A stretch of 64,000 nt of DNA. It comes from Vibrio taketomensis. GTDB lineage: Bacteria; Pseudomonadota; Gammaproteobacteria; Enterobacterales; Vibrionaceae. Both the position numbers and the translations under genes were made by a program. Below, piece by piece: positions 1 to 64,000 of this stretch. The stretch spans positions 2,232,001-2,296,000 of the forward strand of contig NZ_AP019649.1 of assembly GCF_009938165.1 (NCBI RefSeq). The letters run 5' to 3'. The first letter of the stretch is position 1. Each line of letters starts with the position of its first letter. The notes below the pieces were generated by a model. The model was not told the origin of the DNA. It did not search any database and was given only the letters and a program-made list of their open reading frames with translations.

Positions 1-29
1 AACACCACGCTCAGCGTGGTGTTTTGTTT
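1..29 (+). terminator. Rho-independent terminator of a gene left of the window
   Basis: A perfect 10-bp inverted repeat (AACACCACGC / GCGTGGTGTT, 3-nt loop) is followed directly by a T-rich tract (TTTTGTTT). It reads as a terminator for a plus-strand gene that ends outside the window. Confidence 0.8.
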
Positions 30-113
30 CTGTAACAAAGCCAACACCTTGATTTTTGCGCCAGATGCCCCTATCTAAAAAAATAGACTTTGTTTTTGCC
101 AAAGGGATGTTTT

Positions 114-968
114 ATGCAATCACCTTTTATCGTCGAGCTTAATCAACAAAACTTTATGCAGGTTCTTGAGAGCTCACAAAATACGCCACTGTTAATTCAT
201 TTCTGGGCATCTGTTAGCCAAGAGAGCAGCGCCATCATTCCACAACTGCAGCAGTTGGCACAAAACTATAACGGAGCAATGACACTTGCTCTGCTCAATT
301 GCGAACAAGAGCAATCTATTGCCGCACAATTTGGCATTCAAGCATTGCCTACTATAGCGCTGTTTATCAACGGCCAACCTGTTGATGGCCTTGGTGGTCC
401 TCAACCAATTCAAGTCATCGAAGAGATGTTAGCTAAGCATTTACCAAGCCAAGAAGAACTGCTGTTGAAAAATGCGCTTGAAATGGTAGCGGCTGGCGAT
501 CAAATTCAGGCTTTGCCACTACTCGATAGTTTGCCAGTAGAATTAACCAACCGAGGTGATGTAAAACTGGCACTCGCTGATTGCTACCTCACCACACAAG
601 CATTTGATCAAGCTGCAAACTTGTTGCAAGCGATTCCTCTGGAATATCAAGACAATTACTATAAAAGCCTTGTTGCCAAGCTTGAGTTACATAACCAGGC
701 GGCAAATAGCCCTGAAATTCAAGCATTAGAAGAACAGTTTGCTTTAGACTCTACTAATGCAAAGGTCGCACAAGAATTAGCACTGAATTACCATCAAGTT
801 AACCGTGATGAAGAAGCACTAGAGTTAATCTGGCAATTTATTAGCAAAGATCTTGGCTGCCTAGATGGCGAAATGAAAAAGTCATTTATGGATATTTTGA
901 GCGCCCTTGGTCAAGGCAATGCCATCGCAGGAAAATTCCGCCGTCAACTGTATTCAATTCTTTATTAA
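114..968 (+). CDS. cnoX: Thioredoxin-fold co-chaperone CnoX (YbbN)
   Basis: 284 residues, the usual YbbN length: an N-terminal thioredoxin fold (about 1-110) followed by TPR-like helical repeats (about 120-280). In E. coli the protein cooperates with GroEL and DnaK to protect proteins from bleach-type oxidation. The WCGPC active site of true thioredoxins is replaced by a WASVSQES stretch (W31 to S38), so no CXXC redox motif exists. C63 in the LLNCEQEQ segment aligns with E. coli Cys63, the residue reported to form mixed disulfides with clients. I chose the ATG at 114 rather than the upstream ATG at 90 because homologues begin at this point and an AAGGGA ribosome-binding site precedes it. Confidence 0.9.
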   Translation: MQSPFIVELNQQNFMQVLESSQNTPLLIHFWASVSQESSAIIPQLQQLAQNYNGAMTLALLNCEQEQSIAAQFGIQALPTIALFINGQPVDGLGGPQPIQVIEEMLAKHLPSQEELLLKNALEMVAAGDQIQALPLLDSLPVELTNRGDVKLALADCYLTTQAFDQAANLLQAIPLEYQDNYYKSLVAKLELHNQAANSPEIQALEEQFALDSTNAKVAQELALNYHQVNRDEEALELIWQFISKDLGCLDGEMKKSFMDILSALGQGNAIAGKFRRQLYSILY

Positions 969-985
969 TACAACCCACACACCTT

Positions 986-1007
986 AGTGCACCAAATTTG
1001 GCGCACT
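986..1007. other. 22-bp palindrome downstream of cnoX
   Basis: AGTGC-n-CCAAA / TTTGG-n-GCACT is a near-perfect dyad with one mismatched pair. It lies 18 bp after the cnoX stop and 170 bp before qmcA. No T-tract follows it, so it is either a Rho-dependent or weak terminator stem or a protein-binding site. Confidence 0.4.
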
Positions 1008-1176
1008 ACTGGTCAGACGCTGACTACATTTGGTAAACACTCCGCAATTAAGCCTAGTTAGTTACATTGTTCTTGGCTTGTTTCGGAGTTGACTAGCAAC
1101 TTTTACAAACAAACTTGTTGCATATAAATCAATCAGTAACAATGAATTTATCTAACTTATGGAGAAACTCATTGTT

Positions 1177-2106
1177 ATGGACGCAACACTCCCACTCGAT
1201 ACAATCATCCCTACGGCCATTTTTGTTATTGTGGCTATCTCATTTATCTACGCTGGTGTTAAAACTGTTCCGCAAGGTAACCATTGGACAGTAGAACGCT
1301 TTGGCCGATACACGCATACTTTAAAGCCAGGGCTTAACTTTATCATTCCATTTATTGATAAAATTGGTCTTAGAATCAATATGATGGAACGTGTGCTCGA
1401 CATTCCTGCCCAAGAGGTTATTTCACGTGACAACGCCAACGTCACTATCGATGCAGTATGTTTCGTGCAAGTGATTGATGCTGCGAGAGCGGCTTACGAA
1501 GTCAACGACTTAGAGCATGCCATTCGTAACCTAACACTAACAAATATGCGTACAGTCTTAGGTTCGATGGAACTCGACGAAATGCTAAGCCAACGTGATA
1601 TGATCAATGTGAAGCTTCTGGCGATTGTTGATGAAGCAACCAACCCATGGGGCGTTAAGGTCACGCGTATTGAGATCAAAGATGTACAACCGCCATCCGA
1701 TCTAACCGCGGCCATGAACGCACAAATGAAAGCAGAACGTAACAAACGTGCAGAAATTCTAGAGGCTGAAGGTATTCGTCAGGCAGAAATTCTGCGAGCA
1801 GAAGGTCATAAACAATCTGAGATCCTTAAAGCGGAAGGTGAGAAGCAAGCGGCAATACTGCAAGCTGAAGCTCGCGAACGTGCGGCAGAGGCAGAGGCTC
1901 GTGCAACCACCATGGTCTCTGAGGCGATTGCGAAAGGTGATATGCAAGCTGTGAACTACTTTATTGCACAAGGCTATACCGAAGCAATTAAAGCCATTGG
2001 CAAAGCTGAAAATGGTAAGATTATTATGCTGCCTCTCGAAGCAACAGGGCTGATGGGCTCGGTAGCAGGCATTGCTGAGATGTTTAAACAACAAAACGAC
2101 CAATAG
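1177..2106 (+). CDS. qmcA: SPFH/Band 7 membrane protein QmcA
   Basis: 309 residues; the E. coli homologue has 305. Residues about 5-25 form one N-terminal membrane segment. An SPFH (stomatin/prohibitin) domain follows, with the family-typical [13 protein letters not shown] stretch, then a long Ala/Glu-rich coiled coil with repeated AEG.RQAEIL-type units (about 190-250). Family members form large membrane-bound oligomeric cages and work with NfeD-type partners; nfeD starts 9 bp downstream and is surely co-transcribed. The ATG at 1177 is preferred over 1159 because a GGAG lies upstream of it, although the spacing (12 nt) is long. The precise physiological role is not settled in the family. Confidence 0.88.
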
Positions 2107-2115
2107 AGGTATAGA

Positions 2116-2568
2116 GTGATAGAGCTACTTAACGGCATGAACCATTGGCACTGGATTGGCTTAGGTCTTGCGCTACTAGCAGCAGAACTAATTGGTGCTG
2201 CTGGTTACCTATTATGGCTTGGAATTTCTGCTCTATTAGTAGGTGTGCTGCTCACTTGGATGCCGCTGAGTTGGCAATTGCAATGGGCTTCGTTTGGCGC
2301 ATTTTGCTTGGCAACAACTTGGCTCTGGTGGCGCCGACAATTGAGAAGTGATCAACAAAGCGATGATCAGCGTGACCTAAACCAGAAATCAAAACAACTG
2401 GTTGGTCAAGTTATATTGCTTGAGGAAAATATCCCTGCAGGTAAATGCCGTATCAAAGTCGCTGATACCACTTGGTCTGCCTACAGCGAGCACGCATTAG
2501 CCGCTGGCACTAAAGTCAAAATTACTGAAATAAACGGCATTACTTTGGTCATTGAATCCACACTCTAA
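2116..2568 (+). CDS. NfeD family membrane protein (YbbK-like)
   Basis: 150 residues from a GTG start with AGAGG 7 nt upstream. Two or three hydrophobic segments occupy residues about 10-72. A C-terminal OB-fold-like beta domain (about 90-150, with a LVGQVILLEE start) follows. It is the short, protease-less NfeD type that accompanies SPFH proteins and probably anchors or regulates the QmcA oligomer. It is the second gene of the qmcA operon and is followed at once by a strong terminator. Confidence 0.85.
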   Translation: MIELLNGMNHWHWIGLGLALLAAELIGAAGYLLWLGISALLVGVLLTWMPLSWQLQWASFGAFCLATTWLWWRRQLRSDQQSDDQRDLNQKSKQLVGQVILLEENIPAGKCRIKVADTTWSAYSEHALAAGTKVKITEINGITLVIESTL

Positions 2569-2581
2569 ATCATAAAGCATT

Positions 2582-2616
2582 AAATAAAGGCCTTGCAATA
2601 AACAAGGCCTTTATTT
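2582..2616 (+). terminator. Terminator of the qmcA-nfeD operon
   Basis: A 14-bp perfect inverted repeat (AAATAAAGGCCTTG with its complement, 7-nt loop) lies 14 bp after the nfeD stop. The flanking A and T tracts make it work on either strand. Confidence 0.85.
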
Positions 2617-2937
2617 ATCACTCAAAACATCATTTCCGGCTGTAAATATAAGCTATTGATTTTTATCAGACATCCTCATATCGACACAGAATTATTTTCA
2701 AAAATAATTAACAACAATATCAATCATTTATATGTGAAAAGCAAACTTTTAGGTGCGTTGTTGCCTAATATTTTTCCGCTCTGAGCTGCCAAATTAAGCA
2801 AAAATTTTTATTTTTTTCTTGGCTAATTCGACCAGCCCTTAGATGCGCAAAACATTGCATAAACAGTAAATTTTTATAGGCTATTCTGTTTATTGGGTTT
2901 TATCGACAAATATAAAGTCAAATTCCATGATATTAAA

Positions 2938-2953
2938 TTTGATCAATATCACA
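2938..2953 (+). promoter_or_regulatory. CRP-like site, distal
   Basis: TTTGATCAATATCACA fits the CRP core TGTGA-N6-TCACA in 9 of 10 positions. It lies about 205 bp upstream of the small secreted protein at 3159, in a long AT-rich non-coding stretch. Confidence 0.55.
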
Positions 2954-2979
2954 TAGGTTCTATAGTTTTATTGTGACTA

Positions 2980-2995
2980 TATGATTTAGATCACC
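2980..2995 (+). promoter_or_regulatory. CRP-like site, proximal
   Basis: TATGATTTAGATCACC fits TGTGA-N6-TCACA in 8 of 10 positions. Its centre is exactly 42 bp from the distal site, that is four helical turns, so two CRP dimers would sit on the same face of the DNA. A promoter further downstream (about 3010-3050) would be in reach. Confidence 0.5.
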
Positions 2996-3052
2996 TAAAC
3001 AACTGACGAAACCTCTATCTATTTTGTCTTTGGCGTTTTGAATACATCGGTC

Positions 3053-3114
3053 GCTTTGTTTGGAGCTAAAGGACAAAGTGATAAACAAAGCTTATTTAGT
3101 ATTCACCAGCTTTG
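3053..3114 (+). other. Leader RNA with competing stem-loops
   Basis: GCTTTGTTT (3053-3061) is perfectly complementary to AAACAAAGC (3083-3091). The second arm can instead pair, as CAAAGCT (3086-3092), with AGCTTTG (3108-3114). The two stems are mutually exclusive and end about 45 nt before the start codon of the small secreted protein. A regulatory leader is an inference from base pairing only. Confidence 0.35.
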
Positions 3115-3158
3115 ATAACGGTAGATAGAAACAATTGTTCAAATGTGAGGAACTCATT

Positions 3159-3332
3159 ATGAAAAAAATCGCTGCTCTATTCTGCACTGCGCTACTATCT
3201 TTCTCTGTATTTGCTGGTACTAATGCGGCTACTGAACGCGGACCTTGGGTTGAGTGTCAATACCCAGATGGCAAGCTAGATTACATCCCAAGTGGCGTAT
3301 GTAAAACCAACGGTGGTGAAGTGAAATACTAA
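3159..3332 (+). CDS. Small secreted protein of unknown function (57 aa)
   Basis: The ATG at 3159 has a GAGGA site 7 nt upstream and begins a clear Sec signal peptide (MKKIAALFCTALLSFSVFAG, cleavage near A20-A24). An upstream in-frame ATG at 3135 would spoil the signal and lacks a good ribosome-binding site. The mature part is only about 34 residues, with two cysteines 14 residues apart (ECQYPDGK...GVCKTNGG) that could form one disulfide. I recognise no named domain. It stands alone, has a long upstream region with two CRP-like sites and is followed by a strong terminator, so it is probably a monocistronic gene under carbon-source control. Confidence 0.7.
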   Translation: MKKIAALFCTALLSFSVFAGTNAATERGPWVECQYPDGKLDYIPSGVCKTNGGEVKY

Positions 3333-3379
3333 GCGCATAGTAAAAAGGTTATGCATTTAGATTTTCCATGTACAAAGAT

Positions 3380-3413
3380 AAAGGGCACTCGTGGATAACC
3401 ACAAGTGCCCTTT
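3380..3413. terminator. Bidirectional terminator
   Basis: AAAGGGCACT and its complement form a stem with an 11- to 14-nt loop. It sits between the small secreted protein gene (plus) and the DUF2057 gene (minus), with A/T flanks suitable for both directions. Confidence 0.7.
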
Positions 3414-3449
3414 AGTATGAGAACTTTCGTAAATTGTAAGTGCTTTCAA

Positions 3450-4244
3450 TTAGCGACTGATCAACCAAGCTAGAATTTGTTTTCTTTGCTCTAGCTCTGC
3501 TTCGCTATACCAGTAACTCAACATCTCTACCGGTTTAGAGCCTTCAAGCGCTTTCATCGATTTTGTCGCGCGGTTGTCAAACGCCCAATCCGTAAACTGC
3601 TCAGCTTCCGCTGGCGTTGCTTTTTCCATCCAATATTGCACCATCGCAACTGGACCAATTTCACCTGCATTAATGGTGACCACCTTAACTGGTGCATCTG
3701 AAACTGTGATTGGGGCAGCCTGCACGACTGCAACTTGCTCCGCTGCCAACTCTTCATTGTGGCCGATTATGCCATGTTGTTTATTATATTTTGCAAGGTC
3801 TGCGGTATAATCGCGACCAAATAAAGTATCGCCAGCAGCTGGTAACATATCAATTGTAAAATCTACACTCTTGCCGCTTTGATCAACCAAAGCAACACGA
3901 GGATTGCGGTTAAATTCGATACTCTCATTTTCACGAATTACGCGCATAGTCGGTTCTAAAACAACCTTGGTATCTTGTGCATCAAAACTAACAACAAAAG
4001 CATGGGAATTGAACTTTTCTCGTTCGCCACCATTGCTCTCAATCAATTTTGCCATGCGAAACACAAATTGATTCGTGCCATTATCTAATTGAAAACCACC
4101 TTTGGCAGAGGTGAGCAATCCCATCTCTTCGCCTTCAACAATAATAGGGGTCAAATCTCGATGAAAGTTAAGCCCAACTTCCGCATACGGAGTGAATGAA
4201 GTAGTCATTACACCAATCGCCAACAATGATTTTATTAGCTTCAT
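3450..4244 (-). CDS. DUF2057 (YccT/UPF0319) family periplasmic protein
   Basis: 264 residues with a Sec signal peptide (cleavage near A21). The central region shows the YccT family pattern: LDNGTNQFVFR, a beta-rich body, then RNPRVALVDQSGK and GRDYTADLAKYN (about 50-180). The C-terminal 70 residues are specific to longer Vibrio forms and carry two related stretches, VAMVQYWMEKATPAEAEQFT and VEMLSYWYSEAELEQRKQ, each followed by a W. E. coli YccT (CsiI) is reported to dampen curli production, but I would not transfer that role. It lies downstream of the porin on the same strand, separated by the porin terminator. Confidence 0.75.
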   Translation of the reverse strand: MKLIKSLLAIGVMTTSFTPYAEVGLNFHRDLTPIIVEGEEMGLLTSAKGGFQLDNGTNQFVFRMAKLIESNGGEREKFNSHAFVVSFDAQDTKVVLEPTMRVIRENESIEFNRNPRVALVDQSGKSVDFTIDMLPAAGDTLFGRDYTADLAKYNKQHGIIGHNEELAAEQVAVVQAAPITVSDAPVKVVTINAGEIGPVAMVQYWMEKATPAEAEQFTDWAFDNRATKSMKALEGSKPVEMLSYWYSEAELEQRKQILAWLISR

Positions 4245-4255
4245 TTATCTTCTCC

Positions 4256-4288
4256 TGATAAAAAACGAGCACTCACTATGAGTGCTCG
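4256..4288 (-). terminator. Terminator of the porin gene
   Basis: On the minus strand CGAGCACTC-n5-GAGTGCTCG is followed by a run of T. It lies just after the porin stop, between the porin and DUF2057 genes. Confidence 0.85.
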
Positions 4289-4325
4289 CAATATTTGACA
4301 GTTAGACTAACTTTTAAGTATTAAC

Positions 4326-5438
4326 TTAGAAGTAGTACTCTGCACCTAGAAGGATGTTAGTACCGTCACCTTCTTCTTTATCACCTAGCATGTCGTAGTT
4401 ACGTACGTCCATGTATAGGTAAGTGCTTGGTAGTAGGTAACCTAGACGACCTGTGATAGCGCGAGAGTCATCGTTGTCACCATTTTTAGATTCACCAGTA
4501 GCAGCATAACCTGCTTTTAGAACCCATTGACCATTGATTACATACTGAGCTGTTGCAGAATAAGCATCTTGCTCATTGTTTGTTAGGTCATTTTGCATGT
4601 TTTTGTATGCAGCTGTCAGTGTAATATCACCTAGGAATAGGCTACCACCGACGATTGTGTAACTTACATCACCTGCTTTTTCAGTCTTAGCTGCAGAACC
4701 TGCAACACTTCCGTAACAAGTTGGATCAGCTAAATCCGCTTCAGATTCCTTATCACATGTAGGTAAGAAACCGAACGAAGGATCTGTTGCTGCTACTTTC
4801 TTGTCGTATTCATTTTGAGTGTAGTGACCGATGTGTGCACTGAATACACTGTTGGTGTACGATGCTGCAGCACTGAATACAACTGCTTCGTTAGTTTCAG
4901 CCATACCGCTTACAGTTGCTTGGAAGTTGAAACCATTCCAAGTTGCTGAATCAAAGCGAATTACGTCGTTTGCACGATCTTGGTAACTAGCTTTGATAGC
5001 GTTGTGCCAATCAAATACGTTACCTAGACCTGGGTTTGAGTGTGGCCAGTCAACGTAGTTGTAAGCAGCTACAAGTTGACGACCGATTTTTAGTTGACCA
5101 ACGCCGTCAAACTCTAGACCTAGCCATGTATCACGACCACCGAACGCGCCTTGACCGTCGCCATTCGCGCCACGGTTCCATGCGTTACCAGTTTCGATTT
5201 GGTAGATGAAGTTCGGTGCAAAGTTATCAAACTCAACATTACCACGGAAACCGATACGTGATTCGATCTCAACTAGAGTATTGTTATCGCCAGCTTCAGG
5301 GTTGTTGATTTGAAGGCTACCAGCTGCTTGTCCGTAAAGCTGTAGTGCTTGGCCGTTTAGTTCTACTGCTGCGTTTGCAGAACCAGCAGCGAATGCTACT
5401 GCTGCACACACTAGAGTGCGTTTGAAAAATTTGTCCAT
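4326..5438 (-). CDS. Outer-membrane general porin (Gram-negative porin family)
   Basis: 370 residues: signal peptide (cleavage after A23), then a beta-barrel sequence with alternating hydrophobic/polar strands ending in the outer-membrane signature ..LLGAEYYF with a terminal Phe. The GGRDTWLGLEF and LKIGRQLVAAY stretches (about 100-126) are typical of strand 3/loop 3 of trimeric porins. Two cysteines (C228 and C241) lie in a predicted surface loop, unusual for porins. In Vibrio cholerae the porin next to ligA is, from memory, VC0972, reported as chitin/GlcNAc-responsive; two CRP-like sites upstream fit carbon control. Which solute it prefers cannot be read from the sequence. Confidence 0.88.
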   Translation of the reverse strand: MDKFFKRTLVCAAVAFAAGSANAAVELNGQALQLYGQAAGSLQINNPEAGDNNTLVEIESRIGFRGNVEFDNFAPNFIYQIETGNAWNRGANGDGQGAFGGRDTWLGLEFDGVGQLKIGRQLVAAYNYVDWPHSNPGLGNVFDWHNAIKASYQDRANDVIRFDSATWNGFNFQATVSGMAETNEAVVFSAAASYTNSVFSAHIGHYTQNEYDKKVAATDPSFGFLPTCDKESEADLADPTCYGSVAGSAAKTEKAGDVSYTIVGGSLFLGDITLTAAYKNMQNDLTNNEQDAYSATAQYVINGQWVLKAGYAATGESKNGDNDDSRAITGRLGYLLPSTYLYMDVRNYDMLGDKEEGDGTNILLGAEYYF

Positions 5439-5675
5439 GGAAAAAACTCCTAAAAATGGATATAGCTGTTTTATTGCCCTTTCCCTTAAGTTGGCCGCCG
5501 AAGGGAAAAGATTTTCCTTATAAAACCCAAAACGCCGTCATTGGTCATTTCGATTTTAAAGTCGTTGTACACTTGTTGTGTATCCGTAGCCCTAAGACTA
5601 ACTTCGCGGCAAAAACATCAATCAGAACTTAATTTCTATATAAAAATATGACCCAAGACATACTTTTTCCAAACT

Positions 5676-5691
5676 AGTGATCTAGATCGCA
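5676..5691 (-). promoter_or_regulatory. CRP-like site upstream of the porin, proximal
   Basis: AGTGATCTAGATCGCA (plus strand) matches TGTGA-N6-TCACA in 8 of 10 positions and carries the TCTAGA-type central spacer common in good CRP sites. It lies 238 bp before the porin start in a 558-bp non-coding region. Confidence 0.55.
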
Positions 5692-5816
5692 CTGATAAAT
5701 TGAACTTTAGAGCACTATTTTAAAATAATAAAAACAATAACTTAAACACAATATCACTCAACTAAATTTGATCTGCGCCGCATATTTCTAGTGGTTGTAA
5801 TTTGATAAAGACATAA

Positions 5817-5832
5817 TTAGATCAAAGTCACT
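5817..5832 (-). promoter_or_regulatory. CRP-like site upstream of the porin, distal
   Basis: On the minus strand AGTGACTTTGATCTAA fits one half of the CRP core well (GTGA) and the other poorly. It is weaker than the site at 5676 and 141 bp further from the porin. The rest of 5439-5996 is AT-rich with no open reading frame of note. Confidence 0.35.
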
Positions 5833-5878
5833 TTATTATTTTTGAACTTTATTAGTAAAATCCGCGCTTTATTTTGAT

Positions 5879-5908
5879 GAAAAAAAGCATCCCTCAAAAG
5901 GAGATGCT
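5879..5908 (-). terminator. Terminator of ligA
   Basis: On the minus strand AGCATC(T)CC-loop-GGGATGCT is followed by TTTTTT. It lies 89 bp beyond the ligA stop. Confidence 0.65.
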
Positions 5909-5996
5909 CATTTGTTAAGCTAATATAAATCGATTTTTAGATATTTTACGCAAAATAATTCCGCTTAAATGCCATCGATAGATGAGTGATAAGACT

Positions 5997-8075
<2,079 letters not shown>

Positions 8076-8103
8076 TTAAAAAAGGCCCCTGATTAGGAGC
8101 CTT
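8076..8103 (-). terminator. Terminator or attenuator after zipA
   Basis: Minus strand AAGGCTCC-n6-GGGGCCTT followed by TTTT, 18 bp after the zipA stop and 66 bp before the ligA start. It may reduce rather than stop transcription into ligA. Confidence 0.65.
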
Positions 8104-8121
8104 AAACAAGAATGTTTACAT

Positions 8122-9057
8122 TTAGCTGGCTTTGCGAGCTTTATACTCTTTGACTTGCGTTTTGTATCCATCAATACGATTTGGTGTAAGCAAATTACGT
8201 GCATCATCTAACACGCGGCCACCGAGATCATCCGCGATTTGCTGCGCGGTTTGAAGCATCAACTTAAAGTTTTGCTCTTCATCACCATAGCATGGCAGCA
8301 TCATAAAGAACGAAATGCCTTTGGTGGTAAATTCCGCAGGGTCATTATGCTCTAAGGTGCCTGGATGCATCATATTCGCCACACTAAAGAGAACTTTACC
8401 CGTTCCAGATAAATCTGTGTGACGATGGAAAATATTCATCTCACCGTAAACCAGATCATGCTGTTGCATGCTATCAAATAGCTTGGTGCCCACAAATGGC
8501 TCTTCACCAGCGCAATGCACATTAATAATGATGACCTCTGGCTCGGGTTCAGCCTCTACCTGAGGCTCAGGCGCGACAACCTCTAGTTCTTCGTCAGGCT
8601 TAACGTCTTGCTCAACAGGCTCTGGCTTTGTCTCGGCTTGAACCATTGTAGGCGAAGAAACTGGCTCTAGATCGATTTCGATACGATCAAGTGCGGAAAT
8701 TGAAGGAATATTATCCAAAGGTTCTTCCACTTTTTTTGCCGCTGGCGTTTCTGGCTCTTCTTGTACTGGGTAATCAGAAACCAGCGGATCACCCATTAAA
8801 GGATCGTCATTAAGCTCTTCATCACGGAAAGTCGATGGTTTGGTATCTTTACGAATGATTTCAAAATCGTCTTCAGGAGCAAAAGCGCGTTCATTTGAGC
8901 GATCAGAAATTTCATCGCCTTCCACCGCTAACTTCCCTAATGGCTTGTCACTAAATTTTGACTTGCCTTCTTTTTTACTCGTCCATAGACCGTGGAACAA
9001 CAACGCGGCGATGGCAAGGGCGCCAACCACGATAAGTACGAATCGCAATTCCTGCAT
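8122..9057 (-). CDS. zipA: Cell division protein ZipA
   Basis: 311 residues. One N-terminal membrane helix (about 5-25, outside-in) is followed by a charged linker, an acidic Pro/Glu-rich stretch (about 95-170) and the compact C-terminal FtsZ-binding domain starting about 173 ([20 protein letters not shown]). It tethers the FtsZ ring to the inner membrane and is essential in E. coli. It is divergent from cysZ with a 215-bp shared upstream region. Confidence 0.95.
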
Positions 9058-9272
9058 CTTCTGCTCTCATTTGCTTAGCCATAAATCGAACTTCGAGAAC
9101 CGAACTTCGAGCCACTGCTAAGTTGATTAAACCTATTGGGCAATAACTTTACCAAAACTATCCTAGGTTTTAGAACAAATTAATGTTAGAAGTTCCAACA
9201 ATGTTGTGATTTTGAACACGCTTTTTTCTTGTTAAGATAAAAAAAGCTCATTTTCTACTCAAACGAAACACT

Positions 9273-10009
9273 ATGACAATGCAAACTACATCTCGCTCAG
9301 GGTTTGGCTATTTCTTTCACGGCATCGAGTTAGCACTTCGCCCTGGTATTCGCCGCTTCGTAATTATGCCTCTGCTGGCCAATATTATTTTGGTTGGTGG
9401 TGCGCTGTTTTATCTTTTTTCTCATTTAGACAGTTGGATTAATCAATGGGTTGGGCAATTGCCAGAGTTTCTCTCTTGGCTTAGCTATCTATTGTGGCCA
9501 TTGCTAGTACTGACGATTCTCGCCACGTTCTCCTACTTCTTTAGCACCTTAGCGAATTTTATTGCCGCACCATTTAATGGTCTATTGGCAGAAAAAGTGG
9601 AAGAGCATCTAACTGGCGTGAAACTAAACGACGAAGGTCCTCTAGGCGTGGTAAAAGACATTCCTCGAGTTCTGGCTAGAGAATGGCGTAAATTGCGTTA
9701 TGTACTGCCAAAAGCAATTGGTTTGTTCTTGCTATTACTCATTCCGGCATTAGGACAAACGCTTGGCCCGGTATTATGGTTCATTTTCACTGCATGGATC
9801 TTAGCGATTCAATATTGTGACTACCCGTTCGATAACCACAAAGTGTGCTTTAACGATATGCGATTAAGCTTGAAGCAAAAACAATCAAAGGCTTATGGCT
9901 TTGGTGTTTTGGTAAGTATTTTACTACTATTCCAATCTTAAACTTAATTGTAATGCCTGTAGCGGTATGCGGTGCCACCTCCATGTGGGTCAACGAGTTT
10001 AAGAAGTAA
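9273..10009 (+). pseudogene. cysZ: Sulfate transporter CysZ, reading frame broken near its 3' end
   Basis: Multi-pass inner-membrane protein of the CysZ (DUF540) family, which imports sulfate for cysteine synthesis. The frame from 9273 codes for the family up to about residue 216, then runs out of frame to a stop at 9941. Adding one T to the TTTT run near 9917-9921 restores a family-typical C-terminus that contains IPILNLIVMPVAVCGATS and stops at 10009, giving 245 residues. A terminator follows immediately after that restored stop. So the gene has lost one base, by mutation or by assembly error. It precedes cysK, fitting its sulfate role. The start could also be the ATG at 9279. Confidence 0.88.
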
Positions 10010-10022
10010 CAGATAGCAGCGA

Positions 10023-10047
10023 GAGGGTTCTCATGCTCAGAACCCTC
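10023..10047 (+). terminator. Stem-loop after cysZ
   Basis: GAGGGTTCT-n7-AGAACCCTC lies 13 bp after the restored cysZ stop. The T-tract is weak. Its position supports 10009 rather than 9941 as the true end of cysZ. Confidence 0.55.
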
Positions 10048-10210
10048 CCATTTCCAATCTTATAAACGTTATTTAGACATTTTAAATAAGATATAACTTT
10101 TAATCCTTCTCTCATTTTCGAAAAGTCCTAATCTAATCTCATTCAATTAATGTTTGCGCGGTCAGCATCTGACAGGCGAGCAAATAGCCATCTATATGAA
10201 GGACCAAACA

Positions 10211-11179
10211 ATGAGCAAAATCTACGAAGACAACTCACTGACTATCGGCAACACGCCACTTGTTCGTTTAAACAAAGTATCGAAAGGAAACGTACTGGCT
10301 AAGATTGAAGCGCGTAACCCGAGCTTTAGCGTTAAATGTCGTATCGGCGCAAACATGATTTGGGATGCTGAAAAACAAGGCAAACTAAAACCAGGTGTTG
10401 AGCTAGTTGAACCAACCAGTGGTAATACAGGCGTCGCCCTCGCATTCGTTGCAGCTGCTCGCGGCTACAAATTGACACTGACGATGCCTGAATCAATGAG
10501 TCTTGAGCGTCGTAAGCTACTCAAAGCCCTAGGTGCAAAACTTGAGCTGACCGAAGCGGCGAAAGGTATGAAAGGCGCTATCGCTAAAGCAGAAGAGATC
10601 GTCGCAAGCAACCCAGAAAAATATCTTCTACTACAACAGTTTGATAACCCTGCAAACCCACAGATTCACGAAAAAACTACAGGACCAGAGATTTGGGAAG
10701 CGACAGATGGTGCGATCGATGTATTAGTGGCTGGTGTCGGCACGGGCGGTACTATTACGGGTACGAGCCGTTACATCAAGGGTGAAAAAGGTAAAGCGAT
10801 TACATCTGTCGCTGTTGAACCTGCAGAATCACCAGTTATTGCCCAAGCACTAGCAGGACAAGACATTCAACCTGCACCACATAAAATTCAAGGTATCGGT
10901 GCTGGTTTTATCCCTGGCAACCTAGATTTGGAATTAGTTGACCGAGTCGAATCAGTAACCTCAGATGATGCAATTGAAATGGCACGCCGACTAATGGAAG
11001 AAGAAGGTATCCTTGCTGGCATCTCATCGGGCGCGGCAGTAGTTGCAGCCAACAGAATTGCGGAACTACCTGAATTTGCAGGAAAAACAATTGTCGTCGT
11101 ACTACCAAGCTCGGGTGAGCGTTACCTAAGTACAGCGCTATTTGCAGGTATCTTTACAGAGAAAGAAAACCAACAGTAA
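10211..11179 (+). CDS. cysK: O-acetylserine sulfhydrylase CysK
   Basis: 322 residues. It makes cysteine from O-acetylserine and sulfide with pyridoxal phosphate. The PLP lysine is K42 in [15 protein letters not shown] (about 69-74) and GTGGT bind substrate and phosphate. The ATG at 10211 has AAGGA 7 nt upstream and matches homologues; the ORF is open back to 10154. With cysZ upstream it makes a sulfate-to-cysteine pair. Confidence 0.96.
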
Positions 11180-11205
11180 TACCTACCCAAATCAATTTTT
11201 CGTCT

Positions 11206-11232
11206 AAAAAAGCCCCGTTCAGGGGCTTTTTT
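11206..11232 (+). terminator. Terminator of cysK
   Basis: AAAAAAGCCCC-n5-GGGGCTTTTTT, a perfect stem with an A-tract and a T-tract, 26 bp after cysK. The rest of 11233-11477 holds no gene; a TATACT box at 11441 is a possible -10 for ptsH. Confidence 0.9.
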
Positions 11233-11477
11233 GTTGATCCTGACCGCACCTTTGGTAATATCAGCAATGTTTTATTTTTGGCTTCAAAATAATATTGCCA
11301 AACGATATCTAAATGGTGATGATGACAGCGTACTGTTCAATCGTTACCAAAAAATTTCAACCGATATCGGCAGTGGCTCAAATTGCTAACTACTTTAATT
11401 AGCAGGTAGCAACAATAGTCGCTAAGCTAGATTTGGTTAATATACTATCTAAAATATAAATTAATTGGGTATACAAA

Positions 11478-11735
11478 ATGTACGAGAAGCAAGTTGAAAT
11501 CACTGCAGAAAACGGCCTTCACACTCGTCCTGCTGCGCAATTCGTAAAAGAAGCAAAAGCGTTTGACGCTGACATCACTGTGACTTCAAACGGCAAAAGC
11601 GCTAGCGCAAAGAGCCTATTCAAGCTACAAACTCTTGGCCTAGTTAAAGGTACTGTTGTAACAATTTCAGCAGAAGGTCCTCAAGCTCAACAAGCTGTAG
11701 ACCACCTAGTTGCTCTAATGGATACACTACACTAA
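11478..11735 (+). CDS. ptsH: PTS phosphocarrier protein HPr
   Basis: 85 residues, the standard length. It accepts phosphate from Enzyme I on H15 ([10 protein letters not shown]) and passes it to sugar-specific EIIA domains. S46 sits in the conserved [12 protein letters not shown] stretch. First gene of ptsH-ptsI, with crr downstream. Codon choice is strongly biased, as expected of an abundant protein. Confidence 0.97.
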
Positions 11736-11870
11736 TTCGGTATTCTATTTTCAAAGCCATTTTGTGAAAACAGAATGGCTTTGTTGGAAATAGACCCTAA
11801 GTTAAGCTACATATTAACGTTAGCACATCCATTTTTCCCAAATTAAAGTTGACCAATTTAAGGTAAGGCT

Positions 11871-13595
11871 ATGATTTCAGGCATCCTAGCATCTCCTGGT
11901 ATTGCTATTGGTAAAGCACTACTACTTCAAGAAGATGAAATTGTCCTAAACACAAACACAATCTCTGACGATCAAGTAGAAGCAGAAGTTCAGCGTTTCT
12001 TTGACGCTCGTAACAAATCATCAGCTCAGCTTGAAACCATCAAGCAAAAAGCACTTGAAACCTTCGGTGAAGAAAAAGAAGCGATCTTTGAAGGTCACAT
12101 CATGCTTCTTGAAGACGAAGAGCTAGAAGAAGAAATCCTAGCACTAATCAAGAATGACAAGCTGACTGCAGACAACGCAATCCACACGGTTATCGAAGAA
12201 CAAGCTTGTGCTCTAGAATCTCTAGACGACGAATACCTAAAAGAACGTGCAACTGATATCCGCGATATCGGCTCACGTTTTGTTAAAAACGCACTAGGTA
12301 TCAACATCGTTTCTCTAAGCGATATTGACCAAGAAGTTATCCTAGTTGCTTACGACCTAACGCCATCAGAAACTGCACAAATCAACCTAGACTACGTACT
12401 AGGCTTTGCTTGTGACATCGGCGGTCGTACTTCTCACACTTCAATCATGGCACGTTCTCTTGAGCTACCAGCGATCGTTGGTACAAACGACATCACTAAG
12501 AAAGTGAAGAACGGTGACATGCTGATTCTTGATGCGATGAACAACAAGATTGTTATCAATCCATCAGAAGCAGAGCTAGCAGATGCAAAAGCAGTGAAAG
12601 CTGCATTCCTTGCAGAAAAAGAAGAGCTAGCGCAACTTAAAGACCTACACGCAGAAACTCTAGACGGTCACCGTGTAGAAGTTTGCGGTAACATCGGTAC
12701 AGTAAAAGACTGTGACGGTATTATTCGTAACGGCGGCGAAGGTGTTGGTCTGTACCGTACTGAGTTCCTATTTATGGACCGTACTGCCCTTCCAACTGAA
12801 GAAGAGCAATACCAAGCTTACAAAGAAGTTGCGGAAGCAATGGAAGGTCAAGCAGTTATCATCCGTACTATGGACATCGGCGGCGACAAAGATCTTCCAT
12901 ACATGGATCTACCAAAAGAGATGAACCCGTTCCTAGGCTGGCGTGCAGTGCGTATCAGCTTGGATCGTCGTGAAATCCTACGTGACCAGCTACGTGGTAT
13001 CCTACGTGCATCAGCACACGGTAAACTACGTATCATGTTCCCAATGATTATCTCTGTTGAAGAAATCCGTGCGCTTAAAGAAGCAATCGAAGAATACAAA
13101 GCAGAACTTCGCGCAGAAGGTCACGCATTCGATGAAAACATCGAAATCGGCGTAATGGTTGAGACTCCAGCAGCTGCTGCAATCGCTCACCACCTAGCGA
13201 AAGAAGTATCATTCTTCTCTATCGGTACTAACGACCTAACTCAGTACACACTTGCGGTTGACCGTGGTAACGAGATGATTTCTCATCTTTACAACCCACT
13301 ATCTCCAGCGGTACTGACTGTGATCAAGCAAGTTATCGATGCGTCACACGCTGAAGGTAAATGGACTGGTATGTGTGGTGAGCTAGCAGGCGACGAGCGT
13401 GCTACGCTACTACTACTAGGCATGGGTCTAGATGAATTCTCTATGAGCGGTATCTCTATCCCTGTGGTTAAGAAAGTGATTCGTAACTCTAACTTCGCTG
13501 AAGTAAAAGCGATGGCAGAAGAAGCACTGTCTCTACCAACAGCAGCAGAAATCGAAGCAGTTGTAGAAAAGTTCATTGCAGAAAAATCTAACTAA
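11871..13595 (+). CDS. ptsI: PTS Enzyme I (phosphoenolpyruvate-protein phosphotransferase)
   Basis: 574 residues (E. coli 575). It starts the PTS by moving phosphate from PEP to itself at H189 ([13 protein letters not shown]) and then to HPr. The N-terminal HPr-binding helical domain, the swivelling phosphohistidine domain and the C-terminal PEP-binding barrel ([20 protein letters not shown], and the C-terminal GMCGELAGD) are all present. It follows ptsH after 135 bp. Confidence 0.97.
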
Positions 13596-13640
13596 TCTGC
13601 ATAACCACTCTAGTTAAGTAAACTGAACAAGTTACTACTT

Positions 13641-13676
13641 CACTGTAAACTGGGACAATAAAACCTAGTTTACAGT
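13641..13676 (+). other. Long stem-loop between ptsI and crr
   Basis: CACTGTAAACT and AGTTTACAGTG form an 11-bp perfect stem, extended by two more pairs after one mismatch, with a 9-nt loop. No strong T-tract follows. It probably acts as an mRNA processing or partial termination element that sets crr expression apart from ptsHI. Confidence 0.5.
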
Positions 13677-13749
13677 GGTTTAAATACCAAGTTGTAGCAT
13701 CTTTATTAGCAATTTGTATTGTTAAAATAATTCGTTTATTCGACCAGAT

Positions 13750-13758
13750 TGGTATACT
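13750..13758 (+). promoter_or_regulatory. Extended -10 promoter for crr
   Basis: TGGTATACT is an extended -10 element (TGn-TATACT) 42 bp before the crr start, with only a poor -35. It suggests crr has its own promoter in addition to read-through from ptsHI. Confidence 0.45.
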
Positions 13759-13800
13759 ATATTGCGAAAGAATAAAACTAAACCTTAGGAGCATGACACA

Positions 13801-14286
13801 ATGGGTCTGTTTGATAAACTTAAGAAGCTAGTATCTGATGACAGCGCAGATGTTGGTGCTATCGAAATCGTAAACATTGAAGATGTGCCAGATGTAGTGT
13901 TCGCAGAGAAAATCGTTGGTGACGGTATTGCTATCAAACCAACTGGCGACAAGATGGTAGCTCCTGTAAACGGTACTATCGGTAAAATCTTCGAAACTAA
14001 CCACGCATTCTCTATCGAATCTGACGACGGCGTTGAGCTATTCGTTCACTTCGGTATCGACACTGTTGAACTTAAAGGCGAAGGCTTCAAACGTATCGCT
14101 GAAGAAGGCCAAACAGTTAAAGCTGGTGACACTGTTATCGAATTCGATCTAGCACTTCTTGAAGAAAAAGCTAAGTCAACTCTAACTCCTGTTGTTATCT
14201 CTAACATGGACGAAATCAAAGAGCTAAACAAGCTTTCTGGTTCAGTAACTGTTGGTGAAACGCCAGTACTACGAATCACTAAGTAA
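13801..14286 (+). CDS. crr: PTS glucose-specific EIIA (Crr) with an 8-residue internal deletion
   Basis: 161 residues where E. coli and Vibrio homologues have 169. EIIA-Glc takes phosphate from HPr and passes it to EIIBC; its dephosphorylated form blocks sugar permeases, and its phosphorylated form is tied to adenylate cyclase. The phosphorylation site H83 ([11 protein letters not shown]) and partner H68 correspond to E. coli His90 and His75 and are intact. But after residues AIEI the sequence jumps to [10 protein letters not shown]: the conserved IAPLSGEI that opens the EIIA domain is missing. A GAAATC hexamer sits exactly at the joint (13864-13869), as expected for deletion of 24 bp between two GAAATC copies. 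Whether the protein still folds is unknown. Confidence 0.93.
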
Positions 14287-14304
14287 TTACTACTTAGCGA
14301 AACG

Positions 14305-14333
14305 AAAAAACGCTGCCCAGTGCAGCGTTTTTT
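14305..14333 (+). terminator. Terminator of crr (bidirectional)
   Basis: AAAAAACGCTGC-n4-GCAGCGTTTTTT is a perfect stem with A and T tracts. It lies between crr (plus) and ubiF (minus), which end 73 bp apart, and can serve both. Confidence 0.92.
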
Positions 14334-14359
14334 GTATCTATTGCTTAATATTCCGGAAA

Positions 14360-15508
14360 TTATAAGCCCAGAGCATATTTCAACACTTGTTGTTTTACAG
14401 GTCCGGTTTTATCGGCCAATTTTAGCGCTGCGTTACGCAACAGTTTGAGTGGTGCGATATCATTGCTAAACCCGATATAAAAGACATCCATCCCCGTTTG
14501 CATCAGTAAATTATCACCACGACGCTCACGCTCATATTTAGCTAAACGTTCATCACTCAACAGTTCCCCTGCCGTTGCCTTCAATAATGCATCCACATCT
14601 TTAAAACCGAGATTCACACCCTGCCCCGCTAATGGGTTAATGGTATGAGCGGAATCGCCAACCAGAATGCATCGATTTTTCACATATTGCTGTGCATGAC
14701 GGCGCGTAAGTGGAAACGAACCAAATTGCAAAACTTGAACATCACCGAGTTCTTGTGGAAAGTGCGCCAATACTTCATCTCGCAGTTGGGCTTTACTCAT
14801 ATTACACAACTGTTTAATGCGTTTAGGCGAGTCGTACCAAACCAATGACCCTTGCTGTCCACATAGAGGTAAAAATGAACGAGGACCGGTTGAGTTAAAT
14901 TGTTGCCAAGTAATATCTTGTTGTTCCAACTCGGTTTCTACATTGATAAGCATACAGTGCTGGCGATAATCCCAAGCGGTAATACCAATCCCTGCTTGCT
15001 GACGAACAAAAGAGTTGGCACCGTCAGCGCCCACAATCCACTCTGCGTTGAGTGTCGCGCCCGAAGTCAATGTAATCTGTACGTCTTGACCAAATTCAAT
15101 TGATGCTAATGAATCTGGACAGATCACGCTCAAGTTCGGGTATTGCTTAAACTGTTGCCACAAACCAAGTTGAATCAGGCGGTTTTCGACGATATAGCCA
15201 AGTTGTTCCAATCCTAATTCATCGGAATGAAAACGAGTCCGACACTCAGGGTGCTCCCAAGTTTCCAAACGGCGATAAGGACAAACACGCATCGCTTGAA
15301 TTGCATGCCAAGCGCCCAACTCTTCGAGAATCTGCACCGAATGATGAGAAATCGCTGATACGCGAATATCCATGGGTTGTTCTGCTGAATATGGCATTGG
15401 CTGTTGCCCTTCCACCATCACCACTTGGCGTCCTTGCTTGGCAAAACCAAGGGCGACCGCAGCTCCAACCATGCCGCCGCCGATTACTGCAATTTCAAAT
15501 CTGTTCAT
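14360..15508 (-). CDS. ubiF: 3-demethoxyubiquinol 3-hydroxylase UbiF
   Basis: 382 residues. FAD-dependent aromatic hydroxylase that adds the last ring hydroxyl in ubiquinone synthesis. The Rossmann FAD motif GGGMVGAAVALG opens the protein; GDSAHTINPLAGQGVNLG (about 288-305) is the second FAD motif; RRLETWE and GADGANSFVRQ are family marks. UbiF is chosen over its paralogues UbiH and UbiI because the C-terminal QALKYALGL-like end and the miaB neighbour match E. coli ubiF. Confidence 0.9.
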   Translation of the reverse strand: MNRFEIAVIGGGMVGAAVALGFAKQGRQVVMVEGQQPMPYSAEQPMDIRVSAISHHSVQILEELGAWHAIQAMRVCPYRRLETWEHPECRTRFHSDELGLEQLGYIVENRLIQLGLWQQFKQYPNLSVICPDSLASIEFGQDVQITLTSGATLNAEWIVGADGANSFVRQQAGIGITAWDYRQHCMLINVETELEQQDITWQQFNSTGPRSFLPLCGQQGSLVWYDSPKRIKQLCNMSKAQLRDEVLAHFPQELGDVQVLQFGSFPLTRRHAQQYVKNRCILVGDSAHTINPLAGQGVNLGFKDVDALLKATAGELLSDERLAKYERERRGDNLLMQTGMDVFYIGFSNDIAPLKLLRNAALKLADKTGPVKQQVLKYALGL

Positions 15509-15600
15509 TTTCTAAGCGTCATCATCTTGATTTGTGTATGAATTTTAATTGTACGTATTGATAACCACAATGTAACTAAAAACCTTATCACTTCAATGGG

Positions 15601-15626
15601 CAAAGCCCTTGTAAAATCGGGCTTTG
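15601..15626 (+). other. Terminator-like hairpin in the ubiF-miaB divergent region
   Basis: CAAAGCCC-n10-GGGCTTTG followed by a short T-rich stretch (ATTGATTTTG). It stands between divergent genes, where a terminator is not expected. It may end a small RNA or sit in a leader. The rest of 15509-15767 has a second GC stem at 15685-15699 and no ORF. Confidence 0.35.
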
Positions 15627-15767
15627 ATTGATTTTGCCACAACACTAGTCAGGTGCTTTTTAAAGCAGTACAATACGCCGCTTACCGCCGTGAGGGCGGC
15701 TATATATTGAGCTACCAATATCATAGTAGTTCAACCAATTTTAAGATTTAACACGAGCGAAAGTGAG

Positions 15768-17192
15768 ATGAGTAAGAAACTGCTAATTAAAACTTGGGGT
15801 TGCCAGATGAACGAATACGATTCATCGAAAATGGCCGACCTGCTTAACGCTGCAAACGGCTACGAGCTAACAGAAGACCCTGATGAAGCAGACGTACTTC
15901 TACTTAACACCTGTTCGATCCGTGAAAAAGCACAGGAAAAAGTTTTCCACCAGCTTGGCCGTTGGAAGACACTAAAAGATAAAAAACCAGGTGTTGTGAT
16001 CGGTGTTGGCGGTTGTGTGGCAACTCAAGAAGGTGACCACATTCGTGAGCGTGCACCATTTGTTGACGTAATTTTTGGTCCACAAACACTGCACCGTCTG
16101 CCAGAGATGATCAAGCAATCTCAACTAGACGAAGCGCCTGTAATGGATATTTCATTCCCTGAGATCGAAAAGTTTGACCGTCTGCCAGAACCTCGCGCGG
16201 AAGGTGCAACTGCATTCGTTTCAATCATGGAAGGTTGCTCTAAATACTGTACTTACTGCGTAGTACCTTACACTCGTGGTGAAGAAGTTAGCCGTCCAAT
16301 GGATGACGTACTTTACGAAATCGCGCAACTTGCAGAGCAAGGCGTACGTGAAGTTAACCTGCTGGGTCAAAACGTAAACGCATACCGCGGTCTGACTCAC
16401 GATGGCGAAATCTGTTCGTTTGCAGAATTGCTACGTCTAGTGGCGATGATTGACGGTATCGATCGTATTCGCTTCACCACAAGTCACCCACTTGAGTTTA
16501 CTGATGACATCATCGCAGTATATGAAGACACGCCAGAGCTAGTGAGCTTCCTGCACCTACCAGTGCAAAGTGGTAGTGACCGTATTCTTACTATGATGAA
16601 GCGTCCACATACAGCTATCGAATATAAGTCAATTATTCGTAAACTGCGTAAAGCACGTCCTGATATTCAAATCAGTTCTGACTTTATCGTGGCATTCCCA
16701 GGCGAAACTGACAAAGATTTCCAAGACACGATGAAGCTAATCAAAGATGTTGATTTCGACATGAGCTTCAGCTTTATCTTCTCTCCTCGCCCAGGTACGC
16801 CTGCTGCAGATTACCCATGTGATCTAAGCGAAGAAGTGAAAAAAGAACGTCTGTACGAGCTACAACAAACTATCAACTCACAAGCAATGCGTTACTCACG
16901 CCTAATGCTGGGTACTGAGCAACGTGTACTGGTTGAAGGTCCTTCGAAGAAGAATCTTATGGAGCTGCGTGCTCGCACTGAAAACAACCGCGTTGTAAAC
17001 TTTGAAGGTAGTGCCGATCTTATCGGTCAATTCGTCGATGTTAAGATCGTAGATGTATTTGCAAACTCACTACGCGGTGAGCTAGTACGTACTGAAAAAG
17101 ACATGGACCTTCGTAGCGTGATTTCGCCAATGCAAATGATGGCTAAAACCCGCCGCGAAGATGAGCTAGGTGTTGCAACTTTCACGCCTTAA
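15768..17192 (+). CDS. miaB: tRNA methylthiotransferase MiaB
   Basis: 474 residues. Radical-SAM enzyme that adds the methylthio group to i6A37 of tRNAs. The N-terminal UPF0004 domain carries C12, C49 and C83 for the auxiliary [4Fe-4S] cluster. The radical-SAM cluster cysteines are C157, C161 and C164 (GCSKYCTYC). A TRAM domain closes the protein (about 378-441). First gene of the miaB-ybeZ-ybeY-corC-lnt run. Confidence 0.96.
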
Positions 17193-17209
17193 GCTCGTAA
17201 AACGCCATA

Positions 17210-17235
17210 GGAGAGCTGGTCGTTATCAGCTCTCC
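17210..17235 (+). other. Intra-operon stem-loop between miaB and ybeZ
   Basis: GGAGAGCTG-n8-CAGCTCTCC is a perfect 9-bp stem with no T-tract. It ends 27 nt before the TTG start of ybeZ. It likely stabilises or marks a cut site in the polycistronic mRNA. Confidence 0.45.
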
Positions 17236-17262
17236 ATCGTGTGGCAATAATGAGAGGTAACT

Positions 17263-18360
17263 TTGAGCAATAAAATCGTAACTCTAGAAATCGATCTAGA
17301 ACCTGCCGATAACCGCCGTCTAGCCAGTTTGTGCGGTCCTTTTGACGACAATATCAAGCATTTAGAACGCCGCCTTGGCGTTGAAATCAGCTACCGTGGC
17401 AACTTTTTCACGATTGTGGGCAAACCTCACACCGCTGCTGCTGCACTAGAAATCATTAAAACGCTTTACGTTAATACCGCCCCTGTTCGTGGCAACATTC
17501 CAGATGTTGAGCCAGAAGAGATCCATCTAGCGATCAAAGAAACTGGCGTATTAGAGCAAGATTTCGAATCAAGCATCGAGCACGGCAAAGAAGTCTTTGT
17601 TAAGACGAAAAAAGGTGTCATCAAACCGCGCACACCAAATCAAGCGCAATACCTAGTCAACATGGTCACTCACGACATTAGCTTTGGTATTGGCCCTGCT
17701 GGTACGGGTAAAACTTACCTTGCTGTTGCTGCAGCGGTAGATGCGCTAGAGCGTCAAGAAATCCGCCGTATTCTACTGACTCGTCCTGCGGTAGAAGCGG
17801 GTGAGAAGCTTGGATTTTTACCAGGCGACCTGAGTCAAAAAGTCGATCCATACCTACGCCCACTTTACGATGCGCTATTTGAAATGCTCGGTTTCGAACG
17901 CGTAGAAAAGCTGATTGAGCGCAACGTAATTGAAGTGGCTCCACTAGCTTACATGCGTGGTCGCACGTTAAATGATGCGTTTATCATCCTTGATGAGAGC
18001 CAAAACACCACCGTGGAACAAATGAAGATGTTCCTCACTCGTATCGGTTTTAACTCGCGTGCTGTGATTACTGGTGACGTGACCCAGATTGACTTACCAC
18101 GTGGCGCGAAATCTGGTCTGCGTCATGCAATTGAAGTATTGAACGAAGTTGAAGAAATTAGCTTTAACTTCTTCCTAGCAGACGACGTTGTCCGCCACCC
18201 AGTAGTAGCGCGTATTGTTAACGCTTATGAAAAGTGGGAAGCGCAAGACCAAAAAGAGCGCAAAGAGTTTGAAAAGCGTCGCCGCGAAGAACGCGAAGCC
18301 AAACTATTAGAAGCACAAAAAACTGAGCTAATCCAATCAGCTCCGGAGAATAAAGAGTAA
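17263..18360 (+). CDS. ybeZ: PhoH-like ATPase YbeZ
   Basis: 365 residues from a TTG start, with GAGAGG at good spacing; no ATG fits the family N-terminus better. An N-terminal KH-like region is followed by a PhoH NTPase core with the P-loop GPAGTGKT (144-151) and a DE(S)QN Walker B (ILDESQNT). The charged C-terminal tail (about 320-365) is a basic/acidic helix. YbeZ partners YbeY in ribosomal RNA maturation; the two genes overlap by one base here, implying translational coupling. Confidence 0.92.
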
Positions 18361-18824
18361 TGACTATCGAACTCGATCTACAACTGGCCGTCGAAGATGA
18401 AAGTGGCTTGCCTAGTTTCGATGAGATTCACTCATGGTTATCTAATGCGATTTCGATATTTCAACAAGATGCTGAAGTAACGGTACGTATTGTTGATGAG
18501 AAAGAGAGCCACCAGCTTAACTTCGAATATCGCGGTAAAGACAAGCCAACCAATGTACTTTCTTTCCCTTTCGAAGCGCCTCCTGGTATCGAAATCAATC
18601 TGCTTGGTGATTTAATCATCTGTCGCCAAGTTGTTGAACAAGAAGCAATTGAGCAAGATAAGCCTTTGTTGGCACATTGGGCTCATATGGTTGTACATGG
18701 CAGCCTGCATCTGCTAGGTTATGATCATATCGAAGACGACGAAGCTGAAGAGATGGAGTCGCTCGAGACTGAAATTATGCAAAAAATGGGGTATGAAGAC
18801 CCATACATTGCAGAGAAAGAGTAA
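18360..18824 (+). CDS. ybeY: Endoribonuclease YbeY (rRNA maturation)
   Basis: 154 residues (E. coli 155). The zinc motif [11 protein letters not shown] (HxxxHxxxxxH, about 113-123) and the [14 protein letters not shown] stretch are both intact. It is needed for 16S rRNA 3' processing and late 70S quality control. Start overlaps the ybeZ stop (TAATG). Confidence 0.96.
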
Positions 18825-18924
18825 CTACAGTTATTTGGTGTTGGCTAACACTCCAACCAATTTGCAGTTTTAGCCACCGATGTGAGCTATCACACTTCTG
18901 ATAGCGATTTTGTAATGAGACACA

Positions 18925-19824
18925 ATGAACGAAGACAATTCGCCCTCGTCTGTAGAAGGTAAGAAAGAAAAATCTGAAGGTCCGAGTAGAAAGTCCTTCT
19001 TTGAACGCCTAGGTCAACTATTTCAAGGTGAACCAAAAGATCGCCAAGAGCTTGTCGATGTAATTCGCGACTCTGAAGTCAATGACCTGATTGACCACGA
19101 CACCCGTGATATGCTTGAAGGTGTAATGGAAATCGCCGAAATGCGTGTACGTGACATTATGATCCCGCGCTCGCAAATGGTTACCGTTGAACGCACTGAT
19201 AATCTAGATGCTCTTGTAGCACTAATTACCGATGCTCAACACTCTCGCTACCCAGTAATTAGCGAAGATAAAGACCATGTGGAAGGCATTCTACTAGCGA
19301 AGGACCTACTTAAGTACCTAGGTTCAAACAGTGCAGAGTTCGATATCGAACAAGTGATTCGTCCTGCAGTGGTTGTTCCTGAAAGCAAACGTGTTGACCG
19401 TCTACTCAAAGAATTCCGTGAAGAACGCTACCATATGGCGATCGTAGTGGATGAATTTGGTGGTGTGTCAGGCCTAGTAACCATTGAAGATATCCTAGAA
19501 GAAATCGTTGGCGACATCGAAGATGAATTCGACGATGAAGAAGAACTGGATATCCGTCAGCTAAGCAAACACACCTTTGCTGTAAAAGCTCTCACCACTA
19601 TTGAAGAGTTCAACGAAACGTTTGGAACTTCGTTCAGTGATGAAGAAGTGGATACCGTTGGTGGTTTAGTTATGACAACATTTGGCCACCTACCTTCTCG
19701 CGGTGAAATCGTTGAGATCGAAGGTTACAGCTTTAAAGTAACCGCTGCCGACAACCGTCGCGTAGTGCAGTTACAAGTCACTGTGCCAGATGAAGAGCAG
19801 TTAACTCAACCAATTGAAGAGTAA
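18925..19824 (+). CDS. corC: CBS-domain protein CorC (YbeX)
   Basis: 299 residues: a charged N-terminus, two CBS domains (about 68-190, opening with the [11 protein letters not shown] signature) and a CorC_HlyC domain (about 205-288). There is no membrane domain. It is linked to magnesium/cobalt efflux and, in E. coli, to ribosome metabolism. The 100-bp gap from ybeY holds two small hairpins (18838-18851 and 18886-18905). Confidence 0.92.
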
Positions 19825-19853
19825 TCCACCCTTCACTCAATAAGAAAAATACG

Positions 19854-21371
19854 ATGATTAGTAAGCTAGTTCATCGCCTCAAGCGGCCCGTTGGGGCCGC
19901 TTTTGTTGGCGCCTTAACAACGTTCGCATTTGCCCCATACCAAGTCTGGCCTTTAGCCTTCATTAGTGTTGCTGCACTTTTATGGTTACTGAATGGTCAA
20001 TCAGCCAAAAAAGCAGCTTGGATTGGTTACGCTTGGGGTATTGGTCAGTTCACTACCGGCATTAGCTGGGTTCATATCAGTATTGATACCTTTGGCGGAA
20101 TGCCTAAGATTGCCAGCGTATTTTTAATGGCCATGCTGATTGGCTACCTCGCGATTTATCCGGCTTTATTCGCGGGTCTGCTAAATCGCTTTGCCCCGCA
20201 AAATAATCGCACCCGCTTCTTTATTCTTGCACCCGCATTGTGGCTAATTAGTGACTGGCTGCGTGGCTGGGTAATGACGGGTTTTCCGTGGCTATGGCTT
20301 GGCTACAGCCAAATAGACTCGCCGATGGCAAGCTTTGCACCAATTGGTGGCGTAGAATTAATTACCTTACTGATTGTAATGAGTGCGGCAGGGATCTGCT
20401 ATGCAATCATCAACAAGCGATGGCTCACGCTCATTCTACCTGCGATCATTCTGGCGACTGGTTTTGGGCTACGCAATATTCAATGGGTGACACCGGATCC
20501 CGATAGCAATACAAGCTTTGCTCTGATTCAAGGCAACATTGACCAAACACTAAAATGGCAACCAAGCCAACGCGGTCCAACCATCAATAAATATACTGAT
20601 CTCTCGGTTGCAAACTGGGATGCAGATATTATTGTTTGGCCGGAAGCGGCTATTCCAGCGTTTGAATACGAAGTTCAACCTTTCCTAAAAAGCTTAGATA
20701 GCACGGCAAGAGCCAATAGTAGCGCTGTCATTACCGGCGTGGTCAACCGCGATAATCAACGCCGTTTCTACAACAGTATTCTCTCCGTAGGCTCAACTGC
20801 ATACGGTGACTACAACTACGATCTATCCAAGCGTTATCACAAACATCATCTATTGCCATTTGGTGAGTTTGTACCGTTTGAAGATTTTTTGCGCCCGATT
20901 GCGCCATTCTTCAATCTACCGATGTCATCATTTAGTCGTGGTGCGTACATTCAGCCAAATATCGATGCCAATGGTAAACAGCTCGCACCAGCGTTGTGTT
21001 ATGAAATCATTTTTGGTGAACAAGTCCGTGAGAACATCGATGACAACACCGATTTCATTTTAACGTTGTCTAATGATGCTTGGTTTGGCCACTCGATTGG
21101 GCCACTACAACATATGGAAATCGCGCGCATGCGTGCCCTAGAATTTGGTAAACCGGTGATTCGTTCAACCAACAATGGTTTAACCGCGGTTACCGATTAC
21201 AAAGGCAACATCACAGCGCAAATTCCTCAGTTTGAAACTGGTGTATTACGTGCACGAGTCAGTTCAACGAAAGGTCAAACACCTTACCATGGCGTTGGCA
21301 GCTGGCCACTCTATATCTGGGTTGTATTATGCCTTGCGTTGACATGGCGCATGAGAAGACAATCTAAATAA
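19854..21371 (+). CDS. lnt: Apolipoprotein N-acyltransferase Lnt
   Basis: 505 residues. Inner-membrane enzyme that adds the third acyl chain to lipoproteins, the last step before Lol export. About seven membrane helices in the first 215 residues, then a periplasmic nitrilase-type domain. The catalytic triad reads E264 (WPEAAIP), K330 ([12 protein letters not shown]) and C382 (ALCYEIIFG). A final helix lies near the C-terminus. It serves many lipoproteins in this window (LptE, RlpA, MltD, MetQ and two small ones). Confidence 0.95.
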
Positions 21372-21378
21372 GATCAAA

Positions 21379-21400
21379 AAAGGGCTCGTTTGAGCCCTTT
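21379..21400. terminator. Terminator after lnt
   Basis: AAAGGGCTC-n4-GAGCCCTTT, closing the miaB-lnt cluster. Between lnt (plus) and ybeL (minus), so it may act in both directions. Confidence 0.8.
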
Positions 21401-21441
21401 CGTTTATTTGACATTTGATTTATCGTCAATCACATCATTCA

Positions 21442-21911
21442 CTATGGTTTCAGCGCCTTACGAGAAAAGGCTTTGTGTCCACATTGAGTACAAGGAATGA
21501 TCACCGTTGGGTGATTGTATTGCGTTTGATGACCACAGTGGTCGCACACCAATGTACCTAAACCTATCACCTCACCTGCTTGGTAAAGTCCTTGATGCTC
21601 TAAATCGGCAAACAACTCAACCCATTCCACTTTGGTCCGGTCAGTAATTTCCAACAGTCCCTGCCAGATTGAATCGGCCACCATCAAATAAAATGGGCCT
21701 TTTTCGATTCCTCGTAGCTATCGGCAAATTCTTTGAGATCCGACTTAACGTAAGCCGAAATCAATGCCAATTCGTCTTTGGTCATATCATTGGCCGCCTC
21801 AACATATTTACCTGAGGTTTCTAGCACATGACTCACTTCTTCTGGACTATGTTTGAGTGCATCAACCACATCTTCAAACATTTCTTCATAACCCGCTTTA
21901 CGTTTAGGCAT
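21442..21911 (-). pseudogene. ybeL: Zinc-ribbon protein YbeL (DUF1451), frameshifted
   Basis: Two adjacent frames make one DUF1451 protein. The first (21911 to 21684) starts MPKRKAGYEEMF after a strong GGGGGTG site and codes a helical region ending SYEESKKAHFI-stop. The second (to 21442) carries LMVADSIWQ and a C-terminal four-cysteine zinc ribbon (CDHCGHQ ... CTQCGHK). Adding one G/C at about 21695-21699 joins them as ..EESKKGPFYLMVADSIWQ.., giving 156 residues. E. coli ybeL also lies beside leuS. Function unknown in the family. Confidence 0.88.
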
Positions 21912-22148
21912 AGACACCCCCTTGTAATTCTCGGTAGGCTGACTGCTCAGCCATGTCGTCATAAAAACAGGACTTCACACCGCACAATTTACTACGACAC
22001 AAAGCGATAAAGCCGCTAACATCACCGCAAAGTCAACGATGAACAGTGTTGGCTATTGTTGAACTCTACTCCTTTATGTATTCTATGACGATCAATTATT
22101 GTCTGTTCTAACTGAACTCACATTTTCCACGATAACCGGATATCATCG

Positions 22149-24722
22149 ATGCAAGAGCAATATAACCCACAAGATATTGAACAGAAGGTTCAACAGCACT
22201 GGGACAACAACAAGACCTTTGTTGTAAGTGAAGACCCAAACAAAGAAAAATTCTACTGTTTATCAATGTTCCCATACCCAAGTGGCCGACTGCACATGGG
22301 TCACGTGCGTAACTACACCATCGGTGATGTGGTATCTCGTTTCCAACGTCTACAAGGCAAAAACGTAATGCAACCTATCGGTTGGGATGCATTCGGTCTT
22401 CCAGCGGAAAACGCAGCAGTAAAAAACAACACTGCCCCTGCGCCTTGGACATACGAAAACATCGAATACATGAAAAACCAGCTTAAGCTGCTAGGTTTTG
22501 GCTACGACTGGAATCGTGAATTCGCAACTTGTACACCTGAATACTACCGCTGGGAACAAGAGTTCTTCACTAAGCTGTACGAAAAAGGTCTGGTTTACAA
22601 AAAGACTTCTTCTGTTAACTGGTGTCCAAATGACCAAACTGTTCTTGCTAACGAACAGGTGGAAGATGGTTGCTGCTGGCGTTGTGACACTCCGGTAGAA
22701 CAAAAAGAAATCCCACAGTGGTTTATTAAGATCACTGAATACGCTCAAGAGCTACTTGACGATCTAGACAAGCTCGAAGGCTGGCCAGAGATGGTTAAAA
22801 CCATGCAGCGCAACTGGATTGGTCGATCTGAAGGTGTTGAGCTTAAGTTTGAAGTTCAAGGTCAACAAGACCTTGAAGTGTACACAACGCGCCCTGACAC
22901 GCTAATGGGTGTAACTTACGTCGGTATCGCAGCAGGTCACCCTCTAGCAACGCTAGCGGCTGAGAATAACCCAGAGCTAGCGAAATTTATCGACGAGTGT
23001 AAAAACACTAAAGTGGCAGAAGCCGAGCTTGCGACAATGGAGAAAAAAGGTATGGCGACTGGCCTTACTGCAATTCATCCATTAAACGGTCGTGAAGTGC
23101 CAATCTACGTTGCTAACTTTGTACTGATGGATTACGGCACAGGTGCGGTAATGGCGGTTCCTGCTCACGACCAACGTGACTTTGAATTCGCAACCAAATA
23201 CGGCCTAGACATCATTCCAGTAATCAAGCCAGTTGATGGTAGCGAGCTTGATGTTTCTGAAGCGGCATACACTGAGAAAGGTGTACTGTTCGATTCAGGC
23301 GAATTCGATGGCCTTGAATTCCAAGCAGCATTCGATGCAATTGCAGCAAAACTAGAATCTGAAGGCAAAGGCACTAAGACGGTTAACTTCCGTCTACGTG
23401 ACTGGGGCGTATCTCGTCAACGTTACTGGGGCGCACCAATCCCAATGGTAACCACTGAAGACGGTCAAGTTCACCCTGTACCAGCAGACCAACTACCAGT
23501 GATTCTTCCAGAAGACGTGGTAATGGATGGCGTAACGAGCCCAATCAAAGCAGACAAAGAATGGGCGAAGACCACATTCAACGGCGAACCAGCACTACGT
23601 GAAACTGACACCTTCGATACCTTTATGGAATCATCTTGGTACTACGCACGTTACTGTTCACCACAAGCTGATGACATTCTAGATCCAGAAAAAGCGAACT
23701 ACTGGCTACCAGTAGACCAGTACATCGGTGGTATCGAGCACGCTTGTATGCACCTATTGTACTCACGCTTCTTCCACAAACTACTGCGTGATGCTGGTTA
23801 CGTAACGTCTGATGAACCGTTCAAACAGCTACTATGCCAAGGCATGGTACTAGCAGATGCATTCTTCTACACCAATGAAAAAGGTGGTAAAGAATGGGTT
23901 GCTCCAACAGAAGTAAAAGTAGAGCGTGACGGTAAAGGTCGCATCACTTCAGCTGTTGATAGCGAAGGTCGTGACGTTGAGCACTCAGGCATGATCAAAA
24001 TGTCTAAGTCTAAAAACAACGGTATTGACCCACAAGAGATGGTAGATAAGTACGGTGCTGACACGGTACGTCTATTTATGATGTTTGCCTCACCAGCAGA
24101 CATGACGCTTGAGTGGCAAGAATCTGGCGTTGAAGGTGCTAACCGCTTCCTAAAACGTGTTTGGAAACTAGTGAAAGAGCACACTACAAAAGGCGCAGCA
24201 GAAACGGTTGATGCAGCAGCACTGTCTGGTGAGCAAAAAGCACTACGCCGTGACGTACACAAAACTATCGCTAAAGTGAGCGATGACATTGCGCGTCGTC
24301 AAACGTTCAACACAGCCATCGCAGCGATCATGGAACTGATGAACAAGCTAGCGAAAGCGCCACAAGAATCCGTACAAGATCGTGCCATTCTTGATGAAGC
24401 GCTAAAAGCAGTCGTGGCGATGCTATATCCTATCACTCCGCATATCTCTTACGAGCTATGGGTTGCACTGGGTGAATCAGACATCGATAACGCGGTATGG
24501 CCAACGTTTGATGAAAAAGCACTCGTTGAAGACGAAAAAACCGTTGTTGTTCAAGTGAACGGTAAACTTCGTGCGAAACTAACGGTTGCGGCAGATGCAA
24601 CCAAAGAGCAAGTGGAAGAGCTTGGTCTAAACGATGAAAACGTGACTAAATTCACTGATGGCTTAACCATCCGCAAAGTGATTTATGTACCGGGTAAACT
24701 ACTAAACATCGTTGCGAACTAA
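22149..24722 (+). CDS. leuS: Leucyl-tRNA synthetase
   Basis: 857 residues (E. coli 860). Class I aminoacyl-tRNA synthetase: HIGH-type motif HMGH at about 49, a CP1 editing domain (TTRPDTLMG and [10 protein letters not shown]), and the KMSKS loop near 620. Strong codon bias. Divergent from ybeL; the 240-bp gap shows no leader peptide rich in leucine codons. Confidence 0.97.
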
Positions 24723-24805
24723 TTGGTTTTGACCAATTAAGTCGCACCTTCCTCACAATGAAGATGCTGATAACTTGGCATCTTTGTTGGAGAAAGAGAC
24801 AATAT

Positions 24806-24832
24806 AAACAGGGTAGCTTTTCTACCCTGTTT
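24806..24832 (+). terminator. Terminator of leuS
   Basis: AAACAGGGTAG-n5-CTACCCTGTTT, 84 bp after leuS. A weaker AAGATGC/GCATCTT stem precedes it at about 24763-24784. Confidence 0.8.
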
Positions 24833-24913
24833 AATATTTATCTCAACCTATTCAATACCATGATTTGATGAGTAGTTTGAGATAAATAACCAATAACAGA
24901 GAGCCGTACGTCA

Positions 24914-25561
24914 ATGCGTCTATTTTCTTTTTCTTCTATCAAGTTAGCGAGTGTCGTGCTAACTGCTAGCCTTTTGACTGCTTGTGGTTTCCATTTGCGT
25001 GGTGATTACTCGATTCCTGAAGAGCTCGACACCATGTCTCTCACCAGCTACGACCAATACAGTACCTTTACTCGCATGGTGCGCTCACAACTGCGTATGA
25101 GTGAAGTAAAAATCGTTCCACCAGCCGCCAACATCCCGAATTTACACCTTCTTAGTGAAGGTGTGGGTGAACGTACACTATCGCTATACCAAAACACCCG
25201 TGCCGCTGAAAAAGAACTGACTTTCCGCGCTTCATATCGAGTAACAATTCCTGATCTTGGTGCGCGTACATTTTCAACTAGTGTAACTCGCAGCTATTTG
25301 GACAACCCATTAACGGCACTGGCAAAATCGGTTGAACGCGACATGATCGAAGATGAGATGCGCAAACTGGCTGCCACTCAAATTATTCGTCAAATGGGTC
25401 GTCTAAAAGCAGATATCGAAGCGGGCACGATGCTAACTGGCCAAGAACTGGATGAGCAACAAGCTCGCGAACGTGCTCAACAGCAAGAACAATACGAAAT
25501 CAAAACCATCGAAAACGACACCAATTCTCTTGATATAGAGCAGCCATTGCTTGAGCAATAA
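24914..25561 (+). CDS. lptE: LPS-assembly lipoprotein LptE
   Basis: 215 residues. Lipoprotein signal with lipobox LLTAC (C24) followed by the family mark GFHLRG. It forms the plug of the LptD outer-membrane translocon that inserts LPS. The last 45 residues are Gln/Glu-rich and low in complexity, longer than in E. coli. First gene of lptE-holA, which are 9 bp apart. Confidence 0.94.
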   Translation: MRLFSFSSIKLASVVLTASLLTACGFHLRGDYSIPEELDTMSLTSYDQYSTFTRMVRSQLRMSEVKIVPPAANIPNLHLLSEGVGERTLSLYQNTRAAEKELTFRASYRVTIPDLGARTFSTSVTRSYLDNPLTALAKSVERDMIEDEMRKLAATQIIRQMGRLKADIEAGTMLTGQELDEQQARERAQQQEQYEIKTIENDTNSLDIEQPLLEQ

Positions 25562-25570
25562 GAGATAGTC

Positions 25571-26584
25571 ATGCGTATTTTTGCTGACCGCCTAGCGGAT
25601 CAACTGAGCAAACAGCTCCACCCTATTTATTTGTTGTTCGGCACTGAACCACTGCTACTGCAGGAATCACGTCAAGCCATTCAACAAACCGCGAAACAAC
25701 AAGGATTCGAAGAACGGCATCGATTTGCAGTCGATGCCAGCTTCGACTGGAATCAGGTCTACGACTGTTGCCAAGCACTGAGCCTATTCTCTTCGCGTCA
25801 ATTAATTGAGTTAGAGTTACCAGAGGCTGGCGTTAATGCCGCAATTGCCAAAGAATTAGTCAGCGTAGCAGAAATGCTTCACCCTGATATTCTATTGGTG
25901 ATCATTGGGAGTAAACTGACCAAGGCGCAAGAGAGTGCGAAGTGGTTTAAAACCTTAAACAGTCAAGGCTGCTGGGTGAGTTGCTTAACACCCGATCTAC
26001 AGCGTTTACCGCAATTTGTACAAAGTCGCTGCCGTTCATTGGGGTTAAAACCCGATGCAGAAGCGGTACAAATGCTCACACAATGGCATGAGGGTAACCT
26101 GTTTGCGCTCACTCAAAGCCTTGAAAAACTCGCGCTGCTCTACCCTGACGGAGAACTGACATTAATTCGCTTAGAAGAGTCACTCAGTCGCCATAATCAC
26201 TTTACTGCTTTTCACTGGGTAGATGCATTATTGGCAGGCAAAGGCAATCGTGCCCAACGAATTTTGCGTCAGCTTGAAGCTGAAGGGACAGAAGTTGTAA
26301 TACTTGTACGCACCGTGCAAAAAGAGTTAACTCAGCTTCTTCAGATGCAAATGCAGGCACAACACAGCACTGTCTCTCAAGTATTTGATAGTTTCAGAGT
26401 TTGGCAAAACAAGCGCCCGCTATACTCCGCAGCCATGCAACGCTTAACAATTCAACGGTTGCACGCCTTGATGCAACTTTTGGCCAAAATTGAAATCTTA
26501 ACTAAAACTCAATATGACCAATCAAGCTGGCCATTATTACACCAACTGAGTGTGGAGCTTTGCTTACCTCAAGTGAAGCTATAA
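25571..26584 (+). CDS. holA: DNA polymerase III delta subunit HolA
   Basis: 337 residues (E. coli 343). Clamp-loader subunit that opens the beta clamp. LYLLFGTEP-type start (IYLLFGTEPLLLQE) and the AAA+-like fold with FDW and SLFSSRQLIELELP segments are typical. Translationally close to lptE. Confidence 0.93.
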   Translation: MRIFADRLADQLSKQLHPIYLLFGTEPLLLQESRQAIQQTAKQQGFEERHRFAVDASFDWNQVYDCCQALSLFSSRQLIELELPEAGVNAAIAKELVSVAEMLHPDILLVIIGSKLTKAQESAKWFKTLNSQGCWVSCLTPDLQRLPQFVQSRCRSLGLKPDAEAVQMLTQWHEGNLFALTQSLEKLALLYPDGELTLIRLEESLSRHNHFTAFHWVDALLAGKGNRAQRILRQLEAEGTEVVILVRTVQKELTQLLQMQMQAQHSTVSQVFDSFRVWQNKRPLYSAAMQRLTIQRLHALMQLLAKIEILTKTQYDQSSWPLLHQLSVELCLPQVKL

Positions 26585-26659
26585 AAACGTGATATAATCC
26601 CCGGTCTATATTTATTCAAAGAAACTATGGCACTCATCAGTGCCTTTGAGGATATCAAC

Positions 26660-26977
26660 TTGCAACACCAAACACTTAACGCCTTTTTAGTAGACAAAGC
26701 AGACGACATGAAAGCACAAGATATTCAAACTATCGATGTGCAAGGTAAATCAAGCATTACTGATTTTATGATTGTTTGTACGGGTACTTCAAAGCGTCAT
26801 GTCGCCTCTATTGCTGATCACGTTGCACGTGAAGCGAAACTTGCCGGCCTTGAACCGCTTGCAATCGATGGTGAAAATGAAGGTGAATGGGTCGTGGTTG
26901 ATATGGGTGATACCATCTTGCACGTGATGCAAGAAGAACAACGCGAAATGTACCAACTAGAAAAGCTTTGGGGCTAA
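26660..26977 (+). CDS. rsfS: Ribosome silencing factor RsfS
   Basis: 105 residues from a TTG start at 26660 that has GAGGA 7 nt upstream and gives exactly the E. coli length. The frame is open to an ATG at 26627 (116 residues), but that ATG has a poor ribosome-binding site and adds non-conserved residues. RsfS binds L14 (uL14) and blocks 30S-50S joining in starvation. The [15 protein letters not shown] and [17 protein letters not shown] stretches are diagnostic. A TATAAT box at about 26590 may give it its own promoter. Confidence 0.92.
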
Positions 26978-26980
26978 GCG

Positions 26981-27451
26981 ATGAAACTGCAGTTAATCGC
27001 CGTAGGCACTAAGATGCCTAAATGGGTCGAAGAAGGCTTTCAGGAATACAAACGTCGCTTTCCTCACGACATGCCACTTGAACTGGTCGAAATTACCGCA
27101 GGAAAACGCGGTAAAAACGCTGACATTGCAAGAATTCTGCAAAAAGAAGGCGAAGCTATGCTTGCCGCCGTGCCAAAAGGCAACCGAATTGTTACTCTCG
27201 ATATTCCAGGTAAAAAATGGGATACGCCACAATTGGCCGAGCAACTAGAAAGTTGGAAGCTGGATGGGCGCGATGTATCCATTCTAATTGGCGGCCCTGA
27301 AGGTCTTGCGCCAGCTTGCAAAGCAGCAGCCGATCAAAGTTGGTCTTTGTCAGCCCTAACCCTGCCTCATCCTTTAGTGCGCATTGTCATGGCTGAGAGT
27401 CTTTACCGTGCTTGGAGTATTACTGCCAACCACCCATATCATCGAGAATAG
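26981..27451 (+). CDS. rlmH: 23S rRNA pseudouridine-1915 N3-methyltransferase RlmH
   Basis: 156 residues (E. coli 155). SPOUT-class methyltransferase modifying m3-pseudouridine 1915 in helix 69. The knot region shows [10 protein letters not shown] and the C-terminus ..ANHPYHRE is invariant in the family. It begins 3 bp after rsfS and ends 6 bp before mrdA. Confidence 0.96.
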
Positions 27452-27457
27452 GCGTAG

Positions 27458-29350
27458 ATGTTGAGGAAGCGCACCAAAATTAGAGACTACCAAGAGGAGT
27501 CGCGACTGTTTGCCAGCCGCGCGATCGTCGCATTTCTTGGTATTGTGGTGATGATGGGTCTATTGATCACTAACTTGTATCACATTCAAGTTAATCAATA
27601 CCAAGATTATAAGACTCGCTCTAACGACAACCGAATCAAAATAGTACCTATTGCACCAAACCGCGGTCTGATTTATGACCGTAACGGGGTGTTACTAGCA
27701 GAAAACCGTCCGGTCTTTAGTCTGGAAATTACTCCAGAAAAAATTAAAGACATGGACGACACCATCGCTCGTCTCCAGCAAATCCTCGACATATCTCCTG
27801 AACAAGTTGAACGTTTCAAAAAGGAAATGCGTCAAACACGCCGTTTTAAATCGGTACCTATTTTGACTCAGTTGACAGAAGAGCAAGTCGCTAAGTTCTC
27901 CGTCAACCAACATAAATTTCCAGGTGTTACCGTTAACGCTAACCTGAAGCGTTTTTACCCTTATGGTGAAGTGCTTACTCACGTTATCGGCTACGTTTCA
28001 CGTATCAATGACCGTGATATGCAGCGCTTAGTGCGTGAAGAAAAAGACGCCAACTATCAAGCGACGCGTGACATAGGTAAGCTTGGTATTGAGCGCTACT
28101 ATGAAGATCTTCTTCACGGCACGGCCGGCTATCAAGAAGTGGAAGTCAACAGCCGAGGTCGAATTATTCGCGTATTAAAATACGTTCCACCAGTGCCGGG
28201 CAAAGATATTGTGTTAAACCTCGATATCGACCTGCAAATGTACGTTCACGACCTCCTCGCTGGTCGCCGTGGTAGTGCGGTCGTTTTGGATCCAGCCGAT
28301 AACGGCGTTTTGGCGATGGTATCGAGCCCAAGCTACGATCCGAACGCCTTTGTTCACGGTATTTCAGGTAAAGCTTACAACGCACTGTTGAATGATAAAA
28401 ACCGTCCACTGGTAAACCGTGCAACTTTAGGTATCTACCCTCCCGCATCGACGATCAAACCGATGATGGCAGTCGCAGCGTTAACAGAAGGTGTTATCAC
28501 TCCGTATACCACGCGTAACGATCCCGGTTACTGGAAAATACCAAACTCAAAAACTAAGCCATTCCGTGACTGGTTACGCTGGGGCCATGGTAAAGTTGAT
28601 GTGGTTAAGTCGATTGAAGAATCCGTGGATACTTTCTACTACCAGGTCGCCTATGATATGGGTATTGACCGTATCTCGCGTTGGATGATGATGTTCGGTT
28701 TTGGCGACTATACTGGGATTGATATTCACGAAGAAAGCAAAGCCAACATGCCAACCCGTGAGTGGAAAATGGCTCGCCATCGCACGCCATGGTATCAAGG
28801 CGATACGATTCCGGTCGGAATTGGCCAAGGGTATTGGACGGCAACCCCAATGCAAATTGCTAAAGCAACTTCAGTGATCGTGCATCACGGTAAGGTAATT
28901 GCCCCGCACCTATTGCGCGCCACCATTGAGAATGGTCAAGAGTTTAGCACCAACTCAATGGCTGAGATTCTGACTTACCCGCCAGTAGAAGGGGTTAAAG
29001 AACGTTATTGGGATATTGCGATTGAAGGTATGCGCCTGGTAAACAATGGCCGTAAAGGTACAGCCCGACGTGCGTTTGCTGGAACTCCATATGTGAGTGC
29101 TGGGAAATCTGGTACCGCACAGGTATTTGGTTTAGGCGAAAACGAAGAGTACAACGCAGATGAGATTGCCGAGCATTTGCGTGACCACGCACTCTTTACT
29201 GGCTTTGCTCCGGTTGACGATCCTAAAGTTATCGTTACCGTCGTGTTGGAAAACGCGGGTGGCGGTTCAAGCAATGGTGCGCCTGTCGTGCGTAAAGTAT
29301 TTGATCGAGTATTGGTAGAGAACAATATCGCTAAACACAAGGAAGAGTAA
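27458..29350 (+). CDS. mrdA: Penicillin-binding protein 2 (elongation transpeptidase)
   Basis: 630 residues. Cytoplasmic tail, one membrane helix (about 23-45), a pedestal domain, then a transpeptidase domain with the SxxK motif at S331 (PASTIKP), an SVD motif (EESVDTFYY) and KSGTAQ. It cross-links side-wall peptidoglycan with RodA. Its stop overlaps the rodA start. Confidence 0.96.
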
Positions 29351-30471
29351 TGGATTTTGCCCCGATAAATGGCCAGAACCGCTCGCTATTTGATCGCATC
29401 CACATCGACTTGCCACTACTACTTGGCATCATGGTGTTAATGGGATTCGGTCTAATCGTGATGTACAGTGCCAGTGGGCAAAGTCTTGCAATGATGGACC
29501 GCCAAGCAATGCGGATGGTTCTTGCCCTTGGGGTCATGGTGCTCTTGGCACAAATTCCCCCCAGAACCTATGAAAGTTTGGCGCCAATCATGTTTGTTGT
29601 CGGCGTGCTATTACTGCTTGGGGTGCTGTTTTTCGGCGAAATATCAAAAGGCGCACAACGGTGGTTGAACCTTGGTATTGTGCGCTTCCAGCCCTCAGAG
29701 CTCTTAAAACTTGCGGTGCCACTGATGGTGGCGCGTTATATAGGTCGCCGTTCTTTACCCGCCTCTTTTCAAACCATTGTCGCGTCATTGATAATGGTAT
29801 TAGTTCCCACTATTCTCATCGCTAAACAACCCGACCTCGGCACCTCAATCCTCATTGCAGCTTCTGGGATTTTCGTTATCTTCCTCGCGGGTATCAGCTG
29901 GAAAATCATTTTCTCCGCCATCTTTGTTGCCGCAAGCTTTGTCCCAATATTGTGGATATTCTTGATGCGTGAGTATCAAAAAGTGCGTGTGCGTACTCTA
30001 TTTGATCCAGAATCCGATCCGCTAGGGGCTGGCTATCACATCATTCAAAGCAAAATCGCGATTGGTTCAGGTGGTGTCTCTGGTAAAGGCTGGTTGCAAG
30101 GCACTCAATCACAGTTAGAGTTCTTACCTGAGCGGCATACTGACTTTATCTTTGCCGTAATTGCTGAAGAGTGGGGACTGATTGGCATTCTGATTCTACT
30201 GAGTTTGTATCTCTTTATCATTGGCCGAGGCTTATTGCTCGCCAGTCGTGCACAAACGCCGTTTGGTCGTATGATGGCTGGCAGTATTGTATTGAGCTTT
30301 TTTGTCTACGTTTTTGTGAACATTGGCATGGTTAGTGGTATTCTTCCCGTCGTGGGCGTACCACTACCTCTGATTAGCTATGGCGGAACCTCAATGGTCA
30401 CCCTGATGGCTGGCTTCGGTATTTTGATGTCTATTCACACTCATAAAAAAGCGTTTTCAAAGGCAAATTAA
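29350..30471 (+). CDS. mrdB: Rod-shape protein RodA (SEDS glycosyltransferase)
   Basis: 373 residues with about ten membrane helices. SEDS peptidoglycan polymerase paired with PBP2. The family stretches [36 protein letters not shown] and [12 protein letters not shown] are present. Overlaps mrdA by one base at the start and rlpA by one base at the end, a tightly coupled trio. Confidence 0.96.
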
Positions 30472-31313
30472 TGCAAACATTTTACAAAGTTGCCAGCTTA
30501 GCATTGCTAAGTAGTGTTATTGTTGGCTGTTCCTCTACGCCTACAGAACCAGAGCCAGTAGCTCCATCAACTCCTCCTCTTTCTCAATCGGATCGCTATC
30601 AAGAAGAGCGTTACGATCTCAAAGACGACACTGCCCCAGAAAAACCAATGTCGGTGGAGCACGTTGAAGACGCAATGCCTCAATATGAACCTTACAGTTT
30701 GGGTGGTACTCGTGATTACACCGTTCGCGGTAAACGCTACCACATCATTAAAGACCCTAAAGGCTTCAAACAAAAAGGCCAAGCATCTTGGTATGGTAAA
30801 AAATTCCATGGTCATCAAACTTCTATCGGTGAAGTGTATGATATGTATTCCATGTCCGCTGCCCATAAAGAGCTACCTCTACCAAGCTATGTAAAGGTAA
30901 CAAACCTTGGCAATGGGAAGAGCGCCATTGTACGCGTCAATGACCGCGGACCATTTCATGATGGACGTATTATCGATTTGAGTTTCGCTGCAGCAAAGAA
31001 GCTGGATGTGATAAAAACGGGTGTCGCCAATGTTGAAATTGAAGTGATCACCGTTGATAAACCGAACTCTCAAACAAAAAAACAAGCACTGCCAAAGTAC
31101 CAAATTCAGGTCGCTTCTTCGTCAAATAAAGAAAGAGTTGAAACTTTAGCGAACGATCTTGGTCAAAAGCTCTCGGTAGACAGCTTTGTAAACTCAGAAA
31201 ATGAGATTCATCGTGTAATTTTAGGCCCATTTGATGACTATGAGCTGACGCAAAAAACGTTAGAGCAAGTTAAACTACTGGGCTATTCGAGTGCCTTCGT
31301 AAGAAAAATTTAG
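30471..31313 (+). CDS. rlpA: Septal ring lytic transglycosylase lipoprotein RlpA
   Basis: 280 residues. Lipobox IVGC (C20), a Pro/Glu-rich linker, a double-psi beta-barrel domain (about 100-190: GQASWYGKKFHG and RVNDRGPFHDGRIIDLSFAAA) and a C-terminal SPOR domain (about 208-280) that binds denuded glycan at the septum. The catalytic D in NDRGPF is kept. Confidence 0.94.
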   Translation: MQTFYKVASLALLSSVIVGCSSTPTEPEPVAPSTPPLSQSDRYQEERYDLKDDTAPEKPMSVEHVEDAMPQYEPYSLGGTRDYTVRGKRYHIIKDPKGFKQKGQASWYGKKFHGHQTSIGEVYDMYSMSAAHKELPLPSYVKVTNLGNGKSAIVRVNDRGPFHDGRIIDLSFAAAKKLDVIKTGVANVEIEVITVDKPNSQTKKQALPKYQIQVASSSNKERVETLANDLGQKLSVDSFVNSENEIHRVILGPFDDYELTQKTLEQVKLLGYSSAFVRKI

Positions 31314-31402
31314 ATTCCTATCTTCTCAATCCTCCGTCTTGACTAGTTTGAAGCGGAGTTTCTGTTAAGATATGGGCAGTTCAAGATAAATCTGTAGTCA
31401 AT

Positions 31403-32581
31403 ATGAAAAAAACAACGTTACTTAAAACCGTTTTTGCGTCTTCTATTGCGCTTTCAACCACTTTTGCTTCGCAAGTGATTGCATCTCCAGTAGTTGTTCC
31501 TGATCCACCACAAATCGCAGCAAAAGGCTACGTATTGATGGATTACCATTCAGGTAAAGTTCTTGCTGAAAAAGAGATGAATACTAAATTGTCTCCAGCT
31601 AGCTTAACTAAAATGATGACGAGCTATGTAATCGGCCAAGAGCTTGCTCGTGGCAACATTAGCGAAAATGATGATGTGACGATCAGTCAAAATGCTTGGG
31701 CGAAGAACTTCCCTGATTCATCAAAGATGTTTATCGAAGTTGGCACCACGGTAAAAGTAAAAGAGCTTAACCAAGGTATCATCGTTCAATCAGGTAACGA
31801 TGCTTGTGTTGCAATGGCTGAGCACATTGCGGGTTCACAAGATGCATTTGTTGACCTAATGAACGCATGGGCAAACTCTTTGGGCATGAAAAATACCCAC
31901 TTTGCTAACGTACACGGTCTTGATAACCCAGACCTTTACTCGACGCCTTACGATATGGCGCTATTAGGTTCAGCATTGATCCGCGATGTTCCTGATGAAT
32001 ACCGTATCTACTCAGAGAAAAAATTCACTTACAACGGCATCACCCAATATAACCGTAACGGTTTGCTTTGGGATAAAAGCATGAACGTTGATGGCATTAA
32101 AACTGGCCACACCAGCAATGCAGGTTACAGCCTTGTAAGCTCTGCAACAGAAGGCAAAATGCGTTTAGTTGCCGTAGTGATGGGTACCAAAAATGCCAAC
32201 GCACGTAAAACTGAAAGTAAAAAGCTACTAAGCTACGGCTTCCGCTTCTTTGAAACGGTTGAACCACATAAAGCAGGTGAAACGTTCGTAGAAGAAAAAG
32301 TGTGGATGGGTGATAAAGACACGGTCGCTCTTGGCCTTGATCAAGACACTTATGTGACGCTACCACGCGGCCAAGCGAAGAACCTAAAAGCAAGTTTTGT
32401 ACTTGAAAAAGAACTTGAAGCCCCAATTACTAAGGGTGAAGTCGTTGGTAAGCTATACTACCAATTAGACGGTGAAGATATTGCAGAATACCCGCTTTTA
32501 GCGCTTGAAGATGTGCACCAAGGCAGCCTATTTAGCCGCCTATGGGATTACATCGTAATGCTAGTGAAAAGCCTATTCTAA
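31403..32581 (+). CDS. dacA: D-alanyl-D-alanine carboxypeptidase DacA (PBP5 type)
   Basis: 392 residues. Signal peptide (cleavage near A27), then a class A PBP fold: SxxK at S67-K70 (SPASLTK), SGN (VQSGNDACVAM) and KTG at 233-235. A beta-rich C-terminal domain and a final amphipathic helix (LFSRLWDYIVMLVKSLF) anchor it to the periplasmic face of the inner membrane. It trims the fifth D-Ala from side chains. Confidence 0.95.
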   Translation: MKKTTLLKTVFASSIALSTTFASQVIASPVVVPDPPQIAAKGYVLMDYHSGKVLAEKEMNTKLSPASLTKMMTSYVIGQELARGNISENDDVTISQNAWAKNFPDSSKMFIEVGTTVKVKELNQGIIVQSGNDACVAMAEHIAGSQDAFVDLMNAWANSLGMKNTHFANVHGLDNPDLYSTPYDMALLGSALIRDVPDEYRIYSEKKFTYNGITQYNRNGLLWDKSMNVDGIKTGHTSNAGYSLVSSATEGKMRLVAVVMGTKNANARKTESKKLLSYGFRFFETVEPHKAGETFVEEKVWMGDKDTVALGLDQDTYVTLPRGQAKNLKASFVLEKELEAPITKGEVVGKLYYQLDGEDIAEYPLLALEDVHQGSLFSRLWDYIVMLVKSLF

Positions 32582-32604
32582 CATCGGCGATAACGATCAT
32601 TCAG

Positions 32605-32632
32605 AAAGCCGCCAATAGGCGGCTTTTGTTTT
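32605..32632 (+). terminator. Terminator of dacA
   Basis: AAAGCCGCC-n4-GGCGGCTTTTGTTTTT, 24 bp after the stop. Strong stem and T-tract. Confidence 0.9.
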
Positions 32633-32725
32633 TCGTGTTGCTGCAGTGATAATCTTGAGATTCAATCTAATTGGCAGTAAGATTCCGCGCTGCTTAGATC
32701 AAACTTTCAACTTGGAGTTTCCAAC

Positions 32726-33004
32726 ATGTTGACCATCAACTCAGACGCTAAACTGAAAGACCTACTAGAGTTCCCTTGTAAATTTACTTACAAGGTTATG
32801 GGTTACGCTAAACCTGAACTACCAGAAAAGGTACTTGAAGTTATTCAACGCCATGCTCCAGGTGACTACAGTCCAACTGTTAAACCAAGCTCAAAAGGTA
32901 ACTACCACGCAGTGTCAGTTACTATCAAAGCGACGTCTATCGAACAAGTAGAAACGCTATACAAAGAGCTGGGCGAAATCGACATCGTACGCATGGTTCT
33001 ATAA
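32726..33004 (+). CDS. ybeD: YbeD (DUF493) family protein
   Basis: 92 residues with an ACT-like ferredoxin fold. The stretch [20 protein letters not shown] and the end EIDIVRMVL are nearly identical to E. coli YbeD. It sits between dacA and lipB as in enteric bacteria. The role is unproven; the position suggests a link with lipoate or cell-wall regulation. Confidence 0.93.
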
Positions 33005-33031
33005 CTTTATTTGAAAAATAAATTATTTTTG

Positions 33032-33056
33032 AAAGCAGCTTTGGCTGCTTTTTTTT
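33032..33056 (+). terminator. Terminator of ybeD
   Basis: AAAGCAGC-n4-GCTGC followed by a run of eight T, 28 bp after the stop. Confidence 0.88.
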
Positions 33057-33177
33057 ATATCATAAGGTTAAAATTGTAATCGTTTTCTAGGGTTAATATT
33101 CTGTTATCAACATATAGTTCAAAGTGTCAAACAGGTTTATAATCGAGCCCATTAAGACATAAAAGACGGACTTGGGA

Positions 33178-33834
33178 ATGCAACATACTTTGGTTGTAAA
33201 ACATCTTGGTAGACAAGATTACGAGCCAATTTGGCGCGCAATGCATGAGTTTACTGATACACGAACTGACGACACTTTAGATGAAGTTTGGTTGGTGGAA
33301 CACAACCCGGTATTTACCCAAGGCCAAGCAGGCAAAGCAGAGCACCTGCTCAACACTGGCGACATTCCAGTGGTACAAAGCGACCGAGGCGGTCAAGTAA
33401 CGTATCACGGGCCTGGCCAGTTGGTGGTCTACTTTTTGATCAACCTGCGCAGAAAAGGCTTAGGTGTGCGCGAGCTCGTAACTCATATCGAGAATCTCGT
33501 GATCAATACGCTAAAAGCCTACAATATCGATTCTGCGGCACGACCTGATGCGCCAGGTGTCTATGTAGATAATAAAAAAATCTGCTCACTTGGACTTCGC
33601 ATTCGCAAAGGCTGTTCGTTTCATGGCTTAGCATTAAACGTTAATATGGACCTCTCACCGTTCTTACGTATTAACCCTTGTGGTTATGCCGGTATGGAAA
33701 TGGTGCAAGTGAGCCAATTAGGCGGACCGGATAAGGTCGATAATGTCGCCGAGCAATTATTGAAACAACTTGTGGTTTTGTTGGACTACCAACAAATCGA
33801 AGTCAGCACACAAGTTCCAAACGATAAGAAATAG
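33178..33834 (+). CDS. lipB: Octanoyl-[ACP]:protein N-octanoyltransferase LipB
   Basis: 218 residues from the ATG at 33178 (an in-frame TTG lies two codons upstream). It moves octanoate from ACP to the E2 and GcvH lysine domains. Family stretches [35 protein letters not shown] and the catalytic Cys in [12 protein letters not shown] are present. It ends 4 bp before lipA. Confidence 0.94.
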
Positions 33835-33838
33835 AAGC

Positions 33839-34804
33839 ATGAGTAAACCAATTCAAATGGAAAAAGGCATCAAATATCGTGATGCTGACAAGATGGCACT
33901 AATTCCTGTTAAGAATATGCCAACTGAACAAAAAGAAGTGCTACGTAAACCTGAATGGATGCGCATTAAATTGCCTTCAGACAGCCAACGCATTCAAGAC
34001 ATCAAGTCTGCGATGCGTAAAAACAATCTGCACTCTGTTTGTGAAGAAGCCTCATGCCCTAACTTAGCTGAGTGTTTCAACCACGGTACTGCTACCTTTA
34101 TGATCTTGGGTGCGATCTGTACTCGTCGTTGCCCGTTCTGTGACGTTGCCCATGGCCGCCCATTAGCACCAGAAGTGGGTGAACCACAAAAACTAGCGCA
34201 AACCATCAAAGACATGAAACTGAAGTACGTAGTAATTACTTCCGTTGACCGTGACGACTTACGTGATGGTGGCGCACAACACTTTGCTGATTGTAACCGT
34301 GAAATTCGTGCGCTTAACCCACACATCAAAATTGAAACATTGGTACCTGATTTCCGTGGTCGTATGGATGTGGCGTTGGATCTGCTCAAAGACAACCCGC
34401 CAGATGTATTTAACCACAACCTAGAGACCGCTCCTCGTTTGTACCGTAAGGCTCGTCCTGGCGCAAATTACAAATGGTCACTAGAGCTATTGAAGAAATT
34501 CAAAGAGCAACATCCACATATTCCAACCAAGTCTGGTTTGATGATGGGTCTAGGTGAAACTAAAGAAGAGATCATCGAAGTACTTAAAGATCTTCGTGCT
34601 CACGGCGTGACCATGTTGACACTGGGTCAATACTTGGCACCAAGTCGTCACCACTTACCGGTTGAGCGCTATGTTCCACCAGCAGAGTTTGATGAACTAA
34701 AACAAGTGGCACTCGATTTGGGTTTCACTCATGCAGCATGTGGTCCATTCGTTCGCTCTTCATACCATGCAGATCTTCAAGCTCAAGGTATCGAAGTTAG
34801 CTAA
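33839..34804 (+). CDS. lipA: Lipoyl synthase LipA
   Basis: 321 residues, identical in length to E. coli. Radical-SAM enzyme inserting two sulfurs into the octanoyl chain. The auxiliary-cluster cysteines are in [12 protein letters not shown] and the radical-SAM cysteines in [13 protein letters not shown]; a conserved C-terminal RSSYHAD serine loop is present. The start is [10 protein letters not shown]; the ORF is open to 33770 inside lipB. Confidence 0.96.
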
Positions 34805-34838
34805 CGATAGCTCACACTCGAGCTCTAATACACTATTT

Positions 34839-34866
34839 AAGGTCAGCATAATGCTGACCTTTTTGT
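34839..34866 (+). terminator. Terminator of lipBA
   Basis: AAGGTCAGCAT and ATGCTGACCTT are complementary with almost no loop, followed by TTTT. 35 bp after lipA. Confidence 0.85.
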
Positions 34867-34982
34867 TATCAAACGATTATTCAGTCTCTCTACTTGCACC
34901 TACTCATATGCACTTCTAGGCTTAATGAAGTGTTCAAACTCAACACGCCATGACAGGCAAATCATAAGAACAGGATAAAGCC

Positions 34983-35306
34983 ATGGAAAAACTCATCATG
35001 CTGCTCTTTAGCAGCCTATTACTATTGGGTTGTCATTCAGTTTCAACGCAAGACCATTACCGAGAGGCCTCGTTTGAACTATGTAATGCCGAAGTCGATA
35101 TCTATTCGGTGAGTGATGACGGCCGAGTGCGAATCGTCTGCTCTGATGGCGCTAAATTTGCTTTAGCTAAAGAAAACACCCTCTATACCATGCGCGATAT
35201 CAACATTGAATACTGTGACGGTGAGGGATTAGGCAAATTCAGTGAAAGCTCGCGTTATTACTCATTTAAGTGCAAATCGGGAACGCTGCTAAGTATCACT
35301 AAGTAA
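34983..35306 (+). CDS. Small lipoprotein with two 32-residue cysteine repeats
   Basis: 107 residues. Lipoprotein signal with lipobox LLLLGC (C17). The rest is two equal units, residues 32-63 and 76-107, each with E at 1, C at 3, C at 22, G at 25 and K at 32 (C-X18-C-X2-G). Four cysteines (34, 53, 78, 97) could form one disulfide per repeat. The second repeat ends exactly at the C-terminus. I know no named family for it. It is monocistronic, with a terminator after it. Residue after C17 is His, so outer-membrane sorting is likely. Confidence 0.75.
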   Translation: MEKLIMLLFSSLLLLGCHSVSTQDHYREASFELCNAEVDIYSVSDDGRVRIVCSDGAKFALAKENTLYTMRDINIEYCDGEGLGKFSESSRYYSFKCKSGTLLSITK

Positions 35307-35342
35307 GTGTTAAGAATTGAAAGCTAAGAAGCTGGAAAGACT

Positions 35343-35374
35343 AAGTTGCACCTTTTATTGGTGCAACTTGTTAT
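35343..35374 (+). terminator. Terminator of the small repeat lipoprotein
   Basis: AAGTTGCACC-n7-GGTGCAACTT followed by GTTATTT, 37 bp after the stop. Confidence 0.8.
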
Positions 35375-35404
35375 TTCACTGCAGTTCACTGCCAATCCTC
35401 AGAA

Positions 35405-35432
35405 AACAAAAAAGAGCCCGTTAGGGCTCTTT
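35405..35432 (-). terminator. Terminator of glyA
   Basis: Minus strand AAAGAGCCC-n4-GGGCTCTTT followed by TTTGTTTT. It lies 146 bp beyond the glyA stop, leaving a long 3' untranslated region. Confidence 0.75.
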
Positions 35433-35577
35433 CTAAACTCTCAATTTCAAACTAAATCGAATCTAGTTTTGACGCCACTTTTGCAACGAGTGGTAAGAAG
35501 TTCTAGGAGAACACGCGCAGTTTACAAGTGTAAATGAGCATGTTCGACAACGAAATTCACCCCACTCAGCAGCAGAA

Positions 35578-36828
35578 TTATGCGTAAACCGGTAGACGCT
35601 TACAGATCTCTAGTACTTTCGCTTTCGTTGCTTCAATAACTTCTTGGCTTTCAAGGTTATCAAGCACATCACACATCCAGTTTGCTAGATCTTTTGAATC
35701 TTGCTCGGTAAAACCACGGCGAGTGATCGCTGGTGTACCGACACGAATACCTGACGTTACGAATGGGCTACGTGGATCGTTTGGTACTGAGTTTTTATTT
35801 ACCGTGATGTTTGCTGCACCTAGCGCTGCATCGGCATCTTTACCTGTGATGTCTTTGTCGATGAGATCAACTAGGAACAGGTGGTTTTCAGTGCCGTTTG
35901 ATACGATTTTGTAACCACGCTCTTGGAACTGCGCTACCATTGCTTTTGCGTTTTGTACCACGCGTGCTTGATATGCTTTGAACTCTGGTTCCATTGCTTC
36001 TTTAAACGCTACCGCTTTACCAGCGATAACATGCATTAGAGGACCACCTTGACCACCAGGGAATACAGCTGAGTTCAGTTTTTTGTACATGTCTTCACCA
36101 GCGTTTGACAGAATCAAACCGCCACGTGGACCTGCTAGTGTTTTGTGCGTGGTGGTGGTTACAACGTGTGCGTGAGGCACTGGCGTTGGGTATTCACCTG
36201 CAGCGATTAGACCCGCTACGTGCGCCATATCAACAAATAGGTAAGCACCTACTTTGTCTGCGATTTCACGCATGCGTTTCCAATCTACGATTTGTGAGTA
36301 TGCAGAGAAACCGCCGATAATCATTTTTGGCTTGTGCTCAACCGCCAACGCTTCCATTTCGTCATAGTTGATTTGGCCTGCAGCATCAATGCCGTAAGGG
36401 ATAACATTGTAGTGCTTACCAGAGAAGTTTACTGGTGAGCCGTGGGTCAAGTGACCACCGTGTGCTAGGCTCATACCTAAAACAGTATCACCTGGATTTA
36501 GCAGTGCCATGTAAACAGCACTGTTAGCTTGAGAACCTGAGTGAGGCTGAACGTTCGCGTACTCACAACCAAATAGCTGACAAGCGCGATCAATTGCTAG
36601 AGATTCTGCTTTATCAACGTACTCACAACCACCGTAGTAGCGTTTACCTGGGTAACCTTCAGCGTATTTGTTTGTTAGCTGAGAACCTTGCGCTTCCATT
36701 ACACGTGGGCTTGTGTAGTTTTCTGAAGCAATAAGTTCGATGTGTTCTTCCTGGCGAAGAGTTTCCTCTTGGATAGCTGCGAACAGTTCCGCATCGTAAT
36801 CTGCGATGTTCATATCACGCTTAAGCAT
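35578..36828 (-). CDS. glyA: Serine hydroxymethyltransferase GlyA
   Basis: 416 residues (E. coli 417). PLP enzyme converting serine and tetrahydrofolate to glycine and methylene-THF, the main source of one-carbon units. The PLP lysine is in [16 protein letters not shown] (about 229). Single gene with a perfect PurR box upstream, as in E. coli. Confidence 0.97.
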
Positions 36829-36886
36829 CTGTATCTCCTGACTCAGATTTAGACTGAATGTTGCAAAAAACTGGCAAACGACCCCG

Positions 36887-36902
36887 ACGCAAACGTTTTC
36901 GT
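36887..36902 (-). promoter_or_regulatory. PurR operator of glyA
   Basis: ACGCAAACGTTTTCGT agrees with the E. coli PurR consensus (ACGCAAACGTTTTCNT) at every defined base. It lies 59 bp before the glyA start. A TAAAAT on the minus strand (36919-36924) is a likely -10, which places the operator just downstream of transcription start. The remainder of 36829-37156 is AT-rich without genes. Confidence 0.85.
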
Positions 36903-37156
36903 CACCCTAATGGCGCGCATTTTAACTAATTTGATCTTGGTCATAAGAGAAAATTACATTTTTCTCATGCAGTTTTTCATACTGACTTACAAGGTAATTC
37001 ATATTGTTCCGATTATTCTATAATCGACTGTCATTACTAGCTTTACACCTTGTAAAGTCATAATTACATAGATTTACCTCAATTTTCTATCAAGCTACCG
37101 AAAACTTAACTTTTCACTACTATGCCTGCCTTTCAACCAACGTTTAATAATCGGTA

Positions 37157-37756
37157 ATGAACAAACATACTCGTAGAGAAGACTGGATTGCTATCCTAAC
37201 TGGAACTCTGATCGTCGCACAAGGCATTTTCTTTCTTCAAACGAGTGGATTGCTGACGGGCGGAACGACTGGCCTTGCACTGTTGATCAGTCAAGTCGTG
37301 CCATTTTCGTTTGGTGTCATTTACTTTCTATGTAACACCCCTTTCTACCTTTTGGCATGGAAACGCTTTGGCGCTAAATTTGCTCTAAACAGTGCTATCT
37401 CTGGCGCACTTGTCTCTATTTTTACTGATCATCTTTACCTTGTGATCACTGTAGACAAGGTTGACCCTCTATATTGCGCAATAGCGGGCGGATTATTGAT
37501 GGGGTTGGGAATGTTGATTCTATTCCGACATCGCTCAAGTTTGGGCGGCTTTAATGTGCTGTGTCTATTTATTCAAGACAAGTTTGGTATTTCGGTGGGT
37601 AAAACACAGCTAGCGATTGATTTTTCGATCTTAACGATGTCTTTCTTTTTTGTTTCTCCGCTGATTCTTGCCTATTCGGTGGTTGGTGCGTTTATCTTAA
37701 ATGTTGTCCTTGGTATGAATCACAAGCCAAGTCGCTATATTGTAAAATACAGTTAA
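37157..37756 (+). CDS. YitT family inner-membrane protein
   Basis: 199 residues with five or six membrane helices. TSGLLTGGTTGLALLIS and GLLMGLGMLILFRHRSSLGGFNVL are the repeated Gly-rich motifs of the YitT (DUF161) family; the C-terminal DUF2179 domain of longer members is absent. The transported solute is unknown. Single gene. Confidence 0.8.
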   Translation: MNKHTRREDWIAILTGTLIVAQGIFFLQTSGLLTGGTTGLALLISQVVPFSFGVIYFLCNTPFYLLAWKRFGAKFALNSAISGALVSIFTDHLYLVITVDKVDPLYCAIAGGLLMGLGMLILFRHRSSLGGFNVLCLFIQDKFGISVGKTQLAIDFSILTMSFFFVSPLILAYSVVGAFILNVVLGMNHKPSRYIVKYS

Positions 37757-37766
37757 TACGCCCCTA

Positions 37767-37795
37767 GGGCTTGGTAAATTATCAAGCCCATTTAA
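37767..37795 (+). terminator. Stem-loop after yitT
   Basis: GGGCTTG-n9-CAAGCCC with a short AT-rich tail, 10 bp after the stop. It lies in the 62-bp convergent gap and may serve both neighbours. Confidence 0.55.
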
Positions 37796-37818
37796 AGGCG
37801 GCATTTAACGTTCGGTAC

Positions 37819-38172
37819 TTATTGGTTTACACAGTTAATGAATACATCTAAGCCATATTCCAAGCGTGCATAATCACCCTTGGTGTACAAATTAATCGGT
37901 GCCACTTCTGTTTGTGCGAATTCAGGTAGCATATAGCGCGTGCCTGAACCTGCCGGCACTTGCACCAAAGCATAATCTTCACCATCGACATTGACCAACG
38001 CTCCACGCTCTTCGATTAAATAGTCCGCTTGAAACGTTTTGTCGTCACTACACTGATAATGGTAGCCATAGTTTTCGCTATGATTATCTGCACTATTCGA
38101 ACCATCACTATTGCTAGTCGAACAAGCAGAAAGTAGAACAGCACTGGTTATCAACATGCCGATTCTGATCAT
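37819..38172 (-). CDS. MliC-type lysozyme inhibitor lipoprotein
   Basis: 117 residues. ATG at 38172 with GGAGG 7 nt upstream. Lipobox LLSAC (C17), a Ser/Asn linker, then one MliC domain (about 40-117): YHYQCSDDKTF at the start, ALVNVDGEDYALVQVPAGSG in the middle (this Ser/Gly loop enters the lysozyme active site in known MliC proteins), and NLYTKGDYARLEYG with a closing Cys (FINC). The two cysteines can pair. MliC proteins inhibit host or competitor c-type lysozymes. Assignment rests on motif pattern. Confidence 0.72.
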   Translation of the reverse strand: MIRIGMLITSAVLLSACSTSNSDGSNSADNHSENYGYHYQCSDDKTFQADYLIEERGALVNVDGEDYALVQVPAGSGTRYMLPEFAQTEVAPINLYTKGDYARLEYGLDVFINCVNQ

Positions 38173-38184
38173 GATTACCTCCAA

Positions 38185-38214
38185 TAAAATTAAAGGCTGC
38201 AAACGCAGCCTTTA
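38185..38214 (-). terminator. Terminator of gmhB
   Basis: TAAAGGCTGC-n4-GCAGCCTTTA directly after the gmhB stop; on the minus strand it runs into TTTAATTTTATT. It overlaps the ribosome-binding region upstream of the MliC-type gene. Confidence 0.8.
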
Positions 38215-38223
38215 AATAATAGT

Positions 38224-38775
38224 CTATTTATTTAAATAGTTAGGAACATCCCGAATACTGTCGAGTACCACACTCGCCAACGACTCACCTTGTTCGGTAA
38301 TTGGTTTACCGGTACGCACGAGAATTTTCGTGCCGACACCAGCGGCTTCAGCGGCCATCATATCTTCCGCTTTATCGCCAATCATGACTGAATTAGCCAT
38401 ATCGATTTTCAGGAAATCACGAGCTGAGATAAACATACCCGGTTTTGGTTTGCGGCAATCACAATCTTGTTTGTAGTCACCTTGACCATGTTCAGCATGG
38501 TGTGGACAGTAGTAGATACCATCAAGCTCAACACCATTATCGACAAAGTTCCAATCCATCCACTGAGTCAGTGAAAGAAAACGGTCTTCTGAGAACTTCC
38601 CACGTGCAATACCAGACTGGTTAGTTACAAGTACTAGCAAGTAACCCATTTGCTGTAATTTTTTCGTCGCGTCAAAAACGCCCTCGATGAACTCAAAATC
38701 GTGTTCGTCATGCACGTAGCCGTGGTCAACGTTAATCACGCCATCACGGTCTAAAAAGACTGCTGGTTTTGCCAA
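38224..38775 (-). CDS. gmhB: D-glycero-beta-D-manno-heptose 1,7-bisphosphate 7-phosphatase
   Basis: 183 residues. HAD-superfamily phosphatase in ADP-heptose synthesis for LPS inner core. Catalytic DxD at D9/D11 (FLDRDGVIN), threonine motif [10 protein letters not shown], zinc-binding loop CPHH ... [10 protein letters not shown], and IGDKAEDM. gmhA, acting two steps earlier, lies at 46630 in the same window. Confidence 0.95.
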
Positions 38776-38876
38776 AATTTCTATCTCTAATTACTGTCTA
38801 TGCTGAGAATTATTACACGCTTTATTTCTTTCATCACTATCTAATTACTTAATCGATTGCTCCGATCAGTGCATTT

Positions 38877-38900
38877 AGACGTCTAGACGTAAAAATATCT
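38877..38900 (+). promoter_or_regulatory. MetJ operator (three tandem met boxes)
   Basis: Three contiguous 8-mers, AGACGTCT (perfect), AGACGTAA (6 of 8) and AAATATCT (5 of 8), immediately upstream of the -35 of metN. MetJ with S-adenosylmethionine would repress methionine import. Confidence 0.8.
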
Positions 38901-38901
38901 A

Positions 38902-38930
38902 TTGACACTAATTCAACAACACCATAGCAT
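38902..38930 (+). promoter_or_regulatory. metNIQ promoter
   Basis: TTGACA (-35, perfect) and TAGCAT (-10) separated by 17 bp, starting 1 bp after the met boxes and ending 67 bp before the metN start. Confidence 0.75.
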
Positions 38931-38997
38931 CATCTAACAAATGAGATATAGCTCAACATTATCTACTGGTTCAACTCGAGCTTAAGAAGGATTCTCA

Positions 38998-40032
38998 ATG
39001 ATTAAGATTAATCAGGTAAATAAGGTGTTCTATCAAGGCAAACAAGCCATTAATGCCCTGAAAGATATTAACCTTCATATCGCACAAGGAACGATATTTG
39101 GTGTTATCGGCGCATCAGGCGCTGGTAAAAGTACGCTGATCCGCTGTGTAAACATGCTTGAAGCGCCAACCAGTGGCGAAATCATTGTTGATGGTGTCGA
39201 CCTAACTAAATTGAGCAAAGCCCAGCTGAGCGAAGCGCGCCGCAATATTGGCATGATCTTCCAGCATTTTAATCTGCTTTTATCACGCACGGTATTCGAT
39301 AACGTTGCTCTGCCACTTGAGCTCGCCGGTAAAGAGAAGAATCGGGTTCAAGCTAAAGTTACTGAGTTACTGCAACTGGTTGGTCTTGCGGATAAACACG
39401 AAAGTTACCCATCGAATTTAAGCGGTGGTCAAAAGCAACGTGTGGCTATCGCTCGCGCTCTAGCTTGCGATCCAAAAGTATTACTATGTGATGAGGCCAC
39501 CAGCGCTCTAGATCCTGCAACAACGCAATCTATTTTAGAGCTACTACGTGAAATCAACCGCAAACTGAAAATCACTATTTTGCTGATCACACACGAAATG
39601 GATGTGGTGAAAAGCATCTGTCACGAAGTGGCGATTATCGGTGGTGGTGAATTGGTTGAAAAAGGCACTGTGGGTGAAATTTTTGCCCACCCTAAAACGC
39701 AACTTGCCCATAACTTTATTCGCTCAACCTTGGATCTTTCGATTCCAGAAGATTATCAAGTACGTCTGCAGCCAACTCGTGTTGAAAGCAGTTACCCATT
39801 AGTGCGTCTTGAATTTACCGGAGCTACGGTCGATGCGCCTCTGATGAGTCAAATCTCTCGAAAATACAACATCGACGTCAACATTCTTAGTTCCGATCTC
39901 GATTACGCCGGTGGCGTGAAATTCGGCATGATGGTAGCAGAGTTGTTCGGCACTGAAGATGATGCAAATAACGCGATTACGTTTTTAAGCGATAACAATG
40001 TAAAAGTAGAGGTGCTTGGCTATGTCCTTTAA
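38998..40032 (+). CDS. metN: Methionine ABC transporter ATPase MetN
   Basis: 344 residues. Walker [10 protein letters not shown], signature LSGGQKQR, Walker [13 protein letters not shown], switch His in LLITHEMD. The C-terminal NIL/ACT-like domain (about 265-344) gives allosteric inhibition by methionine. Overlaps metI by 11 bp. First gene of metNIQ. Confidence 0.96.
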
Positions 40033-40698
40033 AACCATTACTGATTGGCTAAACCTCAATTCAGACTTACTGCTTAGCGCAACATGGGAAACGGTTTACA
40101 TGGTTGCCGTTGCCGGCATCGTCGGCTTCGCGATTGGTATTCCTCTCGGTGTGATTCTGCATACGACCAAAAAAGGCGGCTTACTGGAAAACTCACGCCT
40201 AAACCGTACGCTTGGTGCCATCGTCAATATCGGTCGCTCAGTGCCATTTTTAGTCTTGATGGTCGCGATAATTCCAGTCACCAAACTCTTGGTCGGGACA
40301 TTTATCGGCACTACGGCAGCGATTGTTCCACTCACGATTGGGGCGATTCCGTTTGTTGCTCGCTTAATCGAAGGTGCGCTGCTTGAAGTCCCAACGGGCT
40401 TGGTTGAAGCCGCGCAATCAATGGGCGCGACGCCACTACAAATTGTCACCAAAGTGCTACTACCAGAAGCGTTACCAACCATTGTTAACTCTGTAACGAT
40501 TACACTGGTTACTCTCGTCAGCTATTCAGCAATGGCTGGTACAGTCGGTGGCGGCGGTTTAGGAGATGTTGCTATCCGCTATGGCTTCCATCGCTACGAC
40601 GTCATAATTATGGCGGTTACGGTGGTGATGCTGATTGTCCTAGTACAAATGATTCAATCTATCGGTGATGCCGTTGTTCGCCGTGTGATCATCGATAA
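40022..40698 (+). CDS. metI: Methionine ABC transporter permease MetI, stop codon lost
   Basis: Permease with five membrane helices and the EAA loop [23 protein letters not shown] (about 135-157). In the sequence as given, the frame does not stop: it reads through the metQ ribosome-binding site into metQ in frame, ending at 41530. Adding one T in GTGATC near 40686 restores VRRVDHR followed by TAA at 40696-40698, giving 225 residues, the usual Vibrio length. A one-base deletion, real or technical, explains this better than a designed fusion. Start ATG 40022 overlaps metN. Confidence 0.88.
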
Positions 40699-40720
40699 AA
40701 GTTTTTATAAGGAGATTGTT

Positions 40721-41530
40721 ATGAAATTTAATGTAAAGGGTTTATTCGCTATTATCGCTGCGGCATCAGCACTTGTACTGACTGGTTGTGGTGAAAAGGA
40801 AGTCGATAACAGCAAAATCAAAGTCGGTGTTATTGCCGGTGCAGAAGAACAAGTGGCAGAGATTGCCGCGAAAGTCGCGAAAGAGAAATATGGTCTTGAT
40901 GTGGAGCTAGTGACATTCACTGACTACGTAACGCCAAATGCGGCATTGGACGATGGTTCTATCGATGTGAATGCGTTCCAGCACAAACCATATCTAGATA
41001 AGCAAGTAAACGATCGCGGATACAAACTTGCGATTGCCGGTAACACCTTTGTTTACCCAATTGCAGGTTATTCTAAACAGGTTAAGTCTGTTGATGAGAT
41101 CCAAGATGGTGCTCGTATTGCCGTACCAAACGACCCGACTAACCTAGGCCGCTCACTGATACTACTTGAGCAACAAGGTCTTATCACTCTACGTGAAGGT
41201 TCAGGTCTTGAATCAACAGTTCGTGATATCGTCGCTAACCCGAAAAATATCGAAATCATCGAACTAGAAGCGCCTCAACTTCCTCGTTCTCTTGACGATG
41301 TGACGCTCGCCATCATCAACAACACATTCGCTAGCACGATTAACCTTGTACCTGAGCGTGATGGTGTTTTCGTTGAAGATAAAGAGTCACCATATGTGAA
41401 CTTAATCGTTGCCCGCGAGAACAATGTCGATAATGAAAATGTAAAAACGTTTGTGAAAGCATACCAAACAGACGAAGTTTACAATGCAGCTTCAGACATC
41501 TTTAAAGGCAGTGTGGTAAAAGGTTGGTAA
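40721..41530 (+). CDS. metQ: Methionine-binding lipoprotein MetQ
   Basis: 269 residues from the ATG at 40721, with AAGGAG 6 nt upstream. Lipobox VLTGC (about C23), then an NLPA-family periplasmic-binding fold with KVGVIAGAEEQVAE, NAFQHKPYLD and VPNDPTNLGRSL. It captures methionine for MetNI. In this sequence it is also the 3' part of the open metI frame. Confidence 0.94.
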   Translation: MKFNVKGLFAIIAAASALVLTGCGEKEVDNSKIKVGVIAGAEEQVAEIAAKVAKEKYGLDVELVTFTDYVTPNAALDDGSIDVNAFQHKPYLDKQVNDRGYKLAIAGNTFVYPIAGYSKQVKSVDEIQDGARIAVPNDPTNLGRSLILLEQQGLITLREGSGLESTVRDIVANPKNIEIIELEAPQLPRSLDDVTLAIINNTFASTINLVPERDGVFVEDKESPYVNLIVARENNVDNENVKTFVKAYQTDEVYNAASDIFKGSVVKGW

Positions 41531-41557
41531 TCACTTACCTTGTTTACGCATAAACAC

Positions 41558-41588
41558 AAAGCGGGCTTTTTAGCCCGCTTTGTTGTTT
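41558..41588. terminator. Terminator of metNIQ (bidirectional)
   Basis: AAAGCGGGCT-n4-AGCCCGCTTT with GTTGTTT after it. It is 28 bp after metQ and 51 bp beyond the end of the minus-strand L36 gene, so it can serve both. Confidence 0.85.
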
Positions 41589-41638
41589 CTGTAACACCAC
41601 TTCAACCAAGCCATTTTTACTCGTTTCTATTTGCCTGA

Positions 41639-41764
41639 CTATTTCTGCACGGCTTTAAAACGTGGGTTTGCTTTGCAAATCACATAAAGACGGCCACGAC
41701 GTTTAACAATTTGGCAGTCGGGATGACGACTTTTAGCACTTTTTAGCGATTTTAAAACTTTCAT
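41639..41764 (-). CDS. rpmJ2: Zinc-independent ribosomal protein L36 paralogue
   Basis: A 41-residue gene: starts [18 protein letters not shown] and contains [13 protein letters not shown] and ANPRFK. The order and the KVLKS / [12 protein letters not shown] segments mark L36. Of the four zinc ligands of standard L36 (three Cys, one His), two are missing, so it is the C-minus form (YkgO type). Such paralogues replace zinc-bound L36 when zinc is scarce. A Zur-box sits just upstream. The usual partner L31 type B is not adjacent here. Confidence 0.9.
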
Positions 41765-41780
41765 ACACCTTACCTTAAAT

Positions 41781-41803
41781 GAAATGTTATAACATAACAA
41801 ATG
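41781..41803 (-). promoter_or_regulatory. Zur box of the L36 paralogue
   Basis: GAAATGTTATA followed by ACATAACAAATG is a close match to the gammaproteobacterial Zur palindrome (GAAATGTTATA-n-TATAACATTTC). It lies 17 bp upstream of the start codon of the L36 paralogue, 109 bp from the divergent trmO. Confidence 0.8.
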
Positions 41804-41911
41804 ATAATAACTATCAAATAAAGATCAAGCGATATTTTGCCGTTACTTCCCTACTCACGCCCAATGATTAGTATGCTATCTTGTGGCAAAGATTTACCAC
41901 GAGATAATGGC

Positions 41912-42604
41912 ATGTATTCCATTGAGCCAATTGGCATCATTCAAAGCCCCTATAAAGAAAAGTTTGCCGTCCCTAGACAGCCACGGCTGGTACCCGCCGC
42001 CACTGCTAGAGTGAAGCTACAAGGTGCTATCAACTGCGCTGAAGCAATACGAGGCATTGAGCAATTTAGCCACGTTTGGCTGCTATTTTTGTTTGATCAA
42101 AACCTAGCTGCAGGCTGGAAGCCAACTGTACGCCCGCCACGTTTAGGCGGTAATGAGCGTATGGGTGTATTAGCGACTCGCTCTACCTTTCGCCCTAACG
42201 GCATTGGCATGTCTGCCGTGGAACTTAAAGGTATCAGTCAGCAAGGCGATCAATTTTATTTAGAGCTAGGCAGCGTTGATTTAGTCGATGGCACCTATTG
42301 TTGACATAAAACCCACATTCCATACTCCGACGCTATTGTTGACGCCAAAGGCGGCTACGCCGAAGCAGAGCCAGAAAAGGCAAGCGTGGTGTTTTTGCCT
42401 GCTGCCGTCAATAGCTTGAATCAACAAGCGAATAGCGAACAAATTCGCCAAGTTATCGAGCAAGTGCTGGCGCAAGACCCTCGCCCTGCGTACAAAAAGA
42501 ATAAGCCCGACAACAAAGAATATGCGGTTAATTTATTCAATTTGAACGTTAAATTCACCGTAAACGATAACTTAGTGTCTGTTACTGCGATTGAACGCTT
42601 TTGA
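41912..42604 (+). pseudogene. trmO: tRNA (adenine-N6)-methyltransferase TrmO (TsaA/YaeB), internally disrupted
   Basis: The family makes m6t6A37 in tRNA-Thr. The N-terminal beta-barrel is intact from MYSIEPIGIIQSPY through RSTFRPNGIG to ELGSVDLVDGT, then the frame reads YC-stop (TGA at 42302-42304). The same frame resumes after a few codons with IPYSDAIVDAKGGYAE and the complete C-terminal domain to 42604. Expected family text between them is about eight residues of the type PxVDIKPY; the DNA still spells ATTGTTGACATAAAACCC in a shifted frame. Two close deletions (two bases before, one base after) account for it. Start chosen at 41912 by homology. Confidence 0.83.
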
Positions 42605-42711
42605 CAAAGCGATTTGGCTGATATTATAAGCGGCTAACAATTTCCCCTCTGGGGACCTTCCTACTTATGCCACTTGGCGTGAGTATTAACTTTAATAAAC
42701 GGATAAATTTA

Positions 42712-44427
42712 ATGCGTACCAGTAATTATCTTCTTTCTACTCTGAAGGAGACTCCAAACGACGCAGAAGTAGTGAGCCATCAGCTCATGCTACGTGCAGG
42801 TATGATCCGTAAGCTGGCTTCAGGTCTTTACACCTGGCTACCTACTGGTCTACGTGTATTGCGTAAAGTCGAAAACATCGTTCGTCAAGAGATCGACAAT
42901 GCAGGTGCAATCGAAACTTTGATGCCCGTTGTTCAGCCGTTTGAACTTTGGGAAGAGACAGGCCGCAGCGAAAAAATGGGTCCTGAACTACTTCGCTTTA
43001 CTGACCGCCACGTTCGTCCGTTTGTACTAAGCCCAACAGCAGAAGAAGTGATCACTGCTTTGGTACGTAACGAAGTTAGCTCGTACAAACAGCTACCAAT
43101 CAACCTGTACCAAATCCAAACTAAATTCCGTGACGAACGTCGTCCACGTTTTGGCGTAATGCGTGCTCGTGAATTCTGCATGATGGATGCATACAGCTTC
43201 GACATCGACAAAGCAGGTCTAGAGAAATCTTACCAAGCAATGCACGACGCTTACTGTAAAGCGTTTGACCGCATGGGTCTTGAGTACCGTCCAGTACTGG
43301 CTGACTCAGGCGCAATCGGTGGTAACGGCTCTCAAGAGTTCCACGTTCTAGCGGAAAGCGGCGAAGACCTAATCGCATTCTCAACTGAATCTGATTACGC
43401 AGCAAATATCGAAAAAGCAGAAGCAGTAGCACCAGCAACTGAGCTTGCAGCTCCGACTCAAGAAATGACGCTCGTTGACACGCCAAATGCGAAAACTATC
43501 GCAGAGCTAGTTGAGCAACACGGTCTGCCAATCGAGAAAACCGTTAAAACGCTATTCGTTAAAGCATCAGATGAAATTGAAGCACCTATCGTGGCGCTAA
43601 TCATCCGTGGTGACCACGAGCTAAACGAAATTAAAGCTGAAAACCTAGCAGAAGTTGCTTCTCCTCTAGAGATGGCAACAGAAGAAGAAATGCGTGAGCT
43701 AATCGGTGCTGGCGCAGGTTCTCTTGGCCCTGTTGGTCTAGAGCTACCATTTATCGTTGACCGCACTGTAGCGGTAATGAGCGACTTTGGCGCTGGCGCA
43801 AACATCGATGGCAAACACTACTTCGGTATTAACTGGGGTCGTGACGTAGAACTTGGTCAAGTGGCTGACCTACGTAACGTAGTGGAAGGCGATCCAAGCC
43901 CATGTGGTCAAGGTACGCTAATGCTTAAACGTGGTATCGAAGTGGGTCACATCTTCCAACTAGGCAATGTTTACTCTGAAGCGATGAACTGTGGTGTTCT
44001 AGATTCAAACGGTAAAAACGTAATCCTAGAGATGGGTTGTTACGGTATCGGTGTTTCACGTGTTGTTGCATCGGCTATCGAACAAAACCACGACAAATAC
44101 GGCATCATCTGGCCTGACGCACTAGCGCCATTCCAAGTCGCTATCGTACCAATGAACATGCACAAATCTGAGCGCGTTCAAGAAGCAGCAGAGAAGCTAT
44201 ACGCTGAACTGACTGCTATGGGTATCGAAGTACTGTTCGATGACCGTAAAGAACGCCCAGGCGTAATGTTCTCTGATATGGAACTGATCGGTATCCCTCA
44301 CACTATCGTGATTGGCGACCGTAGCATGGACGAAGGTAACTTCGAATACAAAAACCGTCGTAGCGGTGAGAAAACTGCAGTAGCGATGGCTGACATTGTT
44401 GAGCACTTAAAAGCGCAATTAGCGTAA
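42712..44427 (+). CDS. proS: Prolyl-tRNA synthetase (bacterial type)
   Basis: 571 residues (E. coli 572). Class II synthetase with motif 2 ([19 protein letters not shown]), the INS editing domain inserted at about 230-390, motif 3 ([11 protein letters not shown]) and a C-terminal anticodon-binding domain. The start is MRTSNYLLS; the frame is open to 42667. Strong codon bias. Confidence 0.97.
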
Positions 44428-44456
44428 TTATTCGCTCAACATTGAAATAAAAGTCG

Positions 44457-44487
44457 AAAGGTTGATGTGTAAGCATCAACCTTTTTT
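44457..44487 (+). terminator. Terminator of proS
   Basis: AAAGGTTGATG-n6-CATCAACCTTTTTT, 30 bp after proS. Confidence 0.9.
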
Positions 44488-44624
44488 ATTACCTAATTAC
44501 GGCTGTTTTGTTTAAATTTAATACTATTCGTTTTGCTTTCGACAAATAATATTTGCTGTCTTTCATTTCACAGATAACTGATATTTATGCCAATTTAAAA
44601 CATATTCATTCACGGACGATTAAG

Positions 44625-45653
44625 TTGAATTGGAAATCTATCTTAGGGGCACTCACCCTTACTTTCATGACTAGCCACGCCGTCGCTAAAACAGAGCTCA
44701 ATGTATATGCTTGGGGTGGCTATATTCCGACTGACGCCATCAAGCGCTTTGAACAGCAGCAGAATGTGGTGGTTAACTACTCGACATTTGAAAATAACGA
44801 GTCGATGTACACCAAAATGAAGCTAGTTAAAGGTCAAGGCTATGATGTGGTTTTTGCCTCTGCCTACTTTATCCAAAAGCTCGCTCGTGAAAACCTAGTC
44901 GCTAAATTGGATCATCAACTGCTACCCAACATGCATGACAGCATGGAGGGGTTACTGAATCAAGCACACGACCCTAACAACCAATACTCACTGCCCTACA
45001 TCTGGGGCATCACGGGAATAAGCTACAACTCCGCTTTTGTTGAGAAACCCCTGACCAAATGGGCAGATCTATGGAGCAGTGATTTTGAACAACAGGTGAT
45101 GCTGATTGATGATGTGCGTGATGTGTTTGGGATGACACTAAAAATGCTGGGCTATAGTGCCAACTCAACCAATCCTGATGAGATCGAACAGGCTTATCAA
45201 GCCTTAGTTCAACTACAAAACAATATCGTGGTGTACAACTCAGATGCGCCGCAAGTCCCCTATATCTCAGGCGAAGTGACCGCGGGAATGCAATGGAATG
45301 GTAATGCCTATCAAGGTATGTCAGAAATGCCCGAATTGGCTTACATCTTCCCTGAGGAAGGCCCTGTGATGTGGATGGACAATATGCTGATTTCGGCGGG
45401 AAGTACCAATCCCACCTTAGCCCATGCATTTATCAATCATATGTATACGCCACAAGTACAAGCAGAGATCGTACAAACGCTGGGTTATGCCTCTGCTACC
45501 AATGGCGGTAAAGCCCTATTACCGAACGAGCTAAAAAACAATGCGGTGATCTATCCAGCACAAAATTTGATTGCCAAAGGCGAGTTTACGGTTGAGGTTG
45601 ATGAAAAGACGCTTGCGCTATACCAGAGTTACTGGCAGCGATTAAGGCTTTAA
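44625..45653 (+). CDS. Orphan polyamine-binding protein (PotD/PotF type)
   Basis: 342 residues from a TTG at 44625 that yields a clean signal peptide (LNWKSILGALTLTFMTSHAVA). An ATG at 44553 is in frame but adds 24 polar residues before it. The mature protein is a periplasmic spermidine/putrescine-binding fold: ELNVYAWGGYIPTDAIKRFE, NNESMYTKMK, GYDVVFASAY, LPYIWGITGISYN and WMDNMLISAG. No potABC permease or ATPase gene is beside it, so it either feeds a distant transporter or acts as a sensor partner, as NspS-like proteins do. Confidence 0.85.
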   Translation: MNWKSILGALTLTFMTSHAVAKTELNVYAWGGYIPTDAIKRFEQQQNVVVNYSTFENNESMYTKMKLVKGQGYDVVFASAYFIQKLARENLVAKLDHQLLPNMHDSMEGLLNQAHDPNNQYSLPYIWGITGISYNSAFVEKPLTKWADLWSSDFEQQVMLIDDVRDVFGMTLKMLGYSANSTNPDEIEQAYQALVQLQNNIVVYNSDAPQVPYISGEVTAGMQWNGNAYQGMSEMPELAYIFPEEGPVMWMDNMLISAGSTNPTLAHAFINHMYTPQVQAEIVQTLGYASATNGGKALLPNELKNNAVIYPAQNLIAKGEFTVEVDEKTLALYQSYWQRLRL

Positions 45654-45671
45654 CGCAAAAAGTTTCGCAGG

Positions 45672-45700
45672 AAACTGGCTCTTTATGAGCCAGTTTTTTT
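45672..45700. terminator. Terminator between potD-like gene and yafJ
   Basis: AAACTGGCTC-n5-GAGCCAGTTT followed by a T-run on the plus strand. It ends 3 bp before the yafJ stop on the other strand. Confidence 0.85.
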
Positions 45701-45702
45701 CA

Positions 45703-46548
45703 TTATTTAAGTGGCTGTGTCGGCGCTTGACTTGCAATTTTTTTGGGTGCGAATGGCACATCCACCAGCGCTTGCTCGTTACCATCAACCAACTCACCAA
45801 AATGAAAAATTCCGAATTCACCCGGCTTCATTCGATGCCAAGTTTCGTTATCGGTCAATGGCTGAGTTGCCACGATTGACACGATATCATTCGGAGTGGT
45901 TTCTTCTTGAAAATTGATCGTCACATCTTCATCAATCAACGATGCTTGGCCAAACGGCGCACGACGAGTGATCCAATAAAGATGGTTGGTACAATATGTC
46001 ATCACATACTCGCCATCTGAGAGCAGCATGTTAAACACACCTTTTTCACGCAACTGGTCGCAACATTGAGCAATAAATCGGAACACACCCACCATATCCT
46101 GAGGCGGTTCAGGGTAACGCTCTTCAAGCTGCTTCAATATCCAGCAAAACGAAAGTTCACTGTCGGTTTGCCCTACAGGACGAAAACGTCCCGTGACTAA
46201 ATCTTGGTAATCGGTTAATTGACCATTATGAGCAAAGGTCCAGTAACGTCCCCAAAGTTCACGTGTAAACGGATGGGTATTTTCTAGATTCACCCCGCCA
46301 CGATTAGCTTGGCGTATATGACTGATCACCGCCAAACTTTTGATTGGGTAGTTCTGTACCAATTCTGCAATCTTAGAGTCGCAACTTGGATTGGGATCTT
46401 TAAAGGTACGAAAGCCTTTGCCTTCGTAAAAGGTAATGCCCCAGCCATCACGATGCGGCCCGGTATTGCCGCCTCGCTGCATCAAGCCAGTAAAACTAAA
46501 ACAAATATCGGTTGGAACATTCGCGCTCATGCCGAGCAATTCACACAT
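45703..46548 (-). CDS. yafJ: Class II glutamine amidotransferase YafJ
   Basis: 281 residues. The N-terminal nucleophile is Cys2 (MCELLGMSANVPTD), and GGNTGPHRDGWGITFY, HIRQANRG and FAHNGQL are family stretches of Ntn hydrolases of the GATase type. Substrate and partner are unknown. Downstream of gmhA on the same strand, the order also found in E. coli. Confidence 0.9.
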   Translation of the reverse strand: MCELLGMSANVPTDICFSFTGLMQRGGNTGPHRDGWGITFYEGKGFRTFKDPNPSCDSKIAELVQNYPIKSLAVISHIRQANRGGVNLENTHPFTRELWGRYWTFAHNGQLTDYQDLVTGRFRPVGQTDSELSFCWILKQLEERYPEPPQDMVGVFRFIAQCCDQLREKGVFNMLLSDGEYVMTYCTNHLYWITRRAPFGQASLIDEDVTINFQEETTPNDIVSIVATQPLTDNETWHRMKPGEFGIFHFGELVDGNEQALVDVPFAPKKIASQAPTQPLK

Positions 46549-46629
46549 GGCTTATGGTACTCCCTCTTTTCAATTTGCAGCCTCAAAGCACAAAGCTGCA
46601 AATGTAAACCGTGTGGTAGCAAACGGAGT

Positions 46630-47208
46630 TTACTTCTCCATTTCCTTTTCAATCAATTGGATCACAATATGGATGATCTTGATATGTACTTCTTGAATGC
46701 GGTCAGCATAACCAAAGTGAGGCACACGAATTTCGATATCCGCGCAACCCGCCATTTTGCCACCATCTTTACCTGTTAGGGCGATGGTTTTCATGCCTTT
46801 GGCTTTCGCAGCTTCAATGGCTTTGAGAATATTGCCTGAATTACCTGAAGTAGATAAACCAAATAGAACATCACCTTTCGAACCAACCGCTTCTACGTAG
46901 CGAGAGAAGACAAAATCGTAACCAAAGTCATTGCTTACACAAGAAAGGTGGCTTGGATCTGAAATAGCAATACCAGGGTAACCTGGACGATTTTCGCGAT
47001 AACGACCCGTTAACTCTTCGGCAAAGTGCATTGAGTCACAATGAGAACCACCGTTACCACAAGACAGTACTTTACCGCCCTGTTTGAACGAGTCAGCGAT
47101 CATTTTTGCTGCCGCTTCAATCTGCGCAATATTGTGATCATCACTTAAGAACTTGTTCAGTACTTCAGCCGCTTCCATCAGCTCGCTTTTAATCAAATCC
47201 TGGTACAT
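46630..47208 (-). CDS. gmhA: Phosphoheptose isomerase GmhA
   Basis: 192 residues, same length as E. coli. It converts sedoheptulose 7-phosphate to heptose 7-phosphate, the first step of ADP-heptose synthesis. SIS fold with [18 protein letters not shown] and [11 protein letters not shown]; zinc ligands H and E in HFAEE are kept. Divergent from fadE across a 295-bp gap. Confidence 0.96.
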
Positions 47209-47437
47209 AAGCTGTCTCTTTTATTGAATTAGATGGGCTTAACGCTGCCCTTAACTTTACTGAGTTTACTTGAACCACTGAGACTGTCGAGAGTTAGCCA
47301 GTAAGATTTCAACGATTGTTGCTGTTTCTTAGTCAGAATTTTGCTTCAAACCCTCAAAAATAGATTCTTTACTCTACACGGATCACTTTTTAATCACATT
47401 GCAGTTTTACATTTTATTAATATCTCGATTACAATTT

Positions 47438-47454
47438 AACTGGTTAGACCACTT
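47438..47454 (+). promoter_or_regulatory. FadR operator of fadE
   Basis: AACTGGTTAGACCACTT keeps the TGGT-nn-GACC core of the FadR consensus (AnCTGGTCnGACCnGnT) with both outer A and T. It lies 50 bp upstream of the fadE start, where FadR would repress without long-chain acyl-CoA. Confidence 0.75.
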
Positions 47455-47503
47455 AATTAAAACAGACGTATAAACCAATAATCAGTCTGAAAGGAACCTT
47501 TAT

Positions 47504-49951
47504 ATGGAAATCTTGCTCTCTATCCTCGGCTTCACCGCCGTCTTTGGTATCTGTCTCTACCATCGAACCTCATTATTTAAGGGGTTGTTTGCACTAACCT
47601 TAACCATGGCTGCCTTAACTCTATTTGGTAGCGTCGGCTCGATTAGTTGGATTCTATATCTCGCTGCGGTGGCCGTATTCGCCACGCCTTCTATCCGCCA
47701 ATCTTTAATCAGCGCTAAAGCACTAACACTATTTCGCAAAGTGCTACCTGCGATGTCGCAAACCGAAAAAGAAGCGCTCGACGCAGGTACTGTGTGGTGG
47801 GAAGCAGAACTCTTTAAAGGTAAACCTAACTGGGATCAACTGCATGCGATTAAAGCGCCAACACTGACAGCAGAAGAGCAAGCATTTTTAGATGGGCCAG
47901 TGGAAGAAGTGTGTGCTATGGTCAGTGACTATCAAGTGACTCATGAACTCGCCGACTTGCCTCCAGAGGTATGGCAGTATCTAAAAGACCACAAATTCTT
48001 CGCCATGATCATCAAAAAACAATATGGCGGATTGGAATTCTCAGCCTACGCACAATCATTAGTATTGCAAAAGCTAACAGGTGTATCGGGAGTATTGTCC
48101 TCCACTGTTGGCGTACCGAACTCACTCGGTCCGGGTGAGCTTTTACAGCACTACGGCACCCCAGAACAGCAAGATTATTACCTTCCTCGCCTCGCACAGG
48201 GCAAAGAGATTCCTTGTTTTGCATTGACCAGCCCAGAAGCGGGCTCCGATGCTGGCGCAATTCCGGATTATGGCGTGGTTTGCTATGACGAGTGGCAAGG
48301 TAAGAAAGTGCTCGGTATGCGCTTAACCTGGAACAAGCGTTATATCACCCTAGCCCCAGTCGCCACGGTACTTGGCCTCGCATTTAAACTGCGTGATCCC
48401 GATGGTCTACTCGGTGAAACCGAAGATCTGGGCATTACCTGCGCTCTGATCCCAACTCATCTTAAAGGGGTTGAGATCGGAAATCGCCACTTCCCGCTCA
48501 ATGTGCCGTTCCAAAATGGTCCAACCCGCGCCAAAGACTTGTTTGTACCGATTGATTACATCATCGGCGGTCAAGAGATGGCAGGCCAAGGTTGGCGTAT
48601 GCTAGTGGAGTGTTTATCTGTGGGGCGTGGCATTACTCTGCCTTCAAACGCCACTGGCGGCACCAAAACCGCTGCGCTCGCTACCGGTGCCTACGCACGT
48701 ATTCGCCGTCAATTTAAACAGCCGATTGGCCATATGGAAGGGATTGAAGAGCCATTAGCCCGCCTTGCGGGTAATGCATATGTTATGGATGCGGCGAGTG
48801 AGCTGACCGTTGCTGGTATCGATTTAGGTGAGAAACCATCGGTTATTTCAGCCATTGTTAAATACCACTGTACCCATCGCGGGCAACGCTGCATCATCGA
48901 TGCAATGGACATCGTTGGTGGTAAAGGTATCTGTATCGGACCTTCGAACTTCCTAGCTCGCGGCTATCAAGGAGCACCAATCGCCGTCACCGTTGAAGGG
49001 GCAAACATTTTAACTCGCTCGATGATCATCTTTGGTCAAGGTGCGATTCGCTGCCACCCTTACGTGCTCAAAGAGATGGAGGCCGCCTACTCGACTCAAT
49101 CTGATGCATTAGAGCAATTTGATGCCGCGTTGGCGGGTCATGTGAGTTTCACCATCAGTAACTTGGTTCGTAGTTTTTGGCTCGGTCTCACCGATGGTCA
49201 GCTATCTGCTTCACCGACGCAAGACGCAACTAAGCGCTACTATCAGCAACTCAACCGCTACAGCGCAAATATTGCCCTACTCTCGGATATTTCAATGGCA
49301 GTGCTTGGCGGTTCGCTCAAACGTAAAGAGCGTCTATCTGCACGCCTCGGTGATGTGCTCAGTCAGCTTTATCTTGGCTCTGCAACATTGAAGCGCTTTG
49401 ATACTGAAGGCCGCAATCCGCAAGACTTACCATTGGTACATTGGGGCATGCAAGATTGTTTGCGACAAACTGAGCATGCGATTGATGAGCTATTAGCGAA
49501 CTTCCCGAATCGTTGGGTTGCAGCAGCACTACGCTTTATCGTAATGCCGTTCGGTAGAGTGCGCAAAGCACCAAATGATCAGCTTGATAGCCAAGTAGCA
49601 CAACTGCTGCAAACACCAAGTGACACTCGTTCACGCATTGGACGCCATCAATACTTTACGCCAAGCGAGCACAATCCTGCAGGCCGTATTGAGCATGCGC
49701 TGCATGTTATTCTCGAAGCAGAACCTGTGTTTGACACCGTATGTAAAGCACTTGGTAAACGTAAACCATTCTTGATGCTTGATAAAATTGCCGAGCAAGG
49801 GCTAGAACTTAAGGTAATTACTGAGCAACAAGCACAGCTATTGATTGAAGCAGAAAAACAACGCTTGTACGTGATTAACGTCGATGACTTTGACCCAATC
49901 GAACTAGCAGCCAAACCATTGCAACCTATCGCGATTGACGAAGTGGCCTAA
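47504..49951 (+). CDS. fadE: Acyl-CoA dehydrogenase FadE
   Basis: 815 residues. Large FadE-type protein: two or three N-terminal membrane segments (about 1-60), then an acyl-CoA dehydrogenase core (about 130-520, with [14 protein letters not shown] and [18 protein letters not shown]) and a C-terminal DUF1974 region. It catalyses the first step of beta-oxidation. Confidence 0.95.
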
Positions 49952-49966
49952 TCCAAGACCGATCAG

Positions 49967-49993
49967 AAAGGGCTGCCTATGCAGCCCTTTTTC
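49967..49993. terminator. Terminator of fadE
   Basis: AAAGGGCTGC-n4-GCAGCCCTTT followed by TTCT, in the convergent gap between fadE and the TIGR03503 gene. Confidence 0.88.
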
Positions 49994-50036
49994 TATTCTA
50001 ATGCTCCGTCCTAAATACCCATTCTGATTGGTATAT

Positions 50037-51308
50037 TTATTTCTTCGGCATCTCCAATTGCATTTCTGGAATTGTCGCTTTTTTCGCCTTAATTTTACGC
50101 AGCACAAACCAAGTGACAAAACCTAAGAACAACACGATCAGGTTGCCAACAACGATCAAAATCATACTATTGCGACGCTGTTCTGCACGCGCTTGTTCAA
50201 TGCGCTTTTCTTCCAATAACTTGGCTTGTTTAAGTCTCTCAAGCTCTTGCAGACGACGTGTTTCCGCTAAGTCGATATCTTTGATCACACTATAAGTATG
50301 TTCACTCAACGGAAAAATCAGTTCTCGTCCAGAGCCCATCTCAGTCGCATACACTTCACCAGTCCATGAATATTGGCCAATGTTCATGCTAGATGGAATG
50401 GTGACATCCACCTTCATTGCCTCTGCGGTCGCGGCAGCCGCTTCGACAACATCCATCACATCATAATTATCGTTATGCTCGATATGTGCAGCCAAACTCC
50501 CCGGTGCGATCATCCCTTGTTCACCAACAAAAATAATTTGATGCGGCTTACCCTCTTGGCGTGATTGAATAAATGAGGTTTCAATTGGATTCGGATACAC
50601 CAGCACTTCTTGCTCTTGAGCACGAAGGAAAACCCCATTACCCGAGGTAATTCGCACGCGATATTTCCCTGGTTGAGTTGAGATTGGCAGTTTTACGGTG
50701 AAAACACCATCACCTGCTTTTTCATCTAAACCGCGCCCATCATCAGCAAACTCGCCAATTTCAATGGGCACTGGGCGAGCTTCCTTAATCAAAGAATCTT
50801 CATTTTCAACATAGCGAGTAAAGGTAACTTTCAGTTTTACTCGATCGAGAAAATCGCGTAGCACCATTGGCTTACCGTCAGAGGTAAGGCGAGCAGTAAA
50901 CTTAAGTTCTTCACTTTGAAATAAACGCGCAGGTAACGTATCCGCCGATAACTTAAGGTGAGAAATCAACGTGATTTTATTTTTCGGCGTAACTTTACCA
51001 ATCGCTTGCCAAGGCCCTGGCATTGGCTTGTCGATCGAAACAATATCCATTGATGGCTCTTGATACCAACGAACATTGTCAGGGTGTCGATGCGAGTAGT
51101 ACTTATGGCCATCCGGTCGCACTAACACCACAGGCTGAGATTTATCTGCACGATATATCACAAAAGTGATTTGGTTGATGCTGGAATCAACGCGAAAACG
51201 GTTATCGAGTAGAGAAATTGAGGAGCTTTCTGTGATTGAGGTATTCTGCGCGGCGAAGCACATTGAACTGATTAACAGCCCGACTAAAGCAAATCCGATC
51301 CTCAACAT
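50037..51308 (-). CDS. TIGR03503-type membrane-anchored periplasmic protein
   Basis: 423 residues. ATG at 51308 with GGAGA upstream; a signal peptide (cleavage near A19), a large beta-rich extracytoplasmic part (ITFVIYRADKSQPVVLVRPDG, DGVFTVKLPISTQPGKYRVRI), a charged helix at about 350-378 and one C-terminal membrane helix (about 380-402) with a basic cytoplasmic tail. It resembles the TIGR03503 family of Vibrio and Shewanella; no function is known to me. It ends up 8 bp downstream of dnaQ and is probably co-transcribed with it. Confidence 0.75.
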   Translation of the reverse strand: MLRIGFALVGLLISSMCFAAQNTSITESSSISLLDNRFRVDSSINQITFVIYRADKSQPVVLVRPDGHKYYSHRHPDNVRWYQEPSMDIVSIDKPMPGPWQAIGKVTPKNKITLISHLKLSADTLPARLFQSEELKFTARLTSDGKPMVLRDFLDRVKLKVTFTRYVENEDSLIKEARPVPIEIGEFADDGRGLDEKAGDGVFTVKLPISTQPGKYRVRITSGNGVFLRAQEQEVLVYPNPIETSFIQSRQEGKPHQIIFVGEQGMIAPGSLAAHIEHNDNYDVMDVVEAAAATAEAMKVDVTIPSSMNIGQYSWTGEVYATEMGSGRELIFPLSEHTYSVIKDIDLAETRRLQELERLKQAKLLEEKRIEQARAEQRRNSMILIVVGNLIVLFLGFVTWFVLRKIKAKKATIPEMQLEMPKK

Positions 51309-51316
51309 CTGGTCTC

Positions 51317-52057
51317 CTATTGACGCCAAAGGCAGCTTCCGTTTTTCTCAACAATATCTAAGCGACTATTATGCGCTTCTATTTCATCGGCAGTAGCGCG
51401 TAAAACCTTTAGCGCTTTTCGCTGGCTAGAGGCACGTTTTATCGACTCACCTCCCACGCCTTCGCTGCTGCTTCCTGCGTTGAATTGAAGTGACGTTTGG
51501 CCACCCGTCATTAATAGATAGACGTCAGCTAGAATCTCCGCATCGAGCAATGCCCCGTGGAGAGTACGATGCGAGTTATCAATGCCGTAACGGTCACACA
51601 ACACATCAAGGTTGTTACGCTTACCCGGGAAGATTTTCTTCGCCATGGCAAGCGTATCGGTCACTTTACAATATTGCTCGGTTTTACCTATTTGCGGATC
51701 AAGCTTATCAAATTCATAGTCCATAAAGCCGACGTCGAAGGGCGCGTTATGCGCGACCAGTTCTGCGCCTTTAATAAAGTCGAGAAACTCTTGATGCACT
51801 TCTTGATATTGCGGCTTATCACGCAAAAACTCGTCGGTGATACCGTGAACTTCAACCGCTTCAGCCTGAATCTCGCGATCCGGCTTGATGTAGACGTGAA
51901 AATGACGCCCGGTCAATTTGCGGTCAATGATCTCTACCGCACCGATTTCGACAATGCGATGGCCGAGATAGTGTGGACCACCATCTTGGTTCATACCCGT
52001 GGTTTCCGTATCGAGAACCACAATACGATGCTGATTAGAATTGTTACTGGTATTCAT
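51317..52057 (-). CDS. dnaQ: DNA polymerase III epsilon subunit DnaQ
   Basis: 246 residues. Proofreading 3'-5' exonuclease of the DEDDh type: D16 and E18 (LDTETTG), D in HNAPFDVGF, and H/D in HRTLHGALLDAEIL. The C-terminal segment binds the alpha subunit (dnaE is at 60372). Divergent from rnhA with 57 bp between, the classic arrangement. Confidence 0.96.
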   Translation of the reverse strand: MNTSNNSNQHRIVVLDTETTGMNQDGGPHYLGHRIVEIGAVEIIDRKLTGRHFHVYIKPDREIQAEAVEVHGITDEFLRDKPQYQEVHQEFLDFIKGAELVAHNAPFDVGFMDYEFDKLDPQIGKTEQYCKVTDTLAMAKKIFPGKRNNLDVLCDRYGIDNSHRTLHGALLDAEILADVYLLMTGGQTSLQFNAGSSSEGVGGESIKRASSQRKALKVLRATADEIEAHNSRLDIVEKNGSCLWRQ

Positions 52058-52114
52058 TACAAACTATGTGTCAGACTATAGATGATTATGTGCAAACCTC
52101 TATAGTATCAAATC

Positions 52115-52579
52115 ATGACGAAACAAGTGGAAATTTTCACAGATGGTTCTTGTCTGGGTAACCCAGGCCCTGGTGGCTATGGCATTGTCCTGCGCTACAA
52201 GCAAAATGAAAAAACTTTGGCTAAGGGTTACACCTTAACCACCAACAACCGCATGGAAATGATGGCAACGATCGTCGCCCTACAAGCGCTGAAAGAACCT
52301 TGCAATGTGATCCTCACCACTGACAGTCAATATGTTCGTCAAGGCATTACGCAGTGGATTCACAACTGGAAAAAACGTGGCTGGAAAACGGCAGATAAAA
52401 AGCCCGTAAAAAATGCCGATCTATGGCAGGCTCTAGATAAAGAAACCGTTCGCCACCAAATTGATTGGCGCTGGGTGAAAGGCCACGCAGGTCACCGTGA
52501 AAACGAAATGTGTGATGAGTTAGCACGTACAGCAGCGGAAAACCCGACCGATATCGATACTGGCTATACACCAAGCTAA
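52115..52579 (+). CDS. rnhA: Ribonuclease HI
   Basis: 154 residues (E. coli 155). Degrades RNA in RNA-DNA hybrids. Catalytic residues D10, E48, D70 and the C-terminal D in CDELAR are all in place. It converges on yafS with one base between the stop codons. Confidence 0.97.
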
Positions 52580-52580
52580 A

Positions 52581-53315
52581 TCAAGAAGATTTAGATGATA
52601 CCTTGTAATTGACGCTCACCGGCGTCAATTTTCGTTTTAGCTTCCAGTGCGGTTTGATTGGCTTGAGCGGATAAGTACGCTTACGAGCGACGATATAATA
52701 TAAGCTACCGAAAGGTGCTGCCCACTCACCAATGCCATTTTCCATCCACGTCCAAAGCGGACGATAGCGCTGCATCGGGAACAAACCGTAGCGATCACAC
52801 TCAATCACCTGATAATTCAAAATACCCAACCAGTCTTTAATCCGATTAGGTGTGAACATACGTCCACTCCATGGCAAATTATTCTTTCGCCACGGCATTA
52901 AACTGGCAAGGCCTGAAAAGCTAATCGGGTTAAAACCCGTGATGATTAAGTAACCATCATCAATCATCACTCTATCAACTTCACGTAACATGCGATGTGG
53001 GTCATTGCAGTAATCAAGCTGATGGGCAAGAATGACAACATCGAAGCTTTTTTCAAGAAAGGGTAAATCGTAACCATCTGCAATCACATTATGCAAAGGA
53101 TTGTAGATATCTAGGTTAACTTGATGTTGAATATTACAGTTACAACTGGTGAGTTCGCAGCTTAGTCCACCCAGCTTGAGCATATGGTAACCAAATAATC
53201 GTGGGCACCACTCATCGAGCCGAGTTTGGATTGATTCGTTAACCCATTGACCATTTTTCAACTGCTCCCATGAATGGGGCTTTTGCAGCTTTTTCTCACT
53301 ACGTGCTGGTTTCAT
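52581..53315 (-). CDS. yafS: SAM-dependent methyltransferase YafS
   Basis: 244 residues. Methyltransf_11-type fold: NVIADGYDLPFLEKSFDVVI and VILAHQLDYCNDPHRMLREV, with the acidic and Gly residues of the SAM pocket altered from the standard GxGxG. Beside gloB and rnhA as in E. coli. Substrate unknown. Confidence 0.88.
   Translation of the reverse strand: MKPARSEKKLQKPHSWEQLKNGQWVNESIQTRLDEWCPRLFGYHMLKLGGLSCELTSCNCNIQHQVNLDIYNPLHNVIADGYDLPFLEKSFDVVILAHQLDYCNDPHRMLREVDRVMIDDGYLIITGFNPISFSGLASLMPWRKNNLPWSGRMFTPNRIKDWLGILNYQVIECDRYGLFPMQRYRPLWTWMENGIGEWAAPFGSLYYIVARKRTYPLKPIKPHWKLKRKLTPVSVNYKVSSKSS
52607..52638 (+). terminator. rnhA terminator inside the yafS coding region
   Basis: AATTGACGC-n6-GCGTCAATT followed by TTCGTTTT, 28 bp after the rnhA stop. 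It lies wholly within the 3' part of yafS on the other strand, so the same bases are coding one way and a terminator the other. Confidence 0.65.
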
Positions 53316-53348
53316 CGCTAGCTCGCTTTGAAGTATGGAGATCCAACC

Positions 53349-54107
53349 ATGTTAGACATCAAAAGCATACCTGCATTTAACGACAATTACATCTGGCTGA
53401 TCAAAAATAGCGATCGCCGTTGTGCTGTCGTCGATCCAGGTGACGCTGCGCCCGTGTTGGCATACCTCCAAGAACATGATCTTACTTTAGACGCAATTTT
53501 GATTACCCATCACCACCACGATCACATTGGCGGAATTCCAGAGTTAGTGCGTCAATTTCCCGGTATCGATGTTGTTGGCCCCGCGAACGAACCAGTACCA
53601 ACCTTAACTCATCCGGTGAACTCAGGAGATCAAATCGAGTTGTTTGGTGAGGTGTTTATGGTGATCGGCCTAGAAGGTCACACTTTAGGCCACGTCGGCT
53701 ATGTGGGAGACGAAAAACTCTTCTGTGGTGACACTCTATTCTCGGCGGGCTGTGGCCGCGTGTTTGAAGGCACAATGGAACAAATGTACTCATCGCTGCA
53801 AAAATTGGCGATGCTACCAGAAGAGACTCTGGTGTATTGTGCTCATGAATATACCGCCAGCAACGTCGCTTTTGCTCTCGCGGTCGAGCCCGATAACAAT
53901 CAGTTACAAATTTATCGTGAAGAAGTGAATCGTTTACGTGCGCAAAATTTGCCAACAATCCCGACCACCATTCGTCGCGAAAAGTGGATTAACCCATTCT
54001 TACGTGTTGAAGAACCAAGCGTAATTAAATCGGTAAACACTCGAACTTCACAAATTGATCCTATATCAATATTTACAGCATTGCGTGAGTGGAAGAACGA
54101 ATTTTAA
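53349..54107 (+). CDS. gloB: Hydroxyacylglutathione hydrolase GloB (glyoxalase II)
   Basis: 252 residues. Splits S-lactoylglutathione to lactate and glutathione. The binuclear metal motif [10 protein letters not shown] is at 53-62, followed by GHTLGHVGY and [16 protein letters not shown]. Start is [10 protein letters not shown] (ATG 53349). 33 bp from the divergent yafS start. Confidence 0.96.
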
Positions 54108-54177
54108 CGTTTTCCTGCTTGTCACATAACCAAGGTCGCAAGTATTATCAGCAGCTCATTTTTTAAAGGGCTGATCC

Positions 54178-55749
54178 ATGCGATTGAAATACAGCTGGGT
54201 TGTGGCGCTGCTTTTAGCCGGCTGCCAAACAACCCAGCCTACTACTGAAAATTCTGATACGACGAAGTCATCAGAGCAAGCTTCTACTGCCGCAGTAGCT
54301 CCAGCAACACCGGTCACTACACCTGTAGAAACTCCAGTAGTTGTTAAGCCTGTGGTTACCCCTCAAACACAAGAAGATGTTTGGCAACGCATTGCAATGC
54401 AATTGGATATGCCAATCCCAGATCAAAAGAAAGTTAATTACTACCGCACATGGTATTTAAAGCATCCGGGACATCTAAAGACCGTATCTGAACGCGCGCA
54501 ACCATTCTTATACCTGATCACCGAAAAGATTGAACAACGCGGCCTACCGTTAGAATTAGCATTGTTACCTGTGGTTGAGAGCTCATTTGATGCGTTCGCA
54601 TATTCCCATGGTAGCGCGGCGGGTCTTTGGCAGTTTGTTCCTTCTACGGGCAAAATGTATGGACTTGATCAGAACTTTTGGTATGACGGCCGTCGTGATG
54701 TATCAGCAGCCACCGATGCCGCACTGGACTTCTTAACTGACCTAAACCAACGCTTTGATGGTAACTGGTCACATGCGATTGCTGCATACAACAGCGGTGG
54801 TGGTCGCGTTTCTAGCGCGATTCGTAAAAACAAAAAGCTTGGTAAGCCGATCGACTTCTTCTCTTTAGATTTACCAAAAGAGACCAGCAGCTATGTACCA
54901 AAACTATTGGCACTAGCAGATATCATCGCGAACCAAGAGAAATACGGCATCGAAATTCCACCCATTGCGAACAAGCCAGTGGTGCAATTGGTGCAACCAA
55001 AAGAACAGTTGGATCTTGTTATTGCTGCCAACTACGCTGGTATCAGCGTACGTGAATTACAGAGTTTAAACCCAGCGTACAACCAATGGGCAACCTCTCC
55101 AGAAGGCCACACTCAACTGCTATTGCCTGTCGACTCGGTTCAGCGCTTCAACAAAGAGCTGAATACCAATCGAGGCAAAGGCATGAAGATTGTCCGTTAC
55201 AAAGTGAATTCAGGTGATACTCTGAGTGTGTTAGCGCGCAAGTACAATACCACCAGCAATGTGATTCGTAGCGCGAACAACCTTAGCGGCAGTAATATTC
55301 GTGTTGGTCAGTACCTACTGATCCCGACCTCGACCAAAGATGAAAAATCTTACACTCTAAGCGCAGCCAATCGTCTCGCGAAAACCCAAGCGACGACTCG
55401 TGGCGACTACAAACAAACCTACACTGTCCGTTCTGGAGACAGTTTGTGGAGCATAGCTAAAGCCAACAAAGTGTCACACACCTCACTAGCTAAATGGAAC
55501 GGCATGGGGCCACGCGACACACTGCGAGTGGGTCAAAAGCTAGTGATTTGGAAAAAGAGTACCGATGGCGCTGTCATTCGCACCGTTTTCTATCAAGTAC
55601 GAAATGGCGATACCATTAGCGCTATTGCGAGCAAGTTTAAAGTGAAAAGCCATGACGTTGTGAAATGGAATAACTTGCAACACAAGAAATACCTGCAGCC
55701 GGGCCAAAAGCTGAAGCTATATGTTGATGTTACTAAGGTGAGTGTATGA
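54178..55749 (+). CDS. mltD: Membrane-bound lytic murein transglycosylase D
   Basis: 523 residues. Lipobox LLLAGC (C16), a Thr/Pro-rich linker, an SLT domain (about 115-260) with the catalytic Glu in LLPVVESSFD and SAAGLWQFVPSTG, a further LysM-like stretch (about 275-320), then three clear LysM repeats starting near 340, 414 and 470 (YKVNSGDTLS, YTVRSGDSLW, YQVRNGDTIS). It cleaves glycan strands. Overlaps the next gene by 4 bp (ATGA). Confidence 0.95.
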   Translation: MRLKYSWVVALLLAGCQTTQPTTENSDTTKSSEQASTAAVAPATPVTTPVETPVVVKPVVTPQTQEDVWQRIAMQLDMPIPDQKKVNYYRTWYLKHPGHLKTVSERAQPFLYLITEKIEQRGLPLELALLPVVESSFDAFAYSHGSAAGLWQFVPSTGKMYGLDQNFWYDGRRDVSAATDAALDFLTDLNQRFDGNWSHAIAAYNSGGGRVSSAIRKNKKLGKPIDFFSLDLPKETSSYVPKLLALADIIANQEKYGIEIPPIANKPVVQLVQPKEQLDLVIAANYAGISVRELQSLNPAYNQWATSPEGHTQLLLPVDSVQRFNKELNTNRGKGMKIVRYKVNSGDTLSVLARKYNTTSNVIRSANNLSGSNIRVGQYLLIPTSTKDEKSYTLSAANRLAKTQATTRGDYKQTYTVRSGDSLWSIAKANKVSHTSLAKWNGMGPRDTLRVGQKLVIWKKSTDGAVIRTVFYQVRNGDTISAIASKFKVKSHDVVKWNNLQHKKYLQPGQKLKLYVDVTKVSV

Positions 55750-56432
55750 CGCCTTCAAGTAACCCTTTAAGCATGCTGCTGGATATTTTCCGCTCGCCAA
55801 GTGCTTGTTTTCTTGCTTTACATCAACGCGGAATGTGGGGATGGCAGCCGTTTATCGTATTGCTAATTACACCGTTCTTATTTTGGGGCGCCTATTTTGA
55901 TCTGGTTGATTTTGCTTGGTTAAAAGAGCTACTGCTTCCTCAATTGGAGCAAACCAATCCTGAACAACTCGCGTTACTGGATGCCAATACACTACTAGCA
56001 ACGGAAGTCATTCTCGATATTTTTGGCCGTATTACCACCATTGCTTTGCTCGCATTTTGGTTTTACTTTGCCACGAAGCCAAGCCGTCAACCACAAGGTT
56101 TTTGGAAATGGTTTGCAGCCAGCTGTGTGATTTTATTTCCAGCGGTATTAGGTGATTTAGCCAGTTACATCAGCCTACTGCTCAAACATGGTCAAGTGGT
56201 AAGCTATGCCGCAGACCTTAATAGTTTGAATGGTTTAATCAAGTTACCAATGACCAGTCACTGGTTTGACTTTGCTAGTGCTCTACCGCTGCTTATGCCT
56301 TGGTATATCGCCCTAGGCTATGCTGCAGTTTTAACTTGGACAGAATTTGAACGAGGTCAAGCCCTTGTCATCGCAATCCTTCCTTGGATGCTTTACTTCT
56401 GTGTTTGGGCGCTGTTGCTCGTGATTTTCTAA
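55746..56432 (+). CDS. Yip1-family inner-membrane protein
   Basis: 228 residues with five hydrophobic segments spread along the chain. Starts in the ATGA overlap with mltD, so it is translationally coupled. The layout matches the bacterial Yip1/DUF1282 family; no catalytic motif is visible. The coupling suggests a link to cell-wall turnover, which is inference. Confidence 0.72.
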   Translation: MTPSSNPLSMLLDIFRSPSACFLALHQRGMWGWQPFIVLLITPFLFWGAYFDLVDFAWLKELLLPQLEQTNPEQLALLDANTLLATEVILDIFGRITTIALLAFWFYFATKPSRQPQGFWKWFAASCVILFPAVLGDLASYISLLLKHGQVVSYAADLNSLNGLIKLPMTSHWFDFASALPLLMPWYIALGYAAVLTWTEFERGQALVIAILPWMLYFCVWALLLVIF

Positions 56433-56433
56433 A

Positions 56434-57282
56434 TCACTTTAGCAAACGAAAAGAAACTTCCATTGGATTATGATCAGAGGCGTCAGAGATTGGCGCCTTT
56501 GCTTTTTCTAGCACTAACCCACGATAAAACAAATGATCAAGTGGTAAACCATTAATAAACTGTTTGCGATGATCAGGCGTGTAAACCGCTTCTTTTACTC
56601 CTAACTTATCCAACAATGACTTCATCACTTGCAAACGCTCTCGACTCCAAGAATTGAAATCCCCAGCCACAATCATTGGCCCATTGTGTTTTGCCAGAGC
56701 TGTCGCTAACTGATCCAACTGGCGATAATACTCTTCAGTACCATAAGTAAAGTTAATCGCGTGAATATTCACTACGGCAAGAATTTGCTGATTGGATAAC
56801 GCGTAAGTGGCATAAATCGCTGATTTAGGAAGACGCAGCCAAGGCTCCATTTCGGTATATGCACATGCCTGTTTGGGTAATTGATGGGCAAGATTGAGCA
56901 CCCCTGCCGATGTATCAAAAGCTTTAAAGGCATCGACGATATTGCCGCTCCATTTGCCGTTATCGATCCAAGTTCGCAACGCGGGTGTCAGACTGGCTTC
57001 TTGTAGCAGTAATAGTTGTTTATCTTTCGCTAGGTGCGTCAAGGCAGTCTGCCAATCACTACGATTTTGTTTGTAGATATTCCACACCAACACGTTCAAT
57101 TTGCCATCATTGTCGATCGCTACAGGCTTGGCGTTGTTGTAACAAGCGAGCTCTGGAGTATTCACCTGCGCAGAAAGCGTGGAGACTTGAGCTTGTTCTG
57201 GGAGAGTAAATATGGTGTGGTAAGCAAGCAAGGTGGCTGCGCCAATAATGATTGGCAAACCGATAAGAACTTTTTTCTTCAT
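56434..57282 (-). CDS. yafD: Endonuclease/exonuclease/phosphatase family protein YafD
   Basis: 282 residues. A signal-anchor helix at the N-terminus (about 5-22), then an EEP fold: VLVWNIYKQNR, LLLLQEASLT, VAGDFNSWS, and the C-terminal SDASDHNPMEVSF. The metal and catalytic residues N, E, D, N, D, H are all kept. It may act on a phosphodiester or lipid in the periplasm; real substrate unknown. Converges with the Yip1 gene, one base apart. Confidence 0.85.
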   Translation of the reverse strand: MKKKVLIGLPIIIGAATLLAYHTIFTLPEQAQVSTLSAQVNTPELACYNNAKPVAIDNDGKLNVLVWNIYKQNRSDWQTALTHLAKDKQLLLLQEASLTPALRTWIDNGKWSGNIVDAFKAFDTSAGVLNLAHQLPKQACAYTEMEPWLRLPKSAIYATYALSNQQILAVVNIHAINFTYGTEEYYRQLDQLATALAKHNGPMIVAGDFNSWSRERLQVMKSLLDKLGVKEAVYTPDHRKQFINGLPLDHLFYRGLVLEKAKAPISDASDHNPMEVSFRLLK

Positions 57283-57384
57283 TGTGTGGATTTCTCTGAT
57301 CCTATTTTTATTCAGCTTATCTTAGACTCATCCTTTTGCCTAGGTTACCACTCTCCACGAGCCTCAGGGCTCTTAAAGAGCATG

Positions 57385-57414
57385 GATAAAACAAAAGAGC
57401 CATACGGCTCTTTT
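57385..57414 (-). terminator. Terminator of glnB
   Basis: Minus strand AAAAGAGCC-n4-GGCTCTTTT followed by GTTTTATC, 8 bp after the glnB stop. Confidence 0.85.
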
Positions 57415-57421
57415 ATTGATA

Positions 57422-57769
<348 letters not shown>

Positions 57770-57863
57770 TTACACTTACGTTGGTTTGATGCATTTGCTG
57801 AAACGGCATTATTTCGTTCTCAGCCACTGAATAGCTAATGGGATATTATCCCAAAAAGCCCTA

Positions 57864-57897
57864 CTAATAAAAAGCCTGAGTCTCAGAACTCAGGCTT
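57864..57897 (-). terminator. Terminator of tilS
   Basis: Minus strand AAGCCTGAGT-n6-ACTCAGGCTT followed by TTTATT, 21 bp after the tilS stop. Confidence 0.88.
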
Positions 57898-57918
57898 GAT
57901 TCAATCCGTTTGTGATTA

Positions 57919-59229
57919 TCATTCACTTGGTTTCAACCAAACTAACTGGTAATCATTACCGACAAAGGCCTGATCGACAAATAAATCAGCAATCGCCACC
58001 ACTCGCTCACCACACATCAATATGGGTAAACGGCGGCGCTGCCAACTGGGTACGCCATATTCTTGAAATAGCTTTTTAAGCTTACGGCTATGGCCTCGCT
58101 CGCTCGGGTGCGCACTTAACCCTTCGGGATTAAACATCACTCGTAGCTTTCCATCAGACAATGCGGCTGCAGACAGTTGCCCGAATATCGAAGCTCTTAA
58201 TTGTAGCGTTCCCAACTCTTCTGGTAGTTCAACAATTTGCTCCAAACCTATATCTCGCTGCCAGGTTGAAATGTCTTTCACTGTCTCTAGCCAATATAAA
58301 TCACCGCCTGAACGGCGAATCTGTCCCTGTGATAAATTGAGGATCGGATTGGCATCCTGACGGGCCAGCGCTACCTGAGACCATATCTTGTTAAGATGAT
58401 CTCGACTTGGCATCTTTTGACCTAATCTAGCGAACCACATACGAATTAATTGACCACGGACTCGCTCACTTTGCGCCGCTAACGCGTCGATCGATAAGCG
58501 CTCATCGGCAACTAAGGCGTGTTGTAATTTCTCACTCAATAACTCTTCAAGCAATGCTTCCTGCTCGGCGCACAATTCGCTGCTGCGTTGCACCGCTTTA
58601 CTAAAATGCGGCCAGCGCTGCTGCAACACAGGTGCGACTTGATGGCGAATAAAATTACGGTCAAAGCGAGTATCTTGATTACTCTCATCTTCAACCCAAT
58701 TTAACCCTTTACTGTTAGCGTAACACTCGATGTCAGAACGGCTAGCTGTAAGTAATGGACGTATTATCTTTCCTCGCGCAAAAGGCATGGTTTTGGCCAT
58801 TGCAGACAAACCTTTCGGCCCACTTCCTCGCTTAACTGCCAGTAAAAAGGTTTCTAATTGGTCGTCACAGTGCTGACCAGTCAGCAGCACATCACCAACC
58901 TCAATATGCTTAGCTAAAGCTAAATACCGTGCTTCTCGTGCGCTTTCTTCAATACTGCGGCCTGTTAATGCTAACTCAACCCGTTCCACCACCAACTCAA
59001 TTTGGGCATCTTGGCACCACGCTTGGCATTGTTGTGCCCAACTATCCGCATTTTGGCTCAAACCATGATGCACATGCACCGCCAGACAATCGCTGCCAGT
59101 ATCACGTCGGTACTGACTAAGAAGATCAAGCAATACCCTTGAGTCGACACCACCACTTAAGGCCAACACAACTTTTTGTGGCTGACTCTGTGCCAGCGTT
59201 TTACAAAATAGGGAATATAACGAGTCCAT
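57919..59229 (-). CDS. tilS: tRNA(Ile)-lysidine synthase TilS
   Basis: 436 residues. ATP-pyrophosphatase that puts lysine on C34 of the AUA-reading tRNA-Ile2. The PP-loop LALSGGVDSRVLLDLL is near 23-38; LTGQHCDDQLETFLL, GLNWVEDESNQD.RFDRN.IRH and a C-terminal substrate-binding domain follow. The start is uncertain: ATG 59229 fits homologues, but ATG 59241 (four codons longer) is also open and neither has a clear ribosome-binding site. Confidence 0.93.
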   Translation of the reverse strand: MDSLYSLFCKTLAQSQPQKVVLALSGGVDSRVLLDLLSQYRRDTGSDCLAVHVHHGLSQNADSWAQQCQAWCQDAQIELVVERVELALTGRSIEESAREARYLALAKHIEVGDVLLTGQHCDDQLETFLLAVKRGSGPKGLSAMAKTMPFARGKIIRPLLTASRSDIECYANSKGLNWVEDESNQDTRFDRNFIRHQVAPVLQQRWPHFSKAVQRSSELCAEQEALLEELLSEKLQHALVADERLSIDALAAQSERVRGQLIRMWFARLGQKMPSRDHLNKIWSQVALARQDANPILNLSQGQIRRSGGDLYWLETVKDISTWQRDIGLEQIVELPEELGTLQLRASIFGQLSAAALSDGKLRVMFNPEGLSAHPSERGHSRKLKKLFQEYGVPSWQRRRLPILMCGERVVAIADLFVDQAFVGNDYQLVWLKPSE

Positions 59230-59270
59230 AGGGAAAAGCATCAATAAGTGATTAGCCGTTATTCTACATT

Positions 59271-59302
59271 AAAAAAAAGGGTTAAGCCCAAGCTCAACCC
59301 TT
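59271..59302 (-). terminator. Terminator of accA
   Basis: Minus strand AAGGGTTGAGC-n4-GCTTAACCCTT followed by TTTTTT, 73 bp after accA. Confidence 0.88.
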
Positions 59303-59374
59303 CATTATTTTTTTACTCATTTATTCTCTACTAATCGGAATGACAACAACGTTGTAATTCTGATTAGGCAGGGA

Positions 59375-60334
59375 TCAACAGTAACCGTAATTCATTAGAC
59401 GCTGATAACGACGCGCCATTAAGGCTTCATCATCAAATTGCTCCAGCTCTTCTAGCTGACGCAATAGTGTTTGTTTCATGTTTTCAGCGGTTTGTTTGTG
59501 ATTACGATGAGCACCACCTAGCGGCTCTTCAATAATCTCGTCAATTAGCTCAAGCTCTTTTAGACGAGGAGCGATAAGGCCCATAGCTTCAGCAGCTTGT
59601 GGCGCCTTATCAGAATCACGCCATAGGATTGATGCACAACCTTCTGGTGAGATTACAGAGTAAGTCGAGTATTGCAGCATGTTAACGTAGTCACCAACAC
59701 CAATTGCCAGTGCGCCACCAGAACCACCTTCACCAACCACGTTACAAATGACTGGCACTTTCAAGCCTGCCATAACCTTTAGGTTCATCGCAATCGCTTC
59801 TGATTGGCCACGCTCTTCTGCGCCCACACCAGGGTATGCACCTGCAGTATCGATAAAGGTAATGATTGGCATGTTAAAACGCTCTGCCATTTGCATCAAA
59901 CGTAGCGCTTTGCGGTAACCCTCAGGCTTAGGCATACCAAAGTTACGTTTCACTTTTTCACGAGTTTCACGACCTTTTTGGTGGCCAATGATCATCACAG
60001 GGCGACCTTCAAGACGCGCCATACCACCAACAATCGCTTTATCATCGGCATAGTGGCGATCACCAGCCAATTCATCAAACTCGGTAAAAATGTTGTCAAT
60101 GTAGTCTAGCGTGTATGGACGTAAAGGGTGACGAGCTAATTGAGCCGTTTCCCACGCACCTAAATCACTGAAGATTTTCTTTTTAAGCTCGAGGCTTTTC
60201 TTCTCCAGTTGTTCGATCTCTTTTTCAAGATCAACGCCCGCTTCACCACCGTGGCGAGATACACCACGCAGTGCTTCGATTTTGGCTTCAAGTTCTGCGA
60301 TAGGCTTTTCAAATTCTAAAAAGTTTAGGCTCAT
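59375..60334 (-). CDS. accA: Acetyl-CoA carboxylase carboxyltransferase alpha subunit AccA
   Basis: 319 residues, same as E. coli. With AccD it carboxylates acetyl-CoA to malonyl-CoA, the start of fatty acid synthesis. [20 protein letters not shown] and [15 protein letters not shown] build the oxyanion holes; [10 protein letters not shown] is the conserved loop. 37 bp downstream of dnaE and likely co-transcribed. Confidence 0.97.
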
Positions 60335-60371
60335 CTATCGATCCTTTTTGATTCGGCAACAAGTGCCAAAT

Positions 60372-63300
60372 TTAGTTAAATTCGAGTTCTACCTGGTCTG
60401 AACCAAGTAGTTGTTTTAAATCATCTAATAGAGCATCGCTCGGCGTTACTCGCCATTCAGTACCTAAGGTCAAACGTGCTCGTGCATCGTGACGTTGGTA
60501 GTATACGTGAACAGGAATAGTCCCTGCTCGGTGCGGCTCTAGAGCGCGGCTAAAGTTTTCAAAAAACTGACTGTCGATTTGCGATTCGCTCACCGAAACA
60601 GAAAGACCGCGAGCAAATTTTTCACGTGCGGCGCCAAGGTCCAATACCTCGCGCGCGGTCATTTTAAGGCCACCATTGAAATCATCAAAGCTGACCTGTC
60701 CAGATATTACTAGAATTCTATCGTTTTCAATCAGTTCTGCATACCTTTCTAATGCATCTGAAAACAACATCACTTCCATACGACCACTACGGTCATCCAA
60801 CGTCATGATACCAATGCGTGTACCACGCTTAGTCGTCATCACACGAGACGCTATCACTAAACCAGCAATTGTTACCGATTGATCTCGTCTGGTTGGTGTT
60901 GCGTCTTTTAATCGACAACTGGTGTACTTACCAAGTTCCTTTATGTAGGCATTTATTGGGTGCCCGGTCAAATAAAGGCCAAGAGTTTCCCGTTCACCTT
61001 CAAGCCAAACCTTTTCCGGCCATGGTGGCACCTTAGTATATTTATGCTCAACTTCTTCTGGCGCTTCGGTCAACACACCAAACAGGTCTGACTGACCAAA
61101 AGCTTCTGCTTGGTGATGCTGGCTCGCCGCTTTTACTGCATCATCTAGCGATGCCATCAAAGCTGCGCGATGAGGCCCCAATCGGTCTAGTGCCCCTGCA
61201 TAAATCAGTTTTTCGATTACACGCTTGTTAACTTTCTTAAGGTCGATACGTGCGCAGAAATCGAATAAATCTTTAAAGTGACCATCTTTATTACGCGCTT
61301 CTAAAATCGCTTCAATCGGACCTTCACCGACACCTTTAATCGCACCGATACCGTAAACAATGGCACCGTCTTCATCAACATTAAAGCGGTACAAACCGGC
61401 GTTAATATCTGGTGGCAGCACCTTGAGTTGCATACGGAAACACTCGTCGACCAAACCGACCACTTTCTCGGTGTTATCCATATCCGCGGTCATTACCGCC
61501 GCCATGAATTCTGCTGGATAGTGGGTTTTCAGCCAAAGCGTTTGATAAGAAACCAATGCGTATGCAGCTGAGTGCGATTTGTTAAAGCCGTAGCCTGCAA
61601 ATTTTTCTACCAAGTCGAAGATCTTCATCGCCAACTCACCGTCGACGCCATTCTTCACAGCACCATCTTCAAAGGTGGCACGCTGCTTGGCCATTTCTTC
61701 TGGCTTTTTCTTACCCATCGCACGACGCAGCATGTCCGCACCACCAAGGGTATAACCAGACAGTACCTGTGCAATCTGCATTACCTGTTCTTGATACAGG
61801 ATGATGCCGTAAGTCGGGTCGAGGATCTCTTTGAGCGACTCATGTTGCCATTTTTCATCTGGATAAGAGATCGCCTCGCGGCCGTGTTTACGGTCGATAA
61901 AGTTATCTACCATGCCCGATTGCAATGGACCTGGGCGGAACAAAGCCACCAATGCAATAATATCTTCGAAACAGTCAGGCTGTAGTCGCTTGATCAGCTC
62001 TTTCATACCGCGCGATTCTAGCTGGAATACCGCAGTCGTTTCTGAATTCTGTAGTACGCGGAACGAGGCGGAGTCATCAAGTGGAATTGACTCAATGCGC
62101 ACTGGCGCTTCGCCATTGCGCTCTAAGCGCGGGTTAATCAACCCTAACGCCCAGTCAATGATAGTCAGTGTACGCAGACCCAAGAAGTCGAATTTAACCA
62201 GACCCGCAGTCTCAACGTCATTCTTATCAAATTGCGTAACTGGGAAGTGTCCTTCCGCATCAGCATAGATTGGCGCAAAATCGGTAATCGTGGTTGGTGA
62301 GATAACCACACCACCAGCGTGTTTACCGGCATTTCGCGTACAACCTTCAAGGATGCGACACATGTCGATCAGCTCTTTGACTTCCTCATCTGCAGCATAC
62401 AACTCTGGCAATGCTGGCTCAGCTGCAAAGGCTTTTTCGAGCGTCATACCTGGGTCAGGCGGCACCAATTTTGAGATACGATCGACAAAGCCAAATGGGT
62501 GACCAAGTACACGACCTACGTCGCGGATTACCGCCTTCGCCGCCATAGTACCAAAGGTAATGATCTGTGATACCGCATCACGACCGTACATTTCTGCCAC
62601 GTGATCAATTACTTGGTCACGCTTATCCATACAGAAGTCGACGTCGAAGTCGGGCATGGATACACGTTCTGGGTTAAGGAAACGTTCGAACAGCAGGTCA
62701 TATTCAAGCGGATCAAGGTCGGTGATCTTAAGAGCATACGCCACCAACGAACCCGCACCCGAACCACGACCAGGACCAACCGGAATCGCATTATCTTTTG
62801 ACCACTGGATGAACTCCATTACGATCAAGAAGTAACCAGGAAAGCCCATATCGTTGATTACTTTAAGCTCGACTTCCAAACGTTCATCATATTCTGGGCG
62901 ACGTTTGAGTCTTTCTTCTTCATCAGGAAAAAGAAACTCAAGACGATCTTCAAGACCTTCTCGTGATTTCATCACTAAGAATTCAGTCTCTTCCATCCCT
63001 TCGGTTGGGAAAGCTGGCAGGAAGTATTCACCCAAGCGCACTGTGACGTTACAACGCTTAGCAATCTCAACACTGTTTTCTAGCGCTTCAGGAATGTCAG
63101 CAAACAACTCACACATTTCTGCTTCACTACGCAAGTACTGCTGTGGGCTGTAATTTTTTGGTCGGCGTGGATCTTCTAGTGTGTAACCATCATGGATAGC
63201 AACACGAATTTCATGAGCATCAAACTGTTCTTGATTGAGGATTACCACGTCATTGGTGGCAACTACAGGCAGATCTTTTTGCTCGGCCAATTCAAGTGCA

Positions 63301-63851
63301 AAATGGAGATAACTCTCCTCATCGGCACGGCCGGTACGAGTCAATTCAAGGTAGTAACGATCGGAAAAATATTGCTGATAAAAATCAACACATTGTTCGA
63401 CTAATACTTGGTTACCCTTCAGTAGCGCTTTACCCACATCACCACTTTTTCCGCCCGAAAGCAGAATCAGACCTTCGGCTAAATCAATTAACCACTCGCG
63501 ATCGATCACTGGTTGATGTTGAACATGACCACGAAGATAAGCTTTTGAAATCAGCAAGGTTAGGTTTTTATAACCAACATTATCTGCGGCTAATACGGTT
63601 AGTTTCGTCAGTTCTTCACCAAACCCGGGGGCTTGCATCACAAAGTCTGCACCGATAATGGGTTTGATACCGCAACCGTGCGCTGTACCATAGAACTTCA
63701 CCAAGCCACACAGGTTAGTGAAATCGGTCAATGCCATCGCTGGCATGCCCATTTCGGCAACTTTCTTCACGAGAGGGGGCACTTTTGACAGGCCATCCAC
63801 CATGGAGAAATCACTGTGAACACGAAGGTGAATAAACTTTGGATCTGACAT
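60372..63851 (-). CDS. dnaE: DNA polymerase III alpha subunit DnaE
   Basis: 1159 residues (E. coli 1160). Replicative polymerase. PHP domain at the N-terminus ([18 protein letters not shown]), polymerase core with [16 protein letters not shown] and the catalytic Asp pair in PDFDVDF (about 400), a third acidic residue in the palm, a helix-hairpin-helix, an OB domain ([18 protein letters not shown]) and a C-terminal tau-binding segment. Runs rnhB-dnaE-accA. Confidence 0.97.
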
Positions 63852-63894
63852 TAATACTTTCCGGCTTTAACGCTTAACTGACTATTCTACGCGA

Positions 63895-64000
63895 TTACTC
63901 TTCGAGTCCGAGCGCTTTTTTTACTGGTTTAAAACTTTTACGATGTTGGTCAATCACACCATGCTGCTCAATGGCTTCGAAGTGTGCTTTGGTTGGGTAG
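63895..64000 (-). CDS. rnhB: Ribonuclease HII, C-terminal end (gene runs off the window)
   Basis: The last 34 residues of RNase HII lie at the edge: [16 protein letters not shown] then a basic stretch with [13 protein letters not shown] and stop at 63895. The family's GYPTKAH..AL..HG..  HR.SF.PV pattern is clear. Order rnhB-dnaE-accA is standard for gammaproteobacteria. The N-terminal catalytic part is outside the window. Confidence 0.88.

Follow-up and report, generated by a model that had tools for sequence, protein, structure and literature searches.

The closest described systems are the EIIA-Glc proteins, the products of crr, of Vibrio and Escherichia coli (NF006962, PF00358). In V. cholerae, according to one study, several EIIBC proteins lack an EIIA of their own and depend on EIIA-Glc, a deletion mutant transports no glucose, and removal of the N-terminal helix separates the functions of the protein (PMC6123446). 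Excerpts of a V. vulnificus study report that a crr deletion leaves two exopolysaccharide clusters at basal expression in glucose medium and biofilm formation at its basal level in mannose medium (PMC9040800). Selection against crr has a precedent in laboratory evolution of E. coli on glycerol, for which 10 mutations of the gene are described, every one of them within the EIIA type 1 domain and 70% predicted to be destabilizing (PMC7382830).

The crr gene described here lies in a stretch of 64,000 nucleotides of a Vibrio taketomensis genome (the window; G000:C1:2232001-2296000). It shares with the Vibrio and E. coli genes the sequence from end to end, the place after ptsI, both histidines, and the residues of the N-terminal helix, but its EIIA domain lacks eight residues where it begins, including the proline and glycine of the first half-motif. 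Damage to the EIIA type 1 domain is a feature in common with the glycerol-selected E. coli alleles (PMC7382830); however, those arose in another organism, and the passages retrieved from that paper contain no 24-bp deletion. The Delta16 form of V. cholerae EIIA-Glc is likewise shortened and, in the excerpts seen, has a known partial phenotype, but it lacks the N-terminal membrane helix (PMC6123446), whereas the present protein retains the helix residues and has lost the beginning of the domain.

Results

The crr reading frame is open over 161 codons without an internal stop, compared to 169 codons in relatives. Phmmer aligned its product end to end with two PDB chains, 3our_B (annotated as a PTS IIA component and presumably from Vibrio) and 4jbw_M (annotated as glucose-specific IIA and presumably from E. 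coli), each time with one eight-residue gap after G-A-I-E. The translation and these alignments bear out the initial annotation, which had put the difference at exactly 8 residues, or 24 bp, and the single GAAATC that it had placed at the joint was read there as well. The conserved residues that are gone are I-I-A-P-L-S-G-E, or an equal loss in another register; because E-I stands on both sides, the sequence would allow the missing piece to be written shifted by one or two residues.

Table 1. Positions in the window of ptsH, ptsI, crr, and features of crr.
Feature	Position	Strand	Basis or remark
ptsH (HPr), 85 aa	11478..11735	+	open ORF
ptsI (EI), 574 aa	11871..13595	+	upstream of crr; full-length match 98% in G111 and G122
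crr, EIIA-Glc with eight-residue internal loss	13801..14286	+	ORF translation, phmmer, Pfam and NCBIfam profile matches
Codons 1-16, N-terminal amphipathic helix segment	13801..13848	+	residues identical to homologue P0002; side-by-side sequence
GAAATC at deletion joint, 24 bp fewer than relatives here	13864..13869	+	sequence, relatives' crr DNA
Codon of H68, conserved histidine	14002..14004	+	invariant in 48-row alignment A1
Codon of H83, conserved histidine	14047..14049	+	invariant in 48-row alignment A1

Against the crr equivalog model NF006962 the product scores 273.5 bits, above the curated threshold of 212, and against PTS_EIIA_1 (PF00358) 153.1 bits (cut-off, 27.2). The PF00358 match begins at profile position 10 of 127, compared to position 2 in all six relatives tested, in agreement with the earlier statement that the EIIA type 1 domain opens with the lost piece. 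The domain is incomplete, with one of its two A-P-x-x-G half-motifs, the first, absent. Since this half-motif is absent and the Pfam match starts only at position 10, we file the gene as a damaged or altered crr allele and not as a proven working EIIA-Glc. H68 and H83, which had been said to remain, are both kept (Table 1), and we take H83 to be the histidine that carries the phosphate. E-I-V-N-I is also still present.

We take the fold of EIIA-Glc to be a duplicated hybrid motif and, from known structures, the missing piece to be a strand. The segment with its flanks, E-I-I-A-P-L-S-G-E-I-V-N-I, aligns with residues 59-71 of the full-length protein (score of 28, with no significance computed), and this likeness makes the missing segment the first of two similar half-motifs. 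Across the 47 homologues that were aligned (taken from the 120 listed below; P0089 is not one of them), its P26 and G29 do not vary. An AlphaFold2 model of the short protein, built with 48 sequences, had a mean pLDDT of 56.0 and a pTM of 0.50, with residues 14-46 below 50, a low score that could come from the deletion or from the shallow alignment.

The gene sits after the frames that we take to be ptsH and ptsI, the latter name being in line with an E. coli record, in which ptsI is likewise followed by crr. A profile search of the genome found one EIIA type 1 domain (PF00358) and 11 EIIB domains (PF00367). A backup EIIA was considered and rejected, there being one PF00358 domain in this genome and one in each of the six relatives tested. 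Eight of the 11 EIIBs were scanned; four scored above curated cut-offs (GlcNAc, sucrose, glucose, and alpha-glucoside types) and four below, one of the latter (L043) having been read from an inner ATG, as 429 residues of a 521-codon frame. Two EIIB domains, at G000:C2:527620-527715 and G000:C2:1280527-1280634, are each encoded in a short open frame, of 123 and 107 aa, respectively, and are perhaps stand-alone EIIB proteins. Class I adenylate cyclase has one match in the genome, in a frame of 850 aa with no stop. A visibly broken adenylate cyclase was therefore rejected, and because this frame is open, the regulation of the enzyme could be affected.

The distribution of the short form was assessed with the junction pattern I-E-I-V-x-I-E-D-V-P, written in degenerate codons, in genome sets with one genome per species. 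The pattern occurred once among 227 Vibrio genomes and once among 329 Vibrionaceae genomes, both times in the genome under study; a short form with other residues at the joint would escape it, as the pattern needs those residues there. A crr search matched all 227 Vibrio genomes, one of them (G148) only at 3.3e-31. Where crr DNA was read directly, in 29 relatives, the gene has 169 codons and keeps the segment in 29/29; these are the best-scoring loci of 226 and therefore a nonrandom sample, the other 197 genomes being covered by the junction pattern, with crr length uncounted. In a wider species collection, in a scan that may leave out the genome itself, the pattern matched five times, in frames of 187 to 543 aa, on contigs that we assign, from the classes in their record names, to Alphaproteobacteria and Bacillota. 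None of the five translations is crr, and these matches were rejected as short forms of the gene.

A search of 5.8 billion proteins returned 2595 homologues, 120 of which were listed. The segment motif is found in 119 of the 120, and the remaining one, P0089, holds the segment with D for G, so that none of the 120 listed of the 2595 lacks the segment; none is a 161-aa protein, although with clustering at 90% identity short forms could hide inside clusters. A 186-bp query from the 5' part of crr matched 5375 of 5426 E. coli genomes and did not match 51; all 5377 records showed at least 95% identity over at least 80% of the query, and an even sample of 60 rows was 100% covered. No recurrence of the deletion was seen among these 60 of the 5377 records, which leaves room for single deletion records in the whole. 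Because the junction pattern occurs in this genome only, among 227 Vibrio and 329 Vibrionaceae genomes, the eight-residue difference looks like a derived loss in this lineage. A recurrent hotspot or repeat switch was looked for in the same sets and not seen. Our literature search on the deletion, or on crr mutants of its kind, found no description of it in the parts of papers returned, and the passages found in the structure literature do not mention the missing piece.

ZipA of the window (8122-9057) shares 97% identity with a database protein that bears the name of V. taketomensis, and the match after it reaches 68%; such a protein name does not prove the strain. The species nearest by ZipA are represented by genomes G111, G132, G122, and G050, and since the best other Vibrio match, in G111, reaches 73%, no second member of the species was seen in the 227-genome set. 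The two hexamers, spaced 24 bp apart, agree with each other in 7 of the 29 relatives (GAAATC in six, GAAATT in one). Among the four nearest, GAAATC occurs twice in G050 only, with GAGATC...GAAATC in G111, G132, and G122; E. coli crr has GAGATC twice. A loss of exactly 24 bp, flanked on either side by E-I codons, is consistent with short repeats having misaligned, and slippage between two GAAATC copies is plausible. The initial annotation had proposed a 24-bp loss between two GAAATC copies. The loss in this lineage is supported by the junction pattern; the two copies are not, the hexamer pair being identical in 7 of 29 relatives and, of the nearest four, in one, and the GAAATC repeat origin is a good guess rather than a result.

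Outside the gap, one residue of the protein is not seen in any of the 29 relatives, and other single relatives show 0 to 2 such residues. Compared to the four nearest relatives, the gene outside the gap has 4 to 5 amino-acid-changing and 22 to 30 silent codons, as against 0 to 1 and 5 to 22 among those four, a comparison made without a significance test. On these sequences the remainder of crr would have undergone no clear decay and at most slight relaxation. Because of this lack of clear decay, the allele is probably young, although the codon counts could also mean that the allele is older and has been slightly relaxed for longer.

Sequence quality was judged from the genome (two contigs, 4.3 Mb, 99.97% complete) and from the neighbors of crr. 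The window has 61 ORFs of at least 120 aa; eight antisense-overlapping ones were dropped, and 53 were compared with the 74 kb around crr of G111 and G122, three having no match in G111 and one none in G122. In each comparison crr is the sole gene with residues missing among those at least 80% identical. Less alike genes have gaps as well: up to 9 residues in ZipA, up to 11 at one place in the porin-like gene, and 5 in 30471-31313 (79% to G122). The relatives' DNA has one to four stops under the match of 5997-8075, of 41837-42304, and of the antisense-overlapping frames 46309-46779, 51557-52081, and 57034-57480.

Discussion

Our preferred reading, to which we give a probability of roughly 55%, is that this strain carries a real in-frame deletion of 24 bp in crr, which likely arose recently by misalignment at short repeats and yields an EIIA-Glc without its first A-P-x-x-G half-motif that would be unstable or poorly active. 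The gene would then most likely be an allele of this strain whose function is lost or only partial. The change is probably a harmful mutation that the strain carries and not a new system. A small in-frame deletion is an ordinary kind of event, here in an unusually conserved and central gene. If the short EIIA-Glc is unstable or poorly active, phosphate would flow poorly from HPr to EIIBs without an EIIA of their own, namely, those of the glucose, GlcNAc, sucrose, and alpha-glucoside types; inducer exclusion may be weakened, and the stimulus of phospho-EIIA-Glc to adenylate cyclase may be reduced. For glucose uptake, inducer exclusion, and cAMP, changes such as the initial annotation had suggested may reasonably be expected by analogy with V. 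cholerae (PMC6123446). The allele may have been acquired or favored during culture.

It is also possible, with a distinctly lower likelihood, that a real deletion has left the protein functional, either fully or with some partners only, for example with phosphotransfer kept and transporter activation or inducer exclusion changed. Partial function is conceivable because the frame, both histidines, the N-terminal helix, and E-I-V-N-I are kept; the protein has only one residue unseen in the 29 relatives, and the separation of functions by helix removal in V. cholerae, in the excerpts of that work (PMC6123446), points the same way. Moreover, total loss should be costly in nature, since the sole EIIA type 1 domain found stands beside 11 EIIB domains. 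However, the segment is present in all 120 listed homologues, its P26 and G29 are invariant in the 47 that were aligned, and what is lost is one of two similar half-motifs.

Less likely again, and in our view improbable, is that every member of the species (V. taketomensis or a near relative) carries the short form, which would then be old and tolerated. Papers name two isolates of V. taketomensis, C4III282 and C4III291. The slightly raised ratio of changing to silent codons would agree with this, as would the ZipA comparison, in which the best other Vibrio genome stands at 73% and no second member of the species was seen. Nevertheless, every residue outside the gap, bar one, is found in at least 1 of the 29 relatives, and there is no 161-aa protein among the 120 listed homologues, the latter a weak argument given the 90% clustering. 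A still longer shot is a minimal EIIA-Glc, fixed in nature and able to work although the first half-motif is gone, possibly with transport and regulation uncoupled; one species' whole glucose-family PTS would then rest on a protein that is broken by the standards of textbook structure.

We consider it quite improbable that the short form is an error of the assembly or a mutation confined to the culture that was sequenced. In favor of this reading, the short form comes from one genome, and the joining of metI and metQ in one frame, with two single-base gaps compared to relatives, could be a sequence error. Against it, the genome is 99.97% complete in two contigs, and bar metI-metQ no frameshift was seen in any gene well matched in G111 or G122; a clean in-frame 24-bp loss is also unusual as a sequencing error.

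Should the allele be dead, tests of sugar use, biofilm, and catabolite control in this strain would mislead on the species, and sugar tests made for taxonomy could give wrong results. If the protein works, a piece kept in the 120 listed homologues would be dispensable. Either way, no second EIIA type 1 domain was found in the genome to cover for it.

Three other places in the window are recorded here under presumed gene names. At 40016-41530 (+), one frame of 504 aa joins a presumably MetI-like permease to a presumably MetQ-like lipoprotein, which are separate frames in G111 and G122; compared to these two genomes the window has two single-base gaps nearby, and the join is either a translational fusion or a sequence error. 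A frame at 44553-45653 (+; 366 aa), which we take to encode a PotD-like polyamine-binding protein, has no match at an E value of 1e-15 in the 74 kb of G111 or G122. At 35 to 38%, the identity of the presumed porin-like protein at 4326-5438 (-) to its best matches in the G111 and G122 segments of 74 kb falls far below that of most of its neighbors.
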